From positions 1-54,056 of IMG/VR virus record IMGVR_UViG_3300028045_000020: a stretch of 54,056 nt of DNA, one strand, 5' to 3'. The notes beneath the pieces were generated by a model. That model made no database searches. It was given only the letters and a program-made list of their open reading frames with translations, and was not told the DNA's origin. Shown one piece after another: positions 1-54,056 of this stretch; the stretch's first letter is position 1; each line of letters starts with the position of its first letter. The DNA is from a virus. Both the position numbers and the translations under genes were made by a program.

Positions 1-1254
1 ATAGGTTGCATTATTAGTAGCCCCAAGAAGATTGGTTAAGCACCCGCAAAGCTTTTCATTAAAATCTTGGGTTTCAGTTGTTTGTTTTGCGTAGTTAATG
101 TTCTCACTTCCTACAGCTTGGTAAGTAACATGGATATCACGCAACGATAGATTGTCCTCTTCGTTCAGACTATCCGGAACGGCAACTAAAAAAAGTTCAC
201 TAACTGCAGTTCGCACGACGGCATAATGTTCATCGATGAACGCGTCTGGAAGTGGGAGAGTATCTTTTGCTGCCAACGGCATTCTGCTACCATCAACTAT
301 TCCAGGAAAAATAGTCGAGGCTCCTACTATTGCCGTGTTGTCCCACATAGGAATTAGATAGAACTGAGCTACCGTAAACAAGTCCGGAAACAGTCCCTGC
401 CAAACCCATTTGTCCACTTCTGGGGTAGCTTCCAGATATTCTTTTATCGCCAGTCGGCATGTCTGAGAACTTGGGGAGGATCCTTTGTAAAAGATACCAA
501 ATGTCAAGTAGTGATGTGAGGCTAGTTTGCTGTTTACATATCTGGTTTGGAATTGCGCATAGCCGCTGTGGTCGTTTGAGCCTATGTTGCTGTTTAATAC
601 TGGGGCCATAAAATCAGCAGTCTCTTTAATCGCTTCTACCACCGTGCTATAATCGAGGTCTACGAGATCAATTGGCTTTGCTGGCGGAACAACTGCAGTC
701 ACTGTACAGTGAGGATAGCTAAGGAAAAAAGATTCTCTGCTGAGCCATAAATAAAAATCTTCCCTAAGTCCCTCTAGCATTACTCCAAATTTAATCCACG
801 TAGGGATCGCAACATCGACCGTAGACATATCTTCTAAGGTTACGGGTATTGGAGTAGTGACTGCGGAGATCGTAAGAGACTCGGCGACATAAATTCCATA
901 GGTAGCGATGTCAGAAATGAAAGTATTATTTAGTTCATTTGTGGTATGCTCACTCGACAGGCAGGCCTTCTCCACTATATTCTGAAATTTTTGCCAGTCT
1001 TCCTCTGGTACCCCGTCGAACAAGGCATCGTGCGAGAATCTATTTTTATCCAATTGAACTGCTATTCTTCCAAGAGCACGTTGGGATAAAATAGATAGCC
1101 GAAATGTTCGGGTGTCGTTGATTGAGACACGGTCTATAAAATAATTAGCCATCGCGTCATCGAAGTAACCACTTCCCTGATCCATTTCCCCAATATCAGT
1201 TAAATGGGTACGCAGGCGCTGCAGACTTTCGTCCGCTATGAATCCATAATGCAT
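1..1254 (-). CDS. Unknown large protein, C-terminus cut by the left window edge
   Basis: The frame is open from an ATG at 1254 to base 1 (418 codons, no stop), so the gene continues beyond the window. The start is supported by a strong GGAGGA Shine-Dalgarno at 1261-1266, eight bases or so upstream. The N-terminus reads MHYGFIADESLQRLR and the visible end reads LTNLLGATNNAT. The protein is a mixed alpha/beta sequence with many Trp, Phe and Tyr residues (for example WVWQGLFPDLF, FYLWLSRESFFLSYP). I see no signal peptide, transmembrane segment or catalytic motif. It lies downstream of the SF2 helicase on the same strand but is separated from it by a hairpin and a 440-bp gap, so it probably has its own promoter. 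I do not recognise the family; a virion or replication-associated protein is possible. I am sure it is a gene and do not know its function. Confidence 0.8.
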   Translation of the reverse strand, partial: MHYGFIADESLQRLRTHLTDIGEMDQGSGYFDDAMANYFIDRVSINDTRTFRLSILSQRALGRIAVQLDKNRFSHDALFDGVPEEDWQKFQNIVEKACLSSEHTTNELNNTFISDIATYGIYVAESLTISAVTTPIPVTLEDMSTVDVAIPTWIKFGVMLEGLREDFYLWLSRESFFLSYPHCTVTAVVPPAKPIDLVDLDYSTVVEAIKETADFMAPVLNSNIGSNDHSGYAQFQTRYVNSKLASHHYLTFGIFYKGSSPSSQTCRLAIKEYLEATPEVDKWVWQGLFPDLFTVAQFYLIPMWDNTAIVGASTIFPGIVDGSRMPLAAKDTLPLPDAFIDEHYAVVRTAVSELFLVAVPDSLNEEDNLSLRDIHVTYQAVGSENINYAKQTTETQDFNEKLCGCLTNLLGATNNATY

Positions 1255-1394
1255 ATCGTTTCCTCCGATATAAATTTATTTGTTAGACAACAGGTACTAC
1301 GACCTCTGTTTTTAATTTTAATGATGGCAAGTGTTAGCTATAAGATGTTGACTAAAGGATAAAAAAAATATTACTATGTAGCGATGGTAAGTGT

Positions 1395-1610
1395 GGCCTA
1401 CTCCATACTGGGAGATACGGAGTAGGCCGAAATATTTACTGAAGCCTAAGGGTTTTACCTCAGTAAACGATGCGACGACATCAGGTCATGATCCCACACG
1501 CCGTCTTCCGTCTACCAAGTACTTAAACCCAAGCATGCTATCGGATTATTGGAGACGGGGCTACGATTGTATTGTCGCGTAATTTGTAAAATAGCTTACA
1601 TGACACAATG
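1395..1610 (-). ncRNA. Candidate small structured RNA between the helicase and the next gene
   Basis: A promoter-like motif at 1610-1626 points leftward. The transcript would run about 200 bases through an 8-bp stem with a 17-base loop (about 1434-1466), then end at a 10-bp GGCCTACTCC/GGAGTAGGCC stem with a 14-base loop (1395-1428). No translatable frame with a ribosome binding site lies between. The inference is a stand-alone small RNA or a long structured leader for the gene at 1254. Nothing identifies a known RNA family, and it is not tRNA-like. Confidence 0.3.
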
Positions 1611-1626
1611 ATAATATATACATAAA
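1610..1626 (-). promoter_or_regulatory. Promoter-like AT motif upstream of the non-coding region
   Basis: The coding-strand sequence TTTATGTATATATTATC matches the recurring motif of this genome (core ATATATTAT). It lies far (about 350 bases) from the next start at 1254, which is unlike the 30-65 bases seen elsewhere. This suggests it serves a leader or small RNA. Confidence 0.4.
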
Positions 1627-1651
1627 AAATAATGAAAATCATGAGCGGGTA

Positions 1652-1684
1652 TATACAGCAGGGTGGCGGCCACCCTGCTGTATA
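1652..1684 (-). terminator. Hairpin after the SF2 helicase gene
   Basis: A near-perfect palindrome with a 16-bp arm (TATACAGCAGGGTGGC) around one central base, ten bases downstream of the helicase stop. No U-tract follows on the minus strand. Confidence 0.65.
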
Positions 1685-1694
1685 CTACAGTCCG

Positions 1695-3176
1695 CTAATA
1701 TAAGGTACGCTCCTCATAAGTACGAGCCAACGGACTTATTAGCATACTTCGTAGTTTTCGATGTCGTTGATGTGAGGCTACAGCAACATTGCACATATCT
1801 ATAAACTCTGGCGTGTCGCCATTAGGAAGCTTTCGCAGTCTTCCTAATATTTGTTTAATAAGGGCTTCGCTCTTCGTGGATACAGTAGATATAACTGTTC
1901 GTAGATTAGATATATCTCTGCCGGTACCAGCAGAAGTTGGAGTAGATACAATTATGTCTACCCCATCGGCATAGTTATCATCAGGATCCACGGCAGTGTA
2001 CGGTTTTATTACAAGATTTGGATGTTGTATGGATAATTGTTCGACTAAAAGTTTAACTGATTTAATCTTACTAACCAATATAAGTAATTTTTGGTTAGTG
2101 GTTCTTATGCTTAAGTAATGATTGCGCACCATTGGATAAACAGTTAGTTCTAAGAACTTATCCCTTATATCATCCCTGCAATGCAAGACGACTTCTTCGT
2201 ATTTCCTATGATCGTACCCATGCGGACCAGTAACGTCCTGCTCCCTAATGTCGAGTCGATATAAAAAGCATCGAATATCTACGTATCTATCATAGTCGCG
2301 TGCGCCGTATCGTTTTACTTTTGGAAACACTTCATCAAATATAGCAAGCGTGCTCTTATCTGAATTAGTATAGGTTGCCGATAAATAAATATTGTGCTCG
2401 ATGTGTGATCTAAGATCTAACTGGGAAATAAAGTGAAAGTGCGTGTGGCATTCGTCGTTTACCTTGACTCCGATTCCATATTGCTCTAGGAACTCTCGAT
2501 AAGTGATCGGATAATCTCCAGTATTGCTTCTTACATACGCCCTTATAGTCGCCAATGAAGCTATAAAGACTTTCGGTCTTATCTCGGGATCGGCAAATAA
2601 GGTTAAGAATGACTTTTGACCACGTAACACCCAAATGTCAGTTTCCTGTATGTCGGTTAGTTTAAGGAATTCTCTTTTCCACTGTTCTACCAGCCCTGCG
2701 GTAACTATCATAGACACCATATTATGGCGTGTTATAGTTTTTATAGCCACCATTGTTTTTCCTACGCCAGTTTGTAACCCTATGGTCCTAACATGTCCTC
2801 CGTTCGGATCTATCAAATGTTTTAGGGCCCCAAGTTGTGCAGGCCGATCGACCCATTGTGGCTGCATACTGATATGTACTAGTCTGCCGACCACATTCTT
2901 TCCAAATTTTACTATAACATCGAATTCGTACTTCTGTAACTCTTTTAATAACGGCTCGGTAAAATTAATAGGTATAAGTAAAGATTTACTAAGCCTATCA
3001 TAGCTGTGATACTCTCTATTTGGAACGAATCTCCGATACCTTTTATTATAGCAGACAGAAGTAAGATTACTCTTTAAAAATTTACGCACGACTGTTGCTT
3101 GATACCCAAACACATCTCTGATTAAGATTGCTGCATGTGTCGAATACTTTGTTATAGTTATAGATTCCCCACCCAT
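1695..3176 (-). CDS. SF2 DNA/RNA helicase, UvsW-like
   Basis: A superfamily 2 helicase of 493 residues. Visible motifs in order: Walker A (motif I) LQTGVGKT at about 134-141; DECH box (motif II) in VNDECHTHF; motif III LSATYT; motif V STPTSAGTGRD; motif VI QILGRLRKL. The roughly 110 residues before motif I could hold the small N-terminal domain seen in T4 UvsW. In T4 UvsW unwinds branched DNA and R-loops and switches replication to the recombination-dependent mode; that role is inferred here. The start follows a GGAGGGGGG Shine-Dalgarno. The gene lies directly downstream of the two RNAP C-half genes, separated by a hairpin at 3220-3251, and is closed by the hairpin at 1652. As I recall, phiKZ also has a helicase directly after its beta' C-half gene. 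Confidence 0.85.
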   Translation of the reverse strand: MGGESITITKYSTHAAILIRDVFGYQATVVRKFLKSNLTSVCYNKRYRRFVPNREYHSYDRLSKSLLIPINFTEPLLKELQKYEFDVIVKFGKNVVGRLVHISMQPQWVDRPAQLGALKHLIDPNGGHVRTIGLQTGVGKTMVAIKTITRHNMVSMIVTAGLVEQWKREFLKLTDIQETDIWVLRGQKSFLTLFADPEIRPKVFIASLATIRAYVRSNTGDYPITYREFLEQYGIGVKVNDECHTHFHFISQLDLRSHIEHNIYLSATYTNSDKSTLAIFDEVFPKVKRYGARDYDRYVDIRCFLYRLDIREQDVTGPHGYDHRKYEEVVLHCRDDIRDKFLELTVYPMVRNHYLSIRTTNQKLLILVSKIKSVKLLVEQLSIQHPNLVIKPYTAVDPDDNYADGVDIIVSTPTSAGTGRDISNLRTVISTVSTKSEALIKQILGRLRKLPNGDTPEFIDMCNVAVASHQRHRKLRSMLISPLARTYEERTLY

Positions 3177-3219
3177 CCGTTTCTACCCCCCTCCCGTAGT
3201 GACTTCAAAATCAGATATG

Positions 3220-3251
3220 CGTGCGATGTTGCGAAAATGCAACATCGCACG
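3220..3251 (-). terminator. Hairpin between beta' C-half and helicase
   Basis: A 13-bp perfect stem (CGTGCGATGTTGC) with a six-base GAAAAT loop. It begins five bases beyond the stop of the RNAP gene and ends about 35 bases before the start of the helicase gene. There is no clear U-tract. Confidence 0.65.
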
Positions 3252-3256
3252 TAGGA

Positions 3257-5218
3257 CTAGTCAAGTCCTATATAATTATCAAACATGCCAGGACTCTTTG
3301 GTATATTAAATGTAGCTGTCTCCGAGAAATATTTATTAATTAGTTCAAATGCAATTTTTGCTGATACCTCCCTGTTCGTAATGACTTCGCGTATAGTCTT
3401 ACATTTAAGATTCTCTATATCTGTTATTGCCGGTATCCTGTAATCATCCTCTTCCTCTATAAGAAAAGCCCTTACTACTATTTCCACATAAAATAAATTG
3501 ACTGAGGCCTTTTCATACAACAATTCTGTTAGCTCCCGCATCAACGTTGGTAATGACTTATACTTCTTTATCTTAGTATCGAAGAATGTAGCAACGCGCC
3601 TAGTGAACGCGACCATATCGTCGTTAAATGCTGAAAAATTGATAAGTGGTTTAGAGAAATCATATCCAGATAATGGAATAACATACCTGTCATTCTCCAC
3701 CGGTATCTCGTCTATTCGTAATGTTATATAAGACAACATAAAAGAGGATAGATACAAACGAAATTCTCCTGGAGCTAGTTCTATTTGCTCCACTAACGTT
3801 CCATCCAAGCGTCGCAACTCGAAGTGTTGGATCTCACTAAATGTTTCTGGCATGACGGCATCCACAAACTCTAAATCACGGAGGGAGTATGCTCCTTCTA
3901 CTGGAATATGCAGGTAATACTTTTTCAGTTCTGCCCATTTTTTCTTTTTCCAAGTAATATTTAATGGTGTTTTGACCAAATAAGTTTTGCTTCCTTCGGG
4001 CAAGGAATAATCCTTGGTTTTAGTTGCAATAAGATGCTTAGCGCTAAGGATCATTTGCGATATAATCCTCCCAACCTCGGTAGCAGCACGTATACCCACA
4101 TGTTGTCCCGGCGGCGTAAAGGCAGTCACTAAACTTATGTCGAAGACGTGATTATATTCGTCCCCAATCGCTCTGCCGGCACATGCTTCGCACACGCCAT
4201 CCGAATGCCGACAACCAAATGCTGATACCATATTCACAGTCTTTCCGATGTACGTATTCATGTTACGCTCATCTAATACTATTCGTTTCCCTTCCTCATC
4301 TATAACCTTATTCATAGCATTCTTGGCTAATGCTGGTGTTAGTTCGATCGGATAAGTTAAATTCCCGCCACAGTCTCCCGGGTGGAGATACCGCATGGCG
4401 GCAGTCACTAGTCGCAGTCTTCTTGCAAAATACTGCGCGTCCTTAATGATAGTCTTGGCGTATAGGTTAGACTTCTTCGAGCCTAACCCTTCTACCGCAT
4501 ACTCCACTATATTTTTTAACCCTGAAATATTAGAGGAGTTAACCACGGCACTCATCATGTTATCGTCGGTATCAGCACGGCAACCAAATCGCATGAGTAC
4601 CTGCGGAATTTGATTAAGTTTTAACTGCCCGGTTTCCATAAAATCAAGCAATACGTTATCTTTCACTGCCCCAGGCGTGGACAGTAGCTTAATGAACCGG
4701 GCTGCCTGAGCAGTAATAATTTCCTCAGCCTTTTCTGTTCCGATGGAGCTATCCACATCGGCATCAGTAAGTTCTTTTAGCTTCGGATCTCTCAGCATCT
4801 TACATAGCCCTAGTATAGATATAGCCTTTGCGTATGACCGGCACCATCGGGTAGAGAAGTTACTAAAGTCAGATACATTATCGGCCAAAGCTTTTAGACA
4901 CTCTGGTTGGGTAAGTCCGGAAACTTTTAGCAGCTTAAGATACATTTTAGTATGTATAGTGGCCAATGCGTTATCCGTCATAGTAGGCACCTCAATGACA
5001 TCCTCAAGTCCCGGCACAATCTCTAACCTAAAGTATACCTGCCACGCAACTATATTGAAGATAGCATGCCTTGCGGGTAAAGTCACTTCTCCGTCGATCA
5101 GTTGTAACACCATCAGTCCGGTATCTTCTCTGGCACGCATGGTATTGTATACGAAGTTGGGATCAGATATTTCCAACAGACTTCTGATTCGGATCAGCGG
5201 ATCGCGATTCTTATTCAT
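3257..5218 (-). CDS. Phage multisubunit RNA polymerase, beta' subunit C-terminal half
   Basis: This 653-residue protein matches the C-terminal part of bacterial RpoC. It has a bridge-helix-like segment (SNISGLKNIVEYAVEGLGSKKS), a cysteine cluster GCRHSDGVCEACAGR resembling the second beta' zinc site, and a trigger-helix-like segment GQHVGIRAATEVGRIISQ, equivalent to the VGIIAAQSIGEPGTQ region. It has no NADFDGD motif; that motif is in the separate gene at 23600-25018. I chose the ATG at 5218 (MNKNRDPL) because CAGGAG lies just upstream; the open frame extends 17 codons further (to 5269) without a ribosome binding site. The gene follows the beta C-half gene by 65 bases and probably shares its transcript. 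The pair beta-C then beta'-C is the order I recall for the phiKZ non-virion RNAP (gp71-73, gp74). It would act with the other split subunits in late transcription. Confidence 0.9.
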   Translation of the reverse strand: MNKNRDPLIRIRSLLEISDPNFVYNTMRAREDTGLMVLQLIDGEVTLPARHAIFNIVAWQVYFRLEIVPGLEDVIEVPTMTDNALATIHTKMYLKLLKVSGLTQPECLKALADNVSDFSNFSTRWCRSYAKAISILGLCKMLRDPKLKELTDADVDSSIGTEKAEEIITAQAARFIKLLSTPGAVKDNVLLDFMETGQLKLNQIPQVLMRFGCRADTDDNMMSAVVNSSNISGLKNIVEYAVEGLGSKKSNLYAKTIIKDAQYFARRLRLVTAAMRYLHPGDCGGNLTYPIELTPALAKNAMNKVIDEEGKRIVLDERNMNTYIGKTVNMVSAFGCRHSDGVCEACAGRAIGDEYNHVFDISLVTAFTPPGQHVGIRAATEVGRIISQMILSAKHLIATKTKDYSLPEGSKTYLVKTPLNITWKKKKWAELKKYYLHIPVEGAYSLRDLEFVDAVMPETFSEIQHFELRRLDGTLVEQIELAPGEFRLYLSSFMLSYITLRIDEIPVENDRYVIPLSGYDFSKPLINFSAFNDDMVAFTRRVATFFDTKIKKYKSLPTLMRELTELLYEKASVNLFYVEIVVRAFLIEEEDDYRIPAITDIENLKCKTIREVITNREVSAKIAFELINKYFSETATFNIPKSPGMFDNYIGLD

Positions 5219-5283
5219 AAAGTTCTCCTGAGTTCTTATTGCGTTGTAGTACGGCCACTTCCCGCACATAGTTAAACTTATTA

Positions 5284-7386
5284 CTATGCCTTTGTTAGCT
5301 TGGCCATAACCGTAGAAATTTTTATTCCCACTGCCCCAAGTAGTTGCTTGAGTATTCCAATATTATTACTGCTGTCCCGCATTTCTTTTGTTGTCATAGA
5401 CAACTGATCTATCTGTGTTGGGTTAATGTCTGTTAACAATCTATACTGTAACTTATCTATGGCCTGCGGACAATTGGCATGAGTTGCCATAAGTCGTTGC
5501 ACTACGTCGGTATCCTTGCTCATAGAAAGCACTGATACTTCGTCCTCTCCTATACGTTGTGGAGTTTGTTTATGTGGATGTTGACTCTTCAAGTCCCGAG
5601 ACTTCACTTTCATTGGAGAATAAAATTGGGATACGTACCCAGACGAGATTGAGCTGAGCTGATCCAACGGAACCTTCCCAAGTAAATATATGAGCTTGCT
5701 TCCTATCATTGCTGGATACTTGGTAGTTATCTCCACTGGCCCATCGCGAAATACTTTAGTGAATGTAACTGGCGACTCACCAATGTCAAATTCCCTCTCC
5801 AGCTCTTCGACCAACTGCTCTGATAGCGTTTTAAGAAATGGCGGAATCACCAGATAAATACCGTATTTCCTTACCGCCTCAAGAAGTTCTTGTTTATCTT
5901 TAGTATTACGTTTTACTATAACGGCATACTCTGGATTTATCATATCTATAAATCGCATTATTTCTTTCCATGCTTCGTCGTCATTACCCAACAGTCCGCT
6001 CGACAGTCGTTGTTTAAACAGTTCTGAACCACGAGTTATGAATTGCGAGTACCATTGTCCAACGTTCATTCGGTTAAACGGTCCAGTCGGTCCGGCAATA
6101 ATCTCTGCTACAAAATTTTGTTGGTCCTTTGGCATATACGCATCTGGCCATACCTCACTTATAACTCCCTTAGCCCCTTCTGGTCCAGTCAATTTATCCC
6201 CAGGGCCAACGCTTCTCTCGTACTTATACGTTATGGATAAATGAAAATTATTTATGGCTTCTCCCCCCTTACTGGTTAACGTTATTCGTTCCCCTTTAGG
6301 AGTTTTGGATACTCGTCCAAGACAACGAGTAACGAGGTCACTAAATCTATCACTTATTTCGCGATCACTGTGTTTGACTTCTTGGTAAGTTTTATGAATC
6401 TCTTCGTAGTACGAAGAATGTTGTTCTTGGTATTTTTGTAGCTGTTTAAAAATATCACCTTCTCGTTTTATCTGATTATACCTACTGCCATTCACAAAAA
6501 TCTGAATGTCTATAATCTCCGCTCCGGGATGGGCCTGTTGGTACAGGATATCATGGGAGTAATTCGGGTGAGATAATTCTTCCCAAGATAGATCAATGCC
6601 GTACTGACTATCTTTCATAGAACGAAAACCACATACTATCCCGTCCTCGCCTATATGTTCTCCGACGTCTGGCCATATTTTGAAGTTCTTATCATCCCCG
6701 TATAGGTTCAATGGAATGTGCTCCTTAGGAACGTTTATCTCCAAGGATTTTATGCCGGTATGTTTGAGTTTCTCTGCAAATCCTTCACTTATAACGACCG
6801 CATCCGCAGTCGTCTCTTCCATTGGTAGATACACTATGTTGGCGTTTAGCCCCTGGCAATACATGTTACCGGATTTATTTGGAGTTGAAACAAGCTCTAT
6901 GTCTTTTCCTATAAGATCCATTCCCCTAGGTACATTATGTATGGTATTCATATAACCAAATCCATCATGCCCCTGCCTGTAAGATGTTATATCAAAATAA
7001 TCCACTATTCCATCCTCGAGCCCAAGAAAGATAATAGTTGTAGTTGGGTTAACCTTAATATGATCAATACCAATTCCTACTTTAAACTTGGGAATGGCGG
7101 CAAGTACTTGAATATTCTGCAGTCGCTTGGTCTCATCGAATTGATAGTTCCCAAACAATGTTTCCGCGCCAGTAAGTATCCGTGACAGTTCTGCCCCATT
7201 CACCAATACCGCTTGTTTGATATGGCTAGTCTGGAACATAGTTGCTCTCTGCGAGGAAGTAAAAGCCGCAAAACTCATCAGCTGCGCCTCAAGTCCAAGC
7301 GCCCTTAAATCAACCGCTAAATTTTGACAAAACTCCGAGAGGCCTGGATACCGCAGTGGCTCTTTTTGGTTTTTTGCTGACTGCAT
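5284..7386 (-). CDS. Phage multisubunit RNA polymerase, beta subunit C-terminal half
   Basis: A 700-residue protein matching the C-terminal half of RpoB. Landmarks are METTADAVVISEGFAEKL (RpoB EDAIVISE region), GDKLTGPEGAKGVISEVWP (RpoB GDKxxGRHGNKGVIS region with the catalytic-site lysines), and HPHKQTPQRIGEDEVSVL near residues 600-620 (RpoB GGQRFGEMEVWAL region). The start has a good AGGAG Shine-Dalgarno, and a promoter-like motif lies at 7437-7456. The N-terminal half of beta is not in this window. In phiKZ the equivalent gene is, to my knowledge, interrupted by a self-splicing intron; here the frame is continuous. Identification as beta C-half is firm; assignment to the non-virion rather than the virion polymerase rests on gene order. 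Confidence 0.9.
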   Translation of the reverse strand: MQSAKNQKEPLRYPGLSEFCQNLAVDLRALGLEAQLMSFAAFTSSQRATMFQTSHIKQAVLVNGAELSRILTGAETLFGNYQFDETKRLQNIQVLAAIPKFKVGIGIDHIKVNPTTTIIFLGLEDGIVDYFDITSYRQGHDGFGYMNTIHNVPRGMDLIGKDIELVSTPNKSGNMYCQGLNANIVYLPMEETTADAVVISEGFAEKLKHTGIKSLEINVPKEHIPLNLYGDDKNFKIWPDVGEHIGEDGIVCGFRSMKDSQYGIDLSWEELSHPNYSHDILYQQAHPGAEIIDIQIFVNGSRYNQIKREGDIFKQLQKYQEQHSSYYEEIHKTYQEVKHSDREISDRFSDLVTRCLGRVSKTPKGERITLTSKGGEAINNFHLSITYKYERSVGPGDKLTGPEGAKGVISEVWPDAYMPKDQQNFVAEIIAGPTGPFNRMNVGQWYSQFITRGSELFKQRLSSGLLGNDDEAWKEIMRFIDMINPEYAVIVKRNTKDKQELLEAVRKYGIYLVIPPFLKTLSEQLVEELEREFDIGESPVTFTKVFRDGPVEITTKYPAMIGSKLIYLLGKVPLDQLSSISSGYVSQFYSPMKVKSRDLKSQHPHKQTPQRIGEDEVSVLSMSKDTDVVQRLMATHANCPQAIDKLQYRLLTDINPTQIDQLSMTTKEMRDSSNNIGILKQLLGAVGIKISTVMAKLTKA

Positions 7387-7436
7387 GTCACTTCTCCTTT
7401 ATATCTGAATTTTATAATTAATAACCTCATCAGTTA

Positions 7437-7456
7437 AATAATATATATTTGTATTT
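7437..7456 (-). promoter_or_regulatory. Promoter-like motif of the RNAP beta-C/beta'-C operon
   Basis: The coding-strand sequence AAATACAAATATATATTATT is nearly identical to the motif at 14373-14392. It sits 50 bases upstream of the ATG at 7386. This is one of the best matches to the motif shared by many genes here. Confidence 0.6.
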
Positions 7457-7499
7457 ACTATGGTGGATTCTCCCGCACGGTCACTTGCTTATCGCTAAT

Positions 7500-7519
7500 C
7501 AGGATAGTAATATTTAATC
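7500..7519 (+). promoter_or_regulatory. Promoter-like motif for the plus-strand small gene
   Basis: GGATAGTAATATTTAATCC lies about 53 bases upstream of the ATG at 7572 and shares GATAGTAATAT with the motif in front of the 528-residue gene. The match is weaker than the best copies. Confidence 0.35.
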
Positions 7520-7571
7520 CGATCTTATGAAAATAGTATACGTATATAAACATCCCCCTAAGGAGTACCTC

Positions 7572-7919
7572 ATGAAAAAGCTTACAGATAAAAATAATGA
7601 ACTAATTACACGTTGGGATAACCTAGATCACGTATGGAGAACGATGGTACATGATCATCGTTCCTTCTTACTCGCTGGGGCTACGACATTTATTATCTCT
7701 GACGGAGAGCAGCAAAGATACATGTATCGCATCAGTGATTACCTAAAGAGTAAAGGAAAAGATGCCGGCCTGACCTGGATAATTATTTGGTTAAACCAAA
7801 TAGGCTCCACTAAAAATTTTGTCAACGTCGCTGAACTACTCGTCCCAGATAGTAATCGATTGCAGGAACTATATAAAAAGTATACCACTGCAGTAAAGTT
7901 AGAAAAAAATCTACACTAA
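7572..7919 (+). CDS. Unknown 115-residue protein on the opposite strand to its neighbours
   Basis: The start ATG at 7572 (MKKLTDKNNELITRW) follows AAGGAG by six bases; the frame could begin at 7527, but no ribosome binding site supports that. The protein is charged and mostly helical, with a hydrophobic stretch around LTWIIIWLNQIG that is probably too short and too mixed to span a membrane. I do not recognise it. It is the only plus-strand gene in the first 26 kb, divergent from the RNAP operon and convergent with the 159-residue gene, whose end it overlaps by nine bases. Such isolated small genes in jumbo phages are often early or host-takeover genes; that is inference only. Confidence 0.65.
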   Translation: MKKLTDKNNELITRWDNLDHVWRTMVHDHRSFLLAGATTFIISDGEQQRYMYRISDYLKSKGKDAGLTWIIIWLNQIGSTKNFVNVAELLVPDSNRLQELYKKYTTAVKLEKNLH

Positions 7920-8390
7920 AAACATTTTTTTCTGGTACTCGGATTGTAGGAATGGAGAGATCCACATCGGCGGGAACCTATCTATGATGGTACTCAGTTC
8001 TTCGGGCTTAAAGAAATACACGTCTATCAGACTATTATAGACTCGTCCCTTTATCACAGATAGGATCTTTGGATCAATTGCGATCTCTACGTCAATCATG
8101 AGTCGCGTTAGCCTGACAATAAATCTATCGTTGGGATCAGTTCCTTCGACTAAATTAGCCAAGAAATGCGTAACGCCTACTTCGGAATCTAACGCGTGTA
8201 AATTAAAAGTAGCAAAATTGTGAAATAACTTATCCACTGGTTTGTCAGAATTGCGCACAAACTTGATCTCCATATCCACAAATTCTCGGCACAGCATACG
8301 AAGCTTTTTAATTTCTTTATCATACAGCTCTATAGGTGCTTCCTTCTCAAAATGGTACTTTCCGATTTTGTAACGTTTTTTAAAGAACAT
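7911..8390 (-). CDS. Unknown 159-residue protein downstream of the spike gene
   Basis: Start supported by AAGGGA five bases upstream of the ATG at 8390. It reads MFFKKRYKIGKYHFEKEAPIE at the N-terminus and is basic there, then largely helical (KEIKKLRMLCREFVDMEIKFV; RLTRLMIDVEIAIDP). It has no membrane segment or recognisable motif. It lies nine bases after the 207-residue gene and closes the spike/baseplate group, so it may be a small baseplate protein or chaperone. Its 3' end overlaps the convergent plus-strand gene by nine bases, with no hairpin between. Confidence 0.7.
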   Translation of the reverse strand: MFFKKRYKIGKYHFEKEAPIELYDKEIKKLRMLCREFVDMEIKFVRNSDKPVDKLFHNFATFNLHALDSEVGVTHFLANLVEGTDPNDRFIVRLTRLMIDVEIAIDPKILSVIKGRVYNSLIDVYFFKPEELSTIIDRFPPMWISPFLQSEYQKKMFLV

Positions 8391-8399
8391 ACATATCCC

Positions 8400-9023
8400 T
8401 TATTTTACCTTTGTTGGTGTTGCGGCTCCGGTATAAGCTCCGTGCGATCCCGGTAATGGGGTCGGCGGAAGCCAGGCCAGTAACCAAGTTATAATTTTTT
8501 TTGCCATAATTTCATATATAGCATCTCCTGCCGATTCCCGCATGGTCGCCCATGTACCATTATAAAACAGATACGCTTCCAACTCGATGCTATTGTAGTA
8601 ATAATCCATGTCGGTAGTGCCGGCAGGATGAGCCTCTAGTACGCCTAGGTCCGAGCCCACAGTTGGAGATAGATCAAGGCCTGGAGGTATCGCTAGCGGG
8701 GCAGGAGTTGTGGTTGCGGTAATTGTTCGATACATCGCAGCAGCCATCCCTACCTCTATGGCTGTTGATAGCACCTTACCAGAGGCTACTGGATCTACAG
8801 TCCCAGTTCCGTTGGGAAATATTATTGCAACGTTTATAAAGTTACCAACGTCTTCAGTCATGGAGTCTGGTATCCCGACCGGATTGAATGCCACCCATGC
8901 GTACTCTATCTCCCAGTTGGCATGGATATAATTAGCTATGGCTACTCCCAATGGAGGCAGTGACGTTGCCCCAAGCATTGCGGTTTTTAAGATGGCTCCC
9001 ATCTCTACATAGTCTAATGCCAT
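8400..9023 (-). CDS. Putative virion protein, 207 residues
   Basis: Start ATG at 9023 with AAGGAG upstream, 12 bases after the spike gene. The sequence is poor in charged residues and rich in Ala, Gly, Thr and Pro (for example TATTTPAPLAIPPGLDLSPT), with a C-terminal ITWLLAWLPPTPLPGSH segment. It has no signal peptide. Its composition and its place directly after the gp5-like spike suggest a baseplate or tail component, but I do not recognise a family. Confidence 0.65.
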   Translation of the reverse strand: MALDYVEMGAILKTAMLGATSLPPLGVAIANYIHANWEIEYAWVAFNPVGIPDSMTEDVGNFINVAIIFPNGTGTVDPVASGKVLSTAIEVGMAAAMYRTITATTTPAPLAIPPGLDLSPTVGSDLGVLEAHPAGTTDMDYYYNSIELEAYLFYNGTWATMRESAGDAIYEIMAKKIITWLLAWLPPTPLPGSHGAYTGAATPTKVK

Positions 9024-9035
9024 ATCGAGTACTCC

Positions 9036-10061
9036 TTATATAACTGTTATGAGTTTTGTTGTGTGCGTAAAGCCGCCAAATGGACATACCAGTATTGAAC
9101 AAAAACCGCCCATACCATCGGGAGGCCCAGGCGCGCCCATGGCGGTACATAGCCCAGTCTTTATCGTGACGTTACCAGTTATATTCGTGTTCGGGGCCGT
9201 CACGTCACACTTCCCCTCAGCATTGATGGCACAATTCGCCGCATTGATCTCGGTGTTGGCGTCCGAATTAATAGTAGTATTTCCTGAAGTGTTGATAGTC
9301 ACCTCAGTCGCATTGATGGTGGCTCCATTCTCGGCATTGATGATGGTGTCCGCGCTGTTGGTAGTTATTGTTGCTACTGCTGTTGCGGTAATATTATCCT
9401 CTTCAATGACGACGCTGCACTCATTTTTATTAGTGATAGCGAACTTACCAGTAGGACTGTAAAGAGTCATGCTATTTGGGCGCACCTCAGAGTTTATTTC
9501 CCTACCAGAAAAAGCTTGGTCTGTTACAGTTACTGTTTTTTCTTCTGGGGAAATAGTAATGGTGTATGCAAACTCTTCTCCGTCCGAACATCCGGTGGAC
9601 ACTTGTATTTTCTTGGACCCAGTCCTTGTGTCCATTTCTACATAATAAGTATTTTCATCCGATGGAACAACTGGCGCTTCTTCTGTTGCTACGTTTGGTT
9701 CGTTCATGACAAATATTTTAATATGTTCCCGACTTCGAAGCTCTACATCCTTTCCCATCTCTAGCCAAAAATATTCATCCATGTTGGCGTACTGATACAC
9801 CCATACCTGCTCTCCCGCCACTACGTCCGGACAGGAACGATTAGTTTTACTTGGGTCTAACCAATCCACAAGTATTGTGTCCGACACGGCTACACGGCTC
9901 GAGTACTCTCCTACAGTAAAAGATTTTTCTTCCGGCTCTGGCACCGGCGTCCCTGTAATACTAGGACTTAGTTCCGGACATAACACTTCTAGTGTAGTGC
10001 CATGAGCATCATCGATCCCTCTAATAACTATTCCAACGTACTGATTCCATTTTTTTGACAC
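9036..10061 (-). CDS. Baseplate central spike, gp5/gpV-like OB fold plus beta-helix
   Basis: A tail-tip spike that would puncture the outer membrane. Residues 1-110 form an OB-fold-like N-terminus (KWNQYVGIVIRGIDDAHG ... VWVYQYANMDEYFWLEMGKD). A middle part (TYYVEMDTRTG, VSTGCSDGEEFAYTI, TVTVTD) resembles T4-type spike proteins. From about residue 195 short repeats INAENGATINATEVTINTS and similar Asn/Thr-rich strands fit a triple-stranded beta-helix. The C-terminus (about 30 residues, Cys- and Gly-rich, ending FTHTTKLITVI) could be the tip; its Cys and His might bind metal. I chose the GTG start at 10061 (VSKKWNQ): GGAGGA lies five bases upstream, and the longer ATG frame to 10094 runs into the terminator hairpin of the upstream gene. 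Confidence 0.8.
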   Translation of the reverse strand: MSKKWNQYVGIVIRGIDDAHGTTLEVLCPELSPSITGTPVPEPEEKSFTVGEYSSRVAVSDTILVDWLDPSKTNRSCPDVVAGEQVWVYQYANMDEYFWLEMGKDVELRSREHIKIFVMNEPNVATEEAPVVPSDENTYYVEMDTRTGSKKIQVSTGCSDGEEFAYTITISPEEKTVTVTDQAFSGREINSEVRPNSMTLYSPTGKFAITNKNECSVVIEEDNITATAVATITTNSADTIINAENGATINATEVTINTSGNTTINSDANTEINAANCAINAEGKCDVTAPNTNITGNVTIKTGLCTAMGAPGPPDGMGGFCSILVCPFGGFTHTTKLITVI

Positions 10062-10080
10062 AACATTTCCTCCAGCAAAA

Positions 10081-10109
10081 AAAGATGGGGGCAAGTTACC
10101 CCCATCTTT
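10081..10109 (-). terminator. Intrinsic terminator after the 394-residue gene
   Basis: An 11-bp stem AAAGATGGGGG/CCCCCATCTTT with a seven-base loop, followed on the minus strand by a run of seven Ts. This is a canonical intrinsic terminator placed between the 394-residue gene and the spike gene. Confidence 0.8.
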
Positions 10110-10130
10110 AGTTCTATGTTCGGCGCAGCA

Positions 10131-11315
10131 TTAGCCGGGAATTATACTACACGGACTATTAACCGTTGCAGGATAATGTCCCGGACCCGGAACTCTACCA
10201 TATGGGGAATGTCCATATGGTACAGCTTGATTTAATTGCCCGTATGGGGCGGGGGCCATATGAGTGTATGGGGCTTGCTGTATTTGTGAAGCATATCCCA
10301 TATGCGGCATTGGATTAATGGGAGGTCGATTGGCCGTGGTTAGCATCGTAGGGGTTGCTATAGTAAATGCCGGTGGTGGATTTCGCGAAGCTTCTGTTAC
10401 CGGTAAAACGTTCGCTGCATTAGGTATTGGTAATGGGGTAGCTTGCCATGGCGGTAGATTTGACGTCTTAGTGATTGGAGCAGCAACGAGCTGAGAGCCA
10501 GAAATAAATTTAGTCAAATGGTAATACTTCTCCACGTTTGGAAGATGCCTCATAAAAGTTGCTACGTTGGTCTCCACCTGTAGTAATTTTTCTAGATACT
10601 CCTCCATTCTAGCATACCCTTTTGCCATAACAGCTAACACAGCTTCAGCCTTCGGTACGGAGATTCCAGCTGCCTTACAAGTAAAATGTTCCTTAAAATC
10701 AGAAGTGCCCAAAATCTTTTCAACGATGCCGTGAAATACTCTCCAGGTCTTTTTACGAATAGTTGCCTTATACGAGGCTACTGTCTCCTCGTCAAATATT
10801 TTACACTGCAATTGTGCTACCTTTTCTCGCTTGCTGTAAAATATCTTTAATAGATCTGTCGGCTTGATTTTTTCTAGCTCTTTCATTGTCTTAGCATCAA
10901 TGTCGTCTTTGAATTCAGTTATGATGTCAAGGTTACCATAGCTAACTTTTTCCAATTCCTCCTCTGCGGCAGTCGCAAATCGAATGATGGTTTTAATAAC
11001 TTCCTTTAACAAAAATCGCATAGTGGCCTCGCGAGTACCCCAAAACCAATTAAGTTCTTTACCTTCCTCGATGAGATCACTGAAAGGATTTAATACGATA
11101 AAATCTCCAACCGGCATTTTATCGTAGTATACGACCAACGGTAGACTTGGCCCATCCGGATCGTTCCCTGTCGGAATGCATAACAACTTATCATCCTCGA
11201 TGGTCTTGATGGACATGTTGCTTCCGTCCACATGGTATACTTCTCCAAGCTCCACCAAATAAGTAATGAAATCTGTTACATCCGTCGGTCTTATAGCTGT
11301 TTCCTTTGAACCCAT
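10131..11315 (-). CDS. Unknown protein with Pro/Gly/Tyr/Met-rich C-terminal tail, 394 residues
   Basis: Start ATG at 11315 with AGGAGG upstream. Residues 1-270 are a mostly helical, charged region (EEELEKVSYGNLDIITEFK; MKELEKIKPTDLLKIFYSK). From about residue 285 to the end the protein changes to low complexity, rich in Pro, Gly, Tyr, Met and Asn, with recurring PYG units (APYGQ, VPYGH, SPYGR). Such tails are usually disordered and can drive self-association or partner binding. It lies in a co-directional run with the two paralogous proteins and the 594-residue protein and is closed by a U-tract terminator. I do not recognise the family; a virion component is the likely guess. Confidence 0.7.
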   Translation of the reverse strand: MGSKETAIRPTDVTDFITYLVELGEVYHVDGSNMSIKTIEDDKLLCIPTGNDPDGPSLPLVVYYDKMPVGDFIVLNPFSDLIEEGKELNWFWGTREATMRFLLKEVIKTIIRFATAAEEELEKVSYGNLDIITEFKDDIDAKTMKELEKIKPTDLLKIFYSKREKVAQLQCKIFDEETVASYKATIRKKTWRVFHGIVEKILGTSDFKEHFTCKAAGISVPKAEAVLAVMAKGYARMEEYLEKLLQVETNVATFMRHLPNVEKYYHLTKFISGSQLVAAPITKTSNLPPWQATPLPIPNAANVLPVTEASRNPPPAFTIATPTMLTTANRPPINPMPHMGYASQIQQAPYTHMAPAPYGQLNQAVPYGHSPYGRVPGPGHYPATVNSPCSIIPG

Positions 11316-11335
11316 TCTATCCTCCTGTTAAGTAC

Positions 11336-13120
11336 TTAAAATCCAGTAAGTCCTTTGTTAATTTTATTAGTCGCCTTAGTCGGAAGCACCTCTATGGTAT
11401 CTTGTACCGGCGAAGCCGTCAGACTATCATTCATTATCACGGGGGCAATAGAGGAAAGTTCCGACCCGCCACTACCGAAAGTACTCGGTAGATCCTCCCT
11501 CCAATTACCAGCTATGCCATTATCTACTATACTACCAGCTGGGTACTCTGATCGTCCGTGCAGATTAATCATCATGTTTGTGAGATTAAGTGCATTATTA
11601 TTAATGTCATCATATCGACCAACTAGCGGACTTCGCATTCCTCCCATCCGGTTATTAGTTACAAAATAACCATACTCTCTCTCAAGATCAGCATATTGAA
11701 GTTCAACTATTGTGGTGGTATCACTTATATGCGTACAAGAAAGCCAAAAATCCCCCTGAAATGCTTTCAGGATCGGAAACAACTGCGACATCACCGACAG
11801 TTTAAATTGATTGACATGCTCTTTTTGGGCCACTCTGTTAACAGGAACCATAGTATTAATTTGGTCCCCTTTCCATTCCCATAATCCTTTATCGATATCC
11901 ATGGGGTTACCATAATTAGAAGAGTAGGTAAATCCTACAGATACTAGATTACAAGAAGCAGCTATGGCTGCAATTGTAGAAGCGACCATGGTCGACATAG
12001 TGTTCGACATGGACTGTACTTGTTGTGGGCGAGCCTCAAATCCATCACTCATATCATTAAATTGATGCATCTGTATTTCTGGAAACTTCGCATCTAGCTC
12101 ACCCAACAACATACTCCTACTTGTATCAATACCATGCATGGGTTCGATTACGTGAGTAGATAAAAGGTTAGAATCTACCTTAGACAGAAATGTTTGATCC
12201 GGAGGCATCCCGTATGGATCGTGGCATGACGCGCCGCAGTTGTGGTCCTGGAATGTGGCGTCTATACCCTGATGGTCTATTCCCAAATCTACCGAGTGCA
12301 GCAAATGACTTAAATGATTGTTCGGGGCGTCCAGTTTTGTATCCAGCGCAACATGTCTATCTAACTGTGGATCTATCCTACTGTCATGAAATGTTGATAC
12401 ACAACCATCAGGTTCGACCATTGACTCCATGGGATATTGTAGCATTCCTGATCGTTGCTCACCTGGGGTCATCGTGTATAGATCTCTGTCGTTTCCTTGT
12501 GGGAGATACCCAGTAATATTTGGAACTATATTTCTGTCATAACTGGTCGTTACGACTTGTTTCGGTGCATTGGTATACGCTGCCTGCATCTTAAGAAGGG
12601 TGTTATGAGTAAACACCATTCGAGCATTTGGGTTATGTATCTGGTTACTCGTGCCCAACGAACTCGGAAGGACGGGTTCGTCTAAAAAGTAACCGGAAAT
12701 AAGCTGTCTGGTTTTTGGGTACCGTGTGCTGGCCGATCCATTGCTTGGATCATTATCAATAGCCAGAACAAAATTCCAAAACTCTGACAATCTGGCAGTG
12801 TCGAGCACGATCCCATTCGATTTTGGTTGTATGCTAGTTAGTAACGATTGTTGCTGTCCTGCGAATGCATACCGACCAGCTCTATTTCCATAGGGTGCGC
12901 CGTCTGCAGCAAATCTGCTGTCGTTCCTCGGGTCCGTTAAATCTTCAATGAATTGATTAGTAAACTTATACTCCATTGGTCTTAGTACCTGGACCGGTAT
13001 TGGTTTCGGTTTCGTCACGAATAGCATTGCGGTATTTCCGGTCAATGCCCTAGAAGAACATCCCTGTATTCTTGGATCAATTTCCATCGCCTGCCGCGCG
13101 GGCATTTGTGATTGATGCAT
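11336..13120 (-). CDS. Unknown 594-residue protein, probable virion component
   Basis: Start ATG at 13120 with AAGGAGG upstream; it ends 20 bases before the start of the 394-residue gene. The protein is rich in Asn, Asp, Met, His and Gln, low in Lys, and has no membrane segment. Many short motifs look like loops of a structural protein (GYLPQGNDRDLY; HNCGASCHDPYG; RSPLVGRYDDINNN). A pair of Cys in CGASCHDPYG could form a metal site but is isolated. There is no enzyme signature. Context and composition suggest a structural role; I would not name it. Confidence 0.7.
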   Translation of the reverse strand: MHQSQMPARQAMEIDPRIQGCSSRALTGNTAMLFVTKPKPIPVQVLRPMEYKFTNQFIEDLTDPRNDSRFAADGAPYGNRAGRYAFAGQQQSLLTSIQPKSNGIVLDTARLSEFWNFVLAIDNDPSNGSASTRYPKTRQLISGYFLDEPVLPSSLGTSNQIHNPNARMVFTHNTLLKMQAAYTNAPKQVVTTSYDRNIVPNITGYLPQGNDRDLYTMTPGEQRSGMLQYPMESMVEPDGCVSTFHDSRIDPQLDRHVALDTKLDAPNNHLSHLLHSVDLGIDHQGIDATFQDHNCGASCHDPYGMPPDQTFLSKVDSNLLSTHVIEPMHGIDTSRSMLLGELDAKFPEIQMHQFNDMSDGFEARPQQVQSMSNTMSTMVASTIAAIAASCNLVSVGFTYSSNYGNPMDIDKGLWEWKGDQINTMVPVNRVAQKEHVNQFKLSVMSQLFPILKAFQGDFWLSCTHISDTTTIVELQYADLEREYGYFVTNNRMGGMRSPLVGRYDDINNNALNLTNMMINLHGRSEYPAGSIVDNGIAGNWREDLPSTFGSGGSELSSIAPVIMNDSLTASPVQDTIEVLPTKATNKINKGLTGF

Positions 13121-13157
13121 AATTCCCTCCTTGTTAAATTAATTTGATTTACCAGCC

Positions 13158-14330
13158 TCATTGTCCCACCTGCACTAAACTATAGTTAGCAAGGCTGTAG
13201 AGTACCAAATCAAAATATATATAATACGATAGTGCTTCTGTTTCGACAGTAATAAATAATTCCTCAGAGTTAGTTTTCTCTAAAGTTACCCTCCGCATTG
13301 CTGCTGGTCGGAGTTCCCGCGACCAACTGATTAAGAACTCTTTTACAGGCTCTAGGATGTCGTTGGTACTATCCACAAATTGGAGATAGTTTGAAGCATT
13401 AGTTGCAGTCACTCTACTAATTCCATCCGGACCAATCCCACATTCCATGGAAATATCTGTATAGGGTGATTCGTTTAAATAATTAATAACTACATGGAAG
13501 CGACTTATTAATTTCCTAGGGGCTCCATACAGTACTTCCGGAGTAAGCTCAAATATTGGAGCAAAATCCATATAATCCCTATAGGTACCACTACGCACAT
13601 TACTGCGCATGAATCTATAGAGATCCTGTAAAACTAATTCTCCATCGCCGCATAACGCCAATTTTGATATGGTGTCAGTAGGATGGATCAAGTTCAATTG
13701 CTCATCAATAGTACTATTGACTAAACCTGAAAGTGCCACCGAGTCCCAATATTGTCGCTGTATGATAGAGACTTGCTCTATTGCTTCTTCTTTAAATAGG
13801 GCGCTGGTGCATGCGTCCACTCGGTCATCTCCATCAGATACTTTATCTAGTACGTTACTGCTCTGGTACCTCTCCACATGTGATTGCTCCACTGGGTAAA
13901 TAGGATACTCATGTAGATACGCAACTATCTCATTTGCCAGTAAGCGATTAGCGGTTACTAACTCTTTGGTGTTTCCAAGCCAACCGAGCACCACCCGAAT
14001 GTATTCCGGAAACCTAATATGGCTAACACTATTTTCCTCCTTATTGTATCTCTTAAGAGATATCGGATATATATGAACCGGTGTCTTTCCCACATGGAAG
14101 ACATTATTCTTTGTTATTGGTTGGCGTGATAATACTATCCTTTCTGCAACAGTGCCGCCACTTATCTCTATAAATTTATACTTAAAGATAGAGTTGTTGC
14201 TATCCCAGGTAACAGTCCTCCCTACAGACCGTCCTCCGCTTCCGCCCTGGAATGACTTCTGATAAGCATTCGAAGAGACATACTTTTCTTTATGGGGCCG
14301 CTTTGGTAATGGAATAATATCTATTATCAT
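13158..14330 (-). CDS. Unknown protein, paralogue of the upstream gene (390 residues)
   Basis: I chose the ATG at 14330 (MIIDIIPLPKRPHK) because AAGGA lies eight bases upstream. The frame extends to 14369, but the extra 13 codons have no ribosome binding site and run up to the promoter motif. The N-terminus aligns by eye with the protein encoded at 14469-15752: MIIDIIPL against MIIDAIFL, then FKYKFIEISGGTVAERIVLSRQPI against YKYKLIEKIGTSSREQIVITTIPI. The C-terminal 100 residues also look similar in pattern. The two are tandem paralogues of unknown function. There is no membrane segment or catalytic motif. Their place before the 594- and 394-residue genes suggests virion assembly. Confidence 0.75.
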   Translation of the reverse strand: MIIDIIPLPKRPHKEKYVSSNAYQKSFQGGSGGRSVGRTVTWDSNNSIFKYKFIEISGGTVAERIVLSRQPITKNNVFHVGKTPVHIYPISLKRYNKEENSVSHIRFPEYIRVVLGWLGNTKELVTANRLLANEIVAYLHEYPIYPVEQSHVERYQSSNVLDKVSDGDDRVDACTSALFKEEAIEQVSIIQRQYWDSVALSGLVNSTIDEQLNLIHPTDTISKLALCGDGELVLQDLYRFMRSNVRSGTYRDYMDFAPIFELTPEVLYGAPRKLISRFHVVINYLNESPYTDISMECGIGPDGISRVTATNASNYLQFVDSTNDILEPVKEFLISWSRELRPAAMRRVTLEKTNSEELFITVETEALSYYIYFDLVLYSLANYSLVQVGQ

Positions 14331-14372
14331 ACGTCTATTCCTTAAAGTGGTTGAAGTAAAGTAATTCATCTT

Positions 14373-14392
14373 AATAATATATATCTGTATTT
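14373..14392 (-). promoter_or_regulatory. Promoter-like motif before the 390-residue gene
   Basis: The coding strand reads AAATACAGATATATATTATT, 42 bases upstream of the ATG at 14330. It differs from the copy at 7437-7456 by one base. Confidence 0.6.
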
Positions 14393-14468
14393 CGCATCGA
14401 AATACTGCTACCCATAACGTGGACGCATCGAAGGGACTGGCTATGCTACGATATGAGCATAACTGATC

Positions 14469-15752
14469 CTATGCTAGAATAAGGCATTTGCTCACAAGAA
14501 GAGCGGCAATCAAATCCAGTCGGTAACTTAAGGGTGGCGTGTCGTCATTGAAAAAGAATTTCACAAACATCTCTTCATGATAATTTTTAAGTATTGTGGC
14601 ATATCTCACGACACCGGTCGGTATACCAAAATTCATGATACACTTAAACATTGCTTGCTGTAAATCTCCAATATCGAAAGTGCACGCAACTCCACCATCA
14701 ACCTGTATGTAGCTGTTGAAAGTTTTTATTTCCAGACTGCAGTACACCATATCTATTGTAAACTCGATGTCAGATGCTGGTTGGTTCATCAAGAATACCC
14801 CAAGGGATATCAGGGCACAATCCTGATCGGGTGAAATGTATGCTGGAAGCTGACCGTCAGAAGTTTCAGAAGAGAGTGGCAATCTTTTTGGTGGATGCAT
14901 GGTTTGATATGTCCTAAACACGCCATAACTATAAGTAGGAATAGTATCAATGGATAGATCATGGGACGTTGGGATGCAGCGCATCTCCACCATCCTTTGA
15001 TGCGTTGGCGTTACCTGTTGTGGTGCCAGTTCCTCCTTTCCAACAACACTATGTAGAATGTCATGCAAGCAATCCCAATTGTATATAATTGCTGGGGCGA
15101 TACTCTCAAAGTTACATGAGTCACAGTGGCAGCAGGCCTCAAAAATAGATTCAGCATCCAAAATATTATGAACTTCGTCAAGGCACATACATGCCCCCGC
15201 CTCGTTAGTAGACTGTGTATCGAGGGCCACGTTATATACATTCGCAGACTTGAGATTAAGGCCCAAGTTATATTCACTCCATGCGTGGCTGGTAGAACGA
15301 AAATATTCGTCCGCCACAAATCCGTACTCTGCCCCATATTTTGTAAACTCACGACGTAGCTTCTCGATTCCATACTGTGCGATAGTCATCGACGAAGGGT
15401 CACCATTGAGTACTTGTAGCGTGCTGATCTGATGTGAGTTTAGTTGCCAATCGCCATTCATTTTAGATGCTATCATGTGCATTGGAACTTGATCTCCGCT
15501 TTCTGCTAAAAAAGTTGACAGCGATATTGGGATAGTGGTTATCACTATCTGTTCTCGCGAGGAAGTTCCAATTTTTTCTATGAGCTTATACTTATATAAG
15601 GGTACCCTAAACACAGTCTCACGGCCAAGATGCATGACAGTGTTGCGAACATCTCTTCCTGTTCCGGTCGGTCCATTTACCACGTAGGCAAATTTGTTTC
15701 GTAGCTCATAGTTTTCTTGAACCTTTCCTAAAAATATCGCGTCTATTATCAT
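14469..15752 (-). CDS. Unknown protein, first of two tandem paralogues (427 residues)
   Basis: Start ATG at 15752 with AGGAGGG upstream; the Shine-Dalgarno abuts a 17-bp hairpin at 15764-15800. The N-terminus (MIIDAIFLGKVQENYELRN ... LYKYKLIEKIGTSSREQ) matches that of the next gene. The middle contains CMCLDEVHNILDAESIFEACCHCDSCNFES, a cluster of seven Cys within about 30 residues that the paralogue lacks and that could bind zinc. The C-terminus ends with a hydrophobic ALLVSKCLILA. Function unknown. Confidence 0.75.
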   Translation of the reverse strand: MIIDAIFLGKVQENYELRNKFAYVVNGPTGTGRDVRNTVMHLGRETVFRVPLYKYKLIEKIGTSSREQIVITTIPISLSTFLAESGDQVPMHMIASKMNGDWQLNSHQISTLQVLNGDPSSMTIAQYGIEKLRREFTKYGAEYGFVADEYFRSTSHAWSEYNLGLNLKSANVYNVALDTQSTNEAGACMCLDEVHNILDAESIFEACCHCDSCNFESIAPAIIYNWDCLHDILHSVVGKEELAPQQVTPTHQRMVEMRCIPTSHDLSIDTIPTYSYGVFRTYQTMHPPKRLPLSSETSDGQLPAYISPDQDCALISLGVFLMNQPASDIEFTIDMVYCSLEIKTFNSYIQVDGGVACTFDIGDLQQAMFKCIMNFGIPTGVVRYATILKNYHEEMFVKFFFNDDTPPLSYRLDLIAALLVSKCLILA

Positions 15753-15763
15753 GTTAGCCCTCC

Positions 15764-15800
15764 TAGGAACTACCTGGTACGATGTACCAGGTAGTTCCTA
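15764..15800 (-). terminator. Long hairpin after the 528-residue gene
   Basis: A 17-bp perfect stem around the triplet GAT, five bases beyond the stop of the 528-residue gene and directly before the ribosome binding site of the next gene. There is no clear U-tract, so it may act as a processing or stabilising structure rather than a simple terminator. Confidence 0.6.
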
Positions 15801-15805
15801 TACTA

Positions 15806-17392
15806 TCAAAATGTCACTAGTGTAATAGCGCATACACTTGTGATCAGTTTCTGCGTTGGTTGTACCTTGCGCCCATTCAAATTTGTACTGTCCATAAGCT
15901 CCCATAAATTATCCGCAGTATTATGCAGATAACCCTTATATAAGGTTGATTCGAGATAGTCGTCTATCATTCGGTCCCATCGCTTTCCGCCATCTTTTAA
16001 TGGGGAGGCGTCAGACCTTGCTCTACAAGCGCGATACTGTTCGGAAGTTTTTGCAGATAGTTTTACTCTATCATCAGTACTGCTCAGCTTTAACTTAGGT
16101 TCCTTTGTTGGTATAACAGTAAGCATAGTGAGTAACTCATAATACCCGAACTGTAGTACTACCAACTGTGCCAAGCACGCTAATTTGACGTAGTTAATAT
16201 GGTCGAGTAATTTTATACTCTGCCAGCCGCCAAGGTAGGTCCCAAAGATATGATTTATTACATGTTGATTTGTTACGTTTGGTACGATAGGGTGCTTGTG
16301 ATACCACTCCGTAGCAGTGATGAACTGCTTCTCCTCAATGTCATAATCTATTAAAAACTTATTTATTAACGGCGGAATGCTGGCCATGGGAAGAATGGCC
16401 TGATCGCAAGTTCCTATAGAGGTCTGACTATCCAGCTCTATATTAGCACGCGAGCCCTCCTCACCATCGTTTTCTCCAAATGGAGTACGGGTCATGAAGG
16501 CTGTTTTCTTGGCGTTTATTTCTCTCCCACGTATAATCTGCTTAACGGTAACGATTATAAATATCATAATGTTACCTTCATTCTTTGTAAATGGTCTGTA
16601 CAAGTCGATGTTTACGAAAGCTCTGGTGTACAAGTTACTCATTGTATGCCTCACCATATTTTCGAGACTTACGTTATGAAACACATTGGTTTGTGTCCGG
16701 TGAATACCGGAGTTAGACACATTCTTGGTATAGGTTCGGAGCTTAAGAACCAATTCAAGACATCTATTTTTCAATATGTCAGTTAGTATAACAGCACAGT
16801 GAACTTCTTTGAGTTGCACGTCTATTTCTCGCAAAAGAAAAGACATGAGTACTCCGTATATTGGCGCGAGTATCTTAGAGATTAATGCTATAACAGTCAC
16901 CTTCCGCCCGTCCTCTTCGGTAAATGTCATTTCTGCAGTATCCTGCGGTCGCAGCCCTGCCTTGCTGTAATCTCCTAATGGAATATTACCATCGGTAATA
17001 AACTTTTCTAACGTTCCCCACAGATCTATCTCGGAGTCTAACTCTGCTAAGTTACGACTAAGCTGATTCATTAGCTCTGGCAAGCGGACGATATCCGTCC
17101 TGTTCATAAATTTATTAATATCGTAGTGAGCGTTTAGCATAAACATCGCAATCTTTATTTGGTTTTCATCACTAAACTTAGTGAAAACTTTATTAACCGG
17201 GGAGGCCATTATCTCCCATTTTACAGACCTAGTCTCTAGTTTAATCAGATTGCGATACCTTGATATCTTAAACTTTAAAAATTCTGCCACATCCATCTGG
17301 ACCTTGGGAAGCGTCAAATCTCCAAGGTCCAGTCTAACCATAAGATCTTTGCCTGGTTCGGCCAACAGACAATAGTTTATCCCCTTCTTCAT
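15806..17392 (-). CDS. Unknown 528-residue protein; candidate RNAP accessory subunit (phiKZ gp68-like)
   Basis: Start ATG at 17392 with AGGAGG upstream and a promoter-like motif at 17433-17450. The protein is mostly helical, with two hydrophobic stretches (ILAPIYGVLMSFLL; IMIFIIVTVKQII) that are more likely core helices than membrane spans. I recognise no conserved motif. The case for an RNAP role is positional: in phiKZ the extra, RNAP-specific subunit gp68 (as I recall, a similar size) is encoded between the beta' N-half gene (gp55) and the beta C-half gene (gp71-73), and this gene lies between those two homologues. Against it, its direct neighbours look like virion or membrane proteins. 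Function is unproven. Confidence 0.7.
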   Translation of the reverse strand: MKKGINYCLLAEPGKDLMVRLDLGDLTLPKVQMDVAEFLKFKISRYRNLIKLETRSVKWEIMASPVNKVFTKFSDENQIKIAMFMLNAHYDINKFMNRTDIVRLPELMNQLSRNLAELDSEIDLWGTLEKFITDGNIPLGDYSKAGLRPQDTAEMTFTEEDGRKVTVIALISKILAPIYGVLMSFLLREIDVQLKEVHCAVILTDILKNRCLELVLKLRTYTKNVSNSGIHRTQTNVFHNVSLENMVRHTMSNLYTRAFVNIDLYRPFTKNEGNIMIFIIVTVKQIIRGREINAKKTAFMTRTPFGENDGEEGSRANIELDSQTSIGTCDQAILPMASIPPLINKFLIDYDIEEKQFITATEWYHKHPIVPNVTNQHVINHIFGTYLGGWQSIKLLDHINYVKLACLAQLVVLQFGYYELLTMLTVIPTKEPKLKLSSTDDRVKLSAKTSEQYRACRARSDASPLKDGGKRWDRMIDDYLESTLYKGYLHNTADNLWELMDSTNLNGRKVQPTQKLITSVCAITLVTF

Positions 17393-17432
17393 CGTGCCCT
17401 CCTGCTTAATAAGTAACGATTAGTATCAAGGT

Positions 17433-17450
17433 AATAATATATATATTACT
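17433..17450 (-). promoter_or_regulatory. Promoter-like motif before the 528-residue gene
   Basis: The coding strand reads AGTAATATATATATTATT, 40 bases upstream of the ATG at 17392. Confidence 0.55.
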
Positions 17451-17451
17451 A

Positions 17452-17943
17452 TCAATTGAAGTATATTCCTCTGGCACTTCGGCGACATAGAGCGGAAAGT
17501 TTCCGCACGTCGGTTAATACGAATTTGACGCTTCCTGCCGTTGGGTCTTTGGACCCTGGGCGATAACTCCGCACTCCTATACAAATTGTTTTGCCCTTCT
17601 TCTCAAGCACGAGTATGTACTTGCGCTGTACCGAGATGCGCATGCTGGCGGTGGTAGTAGTTCCATTATCTTGCAATAGGTCGCAAAGTTTATATGTTTC
17701 CTCCTCGCTAAAAATATGTCGGAATAAAAAACTTCCAACTGTACCGTAGCAGGTGACTCCGATGGACTGATGGTCGTCCGAAGATGATTCATCGCCCATT
17801 AGGAATAGTAAGTAATGCGTTTCGTTAGTGTATATGATTTGATTGAAGTTAGGAAATAGATTTCTACGACCAAGCATTGCAGCGGCAGCAACCACTAAAA
17901 TTATAGGTAAGTAAAATACAAATACTTTAATTTCTGGGATCAT
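17452..17943 (-). CDS. Membrane-anchored small protein, 163 residues
   Basis: I chose the ATG at 17943 (MIPEIKVFVFYL) because GGGGGAG lies four bases upstream; the frame extends to 17982 without a ribosome binding site. Residues 5-24 (KVFVFYLPIILVVAAAAMLG) are a clear N-terminal transmembrane helix followed by positive residues (RR), which suits an anchor. The soluble part of about 135 residues looks beta-rich (ISVQRKYILVLEKKGKTICIGV; SVKFVLTDVRKLSALCRR). It resembles the next gene upstream in architecture: N-terminal anchor, beta-rich middle, basic helix at the end. Function unknown. Confidence 0.7.
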   Translation of the reverse strand: MIPEIKVFVFYLPIILVVAAAAMLGRRNLFPNFNQIIYTNETHYLLFLMGDESSSDDHQSIGVTCYGTVGSFLFRHIFSEEETYKLCDLLQDNGTTTTASMRISVQRKYILVLEKKGKTICIGVRSYRPGSKDPTAGSVKFVLTDVRKLSALCRRSARGIYFN

Positions 17944-17990
17944 CGGACTCCCCCTTTTCTTTAAGTAGGCCCCTTTGTACAATTCGTTAA

Positions 17991-18007
17991 AGATTATTTT
18001 ACTGTAT
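17991..18007 (-). promoter_or_regulatory. Weak promoter-like motif before the 163-residue membrane protein
   Basis: The coding strand reads ATACAGTAAAATAATCT about 48 bases upstream of the start at 17943. It shares ATACAG and a terminal AATAAT-like end with the better copies. Confidence 0.3.
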
Positions 18008-18053
18008 GAGATGCGATAGAACCAGTAAACTCCGTACCCCTATACTCTCTTCA

Positions 18054-18641
18054 TCATAGTCCGATCTTTAAAAGGCTTGCTCGTCCGAGTGCTCTTCGTA
18101 GCATTGCCTGTAGTCGGTAGTACCCCATGTGTTCTTCTCCGGTCGAAATGGTGAATGCTACCTTTTTTATATTTATTTTTGGGCAGCGTTGTATAGTCAA
18201 AACGATCCCTGGCGTTTCATCGGTTACAGATAAATAGTTTGATTGAAACATTATCCTTACCGGACCCTCCGGTAGTTTAAAGGTCTTTCTGTATGTATGT
18301 TTTGATTTTAACCCGGATAAAAGTTCGGTACAGGTATTCTTGTTTAATTCCAGGACGATCGGATTATCTATGCCATGATAGAGTTTGAATAGAATGAACG
18401 TAAGTCCTTCTTCTACTGTTAAGAGATGTGAGTCTGTTGTGTCGCTACTGTACTCTGGACAGCTCCGCCAGCTTATAACCCGCATGGGTGTGTAGCCACG
18501 AAGCATTTCAATAAGTTTTTTAGTGTGACGATTTACCAGCCAATACACTACTATCCCCGTTGTCATACACAGTTGGATGGTAGTTGCTACTTGAACCAAA
18601 GATAATTCATTTACTACATAAGCCAAAATATTTGTTCCCAT
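18054..18641 (-). CDS. Membrane-anchored protein, 195 residues
   Basis: Start ATG at 18641 with GAGGAG upstream. Residues about 14-37 (LVQVATTIQLCMTTGIVVYWLV) form a transmembrane helix followed by NRHTKK, which suggests an inner-membrane anchor with the rest in the cytoplasm. The soluble part holds beta strands (VRIMFQSNYLSVT; GIVLTIQRCPKINIKKVAFTIS) and a basic C-terminal helix (RLQAMLRRALGRASLLKIGL). It looks like a distant relative of the next gene (163 residues). I do not recognise it. Confidence 0.7.
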   Translation of the reverse strand: MGTNILAYVVNELSLVQVATTIQLCMTTGIVVYWLVNRHTKKLIEMLRGYTPMRVISWRSCPEYSSDTTDSHLLTVEEGLTFILFKLYHGIDNPIVLELNKNTCTELLSGLKSKHTYRKTFKLPEGPVRIMFQSNYLSVTDETPGIVLTIQRCPKINIKKVAFTISTGEEHMGYYRLQAMLRRALGRASLLKIGL

Positions 18642-18672
18642 AGTACGCTCCTCATATTTTTGCGATTATAGA

Positions 18673-18688
18673 AATAATAAATACTGTA
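18673..18688 (-). promoter_or_regulatory. Promoter-like motif before the 195-residue gene
   Basis: The coding strand reads TACAGTATTTATTATT, 31 bases upstream of the ATG at 18641; it fits the shared motif with ATTT in place of ATAT. Confidence 0.4.
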
Positions 18689-18735
18689 AGGCAGATGTCC
18701 CCACTATCATAAAGATCATATAATTGGTTACGAGA

Positions 18736-18769
18736 AGAGTAAGAGTGGAATTAATTCCACTCTTACTCT
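18736..18769 (-). terminator. 34-bp perfect palindrome after the 184-residue gene
   Basis: A 17-bp arm (AGAGTAAGAGTGGAATT) and its exact reverse complement with no spacer, 19 bases beyond the stop at 18789. As RNA it would form a long hairpin ending the SbcD-like gene cluster. Confidence 0.65.
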
Positions 18770-18788
18770 AGTATGGCATTATACTTCC

Positions 18789-19343
18789 TCAAGCAAATGG
18801 ATTGTCCTTATCGACCGAACCGGATGAAGTAGATCCAGCGTCCGGCTTCCATTTTGTTTTGGTGAAGGCAGCAGTGATTGGCCCTGGCTGTGTAAACCAT
18901 CGCAGTAATGAGAGAATAGAATATTCACTTTTCGTAGGAGCAGCCATTGGCTCCGTGCCTACCTCAATACCGGAAAGTGTGAAATCAAAACTTTCTATCA
19001 TCGCAGCGCCGTTATGCTGAAATTGAACCTCTGCGCGGTAACAACCCGCCTCATCCTTTATAAGATTGAGGATATATGCAAGCTTATACTTGCTATCTTC
19101 TGTATTCCATTTCGATTGAGTTATTGGAAGTTTTGTGTTAGGGGGCGAGGCTACCAACTTCTCTATAGTTTTTTCAATCACCATTCCCATTTGAGAACTG
19201 ATAAATTCACCAAGTTCTGGTCTTCCCTTCCGATCCACATTAACTGATATCTGCATTCTTCCGCCGAATGCGCCAAACTTCAGTATTGCCTTCGAGGTCT
19301 TAGAAAATATCTGAAATTGTTGTCCGAAATCTAAATTTTCCAT
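18789..19343 (-). CDS. Unknown 184-residue protein with SSB-like C-terminal tail
   Basis: The ATG at 19343 has only a weak AAGG about 11 bases upstream. The first 150 residues are mixed alpha/beta (AILKFGAFGGRMQISVNVDRK; GCYRAEVQFQHNG). The end is a short flexible linker (DAGSTSSGSVDKDNPFA) with an acidic DKDNPF motif close to the C-terminus. Bacterial and phage SSBs end in a similar acidic motif (DDIPF) that recruits partner enzymes. The gene is in a cluster with an SbcD-like nuclease, which fits DNA metabolism. A single-strand DNA-binding role is inferred from the tail and the context only; no OB fold can be proven by eye. Confidence 0.65.
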   Translation of the reverse strand: MENLDFGQQFQIFSKTSKAILKFGAFGGRMQISVNVDRKGRPELGEFISSQMGMVIEKTIEKLVASPPNTKLPITQSKWNTEDSKYKLAYILNLIKDEAGCYRAEVQFQHNGAAMIESFDFTLSGIEVGTEPMAAPTKSEYSILSLLRWFTQPGPITAAFTKTKWKPDAGSTSSGSVDKDNPFA

Positions 19344-19419
19344 TGTAGTTAATTACCTTATTTGAATAGGTTATTGAAATAGTTTCCTATTGAATGATCG
19401 GGGATAGTAATAAAATATT

Positions 19420-20226
19420 CTATATTTGGAACGGTACTACAAACCCATGCTTCTTCAAACTTTCGGTTATAAACGCGCTGGTCTTCAGGCCCCACATTTC
19501 TTTTTCGGCCAGTTCATACAATCTACGTTTTTCCTTTATACCTATGGATGGGGATATAAAATCCTTATCCCCAAGCAAAGCATGAATGCCGGGATGTAGC
19601 GGAAGGTTCGGTTTCTTAAAAAGTTTTACTCCGAGCGCAACTAAAGTTTTTATCTTGCCATGATAGGATTCAATTACTTTTATTTTGGCTGGATCTTTTT
19701 TGCAAAGATACCAGTCCATTGGAATATGAGACAGCATGAGTACTGTCTGTGTATTCTCTATCTGCTTAACTATATTCCAAAGTTGCGCAGCTGGGGCCAC
19801 CGGACCAATCACATTAATTTGATAGCATGTTACATTATTGATTACAGTTGGTTTTGGTTGGAGTGCATGATTGTTACGTATAACTTCTTCCGTTAGAGTA
19901 TAGACTATTTTTCTTTGCTCTGTGAATGGCCTCTTATTATCATTCTTGATGGCACTGAAATAATTTCCAGCATACAGAATAACAGTTGGAGATTTAATAT
20001 TAGCGTTGTTTCCCATTACTTCCACTATCGCATGCATACTACCAACAACCTCATTGCGAAACCGTTCTCTATTTTCGGCTATGGTAAAGTCTTTGCTGTA
20101 GCTGTTCCGAATAAGAGTACTGGAATTAATGAGAACGACATCCACTTTGCATGTCAAGTTTCCTAGGATACTTCTTAGTTCTAATAACGCTCCTTGCGTC
20201 CCTGGGGACAATTGTTGTTCTATCAT
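19420..20226 (-). CDS. Unknown 268-residue protein, downstream of the SbcD-like gene
   Basis: Start ATG at 20226 with GAGG upstream, 23 bases after the SbcD-like gene. The protein shows alternating beta strands and helices (KVDVVLINSSTLIRNS; SPTVILYAGNYFSAI; QTVLMLSHIPMDWYL) as in Rossmann-like folds, plus LHPGIHALLGDKDFISPSIG in the C-terminal third. There is no Walker motif or clear metal-binding set. Its place between SbcD-like and SSB-tail genes suggests a role in DNA processing. I do not recognise the family. Confidence 0.7.
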   Translation of the reverse strand: MIEQQLSPGTQGALLELRSILGNLTCKVDVVLINSSTLIRNSYSKDFTIAENRERFRNEVVGSMHAIVEVMGNNANIKSPTVILYAGNYFSAIKNDNKRPFTEQRKIVYTLTEEVIRNNHALQPKPTVINNVTCYQINVIGPVAPAAQLWNIVKQIENTQTVLMLSHIPMDWYLCKKDPAKIKVIESYHGKIKTLVALGVKLFKKPNLPLHPGIHALLGDKDFISPSIGIKEKRRLYELAEKEMWGLKTSAFITESLKKHGFVVPFQI

Positions 20227-20249
20227 ACGGACCTCGAATGGATAGTAAA

Positions 20250-21386
20250 TTATTTTAATATTTTGGTTATAGTCTCTACTGGTAAGATTAACCCCTTCTC
20301 ACTTAAATACTTTTGTACTGAAATATCTAAATTCTGTGGAGTTATGACCGGTAGTACTGAGGGCTCAAATATTAAAGCATTAGGGTTGGCCTTTTTGCTT
20401 TTGTCTGGACGCTTTGTTGTAATATGGACATTCGGCTTAGTGCGAGTATAGCCAGTTAGTCCTTGCGCCAGTGATATATTGTTAGTCGCTACTCGGATAT
20501 ATATTTTATGCTCCGAGTTATTGCCTGTTATAACATTGTCAAGCCAAGCAATATATTTTTGAACCGCATCGTCGATATCCTCTTCATCTTCGTGTGCAGT
20601 CAAATCTATTGTCTTAAATATAACGGACTGCTCGTTCTCTATAAACTCTACTTCAGTCTTGTGGGTAGTTGTGTTGTAAGTAAGACAGTTAAAACCTTTT
20701 CTGTCCTCCGCCCCATGTTCCAATCTTTCAAAGCTCCCAGCATAGCTAACGTTCTTAAATTGCGATCTTCGATGATCGTGTCCAAATAATATAGGACCAT
20801 TAACGAATTTGGATAACTCTCTATGGGTATACGTATTGTTTGGAACGTGTGGTATTCCAACCGGGAGAACATGTTCAAAATATCCATGCCCGGCTATGAT
20901 ATTTACCCAGGTTTTATCTATCAAGGTACTGGTTACAATTTCTCTTATAGCAGTCAATACAGTGTTCTCGTAAGGTAGATCGTCAGGAAGGTATAGCACA
21001 TCTATGTCGTATTTTGGTATATGTTCTATTGCGATGCAGTCGTACACTTTGGTGTTCTCGGTATCGCTCCCTGCCGTGAAGGCAGTATTTTGTTTTCGAT
21101 CGTGCCGGAACGTCCCATCGACCACTCGTAATAAAAAATCATATCGCAGTGCTAGTTCGTTGAGTTCTCCGATTATAGCAAGCCCTACTCTAGCAGCTTT
21201 ACTGTTCAGGTAAAGTAACGTATCCCAAACATCCCCCGTTATAAATAAAAGATCGGTATTGCTATTCAACTTAGAGTACAAGTAACGCTTAAGATTATTG
21301 TGGATATGGGTTGGATCAATTGCAGCTTTACCTATATGTAAATCGGAGACGTGTACTATGTTTAGATTAGTCCCATTCGAAGTCAT
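20250..21386 (-). CDS. SbcD/Mre11-like DNA nuclease (metallophosphoesterase)
   Basis: A calcineurin-like phosphoesterase of 378 residues. Metal-binding motifs in order: HVSDLHIG at about 12-19, GDVWD at about 50-54, GTFRHD (the GNHD-type motif) near residue 90, AGHGYF near 167, and FGHDHR near 201. In SbcCD/Mre11-Rad50 such subunits cut hairpins and process double-strand ends together with an SMC-like ATPase; no SbcC homologue lies in this window. The ATG at 21386 has AGGTGA upstream and lies inside the end of the preceding gene (20-base overlap), so translation of the two is likely coupled. Confidence 0.88.
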   Translation of the reverse strand: MTSNGTNLNIVHVSDLHIGKAAIDPTHIHNNLKRYLYSKLNSNTDLLFITGDVWDTLLYLNSKAARVGLAIIGELNELALRYDFLLRVVDGTFRHDRKQNTAFTAGSDTENTKVYDCIAIEHIPKYDIDVLYLPDDLPYENTVLTAIREIVTSTLIDKTWVNIIAGHGYFEHVLPVGIPHVPNNTYTHRELSKFVNGPILFGHDHRRSQFKNVSYAGSFERLEHGAEDRKGFNCLTYNTTTHKTEVEFIENEQSVIFKTIDLTAHEDEEDIDDAVQKYIAWLDNVITGNNSEHKIYIRVATNNISLAQGLTGYTRTKPNVHITTKRPDKSKKANPNALIFEPSVLPVITPQNLDISVQKYLSEKGLILPVETITKILK

Positions 21387-21951
21387 CTATATTCACCTGA
21401 TCTTTTTTAAGAGCTTCCGTGCCCGAAACTTTCTCGACTGCGTCGGTAGAGTTAGCTTTGCTCGCTGTTTTATTAAACCGATCGATGAGGTCGTATCGCT
21501 GGGAGTTTTCAATTTTCATTTCGTTACTTTTAGTTGTTAATGCTTTCTTTGCAGTCTCTATAACAATAGCCCCAACTCTATCTATGTTTCTTTGGATCTG
21601 AGCAGGATGGCCAATGCGCGAGGTACTCACCCCAACAAAAGCATCTAACGCATTGATGTCAGTCGGTGTGGCTGGCATGTTGATGGTAGGCACTCTATTC
21701 GCTGGAGCAGGTAATGAAACCACAAACTTCCCGGATGCATCGATGATGGTAATTGTATCGAAAATAGAAAACCGTTTACAAAATTTTACCGACAATTCTG
21801 TTTTCTGTTCCTTGGTTAGCTTGGCCGCGAGTTTCTTGTTGTACAGTGGTAGAAATTCCGCAAACTCTACGTCCCCAATAATATTCTTTTTCTTAGCTCT
21901 ATCATTTAATTCTTCTGTCATTTCGGTGGAATTGATATTAGGCTGATCCAT
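21367..21951 (-). CDS. Unknown 194-residue acidic-tailed protein, coupled to the SbcD-like gene
   Basis: Start ATG at 21951 with AAGGAG upstream. The N-terminus is highly charged and helical (MTEELNDRAKKKNIIGDVEF), the middle is Ala/Pro/Thr-rich, and the C-terminus is acidic (VNIDDFEWD). No motif is recognised. It overlaps the SbcD-like gene by 20 bases, which suggests linked expression and perhaps a partner role. Confidence 0.65.
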   Translation of the reverse strand: MDQPNINSTEMTEELNDRAKKKNIIGDVEFAEFLPLYNKKLAAKLTKEQKTELSVKFCKRFSIFDTITIIDASGKFVVSLPAPANRVPTINMPATPTDINALDAFVGVSTSRIGHPAQIQRNIDRVGAIVIETAKKALTTKSNEMKIENSQRYDLIDRFNKTASKANSTDAVEKVSGTEALKKDQVNIDDFEWD

Positions 21952-21969
21952 TTCTAATCGTTCTCCTTC

Positions 21970-22416
21970 CTACACGTGTTGTCGTAATAACTTACCGTCG
22001 GAAGATGTACGTAGATTGTTATAATTTAGTATTGGATTTCCGGCGACATCTGTTACGATAATAATAAATCTATTAACTGCGATCGCTTCTTCTGTGTGTT
22101 CTTCCAGCATGACCTCAACGGAATAGTCTCCATCTGGATATAATTCTACCAAAGCTTCCTTTAGTTGCTCCTGATATACGAACGCTACTTTTTCTGGTTG
22201 ATTCGAGTATTCAGTTAGGATCTCTCTAAATGAAACTAAATCTTTCTTATACAAGGAAGAAATGTCTCCGGGGTTTACGATAGAGAATGCTATGACGCTA
22301 GCTATTATATCTCTCGGACTCTCAAATATCGCGCCCTCCTTACCTAACGATAAGACGACCCCTTCACCTCTTCTTCTATGCGACAAGATCGTTCCCTCTT
22401 TATCAGTATTTGTCAT
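21970..22416 (-). CDS. Unknown 148-residue protein
   Basis: I prefer the ATG at 22416 (MTNTDKEGTILSHRRRGE) because GGGGGG lies directly upstream; an ATG at 22428 without a ribosome binding site would add four residues. The protein is a compact alpha/beta type (KEGAIFESPRDIIASVIAFSIV; YSVEVMLEEHTEEAIAVNRFIIIVTD). It is first in the group leading to the SbcD-like gene. Not recognised. Confidence 0.65.
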   Translation of the reverse strand: MTNTDKEGTILSHRRRGEGVVLSLGKEGAIFESPRDIIASVIAFSIVNPGDISSLYKKDLVSFREILTEYSNQPEKVAFVYQEQLKEALVELYPDGDYSVEVMLEEHTEEAIAVNRFIIIVTDVAGNPILNYNNLRTSSDGKLLRQHV

Positions 22417-22512
22417 GGATCCCCCCATTCGTTTTTGTTAAAGGTTTTGCTCTTAGGACATATAATGACAGCCTATGGTTAAAATACACTACACTAACTG
22501 CTACAAAAAAAA

Positions 22513-22557
22513 TATGTAACTAGGTCTTGAATGCCGAGTTCGGGACCTAGTTACATA
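22513..22557 (-). terminator. Intrinsic terminator after the 61-residue gene
   Basis: A 14-bp stem (TATGTAACTAGGTC) with a 17-base loop that itself can form a small CCGA/TCGG stem, followed on the minus strand by eight Ts. A canonical terminator. Confidence 0.8.
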
Positions 22558-22579
22558 GGGTTTGTAGCTTGCTCGTAAC

Positions 22580-22765
22580 TTAACTACCATGGAGACGCAA
22601 TGGAGTAAAAACAACCGTAGGAAAATCCTCTTCTTCAGGGGAGTACATGATATCCGACATTATTGGAGCTATAGGCCAAAGTGAATCGTCTCCTCGTATA
22701 ATTCCTATTCTATGTCGCGACAATGGAAGACATTCGGTTAAAGTAATATTTAAGTTTTTGTCCAT
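22580..22765 (-). CDS. Small unknown protein, 61 residues, with its own promoter and terminator
   Basis: The ATG at 22765 (MDKNLNITLTECLPLSRHR) follows AAGGAG by about ten bases; a longer frame would use TTG at 22771 and is not supported. The sequence holds a hydrophilic N-terminus and an acidic YSPEEEDFPTVV segment. No family recognised. A promoter-like motif at 22820-22837 and a U-tract terminator at 22513-22557 make this a one-gene transcription unit, which supports its being real and expressed independently. Confidence 0.65.
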   Translation of the reverse strand: MDKNLNITLTECLPLSRHRIGIIRGDDSLWPIAPIMSDIMYSPEEEDFPTVVFTPLRLHGS

Positions 22766-22819
22766 GATCAATTTCTCCTTTAGTTGGTTAAGGTTATTCA
22801 GATCGCATCATATCGGTTC

Positions 22820-22837
22820 AATGATATATATCTAAAA
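22820..22837 (-). promoter_or_regulatory. Promoter-like motif before the 61-residue gene
   Basis: The coding strand reads TTTTAGATATATATCATT, 54 bases upstream of the ATG at 22765. AGATATATAT followed by ATT matches the copy at 14373-14392. Confidence 0.5.
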
Positions 22838-22872
22838 AAAAATGAAGATCACGTTATCAGTGAAACAAAACC

Positions 22873-22910
22873 TACAACGGTAGCGTGTGTAAGCACACGC
22901 TACCGTTGTA
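22873..22910 (-). terminator. Hairpin after the 215-residue gene
   Basis: A 17-bp perfect stem (TACAACGGTAGCGTGTG) with a four-base loop, one base beyond the stop of the gene at 22912. A T-rich stretch (GGTTTTGTTTC) follows on the minus strand. Confidence 0.7.
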
Positions 22911-22911
22911 A

Positions 22912-23559
22912 TTACTTATCCAGTTTTCCTTGCTTTGCTGGCCAGTCGGTCAGATCATAACTTTCTTCATCGTTATCCAGAAAATCTTGCATCCATTCCC
23001 TGGTGACCTGAATGTCATCTAACTCATCCGCAGAAAATAAAGGATCGTCGCTATGAAACTCGTACTCCAAGAACGATGGATTGTCTCCAGGAACTTCGCT
23101 TTCCTTTGGACTAAAGTAGGCACTGCCGTTATGGATTAATCTACCAGTTCTATCCTCAGAAGGTAGCAGGTCATAATCATATCCGAATCCAAATACCGAG
23201 CCTTCTTTTACTAACTTCCGTATAGGCGGGAAGGTCAGTATAGCTTCATGCATTGATGCTGGTATTCCCCTTTCAAGTTCCTCTATACTGGTTATAGGCC
23301 TGACGGCATTCCGATCTTCAATAACTATATTCGTAGCCTTAATCAGGCTAGCAGTTTCTGCCAATGGAAGATCTACTACTTTATTAAAATGATGATACAT
23401 GTCGGCATGTGGATCATCGGCAGACCCAAATACAATCCCTCCCGCAGCTGCAGACATCTCAGCATTTAACGAGCCTATTAGGTCTAGACTAACATTGGTA
23501 CCCAACACTGTCCCAATTGACACTGGAGTCAGCACGTCAACTAAAGGCGCAATATACAA
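22912..23559 (-). CDS. Unknown 215-residue acidic protein, TTG start, downstream of beta' N-half
   Basis: The start is TTG at 23559 (MYIAPLVDVLT), with GAGGGGG about eight bases upstream; no in-frame ATG fits better. The protein has a hydrophobic, Ala/Gly-rich N-terminal third (LNAEMSAAAGGIVFGSADD) and a strongly acidic C-terminal third (LFSADELDDIQVTREWMQDFLDNDEESYDL). It follows the RNAP beta' N-half gene by 40 bases and shares its terminator, so it is probably co-transcribed. An RNAP-associated role is possible but not shown. Confidence 0.65.
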   Translation of the reverse strand: MYIAPLVDVLTPVSIGTVLGTNVSLDLIGSLNAEMSAAAGGIVFGSADDPHADMYHHFNKVVDLPLAETASLIKATNIVIEDRNAVRPITSIEELERGIPASMHEAILTFPPIRKLVKEGSVFGFGYDYDLLPSEDRTGRLIHNGSAYFSPKESEVPGDNPSFLEYEFHSDDPLFSADELDDIQVTREWMQDFLDNDEESYDLTDWPAKQGKLDK

Positions 23560-23599
23560 AATGATTCCCCCTCATCAAAATAGGTTGTAGTTAATAAAT

Positions 23600-25018
23600 T
23601 TACACATCATCATGTGCCCATAAATTTAAGTTCTGTATTGACTCTGGGCACATACGTAACGTGTTACTAAGTTCCATAGATGTTCCTGAAACCATAGTTC
23701 CAGATGGATGCAACTTTTGGTATTCGCCCATTAAATCAAGCTCAAACAATCTTATCATATACATCGCATCTCCATCGAAATCGGCGTTCGGTCCGGAGAT
23801 ACACAAGGGACTAATCTCAATTGTATTATCATTTAGATCCGTTTTAATCCTAGTGACAAAGAATTGCTGCAATGCGCCATACTGCAAACTGGGGTTCCTC
23901 CCAAAGTACACCGGCAGTCCCTTGTAGGGCGATTCTTCTATAAGCTCTAACATAACATTATAAACTTCTTCTACGTGACTGGTTAGCGCCCGCGCATGCG
24001 TCCGAACCGCGTCGGACATGGAGTAAAACATCCGTTGCTGTAAAAGATTTATTATTTCTAATTTCATAGATGCGACCCCAATGCGCCAAGGAATATACAA
24101 TTCATCGAATTGATGTTCGTCAGTTATAGGGGTTATAACGGCTCTTGAACTGAAATGTAGTCTGGTACCGAACACATTCTTTCGGGCAAAGCCCGGCTTA
24201 GAAGCTATCTTCTTTACGATTATACTTTTAGTGTATAGGTAGTAATCCTCCATCAGCTCTGCTGCTCGCTCGTCAATATAAGTGGCTGAAGTTATACCGT
24301 TGCGATAAGTGTCTGCGGTAGCTGCCAGTTCCATCCAAGCTCTTAAGATATGCGGAACGGACTCGTCAGTATACTTAATGTTATCTCCCGTAAGTAAATG
24401 CAAACTCTTATTTAATATAGGTAATTCCCTACAAAATATAGCTGAGCGATTTGCATCCAAGAACTCTCTAATTCCTTTACTTCGTTTTCCTCCACCACCC
24501 ACACACAAAGGTTTATATTCAGTAAGCAGATAGTGACAAATGTCATCAAAATTTTCATAAAAATAAGTCATGCCCTGTTTAAACCGTGCTGCCAGTTCGT
24601 CAGGGAATGGTAGGTTAATATTTAAGAACGACCACAATAGTCGCTTTTTCTTATCGCAGTTACCCATCCAATTATCGAGTACCTTAAATACGGTGGGCTG
24701 TATTATAGGCGGCATGAATTCTGGAATTACTAACCAACGTCGGTATTGAAGATCATTAGCAAAATTAGTAGCTACTACGGTCTCGCAATCCTCGCATGTC
24801 ACGCCAGTATAAAAATTACCAACCAAGCACCCACATTCGCAACTCGCTGCAAAAATAAGATCGGTGGATCCTTCCCTTAGTATGTGTTTATAAAATGTTA
24901 TATTTTGTTTCTTAAACACAGTAGCTTCTTCTATTGGAACAGCCTCGGCATCAGGATCGTTACTAAAAAGCTCTCCGTAATTAACAATAGTTAAAATTGG
25001 CCTACGGTGATTACTCAT
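23600..25018 (-). CDS. Phage multisubunit RNA polymerase, beta' subunit N-terminal half (catalytic)
   Basis: A 472-residue RpoC N-half. It holds an N-terminal zinc site (CECGCLVG ... CEDC), a stretch FGTRLHFSSRAVITP that fits the RpoC FRQNLLGKRVDYSGRSVI region, and the catalytic metal-binding motif NADFDGD about 60 residues before the end. The three Asp would hold the active-site magnesium. The split falls shortly after the catalytic site; the rest of beta' is encoded at 3257-5218, about 18 kb away. I chose the ATG at 25018 (MSNHRRPILT), with GGAGAG upstream; the frame extends to 25081 but would cover the terminator hairpin at 25042-25071. It lies directly downstream of the putative shell-protein gene, the same arrangement I recall for phiKZ gp54/gp55. 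Confidence 0.92.
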   Translation of the reverse strand: MSNHRRPILTIVNYGELFSNDPDAEAVPIEEATVFKKQNITFYKHILREGSTDLIFAASCECGCLVGNFYTGVTCEDCETVVATNFANDLQYRRWLVIPEFMPPIIQPTVFKVLDNWMGNCDKKKRLLWSFLNINLPFPDELAARFKQGMTYFYENFDDICHYLLTEYKPLCVGGGGKRSKGIREFLDANRSAIFCRELPILNKSLHLLTGDNIKYTDESVPHILRAWMELAATADTYRNGITSATYIDERAAELMEDYYLYTKSIIVKKIASKPGFARKNVFGTRLHFSSRAVITPITDEHQFDELYIPWRIGVASMKLEIINLLQQRMFYSMSDAVRTHARALTSHVEEVYNVMLELIEESPYKGLPVYFGRNPSLQYGALQQFFVTRIKTDLNDNTIEISPLCISGPNADFDGDAMYMIRLFELDLMGEYQKLHPSGTMVSGTSMELSNTLRMCPESIQNLNLWAHDDV

Positions 25019-25041
25019 ATACTCTCCATATAAAAAATTAG

Positions 25042-25071
25042 ATGCGGTAGAGTCGGCTGACTCTACCGCAT
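25042..25071 (-). terminator. Terminator after the putative shell-protein gene
   Basis: A 13-bp perfect stem (ATGCGGTAGAGTC) with a four-base loop, followed on the minus strand by AATTTTTT. It separates the 536-residue gene from the RNAP beta' N-half gene. Confidence 0.75.
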
Positions 25072-25087
25072 TACGTGCCATGCTTCG

Positions 25088-26698
25088 TTACAGACTGTAG
25101 GGCGAACCACCTTGCTGGTAGTTTGGCAGATTGTTACTATGGAGCATGCCGCCATGGCCCGTGTAGCCTCCGGCTCCCTGCAGATTAACTCCATTATGGA
25201 ACATGTTAACCTGTTCGTTATACTCATACTCAATACTCTTGCCAAGATTAGTGTTGAGGAGTAAATGACATGCCCAGTTAGCGAAAGCAGGATTACTTAC
25301 CAACGAAGTACAAGTACCGACAAGTTTTCCTTCAAGTCCTTTAGCCTCAAGTAGCGCATGTCGGGCGAAGGGATCACTGCCTGATCGATAAAAGAATTCT
25401 TGAATAAGTCCCGGATCCTTAAGCAAAGTTGCCATCTTTAAGTAATCCCATTCTTTTGAATCCTGGAGTCTTCCATTGTCATTAATAAGTCCAGTCACTT
25501 CGGAATAGCTGGTAAGAAATGGGTGCGGTAAAGTTTCCATACCGAGCGATCGCATAAGCTCATCTACGTTCTGTGGAGTTAGTCCATAAAAGTCATTCAT
25601 GGCTTCCACCAAAAGATTCGGATTGCTCATCAAAAGATCAGTTCCAGCAATACGAAATCGAGAGTCGTCCAGCTCAAGCGCGATTGCTATCTCGTTCTGC
25701 GGAACTGCCTGGCTGATAAAATCGTACCACTCTTTTTCGGAAGTAACCTTATAGTGCCCACCCTCAGTATTTGGAACCAAGTTACCAATGTTTCGAGTTT
25801 CAAAATCCTTCTTATACGGTTTCCACCAGCCACGATTTTCAATGAACTGACCGACGAATAGAGGATGCAACAGTCCCCACAAATTTTTGTGTGGTATCGC
25901 ACTTGTAACGTTTGAAACTTTGATGACTCCACGAAACTTAGTTGGGTACCCACTTTGCTGATCGTTCTGGATCGGAACAAAGTCCATGTATGCGGTAACT
26001 GCGACCTGAATGTCACCAGATGAGTCCTGGTGCATCAAATTTTTTCGCTTGTTCGATCGGTCTCGTATGATAACCCCGAACCCAAAGTCTGCTCTTGATG
26101 GTATCGCATGGGGAGAAAACTTATCAATGAAAGCATTGATTCGTCCCATATCCGAAGTGATAAACATTTCTTGCCCTGGATTGTAATCAGTCTTCTCGAA
26201 TGCTTTGTGGTTTAACTCCATTTTCCATTGCGATCTGGCAGTAATCTGCAGTGATGCTTTTATAGCAGCTGCAGTTCGTTGTAGACGATCGTAATCTTCT
26301 GGCCACTGAATAATACCTTGTAGGACCTTAACTCCAGGAAAGGATAGTTGTAGCTGATTGGTCAAATCACCCAATGCGTACGTCGGTGGCTGGTTATACG
26401 TCGGAGAGTATGATTCTCCAAGACCAAGAATAATGGCATGAGTGGAATTTTTGGTAAGTATCGCGGCCCCTGCGATACGGTCATTATTAAGCGAATGTAA
26501 TACGAGGCCTGTGTTATCATGCTTGATGCAATCTCGCAGATCATCAATAAATTGTTTGCCGTTAGGGCTTAGAGTAGACGGAATGTCTATACTCTTAATG
26601 AGAGCATCCCACGAAGGGGCTGCCATTGTTGGCGGTTCCTTCCTCGGTGTCGCAGTACCTTGGTCAGGACGATCATTCTTTCCGACTGTTAAAGGCAT
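25088..26698 (-). CDS. Candidate phage nucleus shell protein (chimallin), 536 residues; alternatively a structural protein
   Basis: I prefer the ATG at 26698 (MPLTVGKNDRPD), eight bases after AGGAG; an ATG two codons earlier is too close. The first 25 residues are flexible (Pro, Thr, Gly, charged). A globular part has alternating strands and helices (AGAAILTKNSTHAIILGLGE; VKVLQGIIQWPEDYDRLQRTAAAIKASL; GDIQVAVTAYMDFVP). The last 45 residues are Gly/Asn/Gln-rich and flexible, ending QQGGSPYSL. Flexible ends flanking a two-domain core are known features of chimallin, whose ends lock neighbouring subunits. The gene is monocistronic, with a strong promoter motif and a U-tract terminator, as expected for an abundant protein. 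It lies directly upstream of the beta' N-half gene, as ChmA does in phiKZ to my knowledge. No sequence signature proves it; a capsid or other structural protein remains possible. Confidence 0.75.
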   Translation of the reverse strand: MPLTVGKNDRPDQGTATPRKEPPTMAAPSWDALIKSIDIPSTLSPNGKQFIDDLRDCIKHDNTGLVLHSLNNDRIAGAAILTKNSTHAIILGLGESYSPTYNQPPTYALGDLTNQLQLSFPGVKVLQGIIQWPEDYDRLQRTAAAIKASLQITARSQWKMELNHKAFEKTDYNPGQEMFITSDMGRINAFIDKFSPHAIPSRADFGFGVIIRDRSNKRKNLMHQDSSGDIQVAVTAYMDFVPIQNDQQSGYPTKFRGVIKVSNVTSAIPHKNLWGLLHPLFVGQFIENRGWWKPYKKDFETRNIGNLVPNTEGGHYKVTSEKEWYDFISQAVPQNEIAIALELDDSRFRIAGTDLLMSNPNLLVEAMNDFYGLTPQNVDELMRSLGMETLPHPFLTSYSEVTGLINDNGRLQDSKEWDYLKMATLLKDPGLIQEFFYRSGSDPFARHALLEAKGLEGKLVGTCTSLVSNPAFANWACHLLLNTNLGKSIEYEYNEQVNMFHNGVNLQGAGGYTGHGGMLHSNNLPNYQQGGSPYSL

Positions 26699-26759
26699 GT
26701 TCATTTCTCCTAATTAACGTTAATTGTTTAAAAAGACCATTTGAATTATAACTCATGAA

Positions 26760-26779
26760 AATAATATATATTTATTATT
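26760..26779 (-). promoter_or_regulatory. Promoter-like motif before the putative shell-protein gene
   Basis: The coding strand reads CAATAATAAATATATATTATT over about this interval, 61 bases upstream of the ATG at 26698. It is one of the clearest copies of the shared motif. Confidence 0.6.
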
Positions 26780-26820
26780 GTCATGAACTTTCCTATATAA
26801 ATGGCTGGACTAAATATCTA

Positions 26821-26860
26821 TTTACTGGGTGTAATAATATTTTATTGGGTATGATATACC
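26821..26860 (+). repeat. Two tandem imperfect 20-bp repeats upstream of the plus-strand gene
   Basis: TTTACTGGGTGTAATAATAT is followed directly by TTTATTGGGTATGATATACC. The first 16 bases agree at 13 positions. The pair ends 32 bases before the ATG at 26893 and could be promoter plus operator elements for this gene, whose region otherwise lacks the usual motif. Confidence 0.45.
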
Positions 26861-26892
26861 TAATAAAGTTAACCATAAGGAACTAACTGATC

Positions 26893-28011
26893 ATGTTAAA
26901 AATTATACAACAAGCAATACCAAGAGGGAATCCAAAGATTCCATCAGATTGGATAAAATTCGTTGACGACATGAACAACCGCACTGATGGATATCGCACA
27001 AGATTCATGCTATCTCACCCAGTACACACCCCATTACTGAATGTGATATCTTCTGTAATAAACCAACTAGACCATACGATCCTTAAAACTAAAACTTCCG
27101 GCATCGGTCTATATACTGAGGTAACGAAACACCTTAACACCATCGAAAGGACAATAGACCCATACTATATTGGGGTCTCGGACAATGGACCATTTGTCGG
27201 AAACAACAGGGACACTATTAATTACTGTCTGCGCACAACAGTAGCAAACCCATTACTCACACTCCCCATTGACAGTGGGTGGGAACGCTGGGAGGACGTA
27301 AAACCGTTAAGAGTTTTGTATCATAATTCTCCAGAATTGCTTTACGACTTCTCCTCAGCCTCGATAAACTTTTCTAACACCCCACCTTCCATTTGTGTAC
27401 TATCCTTGGACATAGTTCAGCTAATCATGAAATACATGGTGTACGAAAAGCACCACGAACTGTTTGGGCCGACCGTTGCTGAGTTTGTAATGCGTCACGT
27501 GCTAGACTCACTGCAAGATGACCTATTTGACCAATGGCTTCTGAACATCATTTCTGATTCCCTAGATTTATCTATTCCGATCGATCAGATAGTCGCTAAA
27601 CAAAGAGACCCACTTAGCACTAATGCTATTACTGCCTCCGGAGCAGCAACAGTAAGGAAATATCTATTACTGATAAAGGCAGGAAAAATAACCATGGCCG
27701 ACTTCATGCACACCCCATGGATAGCAGGCAGATCTTACATGGACTTAATCACAGAGAGACTAAGACAGTTGAGAGGGATCGATGCCCGAGCTGCTAAATA
27801 TCTCTCAGTTGTGTCCGAGTTTCACCTCATTAAACTCGCCGTATCAATAGGTTCTTTATACGAAACCAGTGTGTCCAAGAAAATGTTTATTAACATAAAA
27901 AGAAAGCTGCTCAGCTACGATCGTATGGGAGTATTCTCCAATATACAGAACCCAAGACTTAAGAAGCTCGTGGCTGCAGAAGTTGCTGTACTCAAAAGTA
28001 TTACAGCGTAG
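26893..28011 (+). CDS. Unknown 372-residue protein divergent from the putative shell gene
   Basis: Start ATG at 26893 (MLKIIQQAIPRG) with AAGGA about 11 bases upstream. The protein is mostly helical, with paired hydrophobic helices (ICVLSLDIVQLIMKYMVY; LFDQWLLNIISDSLDLS) and a basic C-terminus (NIKRKLLSYDRMG; RLKKLVAAEVAVLK). No membrane segment, metal site or nucleotide-binding motif is seen. It is one of four or five plus-strand genes, has its own upstream region, and is closed by a two-way hairpin at 28070-28103. Function unknown. Confidence 0.75.
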   Translation: MLKIIQQAIPRGNPKIPSDWIKFVDDMNNRTDGYRTRFMLSHPVHTPLLNVISSVINQLDHTILKTKTSGIGLYTEVTKHLNTIERTIDPYYIGVSDNGPFVGNNRDTINYCLRTTVANPLLTLPIDSGWERWEDVKPLRVLYHNSPELLYDFSSASINFSNTPPSICVLSLDIVQLIMKYMVYEKHHELFGPTVAEFVMRHVLDSLQDDLFDQWLLNIISDSLDLSIPIDQIVAKQRDPLSTNAITASGAATVRKYLLLIKAGKITMADFMHTPWIAGRSYMDLITERLRQLRGIDARAAKYLSVVSEFHLIKLAVSIGSLYETSVSKKMFINIKRKLLSYDRMGVFSNIQNPRLKKLVAAEVAVLKSITA

Positions 28012-28069
28012 CAACCAATCGCAACGTTAATCGCAATTGGTTATAAGATGATAGTAAAGATATTTAATT

Positions 28070-28103
28070 ACACAGGGCGGTAGGAGATCCTACCGCCCTG
28101 TGT
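28070..28103. terminator. Bidirectional hairpin between convergent genes
   Basis: A 16-bp perfect stem (ACACAGGGCGGTAGGA) with a two-base loop, midway between the plus-strand 372-residue gene and the minus-strand 436-residue gene. It would serve both transcripts; the flank is AT-rich but without a run of Ts on either side. Confidence 0.65.
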
Positions 28104-28115
28104 TGGTGACTACCT

Positions 28116-29426
28116 CTATGTAGTGATAAACGATATACTACACGAGCAACTATATTTTTGGATCGTGAGGCGATTTGTTGGCACGAAGTCGTACTCAATG
28201 ACGGTCGGGGCACCAGTGCAGGTCTCATAACCATCTTCTCCATCGAAGTGATAGTTTATTTTAGTTCGAGGAGTGAAAGTATAAGGGACAGCGTTCTTCC
28301 ATCCAGTTACGATATTGGTAACATTAATTGCAGCCAGTTCAGACAGAAGCGCGTACTGATTGTTACAAGAAAATTTAAACCTTGGGTGCCAAGTTCCGGA
28401 CGTCATGCCTTTGTCCGTATCTAGGCTTCTTGCTATCATATTAGTTTCCGGGATCGTTACCGTCTCCCCTTGCATGACCCGCCATTTATCTTTTATGTTG
28501 GCACCCTCTTGGATCATAAAGCTACTTCCCACATTTTCCATTCCTTGCTCGATATTATCGACACTTGCCGATTTGGTATTGCTTATTATCCGTACTCGAT
28601 CACCATCAAGCACATGATAAGTATCTCCCATGAATGACCCGTCAGGAACACTATAAATATCAACAATATTGTCTGGGTCATCTATGACCGGTTCCCAGGC
28701 TGGGTAGATGTACATAGTGCCATTGATATAGTAGTTACTTAGTCCTGCTGCATAGACCCCAACGTACTCATTTTGTAGAAACCCAAAGACGTTGCTTATA
28801 TTTTTCATCGGTGGGATGACAAAATTAGTAACCGGAACGTCATTATCTGGATCGACTATGCTGGCCTTCTCAATTCCCATTAGGTGAACAAGGAAATAGA
28901 GCATATCCTTCATAGTGCAATCACGAAGATTAAAGTGTATTTGCTTTTTCCTTAGGTAATATAATTCCGGAGACATTAAGTCCGCTTGGACCCATATGTC
29001 ATTAGATTGATGTGACTCATTATACACCGTGTCTTCGTCTGGTAGGAGTTCGTCCCTGCCCTGCTCTTTAAATGGATCTTTTTTATCCCGAAATAGTATT
29101 TTCTTTTGCAAAGTAACGAGGGGCTCGATAGCCTCCTCAGAGTTTCGTTCGGTCAGATAAATTTCAACGACACACACAAGATCGGCGTAGTTACGAAAAC
29201 AAGATAGGTATTCCGAGGGTGATAGTTCAAACTCTATAAATATAAAATCGGAGTACGAGGTTAGGAATCTTTGCGATATGCGCAGACGCTCTATTTTATC
29301 CAACTGAATATTTACAGCTCCATTAGGAGAACTTATCGTACACGTAACAGATAGATATTGTGGAGTTCCTTCCCGCAGTATAGACAATACCTCTTCTTTT
29401 AATGCGGCACTTATTGGATGTCTCAT
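28116..29426 (-). CDS. Putative baseplate hub-like structural protein, 436 residues
   Basis: Last gene of a four-gene minus-strand group. The N-terminus (VNIQLDKIERLRISQRFLTSYSDFIFIEFELSPSEYLSCFRNYADL) reads like the tube-like domain of contractile-tail hub proteins (gp27/gp44 type), in which a strand ends in EFxLxxxEY followed by a helix. The middle is loop-rich, with NYYINGTMYIYPAWEP and a short 'GDRVRIISNTKSAS' segment. The start ATG at 29426 overlaps the stop of the preceding gene (ATGA), with AGGAG upstream, so translation is coupled. The hub assignment is by pattern only; the virion role is more certain than the exact position in the tail. Confidence 0.6.
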   Translation of the reverse strand: MRHPISAALKEEVLSILREGTPQYLSVTCTISSPNGAVNIQLDKIERLRISQRFLTSYSDFIFIEFELSPSEYLSCFRNYADLVCVVEIYLTERNSEEAIEPLVTLQKKILFRDKKDPFKEQGRDELLPDEDTVYNESHQSNDIWVQADLMSPELYYLRKKQIHFNLRDCTMKDMLYFLVHLMGIEKASIVDPDNDVPVTNFVIPPMKNISNVFGFLQNEYVGVYAAGLSNYYINGTMYIYPAWEPVIDDPDNIVDIYSVPDGSFMGDTYHVLDGDRVRIISNTKSASVDNIEQGMENVGSSFMIQEGANIKDKWRVMQGETVTIPETNMIARSLDTDKGMTSGTWHPRFKFSCNNQYALLSELAAINVTNIVTGWKNAVPYTFTPRTKINYHFDGEDGYETCTGAPTVIEYDFVPTNRLTIQKYSCSCSISFITT

Positions 29427-29866
29427 GGGTTAAGCTCTCCTATAAGATCCAGAATAGATTTTTTGTACTGTGGGTCGAATGTCTTTGCTCTATGGGAAAA
29501 TACTTCCTTTAGTGGTAGTAGCTTAGCTCTTGCCGCCGAAGCACGGGCAATAAATTCCTTGCTCTCCTCATCTATGTTTTGGAATCCCGCCATAAATGCT
29601 AAATATTGCCCCAACAAATCTACCATAAGTGGTATGTTCACCTCTGGCTCTATGATATCAAAGCTTACCTCTTGGAATATCATATCGATTACATACTTAA
29701 GGGAAAGTTTCGTTTCCGTCACACTATGAATATCGTCGTGGATTGGATTTACTTCACCGCTCCGAACTGCCAGGGGAAGCTCAGGAACATAGGAAGATCT
29801 AAGTACTATATGGAATCGATATTTATTAATAGCATCTACTATGTTTCCAAATATAAAGGCTGACAT
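29423..29866 (-). CDS. Unknown 147-residue protein, coupled to the hub-like gene
   Basis: Start ATG at 29866 with GAGGAA upstream; its TGA stop overlaps the next ATG by four bases. The C-terminal half is helical and basic (KEFIARASAARAKLLPLKEVFSHRAKTFDPQYKKSILDLIGEL). A small baseplate component or chaperone is likely from context. No family recognised. Confidence 0.7.
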   Translation of the reverse strand: MSAFIFGNIVDAINKYRFHIVLRSSYVPELPLAVRSGEVNPIHDDIHSVTETKLSLKYVIDMIFQEVSFDIIEPEVNIPLMVDLLGQYLAFMAGFQNIDEESKEFIARASAARAKLLPLKEVFSHRAKTFDPQYKKSILDLIGELNP

Positions 29867-29880
29867 AAATTCCTCACAAG

Positions 29881-31158
29881 TTAGGTTATGGCTTTTGCTA
29901 AAGCGTCAAGCAATAGTATATATATTGGAATTCTGTAAAATTGTTCCTCAGAAGACAGTGTTCTATATTGTTTGGATAACGTCATGAGGTCATTCTGATA
30001 AATAACTTTTTCTGTCATGTAAGCAGAAATAAGCTTATCTACTAAGGTATACTTGTCTGGGTCATTATTATAAAATGTCTGACCTAGGATATATAGCGGC
30101 ACCAAATCTATTGTTCCTGCTTCCTCGTCAGATATAACTACATTGTAAGATCTATTTAACAGTGTGTTAATAACAGTAGCTCTCTGATCAAGTGTGTGAG
30201 TTCTGGTAGTAACAAATTTTTTCAGCTTTTCTTTAGGCACGTCCCCGGGATGCAACAGCGCATACAGAAGAGTATCATTCCTGTTAGGTACCACCGTTAA
30301 TAGCTTTTTTGGCATTATGCCAACATCCATAAAACTTAAGGTACGGTTCAAGAAGTCTACCATGTACGGATCGTATACCCCATTCTCTTTGACAAAACTT
30401 CCGTACATATGTTCGTCCCAAAATAATTGCTTGTAATGCTCTATTAGTACGTTCCTAATTATGTGTATATCTCTGATCAATAGATATGTTTCGGACTCGA
30501 GTAAGGCGTTCTCTCCGGCACCAAATTTTTGCTTTGAGAAGTATACTATTTCTGTCACGGCATCTGTTAGGGTTTCAACTTCTGCACTAGACGGAAGACG
30601 GACCAGTATGAACTCGATGGCATGGTAGGTGAATCGCCGAATGGATAATTTCTTGCTGTCGTTTACTTTAAACAATCCTAACTGACCTGGATTTATTTCG
30701 TACAGGAACAGGTCCCCAACTTTAGGATAAATTCCGGGATAAACGTAAGCTGTTCCAGTCACAGTGTTATAATTTTCTTCTACGTTCTCATCAAAGGCCA
30801 GCCCTGCCTGAAACACCAACTCAAACTCATTGATCTGTAGTAATTCTCCATGCACAGAAGATATAGTTCCATCAGCTTCTGAGGTCCGAATATTTATAGG
30901 TGCAGTTTGCTGAAAGTACACCACCGTCCCGCGCATTCCCCCAGCAAACCCAGCAAGTAGCTTAACCGTATGTTGTTGTTCATCATAATTCAATGCAGAT
31001 TTATTCGTAAAGGTATCTTTAATATAGCCTCTATCGCTGATCGAACGCTTCTCACTTTCATCAATTGCTACTGGGGTATTAATGTATTCATGTACCTGTT
31101 GCTTTAGTGTCGACGCAGATGTCGACGATATTGACCCTTGCTGTGATATTAATCCCAT
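29881..31158 (-). CDS. Putative baseplate-associated structural protein, 425 residues
   Basis: Start ATG at 31158 (MGLISQQGSISSTSAS), with AAAGGAG upstream, inside the preceding gene: the frames overlap by 71 bases. After a Ser/Thr-rich N-terminus comes a beta-rich part (GGMRGTVVYFQQTAPINI; AYVYPGIYPKVGDLFLYEI followed by GQLGLFKVND) of the kind seen in tail and baseplate proteins, and then a long helical C-terminal half. There is no enzyme motif. It is in a group with the hub-like protein, which supports a baseplate role. Confidence 0.65.
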   Translation of the reverse strand: MGLISQQGSISSTSASTLKQQVHEYINTPVAIDESEKRSISDRGYIKDTFTNKSALNYDEQQHTVKLLAGFAGGMRGTVVYFQQTAPINIRTSEADGTISSVHGELLQINEFELVFQAGLAFDENVEENYNTVTGTAYVYPGIYPKVGDLFLYEINPGQLGLFKVNDSKKLSIRRFTYHAIEFILVRLPSSAEVETLTDAVTEIVYFSKQKFGAGENALLESETYLLIRDIHIIRNVLIEHYKQLFWDEHMYGSFVKENGVYDPYMVDFLNRTLSFMDVGIMPKKLLTVVPNRNDTLLYALLHPGDVPKEKLKKFVTTRTHTLDQRATVINTLLNRSYNVVISDEEAGTIDLVPLYILGQTFYNNDPDKYTLVDKLISAYMTEKVIYQNDLMTLSKQYRTLSSEEQFYRIPIYILLLDALAKAIT

Positions 31159-32470
31159 GTGCCGTCTCCTTTGACTCAGATAAAACTAATCTATATATTT
31201 TATTCCAGTTAGTGCAATTAACTGATAGCATCCCCTCATCCGAAAGGGAAAGTAAGTTTGTCCCTATTTGGACTCCATCTCCATATACACCAACGTGAAA
31301 TTGATTGTGCAAATGGAGTGCCCCAGTGGGATTTTTAAGAATTGCTTCCTGTACCTCCTGAGCAATAGTAACCCCACTGAGGTCATCCATCAAATCTATA
31401 TACGTCGGGTTTATTTTACTGTCTAACGTAAATACTATTATGAGAAAAGGTTTATAATTAAATTGTGTAGGGGCGGCACTAACTGGCAAGCTCCAAGTAT
31501 CATACCAAGGAAGTCTAACTGCACCGCGACCACGAACTGAGGCTGTCTGAAATATAGCATCTATAGCTCTGTTCGCATGTACCACATTTTCTCTTTGATG
31601 CTGCTGTAATACCCACCTTGGTAATATGTTTTCCGGAACCAACACATTATTAATTATGATTGGATAGTGCATCCATAGAATATTTGGACGGGCAAACTGC
31701 ACCACTATGGTGCATTTAAAAGTATAGCCATCTGGAGATCGGTTCGTAATCTTTGGGGCTGGTTTAGTTGCCTCAAATGATAAATTTGTTACAACGTCCA
31801 ATACCTTTTTCTGTGTAATTAACCCTGCTACGCTAAGGGGAGAGGAGCGGTTTACTTTAAGAGAAAACTGCTTACCAGACCATTCCCTCAGCCAGCTAAT
31901 AAATTGAACATTGAACGAAGGATACTTAAGTTTATAAATATTGAACAGAGTGGTGTATACCTCATCTGGTATTTTATAGTCATAGTGTACTTCTGGAATA
32001 AATCTGGAAGGAGCACTTATAGCATAGGTTTTTAATCTTGTAAAAAATTCGTATGCTGCGGACTTTTCACCAAACTGCAGCGTGCACTCAAGTTCGATGT
32101 TGCATGGGACAGTCTGTTCTGTAACAGCTACCCCTATCTCAGAATCATGAAACACCGCGTACTGATCAAACATCCGATCTTGACATATAGGCAGCATGAT
32201 ATTGTTTGGCGTTAATGTGTCATAATGACTGTTGCGAGGTTCAAAATTTGGAACTACCTCACAGACGAATTTATTTCCCGTCGGTAAGATTAAATTATGG
32301 CTCTCGTCTATTGTAACGGTACTGGTGGTATGATCAGAATTAATATAAATGTTACTGCCGAATGTAGGCTCAGCGCCGAGGTTAGAGATAAGATTTCTCA
32401 CTACTTGTTCCGCTATGGGATCTATTATGTGTTGTTGAATTTCTGGTATTGAAGCATGTAAAGTTAACAT
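31088..32470 (-). CDS. Putative baseplate or tail structural protein, 460 residues
   Basis: First gene of the four-gene minus-strand group; start ATG at 32470 with GAGGAG upstream and a promoter-like motif at 32497-32517. The protein is beta-rich with few charged clusters (NIELECTLQFGEKSAAYEFF; FKCTIVVQFARPNILWMHYPIII). A central basic Gln/His segment (RWVLQQHQRENVVHANRAI) is also present. No enzymatic motif or membrane segment. Its C-terminus is encoded by sequence that also encodes the N-terminus of the next gene. A baseplate or tail role is inferred from context. Confidence 0.65.
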   Translation of the reverse strand: MLTLHASIPEIQQHIIDPIAEQVVRNLISNLGAEPTFGSNIYINSDHTTSTVTIDESHNLILPTGNKFVCEVVPNFEPRNSHYDTLTPNNIMLPICQDRMFDQYAVFHDSEIGVAVTEQTVPCNIELECTLQFGEKSAAYEFFTRLKTYAISAPSRFIPEVHYDYKIPDEVYTTLFNIYKLKYPSFNVQFISWLREWSGKQFSLKVNRSSPLSVAGLITQKKVLDVVTNLSFEATKPAPKITNRSPDGYTFKCTIVVQFARPNILWMHYPIIINNVLVPENILPRWVLQQHQRENVVHANRAIDAIFQTASVRGRGAVRLPWYDTWSLPVSAAPTQFNYKPFLIIVFTLDSKINPTYIDLMDDLSGVTIAQEVQEAILKNPTGALHLHNQFHVGVYGDGVQIGTNLLSLSDEGMLSVNCTNWNKIYRLVLSESKETAHGINITARVNIVDICVDTKATGT

Positions 32471-32496
32471 TGCTCTCTCCTCAGTTACTGGTATGT

Positions 32497-32517
32497 GTAA
32501 GTATATATAATAGTTTA
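32497..32517. promoter_or_regulatory. Promoter-like AT motif between divergent genes
   Basis: GTAAGTATATATAATAGTTT on the plus strand, nearly symmetric in its core, lies 27 bases upstream of the minus-strand start at 32470 and 73 bases upstream of the plus-strand start at 32590. It may serve either or both; the minus-strand core TATTATATATAC differs from the main consensus. Confidence 0.4.
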
Positions 32518-32589
32518 GACGAATGAAATATTAAATTAAGCCTTCCACGCATGCTATAACCAAAATTAACCAAATAAGGATAATCCGAT

Positions 32590-33951
32590 ATGAGCTTGTT
32601 AGATAACATTTCATTGCAACAATCTTTCCCATTGTGTAACTACGGCACCGGTACATTGTACGATCTAGTAACCGGAAAGTATCGCGGGGGCAGTAATGAT
32701 AGATGGATTTTAAATGGTGGAATAGTTAATATGATTCAGGGCATTCAAGGAAAGGGCAATATGTTTAAGTCCACGATTGCCGCCGGCTTGGTCGTCAATT
32801 CCATGGCGCATTATCCAGGGTCAGAAGCTATAGTAGTAGATACTGAAAATTCTCTAATACGTGATTTGGAAAGGGTTGCCAATTTCGCGCCACATGCTAA
32901 CACAAAGGATATCGTGAGTAGGATAACCCCACTCAGCGGCATCCAGTATGACATAGGAGAATTTCATAAATTTATGGTAGAACTTTGTGTTGCTAAAGAA
33001 AAGCATAAGAAGGATTATATAATAGAGTCTCCATTCATAAACCCTCTAACGATGAAGCCCGAGAAGGCATGGGTACCTACATATGTAGTTCTTGATAGTA
33101 TCACCGAAATGAGGTCTTCTTCAGAAACTAAGTTTTTAAATGATAAGGGTATTGACGACGAGAAAGCAAGAGTCCTCGCAATGAATGATGGGCTCAAAAA
33201 AACTATACTGCTCAGCTCGCTCCGTAAGATGTGTGAAACGCACGGCATCTGCGTGTTTGTAACAGCGGCGACTGGAAAAGTAAATGATATGAGTTCGCGT
33301 ACTCCACAACCTAAATATCTACAGCATAGCAGATCAGGAGAAAAACCAAAGAGAGTTGGGGCAAACTTTGAAACTTTGACTGGTACTCTGTCTCAGGCCA
33401 TGAGTGCTTCATTTATGTCCATGGACTCTAAGGGCGAAGTCCCGCGATACCCACATGGCAAAACTCCAGGAAAAGATGTAAACGAAGTAAGCTTAGTAAT
33501 ACAGCGCGGGAAGACTATGTTGTCTGGTGGAAGCGTTCCATTCGTAGTAAGCCAAGAACATGGGATTTTGAACTCAGTAACAAACTTTAACTATTGCAAG
33601 ACTAATGGATATTTTGGTATGGCGGAAAAGAGCCATAACTGTAAGCTGCATCTAAGTCCCAAACAAAACATAACCAGAACTAATGTTAGGGAGCTAATGG
33701 GTGCTTCCTACGAGCTCAGAAGAGCATTAGAAATAACCGCAGAGCTATGTTTTATCCAACAAACGTGGAGCCCCTCGGCGGGCAGTCCCTTGACCATACA
33801 TCCAGAAAAATTATTCGATCGTCTGACTAAATCCTCAACTAAGATGGAAGACTTACTGAACACTACTGGCGTATGGACATATGATAAGAAAGCAGATCGA
33901 AAGTATATGAGTACCTTGGATATAGTAGAATTGGTAGAAGATAAAAAATAA
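32590..33951 (+). CDS. UvsX/RecA-like recombinase ATPase
   Basis: A 453-residue RecA-fold ATPase. Walker A is GKGNMFKST at about 54-62, with Phe in place of the usual Gly before the Lys, as in T4 UvsX (SFKS). Walker B is VVLDSITEM near residue 175. TENSLIRDLERV after the first strand fits the catalytic-glutamate region. Such proteins coat single-stranded DNA and drive strand exchange. A DnaB-like or other RecA-fold ATPase cannot be excluded by eye. It starts at 32590 with AAGGA upstream and is followed 21 bases later by the endolysin gene, an unusual pairing of recombination and lysis in one plus-strand run. Confidence 0.78.
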   Translation: MSLLDNISLQQSFPLCNYGTGTLYDLVTGKYRGGSNDRWILNGGIVNMIQGIQGKGNMFKSTIAAGLVVNSMAHYPGSEAIVVDTENSLIRDLERVANFAPHANTKDIVSRITPLSGIQYDIGEFHKFMVELCVAKEKHKKDYIIESPFINPLTMKPEKAWVPTYVVLDSITEMRSSSETKFLNDKGIDDEKARVLAMNDGLKKTILLSSLRKMCETHGICVFVTAATGKVNDMSSRTPQPKYLQHSRSGEKPKRVGANFETLTGTLSQAMSASFMSMDSKGEVPRYPHGKTPGKDVNEVSLVIQRGKTMLSGGSVPFVVSQEHGILNSVTNFNYCKTNGYFGMAEKSHNCKLHLSPKQNITRTNVRELMGASYELRRALEITAELCFIQQTWSPSAGSPLTIHPEKLFDRLTKSSTKMEDLLNTTGVWTYDKKADRKYMSTLDIVELVEDKK

Positions 33952-33972
33952 TTTTATACAGGAGGCAGTAGC

Positions 33973-34566
33973 ATGGCCAACTATGACATTGCATTAGAAA
34001 TCCTACGACACCACGAAGGTGGCTACGTCGTGGGTGATCCGGACGACTCTGGAGGAGAAACTTGGATTGGAGTGAGTAGAAATAATTTTCCTTCATGGAA
34101 TGGGTGGGTACTTATCGATATCATGAAACAAAGAAAAGATTTTCCCAGGGTGCCAGAAGCGGAAGCGGAAGGCTCAGAGTGGCGATCTTTTTTTAAAGCA
34201 GTTAATAAAACTTTCTACGCTTCCGAAGAGTTAATGCAGGAAGTGCGAGAGTTCTATCTGCGGGAATTTTGGCATAAAGTGAAGGGAGACGATATCACAG
34301 ATCAGACAGTAGCCAACTCTATCTTTAATTTTTCAGTAAATGCCGGAATACGGACTGGGAGTAAGATAGCACAACGTGCTTGCGACGCAACCGCAGATGG
34401 AGTAATAGGAAATAAAACTGTTGGTAGTATCAACAACACAGTTCCTGAAACATTTACACTACGATTCACAATTGCTAAGATAGCCTTTTACAGAAATCTT
34501 TGCAGCAAAAACAAGAAACTTAGAAAGTATCTATATACTTGGGTCTCTAGAAGCTTGGAGGTGTAA
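33973..34566 (+). CDS. GH108-family endolysin (N-acetylmuramidase) with peptidoglycan-binding C-terminus
   Basis: A 197-residue lysozyme of the glycosyl hydrolase 108 family that cuts the glycan strand of peptidoglycan at lysis. The N-terminus LRHHEGGYVVGDPDDSGGETWIGVS carries the family's EGGY signature, with the catalytic Glu at about residue 15. The C-terminal part (ANSIFNFSVNAGIRTGSKIAQRACDATADGVIG) matches the peptidoglycan-binding domain that normally follows it. No signal peptide is present, so it needs a holin, supplied by the next gene two bases downstream. Start has AGGAGG. Confidence 0.9.
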   Translation: MANYDIALEILRHHEGGYVVGDPDDSGGETWIGVSRNNFPSWNGWVLIDIMKQRKDFPRVPEAEAEGSEWRSFFKAVNKTFYASEELMQEVREFYLREFWHKVKGDDITDQTVANSIFNFSVNAGIRTGSKIAQRACDATADGVIGNKTVGSINNTVPETFTLRFTIAKIAFYRNLCSKNKKLRKYLYTWVSRSLEV

Positions 34567-34568
34567 CT

Positions 34569-35063
34569 ATGGACATAGCAAAATTTCTAACCGGCGGTGT
34601 CGGCAAATTGGTGGACAGTATAGGTAAGGCATTCGATGATAATCTAACCTCGGACGAAGAGCGGGCGGAGCAGGCCAACATACTAAAGAAGACAGAGACG
34701 AGTGCCAAGGTAGCGTTGCGAAAGCTCGACATTAAAGAGAGGGAGATAGAAGCTGATCTAATTAAAGCAAAGATGGCTGATACTGACAGCGCAAGAGATA
34801 ACCAATCGTTAGTCCAGCAGAGTAAGGAAGCTTCTTGGTTATCAAAAAATGTACAGCCAGCGTTGGCAGTCTTTATTATTGGGGTTACCTTCTACCTCTT
34901 CTATGTCCTCATTGCAGAAGGAACTTCTGGTTTGGGAGAGGACAGAGACCTAATATTTTTAATAATAGGTTACATAGCCGCAATGGCCACACAAGTGATA
35001 GGATACTTTTATGGATCATCTTCATCATCTAGTATGAAAACTCAACTCATGATGAAAAAATAG
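34569..35063 (+). CDS. Holin of the 3-TM (GTA-type) family
   Basis: A 164-residue protein with a charged, helical N-terminal half (EERAEQANILKKTETSAKVALRK; REIEADLIKAKMADTDSARDNQ) and two or three membrane segments in the C-terminal half: VQPALAVFIIGVTFYLFYVLIA, then DLIFLIIGYIAAMATQVIGYFYGSS. WLSKNVQPALAVF and IGYFYGSSSSS are typical of the GTA holin 3-TM family. It opens the inner membrane for the endolysin encoded two bases upstream. Start with GGAGG. The run ends at a two-way hairpin at 35071-35104. Confidence 0.85.
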   Translation: MDIAKFLTGGVGKLVDSIGKAFDDNLTSDEERAEQANILKKTETSAKVALRKLDIKEREIEADLIKAKMADTDSARDNQSLVQQSKEASWLSKNVQPALAVFIIGVTFYLFYVLIAEGTSGLGEDRDLIFLIIGYIAAMATQVIGYFYGSSSSSSMKTQLMMKK

Positions 35064-35070
35064 CATTACC

Positions 35071-35104
35071 TTAGCAGAGGGAGGTGCCCACCTCCCTCTG
35101 CTAA
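35071..35104. terminator. Bidirectional hairpin between the holin and the coiled-coil membrane protein
   Basis: A 16-bp perfect stem (TTAGCAGAGGGAGGTG) with a CC loop, eight bases after the holin stop and two bases beyond the stop of the minus-strand gene. It would end both transcripts. Confidence 0.7.
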
Positions 35105-35105
35105 C

Positions 35106-35534
35106 CTACGGTTTTATTCCTCTAACCAAGGATACAATTTTCATTAGAATAGGAATTGCCACCAACACAGCCAGTAATTGATAGCGTAGTTTTTGAAGTT
35201 TTGATACTTCACTAACAGTCGAATCAAGTTTAGTGGATAATTCATCCAGTAATCGCTCAAAATCTTCTAGGCTCGTCTGATGGGCGGTCAGGCATAAATC
35301 GCAATCTTCAACCTTAACGGACATCTTCTTTAGCTGTTCCACATGATTCTTATTCAGTTTTATTAACTGACTGAGGATACCCTTAGTTGCTCCGTCTGCA
35401 CGGATGAAGTCCATCTTTACTCCTGTGATGGCTTCTCTAAAATCAGTTATGTCCTGTTCGGTACTTTTACGATAATCTTCAAAGTGCGCCAGCTTGGTTT
35501 GAATTTCTCCAAATTCGCGATCTGTCTCCCCCAT
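35106..35534 (-). CDS. Coiled-coil protein with C-terminal membrane anchor, 142 residues
   Basis: Start ATG at 35534 with AAGGGAG upstream. Residues 1-110 are heptad-like and highly charged (FGEIQTKLAHFEDYRKSTEQD; FERLLDELSTKLDSTVSEVSKLQKL), followed by a membrane helix (QLLAVLVAIPILMKIVSLV) and a short basic end RGIKP. The layout resembles XhlA-type holin accessory proteins (coiled coil then one membrane span). It is next to the lysis genes but on the other strand, so a lysis role is only a suggestion. Confidence 0.65.
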   Translation of the reverse strand: MGETDREFGEIQTKLAHFEDYRKSTEQDITDFREAITGVKMDFIRADGATKGILSQLIKLNKNHVEQLKKMSVKVEDCDLCLTAHQTSLEDFERLLDELSTKLDSTVSEVSKLQKLRYQLLAVLVAIPILMKIVSLVRGIKP

Positions 35535-35566
35535 ACTACTCCCTTGATCCTACCTGCACTAAGGCG

Positions 35567-36481
35567 CTACCCCGCAGGATCGAAGCTGTAAAGTGTTTCC
35601 ATAACCTCAGTGTAGTTATGTTCGAGCGCCATTTGCGCACTTACCAACTCTCCATACATCTCATACCCAATGGCCTGAGCTTTTAGAAAATTGGCCATTA
35701 CCCTAACAAACTTTTTTGATACGTTGGCTTTCGCGTTGTTATTAACTACAGAAAACAGTTTACTGGTTATTGCATCTAACGTGTCCAATCTTTTTTGTAC
35801 TGCAGATATCCCCAATAAATTTTTTTCCATATCAAGCAACGTAACTCTCAGCTCTTTTAATTCTTTCATGTTATGAAATACCTTACTAAATGGTTTCTTC
35901 TTTCCGGGCTTATCCATATAGTCTTTTAAATGGATATTGTATAATTTGGTAGCCGCAGTAAGCTTAGCCATAACATTTGTTGCGCTCGAAGTAAAGGGGT
36001 TTTCGTAATCCTTACTTCCATTAATATCGATAATAAGGGATTTCATCATTGTAATAAATCGAGCGGATAAGTCACTGATTCCAATTGTTGTTAAGGTAGA
36101 ATTTAAGTTAGAAGTGGCTGATAGATAGGTGGCACTCATGCGACTAGGGACATCAATTTCTGCTGTCATAAATTTATCAAATGAGCTTCTCTCTATCCTC
36201 TGCACCATGACTGCATGACTTTCGGTATATGCTCTAATTTCTGAGCGTTTTAAACTTCTAGGGAATTTAAAAATATTGGTTTTTGCCGTATTCATGAAGC
36301 GACCAAACAAATCTATCATAGCGGTAAACACAGCCATGAGACTATTGCTGAGCGCCTCAGTACTAACAGAGTCATCCAATGTATCAATATATTGCAGGTA
36401 CTGATCCATAAGGTGGGTGAAGTTTTTTATAGATAAAGTATACTGTTCTGGCGATGACGAGTCTAATTGAATTTTATACAT
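35567..36481 (-). CDS. Unknown helical protein, 304 residues
   Basis: Start ATG at 36481 with GGAAGGAA upstream and a promoter-like motif at 36523-36536. The protein is almost entirely helical with many Ser, Thr and Lys residues (SLMAVFTAMIDLFGRFMNTAKTNIFK; MKELKELRVTLLDMEKNLLG). There is no membrane segment long enough to anchor it and no motif. It is 32 bases upstream of the coiled-coil membrane gene and may be co-transcribed. Function unknown. Confidence 0.65.
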   Translation of the reverse strand: MYKIQLDSSSPEQYTLSIKNFTHLMDQYLQYIDTLDDSVSTEALSNSLMAVFTAMIDLFGRFMNTAKTNIFKFPRSLKRSEIRAYTESHAVMVQRIERSSFDKFMTAEIDVPSRMSATYLSATSNLNSTLTTIGISDLSARFITMMKSLIIDINGSKDYENPFTSSATNVMAKLTAATKLYNIHLKDYMDKPGKKKPFSKVFHNMKELKELRVTLLDMEKNLLGISAVQKRLDTLDAITSKLFSVVNNNAKANVSKKFVRVMANFLKAQAIGYEMYGELVSAQMALEHNYTEVMETLYSFDPAG

Positions 36482-36522
36482 GATTTGTTCCTTCCTTTAT
36501 ATACAAGCATTAAGTTGGTTCC

Positions 36523-36536
36523 TATAATATATTCGG
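36523..36536 (-). promoter_or_regulatory. Promoter-like motif before the 304-residue gene
   Basis: The coding strand reads CGAATATATTATAG, about 41 bases upstream of the ATG at 36481; the ATATATTAT core matches the shared motif. Confidence 0.4.
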
Positions 36537-36542
36537 GTGTTA

Positions 36543-36579
36543 CGGTACATGAGTGGATTAACTATCCACTCATGTACCG
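36543..36579 (-). terminator. Hairpin after the 2660-residue fibre gene
   Basis: A 16-bp perfect stem (CGGTACATGAGTGGAT) with a five-base loop, seven bases beyond the fibre stop. No U-tract follows. Confidence 0.6.
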
Positions 36580-36586
36580 ATTAAAG

Positions 36587-39500
36587 TTACCCGCTATAAT
36601 GCTCCGCACAGCCTCTCGAAGCAATAGTCCTTGACCATTGATGCGATTTTTTAACTGTCAGCATCCTCGATGCAGTCCCTACCGCTGTAGGAGTATCAAG
36701 GAAGGTACCACCTGCTAACATTCGATAAGCTCCGCCATTCCCACGACTGTACTGTCGTCCCCGACCGTTATCGGCAGGATGTGGTATGGAACTAAAGGGT
36801 AACTGAACGATAGTGCCGCCCTTGCCGGCAAATATAAGCATACCCTCCCTCAATGAAATAAAATTTAGTCTCTGGCCGTGTAACATTTTTTGAACCTTCC
36901 ACTCGGCCCCATCGATAGACATCCAAAGGTTACCGTCACTGGCCATTGCTAAGAATATCCCATCAATAAAAACTAGGTCTTTAAAGCTATAGTTCGGTAA
37001 ATAAAAAATAACCTCCTTAGTCCAGTGCTCTCCATTTAATGTTCCAACTTGAATCTCACCATAGTCTCCGACGATAATAAAATTATTCCCATTGCAGGCG
37101 ATCTTCCGAAAGGTTCCAAGATATGGCTCAAGTGGTAAATCCACGGACGCAGGCAACGCGGTATACCAGTGTAGCCCGTCAGGCGAAGTTTGTATCTCTG
37201 CATCTTCTCCAACGGCAAGAAAGATATTACCATTGTAGTGGACATCAAAGAATGTTCCATCATAACCATTGGCATTATTGCGATGAGTCCAAATTGCTCC
37301 GTCCGGAGAGGTTCGTATCTCGCCAGACTCTCCCACAGACACAAAGATACCATTGCCCCAAGCGACGGCATGTAACGTAAGCTCATAAGGCGTAGCGAGC
37401 GATTGTTTTTCCCAAACTATCCCATCTGGAGAGGTTTGTATTTCTCCAGCTTCGCCTACGGTCACAAAGATACCATCGCCCCAAGTAACTGCGAGGAAGC
37501 TACCAACAAAAGCAGCATCCGGTATCAGTCGTATCCACATGTCTCCATTTGGAGAGGTTTGTATTTCTCCGGCGGACCCAACAAAGACTAAGGCGTCGCT
37601 GGAAGCGGCCCAGTCGTTAAACTCTCCCACATAAGAAGTTCCTATGATCTCCTTTCCAGTAACGGCGACGCGATATTTATCCGCTTCGGAAAAGGGGATG
37701 GATAGAATCTCGTTCGTGCCGGTAGTCACTAATAACTCGCCGTCCACACTTGCAACCCTACGTAAAGGTTTTGCCGAATCGCTTAAACCATCAGTATTTA
37801 AGCGAGTCCAGATGATTCCATCCGGCGACCACTGTACTTCGCTGGACTCTCCTATGGCTACAAACACCCTGTTGTCTTCATCCCAAATAATATCATTGAA
37901 GGTAGAGCTATACGCATTGGTTGGGAATTGTTTAGTCCAAATTACTCCATCCTCCGAAGTTTGTATTGTTCCATAATCACCGACAGCAACGATAAGATCC
38001 TTGTTCCCTGCGATCCCATTGAAGTGACCAGGCTGGGGCGCTTGCGAAATAGGGCCATGCTGATACGTCCAGATGATTCCATCCGGCGAAGTTTCAACTG
38101 TCCAAGTCTCTCCCACAGCTACGAACATACTACCTGTCCAGGTCACCGCATGAAGATTACTAATCCACATACCATCATCACTCCGAATAGCCTCCGTCCA
38201 TATAACGGGACCGGTATCCAAACTTACCGGGGAAGAATATTGAATTACGCCCGTTGACCCAATCACGACAAAGTAAGACCCATTAAATGCACTCCCGCTA
38301 AACGGTGCTTTGTATGGGCCATATTCGGGATGTTCCTGAAGTTCCTCATACTCCCAGGCAACACCATCTCTAGAGACGCCAACACGATGCTGCTCCCAGT
38401 AGTGACCCTGCTTGAAATAGCCATCACCTACGGCAAGAAACCATCCTCCTCCCCAAGTAATGCTTGCAAATGCTCTCGGAACAGCGTAGAAAAAGTTTTG
38501 CGGTTCCCATGAAACTTTGTCAGTGCTGGAATAAACTAATGTATCCTCACCAACAACTATTAACATATTCCCATCATAGGCCATAGCATTAAACTTATGA
38601 GTAGGATCGGAGGAACAGTCGATGGATTTTCCAACATAAGGTTCGATTTGGGTCACAGGGAAAATAGGCTCATCGGCAGTCCCAGATAGCTTTGAAATTG
38701 AAACACTATATATATTTGAATCTGAATCTACCAACATTATCTGGTTGCTACAGTACGACATGTCAATGATGTCGCCGGAAATTTCTAAAACTTCACTAAC
38801 AGAGGTCCAGTAGACTCCATTAGGTGACGTTTGGATCTCCCCAGCCTCGCCAGCTATCACGAACATGCTACCTGTGAATATAATTTTTTTGAATGTTCCA
38901 TCATAACCATTCGCATTAGGAATTAAGGTATATTGCGTGGTGTTGGTAGAATGCCGGATAACTCCATCCGCTCCGACCACAATTAATATGTCTATCCCAT
39001 CATCGTTAGTACCAACGGCGATATCATACAGATCGTCACCGACAAGATCTGCCCATTCTGTTGTAACATGAGATCCGTCTGTCTCATGCAAATGGATCTG
39101 TGCACCTCCAACGGATATTATCTCTCCGAGAAACATTGTAGCTCCGCGTATCGGACCTACGTACGGGTCTGGCGCGCCCACACCTTCCGGATCCTTCGTA
39201 AGAACTAGTAAGTTCCACTGAGCCGGATTGTCCACGCTGGCTATCCCTAATCTCGCATTGGTCGTAGTTGCAATACCCCATCCCTCCATACAGGTTATGG
39301 AAATAATAGAAGATATCTCATCATAGAGTGCTGCATTAGTTACTATGGTCTGGGTTCCACTATCATCAGCTATATAAGTTATTAGTCCGGACTCGTGCCC
39401 AATAAAAAATACTCCATAGGCTTCTGAGAACGCAAGCGACGTCACATTGAAGGACATATTTTGTGGATAACTTGTCCAAGTTTCTATATTAGTGGTGAGC

Positions 39501-42500
39501 CAAAGTTCTCCCAGCGTACCTCCAGCGAGCTGGCTAAATTTACCAGCTGCTACTGCGCTAACATTTATCATGTTTACAGGGTAGCTAGGATCACTCATTG
39601 GCAACTCCGTTTTCGGGGTTACTGTAAATGGAGGAACATAGGGATATTTTGCAAGATCTATTGCTGTAATCGTTCTTCGACTACCACTGTCATATCCCCA
39701 CGAATGCTCATCGGAACTATGGTCTGCCGGGGTGAGGAGATCTTGCCATAAAATACCAGTAGCATCTTCAACTCCTTCGTGCGATACCATTCGTTGTCCA
39801 TCCTCGGATACATGCGCCCCAGAAGTAGAAAGACCGTGCGTATTGATAGCCGTAACCGCTTTAAAATTTCCATCCAAGTCCTCACCAACTATCATCACAA
39901 GATATGTCGCCGTTGGCCATTCCTCTGGGATAGTAACACTATCAACATTCACGGCCAGACCACTGGTATGGCCCATCGGCGTAGCACTTGATAACTCACC
40001 AACTTCGCTCCAATCATGATGGTCTTGGTACAGCCAAGCTCCGCCCGAAATATCAGTAGCTTTTATAAGCACGAACGCTATGTTCTCAACTAAGGTAGAG
40101 ATGGTGGTATCAGTGCCAGCAGTATGCGCCACTACATCATGATGAATTAGTGTCGGATCGTCGGGCTCAAACCATGCCTGATTCAAATACAAACTTGAAG
40201 GATCGTTTGTTACACCATCATCTTGTATAGGCATTGCGCCAGCAAAAGGAGAGTCGTTATTCCATATGCTGCTTATAAATAAACCATTGGATGATTCCAT
40301 CACCAGAGTTTTTCCAATCGGACAGCCATCGAACCATACTGGCCATGTCGACTGACTGGCATCGATCCCTCTCCGTACAAACAGTTTAAGTTGTTTATCC
40401 ATCGGCAGCGGAATAGTGGTCGTGCTCGATAATAAAGAAACCTGGGGTTCCCCTTCTCCCACTATAACTCGCACGGAGTTGCTAGCTGTCATTCCATAGA
40501 AATAACCGGCAGATCCGTTAGCGTTGTTCCTATGAATCCACGTAAGCCCATCCTCTGAAGTTTGTATTTCTCCATCGGAACCAATCGCAAAATAAATCCC
40601 ACCGCTAAAATAGACATTGAAAAAAATTCCAGAGAATCCATTGGCGTTATCCCGATGGGTCCAATTGATTCCGTCCGGAGAGGTTTGTATTTCTCCGGCT
40701 TCGCCAACTACTACGAACTTCGCCACTATTCCGGCATAATCTCCGTTAGCCACGCTGGTAAATAATCCGTTGTAGCCGTTAGCATTATCTTGATGTGTCC
40801 AAGTTACTCCATTTGGAGAGGTTTGTATTTCTCCGGCTTCGCCAACAGCAACAAAGATAAAACTATTATTTACTACACTTCGAAATGTCCCAGAGTATGC
40901 CCCGGCGTTTTGTCTGCTTGTCCAATTGGTACTGTCGGGAGAAGTTTGAATTTCGCCACTTTCCCCAACTACGAGAAATAAAGTATCATTATTGGAAGCG
41001 TCATACAAGGTACCACTGTATCCATCGGCTGTAGCTACTGCAGTCCAACGAAGTCCATCTATCGAGGTTTGAATTTCGCCTAGCTCACCCACAGCTATAA
41101 AAATTTCGTCGCACGAGGCAACAGCAAAGAAAGTTTCAGAATAACTATTGGATACATGTTGTTCGATCCAGGATATCCCATCAAAAGAAACAACGATGGT
41201 GGCATTATCCCCTACGGCTACAAATAGGTAGCCGTTAAAGGCAACATCGAGTAACCTAACTGCCGGAGTATTTGTTGTAGTCGTAAACTCTAATCCTGTT
41301 CCTGATTCCATAGAATAGGCATACCCCGTTTTAGGATTAATATACCAGGTATTGGAACCGCACCGAACTACCTCAGTAGTTTTCCACAGGTATGCTGTGA
41401 TCCTATCAAATTTATTAAATCTATTAGAATATCCGAGTGATATCCCATTTCCGTGGAAAGCTTTAATAGCTCCGACATTCGTATCAATAAACGTTGGAAC
41501 CTTTCCGATACTGATATGGGATCTTCCCCCAAAAAATTCTTTGTCCGTAAGATCGAGATAGGAGCCCTGATCTCTATTTCGTTCCCATGCCATGCAACCA
41601 TTTGTATCAGCTGTATAGTTAGCACCAGTCGCAATAGTTTGGGAAACTACGCCGACAGTAGGCTCATGATACCCGCCCATCTGCGTGAATGAGTTGTATC
41701 CACTCGACTCGCCACAAAAAGCAGCGACGTAATAAATTCCAGTAGCCCACGATTCTGGGAGTATTAAGGAAGAGCCAGACACCTCGAAGGGATAAAGCAT
41801 CGCGGTTTCTTTTTTATCCGTGTTCAGAGAGGTGTATCTCTCCCATCCACGAATGCGAAGAAAATTCATCCAGTCCCCTTCTCGGTCTATTCGTTTGATC
41901 AAAATTTTATCGGGAATAAGCTTAAGATCTATTACCGTAGGCACTCCTTTTCCATGGTTAGTAGTTATCATAGAAGTGCACTCAGTGCCATATAGCCCAG
42001 AGGTTCCAGTCGCTTGTAAGGTGGAGATGGTTTTGTTTTTTATAGTTAAAGGGTTTTGGGCTCCAAATAAAAAGACGGCAGTTCCGTCCCATACGGCTCC
42101 GGTAGGTGTTGGTACATGTTCCACTACTGTAGCGCAATATACCCAAACTATCCCATCCGTCGAAGCTTGTATTCCCCCATGTGACTCAATTGCTATAAAG
42201 ATAGATCCATTCCAGACTACACTGATAAGGTCGACCGCTCGCATCCAGGTATTACAAGAACGATAGCTTGTCCAAATCTTGCCATTAGTAGAAGTTTGTA
42301 TTTCTCCGGACTCTCCTACCGCCACAAAGATATTACCATTGGTAGCTACATGGGATAGATTTCCGGTATACCCAGAGTCGGTTTCTCTATGCTTCCAATT
42401 TATTCCATTGCCTGAAGATTGTATCTCACCACTGTCCCCTACAAGTATTATGAAATTATCCTGAAACGAGATATCGCGAAACGTTTTATTGTAAGATAGA

Positions 42501-44569
42501 TCGGCGCTGCGATGCGCCCAAATTATCCCATTCGGAGAAGTTTGTATTTCCCCATTATCTCCGACTACAACAAACATGCTACCAGTCCAAACAACCTTAC
42601 GGAACGCTCCAGCATAATTACCATCGCAGTTTCTATGGGTCCATGCTCCAGCCACGGTGGAAGTTTGTATCTCGCCATTGGCTCCTACCACGACGTTGAT
42701 GATCCCATCTGAAGCTGCGCTCGTAAAGTATCTTATCGTGTTTGCAGGGTACGGATTATTAATAAGTTCTTTAGTCCATACAAGCCCAGTGGGGGAAGTC
42801 CATACAACCGGCGTGGTTCCCCAACCTATTAGTTTGGTGCCAGTCCAGGTAGCACTAACTATAAGTTCTGTTGGACCTATCATCGGTACAGAAGATAATT
42901 GTACCGAAAACGCGTTGCTTATAGTGCTTCGCTTAGGATCGCCAAACCATCCATAAAGTATATTATTTTTCTCCGGCTGTGGAGGTGACGCATTTATTGT
43001 GTCGCTACTATTGATTACGATAGTAGTATCTCGATCAAGTGAAGCAGGAGCAACTCCAAGCGGAGCTCCGATGGCAAACTCATCCAGCTTTAATTGGGAT
43101 GCAGCGTCGGTATTAAGTCTAAGTGCCTCTCCCGGGGCTAAGCCAAGTACGTACGCTGGCCAGCGACTATCCGAATTATAATTTTTAATGAAGACTGCCA
43201 TAGGAATCCGGTCGGCCGGGGAGTATATAATCCTATCACTCGCTCCGTCACCCTCGTATATACAAAATCCAAAGCCTGTGTCTGGATTATACTTCCATAA
43301 AATCCCACTCTGCTCCAGCTCTTCTTCCGAGCAACTGAAACATTCATACTGGATTTTATCGTTAGCGTTACTAAGAACCGAGTCATTCTTTATAATCAAC
43401 CCATCGTAGCTAAATTCTGCAATTGGACTGTCAACGGAAGCATGTATGGAGTTGGTACGAAGAGCGGAGCCGCTACCCCTGTATGTATCTATCAGTTGTG
43501 TTCCAACGGAGGTAGCTGATAAATTTTTAATAACCACTATTCCGAAACGTTCCTTATAGTTAAGTCCCGTCAGGACGCGATTGTTACCGGCACGTATGGC
43601 CTGTTCTTCTGGAGAGCCCGCCATCACCATTGAAAATTCCACATCAGTTAGCATGCGTTTTCCGGAAGCCTGGAGTATTCTTACCGAATCGTACCACGAC
43701 CGGCTGAACTTTATGATGCTACCATAAGAGGATTTTCCGTCCCCTTCTGCTCCGAGATAAATATCTACCCAAAGATTAGATTCTTTATGATAGACCATAC
43801 CTTCCGGCGAACAAGTTAGCGGACGATGGTTCAAATCCCATACAGAGGCTGGGAGTGGGTCCCCGGCCCTATAATCAGAAAGCCCATGTGTCGTCATGAA
43901 TGGAGTGTCCTCGCATAGCGTATGAAACCCCCCTACCTTTCTGCTGCTATCATCGGTATATCCCTCCGGCGCATCAGGAGCGTCGGTAATTTTTATCGAT
44001 GGCACATTGGTTCCATTGTCATCATCACATAAGTAAATGTAATAGTCTTTTCCTGGAACTAGATCGGATAAATTTATCTGAGTTGGATCCTTAAGAACAA
44101 ATAGTCTAGCACTAGAATGGAGCGCAACAACTAAATGCGCCGGGGATAGCAATGTCGTGCGGCCAGCGATGGTAACGGAATCGGACATTCTCCAATCCCC
44201 CGAACACTTATATGCTAATGGAGATATTAGGTATGTCAAATGGTGAGAATTTATAAGGACGTCTGAGTTTGGGGCAAGCCTAACATCCTTGTCGGACATC
44301 CCGGCGGCAGCTCTCAGTCCATCGGAGGATCCTTGCTTTTCTGTAACGCCCTTGACTTCTTCTCGCAACGTGTCAATATCCCCAACAAAGTTAGCTTGCT
44401 TTGTCTGCAATACAGCTGCCGCGGCGGCTTTCGTAAGCAGTGCCCCGTCAGCACCATTGGCACTGTCAGTTACTTGTGTGACCTCTTCCCCGTTAAGCAG
44501 AAGTTTAGCAGTCTCTATTCTTGGAGTAACCAACTCATCGTTGGTTACCCTAGTCTCTTTAATCGCCAT
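36587..44569 (-). CDS. Giant tail fibre: split C-type-lectin domain with inserted beta-propeller arrays, 2660 residues
   Basis: Start ATG at 44569 with GGAGGAG upstream. Residues 1-95 are helical and probably the attachment end. At about 195-325 comes a block DYYIYLCDDDNG, SRKVGGFHT, WDLNHRP, GMVY, LWVDIYL, and GKRMLTDVEFSMVMAGSPEE, resembling the first half of FGE/Mtd-type C-type-lectin domains. Residues about 560-1400 hold many blades of about 40-45 residues built as FVAVGExGEIQTSPDGIxWT, with interspersed other modules. The lectin motif EGVEDATGILWQ follows at about 1600. A second blade array covers about 1660-2590, and the lectin end GRGRQYSRGNGG ... MLAGGTF ... ASRGCAEH is at about 2595-2660. 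The SPDGxxW blade motif resembles the Asp-box of sialidase-type and YCF48-type propellers. About 18 or more such motifs are visible. The role is host-surface recognition, inferred from the fold and context. Confidence 0.8.
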   Translation of the reverse strand: MAIKETRVTNDELVTPRIETAKLLLNGEEVTQVTDSANGADGALLTKAAAAAVLQTKQANFVGDIDTLREEVKGVTEKQGSSDGLRAAAGMSDKDVRLAPNSDVLINSHHLTYLISPLAYKCSGDWRMSDSVTIAGRTTLLSPAHLVVALHSSARLFVLKDPTQINLSDLVPGKDYYIYLCDDDNGTNVPSIKITDAPDAPEGYTDDSSRKVGGFHTLCEDTPFMTTHGLSDYRAGDPLPASVWDLNHRPLTCSPEGMVYHKESNLWVDIYLGAEGDGKSSYGSIIKFSRSWYDSVRILQASGKRMLTDVEFSMVMAGSPEEQAIRAGNNRVLTGLNYKERFGIVVIKNLSATSVGTQLIDTYRGSGSALRTNSIHASVDSPIAEFSYDGLIIKNDSVLSNANDKIQYECFSCSEEELEQSGILWKYNPDTGFGFCIYEGDGASDRIIYSPADRIPMAVFIKNYNSDSRWPAYVLGLAPGEALRLNTDAASQLKLDEFAIGAPLGVAPASLDRDTTIVINSSDTINASPPQPEKNNILYGWFGDPKRSTISNAFSVQLSSVPMIGPTELIVSATWTGTKLIGWGTTPVVWTSPTGLVWTKELINNPYPANTIRYFTSAASDGIINVVVGANGEIQTSTVAGAWTHRNCDGNYAGAFRKVVWTGSMFVVVGDNGEIQTSPNGIIWAHRSADLSYNKTFRDISFQDNFIILVGDSGEIQSSGNGINWKHRETDSGYTGNLSHVATNGNIFVAVGESGEIQTSTNGKIWTSYRSCNTWMRAVDLISVVWNGSIFIAIESHGGIQASTDGIVWVYCATVVEHVPTPTGAVWDGTAVFLFGAQNPLTIKNKTISTLQATGTSGLYGTECTSMITTNHGKGVPTVIDLKLIPDKILIKRIDREGDWMNFLRIRGWERYTSLNTDKKETAMLYPFEVSGSSLILPESWATGIYYVAAFCGESSGYNSFTQMGGYHEPTVGVVSQTIATGANYTADTNGCMAWERNRDQGSYLDLTDKEFFGGRSHISIGKVPTFIDTNVGAIKAFHGNGISLGYSNRFNKFDRITAYLWKTTEVVRCGSNTWYINPKTGYAYSMESGTGLEFTTTTNTPAVRLLDVAFNGYLFVAVGDNATIVVSFDGISWIEQHVSNSYSETFFAVASCDEIFIAVGELGEIQTSIDGLRWTAVATADGYSGTLYDASNNDTLFLVVGESGEIQTSPDSTNWTSRQNAGAYSGTFRSVVNNSFIFVAVGEAGEIQTSPNGVTWTHQDNANGYNGLFTSVANGDYAGIVAKFVVVGEAGEIQTSPDGINWTHRDNANGFSGIFFNVYFSGGIYFAIGSDGEIQTSEDGLTWIHRNNANGSAGYFYGMTASNSVRVIVGEGEPQVSLLSSTTTIPLPMDKQLKLFVRRGIDASQSTWPVWFDGCPIGKTLVMESSNGLFISSIWNNDSPFAGAMPIQDDGVTNDPSSLYLNQAWFEPDDPTLIHHDVVAHTAGTDTTISTLVENIAFVLIKATDISGGAWLYQDHHDWSEVGELSSATPMGHTSGLAVNVDSVTIPEEWPTATYLVMIVGEDLDGNFKAVTAINTHGLSTSGAHVSEDGQRMVSHEGVEDATGILWQDLLTPADHSSDEHSWGYDSGSRRTITAIDLAKYPYVPPFTVTPKTELPMSDPSYPVNMINVSAVAAGKFSQLAGGTLGELWLTTNIETWTSYPQNMSFNVTSLAFSEAYGVFFIGHESGLITYIADDSGTQTIVTNAALYDEISSIISITCMEGWGIATTTNARLGIASVDNPAQWNLLVLTKDPEGVGAPDPYVGPIRGATMFLGEIISVGGAQIHLHETDGSHVTTEWADLVGDDLYDIAVGTNDDGIDILIVVGADGVIRHSTNTTQYTLIPNANGYDGTFKKIIFTGSMFVIAGEAGEIQTSPNGVYWTSVSEVLEISGDIIDMSYCSNQIMLVDSDSNIYSVSISKLSGTADEPIFPVTQIEPYVGKSIDCSSDPTHKFNAMAYDGNMLIVVGEDTLVYSSTDKVSWEPQNFFYAVPRAFASITWGGGWFLAVGDGYFKQGHYWEQHRVGVSRDGVAWEYEELQEHPEYGPYKAPFSGSAFNGSYFVVIGSTGVIQYSSPVSLDTGPVIWTEAIRSDDGMWISNLHAVTWTGSMFVAVGETWTVETSPDGIIWTYQHGPISQAPQPGHFNGIAGNKDLIVAVGDYGTIQTSEDGVIWTKQFPTNAYSSTFNDIIWDEDNRVFVAIGESSEVQWSPDGIIWTRLNTDGLSDSAKPLRRVASVDGELLVTTGTNEILSIPFSEADKYRVAVTGKEIIGTSYVGEFNDWAASSDALVFVGSAGEIQTSPNGDMWIRLIPDAAFVGSFLAVTWGDGIFVTVGEAGEIQTSPDGIVWEKQSLATPYELTLHAVAWGNGIFVSVGESGEIRTSPDGAIWTHRNNANGYDGTFFDVHYNGNIFLAVGEDAEIQTSPDGLHWYTALPASVDLPLEPYLGTFRKIACNGNNFIIVGDYGEIQVGTLNGEHWTKEVIFYLPNYSFKDLVFIDGIFLAMASDGNLWMSIDGAEWKVQKMLHGQRLNFISLREGMLIFAGKGGTIVQLPFSSIPHPADNGRGRQYSRGNGGAYRMLAGGTFLDTPTAVGTASRMLTVKKSHQWSRTIASRGCAEHYSG
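40677..40846 (-). repeat. Direct DNA repeat encoding a propeller-blade core (example pair)
   Basis: A 32-base identical segment occurs at 40677-40708 and 40815-40846, 138 bases apart. It begins GGAGAGGTTTGTATTTCTCC on the plus strand and encodes (minus strand) the VGEAGEIQTSP core. Further near-copies lie at about 37430 and 37553, and shorter ones in the two neighbouring fibre genes (for example 53949-53960). Confidence 0.75.
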
Positions 44570-44587
44570 TCGGCTCCTCCAGTATCA

Positions 44588-44620
44588 ACCGTCCTACGAG
44601 CAAAGCACTCATAGGACGGT
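44588..44620 (-). terminator. Hairpin between the 1837- and 2660-residue fibre genes
   Basis: A 13-bp stem (ACCGTCCTACGAG against CTCATAGGACGGT, one G-U pair in RNA) with a seven-base loop, eight bases beyond the stop of the upstream fibre gene. No U-tract. Confidence 0.55.
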
Positions 44621-44627
44621 GAATCAA

Positions 44628-47600
44628 TTATTTTTTATTGTGGCGCTTAGTCGCACTATCAGCGCATCCTCTAAATCCCATTACAGTTGAACCGACCTCT
44701 CGATCAACCGACGCATACGCCTCAGATCCGCCACGAGAATCCTTTCCTCCTGCCGCTAAAATATAGTTTCCTGCACCTCCCGAAGAATGCCGTTTCCCTT
44801 GTCCGGAGTTATCGGTTTCCCATTTGACAGTAGAACTGCTGTCGTTAAATTGTCCAGCAGAACTTAGCAACTGCCACAAATATCCCGTACCGTCTTCAAC
44901 TCCAATGTTTGATACCATGCGAGTTAGTGATACACTACTGTTTATCCCAGTTGGGTATGTTCGTTGTCCACCAGCAGTAACAACAGCATTAAAACTTTCG
45001 GGACGGCTATCCCCAATTACCACCATGAACGTTCGTCCTGTCGGTAGTTCCTGAGGAAAAATTATTGTACCGTCAACTACAGTAAGTGGTGAAACTGCTA
45101 TTGGCAGATCGTCGCGCACCAGACTGTATTCCTCGTTCCAGTCTGGAGCACACCTGACCCAACATTCACCACTGTCCCATGCGCCATATAATATAACTCT
45201 AGGATTTATTATATCAGTCACTACCGAAGAGGGAGTCCCATTCTGATGTTCAAAGATACCATGGTAAGCTAATGACGGATCTCTTGGGGCAAACCACATT
45301 TGATTAAGGTACTGCTTGTCCGTCGTATTATGCCTGTTATCAACAAACAAATAATTTTCAGTAACCTCCGTTTCCCCAAACAGGTTCGAATCTATAAGTT
45401 CGCCATTTACTCCCATTCGCGCAACTTTTCCAGCCTCCATATCACTTCTCCAAATATACTGAGGAGCGGGCACATCACCAAACTCTATTCGCATAAGCAT
45501 CCTTAGAGTCCCTTTTAGTGGTAGCTTCAGCAAAGTAATATGATGGGATATCCAAGTATTGAATTGGTTATCAATAGCTACAAAAAAAGTTCCTACTCCC
45601 ACAAGACAAGATATTTCCTTACCTTGAAGTCCCGCACCGTTATAGTTGGACCAAGTAATTCCATCCTCTGAAACTATTTTCTGGCCAGTCGAACTTGCCA
45701 CTAACCAACCTTCTTTATTCGACGCTACTACACTCCATGAGACTGTATGGTAACCTGAGGGAATAGAGCAGATCGTCCAGTCTATCCCATTTGTAGAAGT
45801 TTGTATTTCCCCATTATCACCAACTGCCACGATATGATTTTCCTTGGAGGCAATCCCATTCCAAGTTCCAGTATACCCACCGGATGCTTGCCTACTTTCC
45901 CAAACTTCTCCATTTGTAGAAGTTTGTATTTCTCCTGAATTGCCAATCACCAGAAAAGTGGCCCCGTTCCAAACCAACCCATTCCATTCTCCAAGGTATC
46001 CAGACGAAATGTCTATAGCCCGATGGGTCCACGTTATACCATCAGGGGAAGTTTGAATTTCCCTGTTCCTCCCTATTGCAACAAACATACTTCCATTCCA
46101 AACTATATTAACTATACCCCCAGCATAACCGGTCATAGTCGCATCATGCCAAGTACCGTCAAAGTATCGTATCCCCTCACTTCCAGCAAGTATATAAACA
46201 CCATCGGCTTCGATGCATTTGTGTAACACAGTCTCTTCTGAGGTATAAAATAAATCCCAGTCTATCCCGTTATTAGAACGAAATAAATTTCCTGCAGCGT
46301 CGGTCAGCAAAAATATGCCTGCGTTCGTTATAGTCATAGAAGTTGGAGCATATAAGAGTCCGGTCACAACCTCCACTGAACCGGGGACGTGCGCAACGGT
46401 CTGTAGCGCCCAAGCAAATCCAATTTCTCTGTTCACATTCCATTCTATCCCATCCAATGTAAACTTCTCATTTGTTTTCCATAGAAAATGTTCAGAAATG
46501 TTAGAATCGGCATATGCAGAATTGCTGCTTAGCGTCACCCCGTCTGTCGTAAAATTATAAATACCAAGTGGTACACGCTCTGGTATCTTAGCGGTTGGAG
46601 CCAAAGAGACCACTGTTTGTTTTGTGAGGCCAGACAATGAAAATCTCATCCAATCATTTGCAGTTCTACTCTTACTCCAGGCCAGGCACTCATTGTGGTC
46701 TGTGATATAATCTATAGAGTTTTTAATTTTAATCGTTGGACTAGAAGTATTCTGATCAACTCCTCCATTAGATACCATCACCTTACATCCGTTGGTAACT
46801 TCTTTAAACGCAACTACCATAAGAAGTTCAGAAGCACAGTTTGCGCCAAACGTTAGTTCATTGCCTGAAATCTCGATAGTCTTCGAAGTTGTGTCAAAAT
46901 AATTTCTTGCTCCATGCGTGTTGTTGAGTTCTAGATAATTCCATCCAATGGCGCGACTAAACCATAACCAAGGACTATCCTCAATAATCCCCTTAATTAA
47001 AAGTATATCAGGCTCGAACGGAAAATTCATTTTAGTTAGCTGGCCAGCGGTATGCCTAACCTCGCCGAAGACTGAGTTTTCCGTTCCAAGCATAGTCTTC
47101 TTTGACATACCAAACTGAATGGAGATCCGATGGTATGTTAATAGGACATTGTTATTAAACAGATGTAGGGACATGCGCTCTCCAAAGTTTGGTTCCATCT
47201 GGGCCATCCCGGAACGATACCAATCAATCCCACTAGAAGACTGCATAGCCCCTGCTCCGAGGCCATTGCTGGTACTAAGGAATCCCGTCACTATGAAATA
47301 ATTCTCGTTCCATATTACATCCATGGTTGTTATCATAAGATCTTCTATGGTAGTCCAGACCCACTCACCACCGTAGACGATTGTGCCGACCTTAATAAAC
47401 TTATTATAAATCCATACGACCGTACTCTCGTTAGAGGCGAAAGTCGCCGTAGATTGAGCGGATCCACCAGCGCCCATAGGATTTGCTGCGAGCACCCAAG
47501 TTATCCCATCCAGAGAAGTATAGATATCGTACCCATTAGCAAGCGCAAGAAACACATTGTTATTCCAGATAAGTTTATTTATTGCCACCCCATTAGTGTC

Positions 47601-50141
47601 CGATGGACGGTTACCCTCGGTCCAATCGATTCCATTACTCGAAACTTGTAGTTCAAAATTCTCCGCGCCGCCGGCAACAAAACTGGTGCCATTCCATACG
47701 AGGGCAGTAAACTGTCCGGTGTAACCGTTAGCATTATTTCGCGTGGTCCAAGTTATACCATCTGGGGAAGTTTGAATTATTCCATTATCCCCAACGCTTA
47801 CAAAAATATTCCCACCCCATGTCACCTTCGCAGTACCGAGAGCCGTTGCTCCGTAAATCGTTCTTGCTATCCACTCGACTCCATCCGTAGTAGTATAAAT
47901 AGTTGACATGTTGTCTATGAGACAAGCGAATACGGTAGTGTCATTACTAAAAAGGTTAGTAGCTTCCTTTGGTAGTTCGGTAGAAGTTTTCCATTCCAAG
48001 CGAGTATTTGCAGTTTCTATTGGTAGTTCGTCTCCGAACCAAGCATACAACATATACTCAACCTCATCCGGATCAGGCGAATATAAAATAATCCCATTTT
48101 TCCCAGCCGTTACCCAATGATCCTTAAAATAAATTATGGTGACCATAGCAACGGGAGGACCATTGTTAATTACCATACGGGATACTCCGGTATCCTTATT
48201 CCTTATCGATATTGTGCCCGCAGAGTTTATAACCCCTTTCTGATCTTCGTGGAATACAAGATCGAGCGTTGATACATAACTCCCCTTGATGTCTGGAGCC
48301 AATTCCCAAACGATTCCATCGTAACTTATCATGGACGTTCCTGCTCCATGGCGGTCAAATACAACAAACTTTCCCTTTCCGCGCGCGTCCTCCTCCCATG
48401 TAACCGAAGTAAAATTTACGGAGCTGCCACCAGGATTGGGATGGATCGGCGTTATCCAGGTCTTGCCATCAACGGAAGTTTGTATTCCAGCACTGTCACC
48501 TACCGCTACTATGATATCTTTGTTAGCCGCTAAGAAGTTAAATTGTTCTGTATATTCTGTGGACGAAGTGGCCTGATTAAACTGAACAATAAAGTTGTTA
48601 ACCGATAGATCTCCGCCTAATGTTACGCTCTTATTACCCGTGATACCAGCATGCCATAATTCCGATTTACTGTAAGCTCCTTCTGTCGAAAGTGGAACGG
48701 TAAAAGTGATGCCTTGAGCATATGAATATATCCTCCATGGAGCAGGCCATGATATTGCCTTTACCCAGACCATGGCCGGAGTTTTCCCTATCGGGTTAGC
48801 TATAACTTTGGTAGCTTCCCTATTCCCTGCATACTTGCAAAATCCAAAACCAGTAGCGGAATTGTATTTCCACATAGTACCATCCGGTCCTACGAATTCT
48901 TCAGGGCAATAAAATAATTGCCGCATGAAAGAATCTTCCTCACTATTTCCAAATCCAACAGTCACTCCGGTACGTGTGTAGCCGATTAGTTCATCGCTAA
49001 GTACCGGAGTCTCTATGCCGCGCAACTGCAGAGCCTCGCCGGCTGTATCATTCTCTGCCCATGAGGATCCTAGCATGGTGTCAAATATAAACGGCTCGCT
49101 GTCCATGGTTAAACATTTACTTAGGATCATGCCGCCAGAACTAATAAAGTCTAGACCGATGTCGAGTTCTCGGTGATAGTTATTGTTAGCTTCTTGTTCC
49201 GGACTTCCGTCCATTACCATCGGAAATTCGGAGGAAGTAAGTAGTCGCTTGCCCTGATTCTTGAGCAACTGTATCGCAGTTACCTGTGGAATAGACGTAA
49301 GCGCATCGGCTTTATACACGGAGGATCCACTGAAATCGTTTAAATATATATCAACCCATAGATCCAATGAGGAGCAATAAACCATTCCATAAGGGTCGCA
49401 CCCAGCTGGTCTAAGGTTTAGGTCCCATATGGAGTCCGGTAATATATCCCCTGCTGTAAACCCATACAACGGATGCGTCGTGCTAACGCTATCTCCTATA
49501 TCAGTTCCTACTGTATGGAATCCTCCAATCTTCCGGCTGTTTACTATAGTGTAGCCATTCGGAGCAATCTTATGAGGGGATACTATTATCTTTGGTAGTG
49601 TTGAGCCATCTTGTCGATCACAGGCATATATGCAGTAGTCCATGCCGGCACCAAGAGTAAGCATGGCGAGTCCTAAAAATTTTCCGTGCCAAAAAAATAG
49701 TTTCTTGCCAGACGGAATTAAGACACTCAGTACGTCTGGGACCACTAGGGTACGCCTTCCCGAGCTAGTGAGCCTACTCTTAATGTGGAACTTCCCACTG
49801 CGTTCGTAATGATCCGGAGATACCAAATACGATAATCGATCCTCACCAATGTAGTAATCTCGTTTCTTACGAACAGATATATCCGCGTTTGACATATTAG
49901 TCAGTTCTCTGACTTTATTTGGGCTAAGCGGGTTCTCTCCAAGAGAAGTCATCTCCGCACCTAACAGAGCTAACTTAGTTGTGAAGTCTTCTAATTCTTG
50001 CTCTATTAAAATGCTAGCACTCTTAGAAGTAGTTAACGTGTTTGTTCCTCCAAGCACGGTCCCATCAAGTACAAATTCATCGACCGTGATAGAAGGATTT
50101 CCGAGTCGCTTACCGGTAGCTATTAGATCATTGATTGCCAT
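44628..50141 (-). CDS. Giant tail fibre, paralogue, 1837 residues
   Basis: Start ATG at 50141 with GGAG upstream. The N-terminal 110 residues differ from the other fibre. From about residue 175 the lectin first half is clearly related to the 2660-residue protein: DYCIYACDRQDG, SRKIGGFHTVG, WDLNLRP, GMVY, LWVDIYL, and GKRLLTSSEFPMVMDGSPEQE (about 300-320). A blade array and other modules follow, including a repeated PFEPDILLIKGI ... module. The lectin second half begins with NIGVEDGTGYLWQ at about 1745, then YILAAGGKDSRGG and MGFRGCADS at the end. A GFRGCA-type end and the VED-TG-LWQ block are hallmarks of phage C-type-lectin tail tips. This protein has one long insertion of about 1400 residues, against two in its neighbour. 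It is probably a second receptor-binding fibre. Confidence 0.8.
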   Translation of the reverse strand: MAINDLIATGKRLGNPSITVDEFVLDGTVLGGTNTLTTSKSASILIEQELEDFTTKLALLGAEMTSLGENPLSPNKVRELTNMSNADISVRKKRDYYIGEDRLSYLVSPDHYERSGKFHIKSRLTSSGRRTLVVPDVLSVLIPSGKKLFFWHGKFLGLAMLTLGAGMDYCIYACDRQDGSTLPKIIVSPHKIAPNGYTIVNSRKIGGFHTVGTDIGDSVSTTHPLYGFTAGDILPDSIWDLNLRPAGCDPYGMVYCSSLDLWVDIYLNDFSGSSVYKADALTSIPQVTAIQLLKNQGKRLLTSSEFPMVMDGSPEQEANNNYHRELDIGLDFISSGGMILSKCLTMDSEPFIFDTMLGSSWAENDTAGEALQLRGIETPVLSDELIGYTRTGVTVGFGNSEEDSFMRQLFYCPEEFVGPDGTMWKYNSATGFGFCKYAGNREATKVIANPIGKTPAMVWVKAISWPAPWRIYSYAQGITFTVPLSTEGAYSKSELWHAGITGNKSVTLGGDLSVNNFIVQFNQATSSTEYTEQFNFLAANKDIIVAVGDSAGIQTSVDGKTWITPIHPNPGGSSVNFTSVTWEEDARGKGKFVVFDRHGAGTSMISYDGIVWELAPDIKGSYVSTLDLVFHEDQKGVINSAGTISIRNKDTGVSRMVINNGPPVAMVTIIYFKDHWVTAGKNGIILYSPDPDEVEYMLYAWFGDELPIETANTRLEWKTSTELPKEATNLFSNDTTVFACLIDNMSTIYTTTDGVEWIARTIYGATALGTAKVTWGGNIFVSVGDNGIIQTSPDGITWTTRNNANGYTGQFTALVWNGTSFVAGGAENFELQVSSNGIDWTEGNRPSDTNGVAINKLIWNNNVFLALANGYDIYTSLDGITWVLAANPMGAGGSAQSTATFASNESTVVWIYNKFIKVGTIVYGGEWVWTTIEDLMITTMDVIWNENYFIVTGFLSTSNGLGAGAMQSSSGIDWYRSGMAQMEPNFGERMSLHLFNNNVLLTYHRISIQFGMSKKTMLGTENSVFGEVRHTAGQLTKMNFPFEPDILLIKGIIEDSPWLWFSRAIGWNYLELNNTHGARNYFDTTSKTIEISGNELTFGANCASELLMVVAFKEVTNGCKVMVSNGGVDQNTSSPTIKIKNSIDYITDHNECLAWSKSRTANDWMRFSLSGLTKQTVVSLAPTAKIPERVPLGIYNFTTDGVTLSSNSAYADSNISEHFLWKTNEKFTLDGIEWNVNREIGFAWALQTVAHVPGSVEVVTGLLYAPTSMTITNAGIFLLTDAAGNLFRSNNGIDWDLFYTSEETVLHKCIEADGVYILAGSEGIRYFDGTWHDATMTGYAGGIVNIVWNGSMFVAIGRNREIQTSPDGITWTHRAIDISSGYLGEWNGLVWNGATFLVIGNSGEIQTSTNGEVWESRQASGGYTGTWNGIASKENHIVAVGDNGEIQTSTNGIDWTICSIPSGYHTVSWSVVASNKEGWLVASSTGQKIVSEDGITWSNYNGAGLQGKEISCLVGVGTFFVAIDNQFNTWISHHITLLKLPLKGTLRMLMRIEFGDVPAPQYIWRSDMEAGKVARMGVNGELIDSNLFGETEVTENYLFVDNRHNTTDKQYLNQMWFAPRDPSLAYHGIFEHQNGTPSSVVTDIINPRVILYGAWDSGECWVRCAPDWNEEYSLVRDDLPIAVSPLTVVDGTIIFPQELPTGRTFMVVIGDSRPESFNAVVTAGGQRTYPTGINSSVSLTRMVSNIGVEDGTGYLWQLLSSAGQFNDSSSTVKWETDNSGQGKRHSSGGAGNYILAAGGKDSRGGSEAYASVDREVGSTVMGFRGCADSATKRHNKK

Positions 50142-50156
50142 TTAGTTTCTCCAATG

Positions 50157-50195
50157 TTACTTGCCGCGTTCGTACTACCCAAACGCGGCAAGTAA
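50157..50195 (-). terminator. Hairpin between the right-most and middle fibre genes
   Basis: A 14-bp stem (TTACTTGCCGCGTT) with an 11-base loop, eight bases beyond the stop at 50204. No U-tract. Confidence 0.55.
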
Positions 50196-50203
50196 TTTAG
50201 TTA

Positions 50204-53200
50204 TTAGTACGGACATTTTCCAAGAGACTTAGCGCAGCCTCTGTAGGTAAGGTCATTTCGACCATCCTCAGTCTTTCTGACATCTCCCCTTCTGCCCTCA
50301 GTACCGACATCCATTAAAGTTTCTGATGGTCCGCCGGCTATAAGGCAATACGAATCAGCATCCGAACTACTATATATGTATCCCCTACCGCTTCCGCCCT
50401 CCTCGTACTCCCATACACTATCATCGTTGCTATTGTATCCGGCAGTATCTTTTAGGTATTGCCATAAATATCCTGTAGCATCTTCAATTCCTATATTAGA
50501 TATTAACCGGGCATGGTTAGATCCACTATGGCGTCCCGGTGTTACTTTTGCAGACAGCTTTGGAAGATGTTTAGTAACAAAACCGTTGTGTTTGGATTCT
50601 CCCATAACCATTAACAAGAACCTACCAGAAGGAACCCCACCATCAGCTTTAATGGTCACTGTGTTGGATTCAAATAATACTGGACTTTTGTTTGAACTAA
50701 CTTCTACTACCCTACCGTCTGCTGTGTTATTCAGTAGGTCACTTATCCAATAGTTTGGGGCACTGGTGGGCTTACTTATTAATTTCCAGGTAAACTCCGT
50801 ATCATCAAGTCGTGAGATGACAATCGCCGTAGGGGCAATAACGCTAGTATCTATTACTGATTCAACAGAACCATCATTATCGATAAAGAGACATTGCCCG
50901 ACGGATGGATCGTCTGGCGCAAACCAAACCAAGTTAATAAAAGTTACTAATCGTTCCTCATCGAAGTTGTTACCTATTCGCTGTACCATATGGGGAAGAA
51001 GTCCCTGTTCTGGAACTTGCTCATCAACTACACCCATGTCTACAGGCATCGTATTGGAATAGCGCTGAAAGAAGGAGACCTTTCCTGGCGAATGGTCTTT
51101 CGTCCAGGCGACGGCCATGGTGGAGTCTTCACGACTACTAATTGCTACAAGGGGTACCTTCTGTATTGGAAGACTCATGGCCGGTGCTGGAGCAACCTCG
51201 ATTCGGTACGACTTACCTCGCCCAGTTACGACACAACTCGTTCCATTAGACGCTACCCCAGAAATTGCAGTAGTGGAAAATCTTTGATATGCCTTACTCC
51301 AGGTATTACCCTTATCTGAGGATATAGCATACCCTCCCTCGCCGTGTACTATTACGACGATGTCGCCAAAAACACTAATCTTTGATACTTCATAGGATGG
51401 GCGTGGTGGAATTATTTTGGCATCCCATAAGGTACCAGCTGTGGACACATACGCATACTCGCCACTACCAACTGCAATAAATTGCGTACCAGTCCAGACG
51501 ATGGCGGATAAGGGATGTCCTATCGATGTCGATACATTAGTCCAATCGGTACCATTTGGAGATGTCTGTATTGTCCCACCATCTCCAACTATAACCATTA
51601 GGCTCTCGTTCGACGTTGCGTAATTAAACTTTATAGAAGGATCGATGCCTGCGCCTGCGCTTTGGGAAACCCAGAGCAATCCATCAACTGAGGTAAGGAT
51701 GCAATTATTTTCCCCTACCGCTAAAAACATAGTGCCGGTGAAGAATATTTTAGTTATCTCCTCCGGGGCAACATAGCCAGTATCCCTCCAAACGATCCCA
51801 TCTTTAGATGACGCCATCCGTCGGGAAGTTGCATCACTGATTAGCCATATACCAAGGCCGTATGCTACGGCACTCCAATTTGCTTTATTATATCTTCTGT
51901 CGGTCCAATCGATTCCATTTGTAGAAGTTTTGATTAATCCCTCCTCCCCTACCATTACAAACAAACCATCGAGGTAAGCTATGTCCAACACTGTCCCGAA
52001 TCCTACAACAGAGATGTCCGGGAGTCCGCCTCCCCGCCGCTGTTGTACACTATATGCAAAGCCAGAAGCCCGGTTAAATCTCCAGGTAATTCCATCAATA
52101 GTCTCAGCCTCGGTAGTGTGCCAAGCATGGATTAACATTTCTTTGTTAAGGAGTCTATTGGTATCTCGTAAAGTAAACCCGGAGTTATTAAACGCTCCAA
52201 CCGTCAGGTTTGTGTCCCACAGCGGAAGGCTCGGTTCAATAAATCTCATAGGTAGTGCCGCACTACTTGAGTCATCGGCATTCCATATCATTCCGCCACT
52301 GTTGGGAGAATTATAATCTGCCCCCAACCCCACATTATAAGCTGGAGTTAGAGCGTCAGTTCGGTGCGCTCCGGCTACGACAGCATATCCATTAGCATGT
52401 TCCCTGAATGCTACTACTAAATAATTTCCAAAATCATTCAGTTCGCTAAGTTGTACCTTAGTCCCAACTACCAGTTGTCTCCCGACAATAGGCTCCACGC
52501 TCGATGTATCCCGGGAGTTATAGAGATTGAATGCGCTAAAATTATTTTGTTTTCTATAAATAACTCTGATAGCATCACTAGCATCAGTACGGTGTATCAT
52601 TACAGTATCCGGGGCGAACCCCACGTCTATGCATGAACCGTCATAATTATTGTGGCTCATTTCGCAGATGGTGGTATCCGCGGATACCATCAGGTGGTTT
52701 GGGCGAGCTATCTTAATAGTGCAATCTTCTCCTACGGCAATTAAGGCACCATCAAAGTAGCTAATACTATGAAATGATTTGTTGTTACCGAGCCGAACTA
52801 TTGATTCCCAACCAATGCCGTCATGTGAGGTTTGGACCTGTCCCCTGCTACCTAACAGGGTAAACGTACTCCCATCCCAAACAACATCACTGATCCTATC
52901 AATCGTACCAGAGGCGTTATCGCTGTGGGTCCAATTGATTCCATCGTAGGAAGTTTGTAGTTCTCCGCCATTACCAGTCACCAGGAATATGGATCCGTTC
53001 CAGTTGACACTAGTAAAGAGATCGGAGAAGTCGTTACTGATAACAGTGGCCCTGCTCCAAGTAATTCCATCAGTAGAAATTTGTATTTCACTATCTCCGC
53101 CTACGGCCACAAAGCTACCGTTCCCCCAAACAACATCATAGAACTGTCCGGTATAACTACCCGCACTACTCGTGCTATTCCAGGTACTACCGTCATCAAT

Positions 53201-54056
53201 GGAATACTGAATAGTTCCATTGTCACCAACCGCAACCAACGCTGAGGGCCCTGCTGCGACGCCTCGGAATCTACCAGTGAACGCGTTGGCATTATCGTGA
53301 TGAACCCAATCAACCCCATTAATCGATGTTTGTATTTCACCAACATCTCCCACAATAATGAAGGAGTTGGTGTTAAATGTAGTACCACCATACCAGGTGC
53401 TAGTGTAAGCGTATGCTGGCGAAGACAGTATCCAAGTTTTTTTATCTGTGGTGTGGAGGATGGTGCCGGAGGATCCCAACAGTAGCATCATGTTATTATT
53501 ATGCAATACTTTAAATAATGTAACAGTTAGATCGATCCCTGCTATGGCGGCTGTATCTGCCTCGTCCCAAACGATACGGTGTTTGGCATTGTTACCTTCC
53601 ATCGGCGTTTTCTCAGGAAACCAGGCATACATCATGTATTCGTCATAAGAAGAAATACTTCCGATGTGGATCAGTCCGCCGTGCCCTACCACTATCCACT
53701 TGCCCTTAAAAAACCCCACACCACGAAGAGGATTGTTCGGAGTTATGCTATCATGCTTAATCCACGAATCATCGTAAGGGTCGTCACTCATGGATGTTCG
53801 TATTTCTCCGTAGTCAGGATTGCCTGGCGGGTTCGAAGGGTCCAAGACGGGCCCTACCCTCATAGAATAAGCTCCATTACTGGCCACGAAGCTTGGGGCA
53901 TGGGTTTGGCCCGAGACACTCCCGACATAAGTCCAATTGATTCCATCCGGAGAGGTTTGTACCTCAGTGTCATTGTTGGCGTAAATGGTAAATTTTGATC
54001 CGTCATAGTCTATGTAATTAAACCATTGCGTAGTTCCGTTAGCGTTATCTCGTATA
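50204..54056 (-). CDS. Third giant tail fibre, N-terminus outside the window (at least 1283 residues)
   Basis: The frame is open from the stop at 50204 to the right edge. A GTG at 53887 would give a 1227-residue protein, but in-frame sequence upstream still encodes a propeller blade (FTIYANNDTEVQTSPDGINW) and has no stop, so the true start lies beyond the window. Blades with two canonical Asp-boxes are visible (SIDDGSTW; SSDKGNTW) along with many SxDGxxW variants. The lectin end NIGIEDATGYLWQYL, CLIAGG and TYRGCAKS is at the C-terminus. The protein is a relative of the two genes downstream and probably recognises another receptor. Confidence 0.8.
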   Translation of the reverse strand, partial: IRDNANGTTQWFNYIDYDGSKFTIYANNDTEVQTSPDGINWTYVGSVSGQTHAPSFVASNGAYSMRVGPVLDPSNPPGNPDYGEIRTSMSDDPYDDSWIKHDSITPNNPLRGVGFFKGKWIVVGHGGLIHIGSISSYDEYMMYAWFPEKTPMEGNNAKHRIVWDEADTAAIAGIDLTVTLFKVLHNNNMMLLLGSSGTILHTTDKKTWILSSPAYAYTSTWYGGTTFNTNSFIIVGDVGEIQTSINGVDWVHHDNANAFTGRFRGVAAGPSALVAVGDNGTIQYSIDDGSTWNSTSSAGSYTGQFYDVVWGNGSFVAVGGDSEIQISTDGITWSRATVISNDFSDLFTSVNWNGSIFLVTGNGGELQTSYDGINWTHSDNASGTIDRISDVVWDGSTFTLLGSRGQVQTSHDGIGWESIVRLGNNKSFHSISYFDGALIAVGEDCTIKIARPNHLMVSADTTICEMSHNNYDGSCIDVGFAPDTVMIHRTDASDAIRVIYRKQNNFSAFNLYNSRDTSSVEPIVGRQLVVGTKVQLSELNDFGNYLVVAFREHANGYAVVAGAHRTDALTPAYNVGLGADYNSPNSGGMIWNADDSSSAALPMRFIEPSLPLWDTNLTVGAFNNSGFTLRDTNRLLNKEMLIHAWHTTEAETIDGITWRFNRASGFAYSVQQRRGGGLPDISVVGFGTVLDIAYLDGLFVMVGEEGLIKTSTNGIDWTDRRYNKANWSAVAYGLGIWLISDATSRRMASSKDGIVWRDTGYVAPEEITKIFFTGTMFLAVGENNCILTSVDGLLWVSQSAGAGIDPSIKFNYATSNESLMVIVGDGGTIQTSPNGTDWTNVSTSIGHPLSAIVWTGTQFIAVGSGEYAYVSTAGTLWDAKIIPPRPSYEVSKISVFGDIVVIVHGEGGYAISSDKGNTWSKAYQRFSTTAISGVASNGTSCVVTGRGKSYRIEVAPAPAMSLPIQKVPLVAISSREDSTMAVAWTKDHSPGKVSFFQRYSNTMPVDMGVVDEQVPEQGLLPHMVQRIGNNFDEERLVTFINLVWFAPDDPSVGQCLFIDNDGSVESVIDTSVIAPTAIVISRLDDTEFTWKLISKPTSAPNYWISDLLNNTADGRVVEVSSNKSPVLFESNTVTIKADGGVPSGRFLLMVMGESKHNGFVTKHLPKLSAKVTPGRHSGSNHARLISNIGIEDATGYLWQYLKDTAGYNSNDDSVWEYEEGGSGRGYIYSSSDADSYCLIAGGPSETLMDVGTEGRRGDVRKTEDGRNDLTYRGCAKSLGKCPY

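Follow-up and report, generated by a model that had tools for sequence, protein, structure and literature searches.

The window analysed here is the full length of a virus record (54,056 bases) that belongs to a metagenome collection. It contains a fibre locus (36587-54055, minus strand) in which three large genes stand in a row: those for P0001 and P0002, both complete, and a third, 5'-truncated paralogue (Table 1). Between 1695 and 33951 the window has a phiKZ-like content, with three RNA polymerase beta-type subunits, a DNA helicase, UvsX-like and SbcD-like proteins and structural proteins. The two features by which a phiKZ-like jumbo phage is recognized, a multisubunit RNA polymerase and phiKZ-type structural genes, are both found, and by its gene content the window is a fragment of such a phage. 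Judged by one RNA polymerase subunit, with identities of about 25-27%, the closest named phages are jumbo phages of Pseudomonas, Bacillus and Vibrio, and one of the beta-type subunits has just 25-38% identity or so to the relatives found. The jumbo relatives recruited by RNA polymerase (L111, L112) have neither PF21916 nor propellers. Adjoining the fibre genes is a 304-aa protein (35567-36481) whose sole match is a sub-threshold one to T4 gp7; a search of the phage collection for its relatives found none. Searches of the window for RNA families and tRNAs also found none.

Table 1. Features of the fibre locus, in window coordinates, with the evidence for each
Feature	Coordinates	Strand	Evidence or remark
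P0001 gene, 2,660 aa	36587..44569	-	one ORF
P0001 residues 160-335, Mtd beta-sandwich end and first CLec part (beta1, alpha1, alpha2)	43565..44092	-	
P0001 insert 1, residues 336-1586, loop alpha2-beta2	39812..43564	-	1,249-residue gap in profile match
P0001 DUF7483-like modules m1-m2 (336-565)	42875..43564	-	DUF7483 3.4e-5, positions 30-187, below gathering cut-off
P0001 propeller 1 (~570-865)	41975..42862	-	six blades scored, seventh by spacing
P0001 DUF7483-like modules m3 and m1b (868-1100)	41270..41968	-	profile-profile comparison
P0001 propeller 2 (~1100-1392)	40394..41272	-	six blades scored, seventh by spacing
P0001 modules m2b-m3b (1393-1586)	39812..40393	-	profile-profile comparison, alignment
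P0001 residues 1587-1630, CLec beta2 piece RMVSHEGVEDATGILWQ	39680..39811	-	family profile 198-250, 25.3 bits
P0001 insert 2, residues 1631-2600, loop beta2-beta3	36770..39679	-	blade profile
P0001 residues 2601-2660, CLec tail beta3-beta5 (AGG...RGCA)	36590..36769	-	family profile 249-303
P0002 gene, 1,837 aa	44628..50141	-	one ORF
P0002 residues 162-322, Mtd beta-sandwich end and first CLec part	49176..49658	-	
P0002 insert 1 (~324-1735)	44937..49172	-	1,403-residue gap in profile match
P0002 residues 1736-1837, second CLec part beta2-beta5, uninterrupted	44631..44936	-	profile 194-303, 44.7 bits
Third paralogue, 1,283 aa, 5' end beyond window	50204..54055	-	propellers and modules as in P0002
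Third paralogue, second CLec part	50207..50554	-	family profile 196-303, 54.1 bits; phrog_11262 298-355

The first-pass annotation had reported lectin motifs on the N side and at the far C-terminus of both complete proteins, and all of them were located as described. In P0002 they lie at residues 202 (SRK), 239 (WDLN), 252 (GMVY), 261 (LWVDIYL) and 312 (GSPE) on the N side and at 1741 (RMVS), 1748 (VED), 1755 (LWQ), 1797 (AGG) and 1824 (RGCA) on the C side. In P0001 the N-side motifs are at 209 (SRK), 244 (WDLN), 266 (LWVDIYL) and 318 (GSPE), followed by RMVS at 1593, LWQ at 1607, AGG at 2619 and RGCA at 2652. The same C-terminal lectin piece also ends the third gene, which the earlier annotation had not included in its claim. 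Both N pieces score above the 24.6-bit cut-off of PF21916 ('Mtd second domain'), with 51.5 and 48.8 bits and E-values of 1.5e-13 for residues 160-335 of P0001, which also match phrog_11262 at 4e-33, and 9.7e-13 for residues 162-322 of P0002. The earlier proposal that this piece is lectin-like is therefore borne out: as judged from sequence, it is the Mtd beta-sandwich and the first part of the C-type lectin (CLec) fold, and the C piece supplies the remainder. No match of residues 1-159 or 1-160 to the Mtd_N beta-prism was found with Pfam.

Each complete protein runs a single time, without a change of order, through a family profile built from 42 viral relatives that lack interruptions. Positions 28-202 (191.7 bits), 198-250 and 249-303 are matched by P0001 residues 160-335, 1580-1630 and 2601-2657, and positions 37-191 (145 bits) and 194-303 by P0002 residues 162-318 and 1724-1829. 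With this profile, trained on proteins other than those of the window, the C pieces have independent E-values of 4e-14 and 3e-8, and of 6e-17 for the third gene. In phrog_11262 the N pieces match up to profile position 308 and the C piece of the third gene matches from 298. The nearest solved structure by sequence is Mtd of Bordetella phage BPP-1 (1YU0-1YU4, 2IOU; PF21916, phrog_11262), which shares the beta-sandwich, the FGE-type CLec and the order of the motifs; the joined P0001 pieces match all PDB Mtd structures at 3e-12 to 7e-12, mainly through the N piece. A phmmer search of whole P0002 against the PDB gave chance matches only. Unlike the window proteins, BPP-1 Mtd is a continuous chain of 381 aa whose loops at the two breaks are short. 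It also has an N-terminal beta-prism, which is not family-wide, and a diversity-generating retroelement (DGR) beside its gene.

In the CLec topology (PMC6328139, PMC5006420) the N piece corresponds to beta1, alpha1 and alpha2, and the C piece to beta2 to beta5, so neither is a complete domain. The first-pass annotation had counted it against its own proposal if the two pieces folded as separate complete domains without contact. A distance of more than 1,200 residues between them would suit two such domains that merely flank a propeller array, a possibility which we nevertheless consider very improbable: the matches are non-overlapping, adjoining parts of one profile, neither piece has all the CLec core elements, and both parts are present in 145 of the 149 relatives whose 3' end is intact.

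The distance between the lectin pieces is about 1,403 residues at the first break in P0002, about 1,249 at the first break in P0001 and about 970 at its second. These lengths were taken from split-domain matches because global hmmalign misplaces long inserts. At the same two points the relatives have medians of 25 and 31 residues, in agreement with the earlier statement that typical halves lie tens of residues apart. The breaks match 'insert 2' (alpha2-beta2) and 'insert 3' (beta2-beta3) of the CLec fold, named in the paper on TaqVP, a DGR variable protein with this fold and with inserts in the same places (PMC6328139; see PMC5006420). The lectin is thus discontinuous where the fold is known to tolerate inserts. 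In TaqVP, TvpA and AvpA the inserts there are of about 17-75 residues (PMC6328139, PMC5006420), against 970-1,400 residues with complete domains in the window.

The same two sites are also interrupted in other Mtd-like viral proteins (L082, L050, L084, L025, L072 and others), which differ from the window proteins in having inserts of 71-151 residues without propellers. Viral and genome collections supplied 166 family members, including the two proteins of the window. Of the others, 21 are interrupted, mostly by 71-119 residues at the first break or by 145-151 at the second. Alone among the sampled relatives, L082 (9722-11623) has inserts at both sites, of 119 and 148 aa, and may be seen as a small model of P0001. 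Its predicted structure (634 aa, 76-row alignment) has a pLDDT of 82.5 and a pTM of 0.72, with the lectin parts mostly above 90. By DSSP, alpha2 spans residues 239-246, beta2 408-416 and beta3 592-597, with insert 1 between alpha2 and beta2 and insert 2 between beta2 and beta3, and a Foldseek alignment with Mtd 1YU4 covers the entire model (E 2e-14, TM 0.65 on Mtd). In L082, then, the lectin fold is predicted to be able to close around inserts at both sites.

The inserts of the window proteins consist of beta-propellers and DUF7483-like beta modules. A blade profile gives 27 blade matches in P0001, with missing blades placed by spacing. In the first insert of P0001 there are two seven-bladed propeller sets, the remainder being DUF7483-like modules. 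The second insert has 21 blades by spacing, which fits three seven-bladed propellers (~1660-1965, 1985-2305 and 2310-2590), the first of these weak by sequence. The first insert of P0002 has, in order, DUF7483-like modules, about four blades (534-695), a seven-bladed set (725-1040), modules, a second seven-bladed set (1265-1535) and modules, with several blades weak. The first-pass annotation had described this stretch as about 1400 residues of propellers, of which the length stands and the all-propeller content does not. It had also placed a second array of about 950 residues in P0001 between LWQ and the AGG/RGCA end; the split is indeed there, and the size has to be corrected to the figure given above. 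Two groups of blades, each before a YAWF motif, are too few for a seven-bladed propeller: about four at 48057-48542 in P0002 and at least three at 53726-54022 in the third gene.

The propeller fold was obtained by structure prediction for propeller 1 of P0001, and the other arrays were recognized with the blade profile. In the AlphaFold2 model the pLDDT is 80-97 over residues ~614-825, and the modelled propeller matches seven-bladed propellers in the PDB (E 2e-9), including YCF48 (2XBG, 5OJR), a fold of the YCF48/BNR type. The modules flanking this propeller folded with low confidence (mean pLDDT 56). An alignment built for folding P0001 residues 1570-2660 misplaced lectin rows into the propellers and was discarded. 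Matches to DUF7483 (PF24299) score 23.6, 24.1 and 15.7 bits, all below the cut-off of 27. By profile-profile comparison the modules of the first P0001 insert form two units (m1 against m1b 94%, m3 against m3b 88%). DUF7483 positions 30-212 lie before a propeller and 237-328 after it, which suggests that this propeller may itself be inserted in a DUF7483-like domain. No relatives of the insert modules were found in viral contigs or phages.

Propellers were found in none of the 164 other Mtd-like proteins sampled, in scans that covered the best 80 loci and may miss very near relatives. Single-protein scans of viral contigs with the N half found no close relatives, and those with the third gene gave two weak propeller matches, both without lectin. 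In other viral contigs a propeller of this type mostly makes up a separate protein of about 400 aa, and such proteins are often encoded in tandem, whereas in the window several lie inside a lectin chain. On one contig there are three tandem propeller genes (L091, L098, L099), which suggests duplication of a propeller cassette. A propeller also lies inside a lambda gpJ-like tail protein (L092:9290-13042), with phrog_469 positions 15-179 before it and 207-897 after it. A 1,110-aa protein (L104:9791-13120) has seven propeller-profile matches, with several propellers flanked by a weak Mtd_N match on one side and a pectate-lyase-like domain on the other. As to the lectin family itself, Bartonella genomes (L117, L118, L120, L122-L124, L127-L137, L143) have many Mtd-like lectin genes, with five loci in strain B1099 alone.

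We consider it quite probable that the three genes encode paralogous Mtd-related receptor-binding proteins in which one CLec domain, split by arrays of modules and propellers, closes into one fold. Each protein would consist of an N-terminal attachment region, an Mtd beta-sandwich and a single C-type lectin domain of the FGE type. The profile matches show, at the level of sequence, the lectin chain leaving after alpha2, crossing some 1,250-1,400 residues of modules and propellers and returning as beta2. In P0001 it leaves a second time after beta2 and comes back about 970 residues later to complete beta3-beta5. From homology we infer that the lectin pieces of the window close into one fold within a chain. 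If they do, the lectin would be a base from which the arrays project as arms, adding binding surfaces or reach. This base is probably trimeric, as in Mtd, with about five propellers per P0001 chain. It may also be that the lectin and propellers together touch ligands on the host surface, giving several binding surfaces, and, since both loops tolerate insertion, that the arrays grow by duplication of blades and modules.

The possibility that the lectin pieces are decayed remnants, and that only the propellers and beta modules are still functional, has to be considered together with diversification of the lectin. An RT-like ORF is found in 74, and an A-biased template-repeat-like copy in 56, of the 126 relatives with enough downstream sequence. 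The 54-kb record has no RVT_1 reverse transcriptase, and no template-repeat copy of the gene ends was found in the window (best 55/120 bases). The window lectins are therefore probably not diversified by an adjacent retroelement, bearing in mind that the record is a fragment. The missing template repeat and reverse transcriptase would suit decay, as would the loss from the window proteins of parts of the family's C-terminal (variable-region) consensus. The weakest piece, the last 60 residues of P0001, scores 4.5 bits in the full family profile, which also points this way; with a tail profile it scores 14.8 bits, against a maximum of 10.7 in 2,000 shuffles. Decay is nonetheless unlikely in our judgement, as core positions (SRKxGGFH, WDLN, LWVDIYL, EDxTGxLWQ, AGG, RGCA) are kept on either side of the breaks in P0001 and P0002 and in the C piece of the third gene, the same design is kept by three paralogues, and truncation should be free to remove a decayed C end.

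More improbable still is a domain swap, in which the N piece of one subunit in a trimer would be complemented by the C piece of its neighbour and the arrays would link the subunits. Mtd is an obligate trimer (PMC6328139), and links of about 1,000 residues would have the necessary length. Against this, the prediction for L082, whose inserts at the two sites are shorter, is a fold closed within a single chain, and the profile match is collinear. Separate complete domains have been dealt with above, and misassembly of unrelated propeller genes into lectin genes is the least probable explanation of all, for in this record from a metagenome collection, with its diverged repeats, three adjacent genes have the same design with different contents in open frames without a stop, and the DNA identity between blade repeats is mostly no higher than 60-80%, which makes collapse or chimaera unlikely while the exact number of blades could still be affected.

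Returning to a split lectin that closes within one chain, the first-pass annotation had put the architecture forward as undescribed. This holds for the size and content of the inserts and not for their positions, which are known CLec insert sites. The lectin, the insertion sites and the propellers are already known, and the unusual part is the insert size, the content and the nesting. No description of such an architecture was found in the open papers searched, a coverage outside which most subscription journals lie. The tentaclins (PMC10743442) are likewise phage receptor-binding proteins with a C-type lectin and extra domains, and one Brevibacillus example has a propeller; in these the lectin is followed by Ig domains in series, whereas in the window the lectin is split and the propellers are inside it. 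A wider reading, in which propellers sit inside DUF7483-like units that sit inside the lectin, cassettes enter unrelated tail proteins and a trimer bears some fifteen propellers, can be offered as a tentative one, somewhat doubtful as a whole. It cites the gpJ-like protein in L092 as a second host of the propeller.

If the lectin closes, each of two loops in that of P0001 accommodates an insert several times the size of the lectin itself, and the insert sizes are well beyond those found here in other lectins of the type. There would then also be a pitfall for annotation, in that methods that expect a continuous domain detect just half of such a lectin. The relatives with small inserts make the idea testable at bench scale. 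If it is true, the CLec fold would be a chassis for whole arrays of domains, and one adsorption protein could provide a jumbo phage with many binding surfaces.
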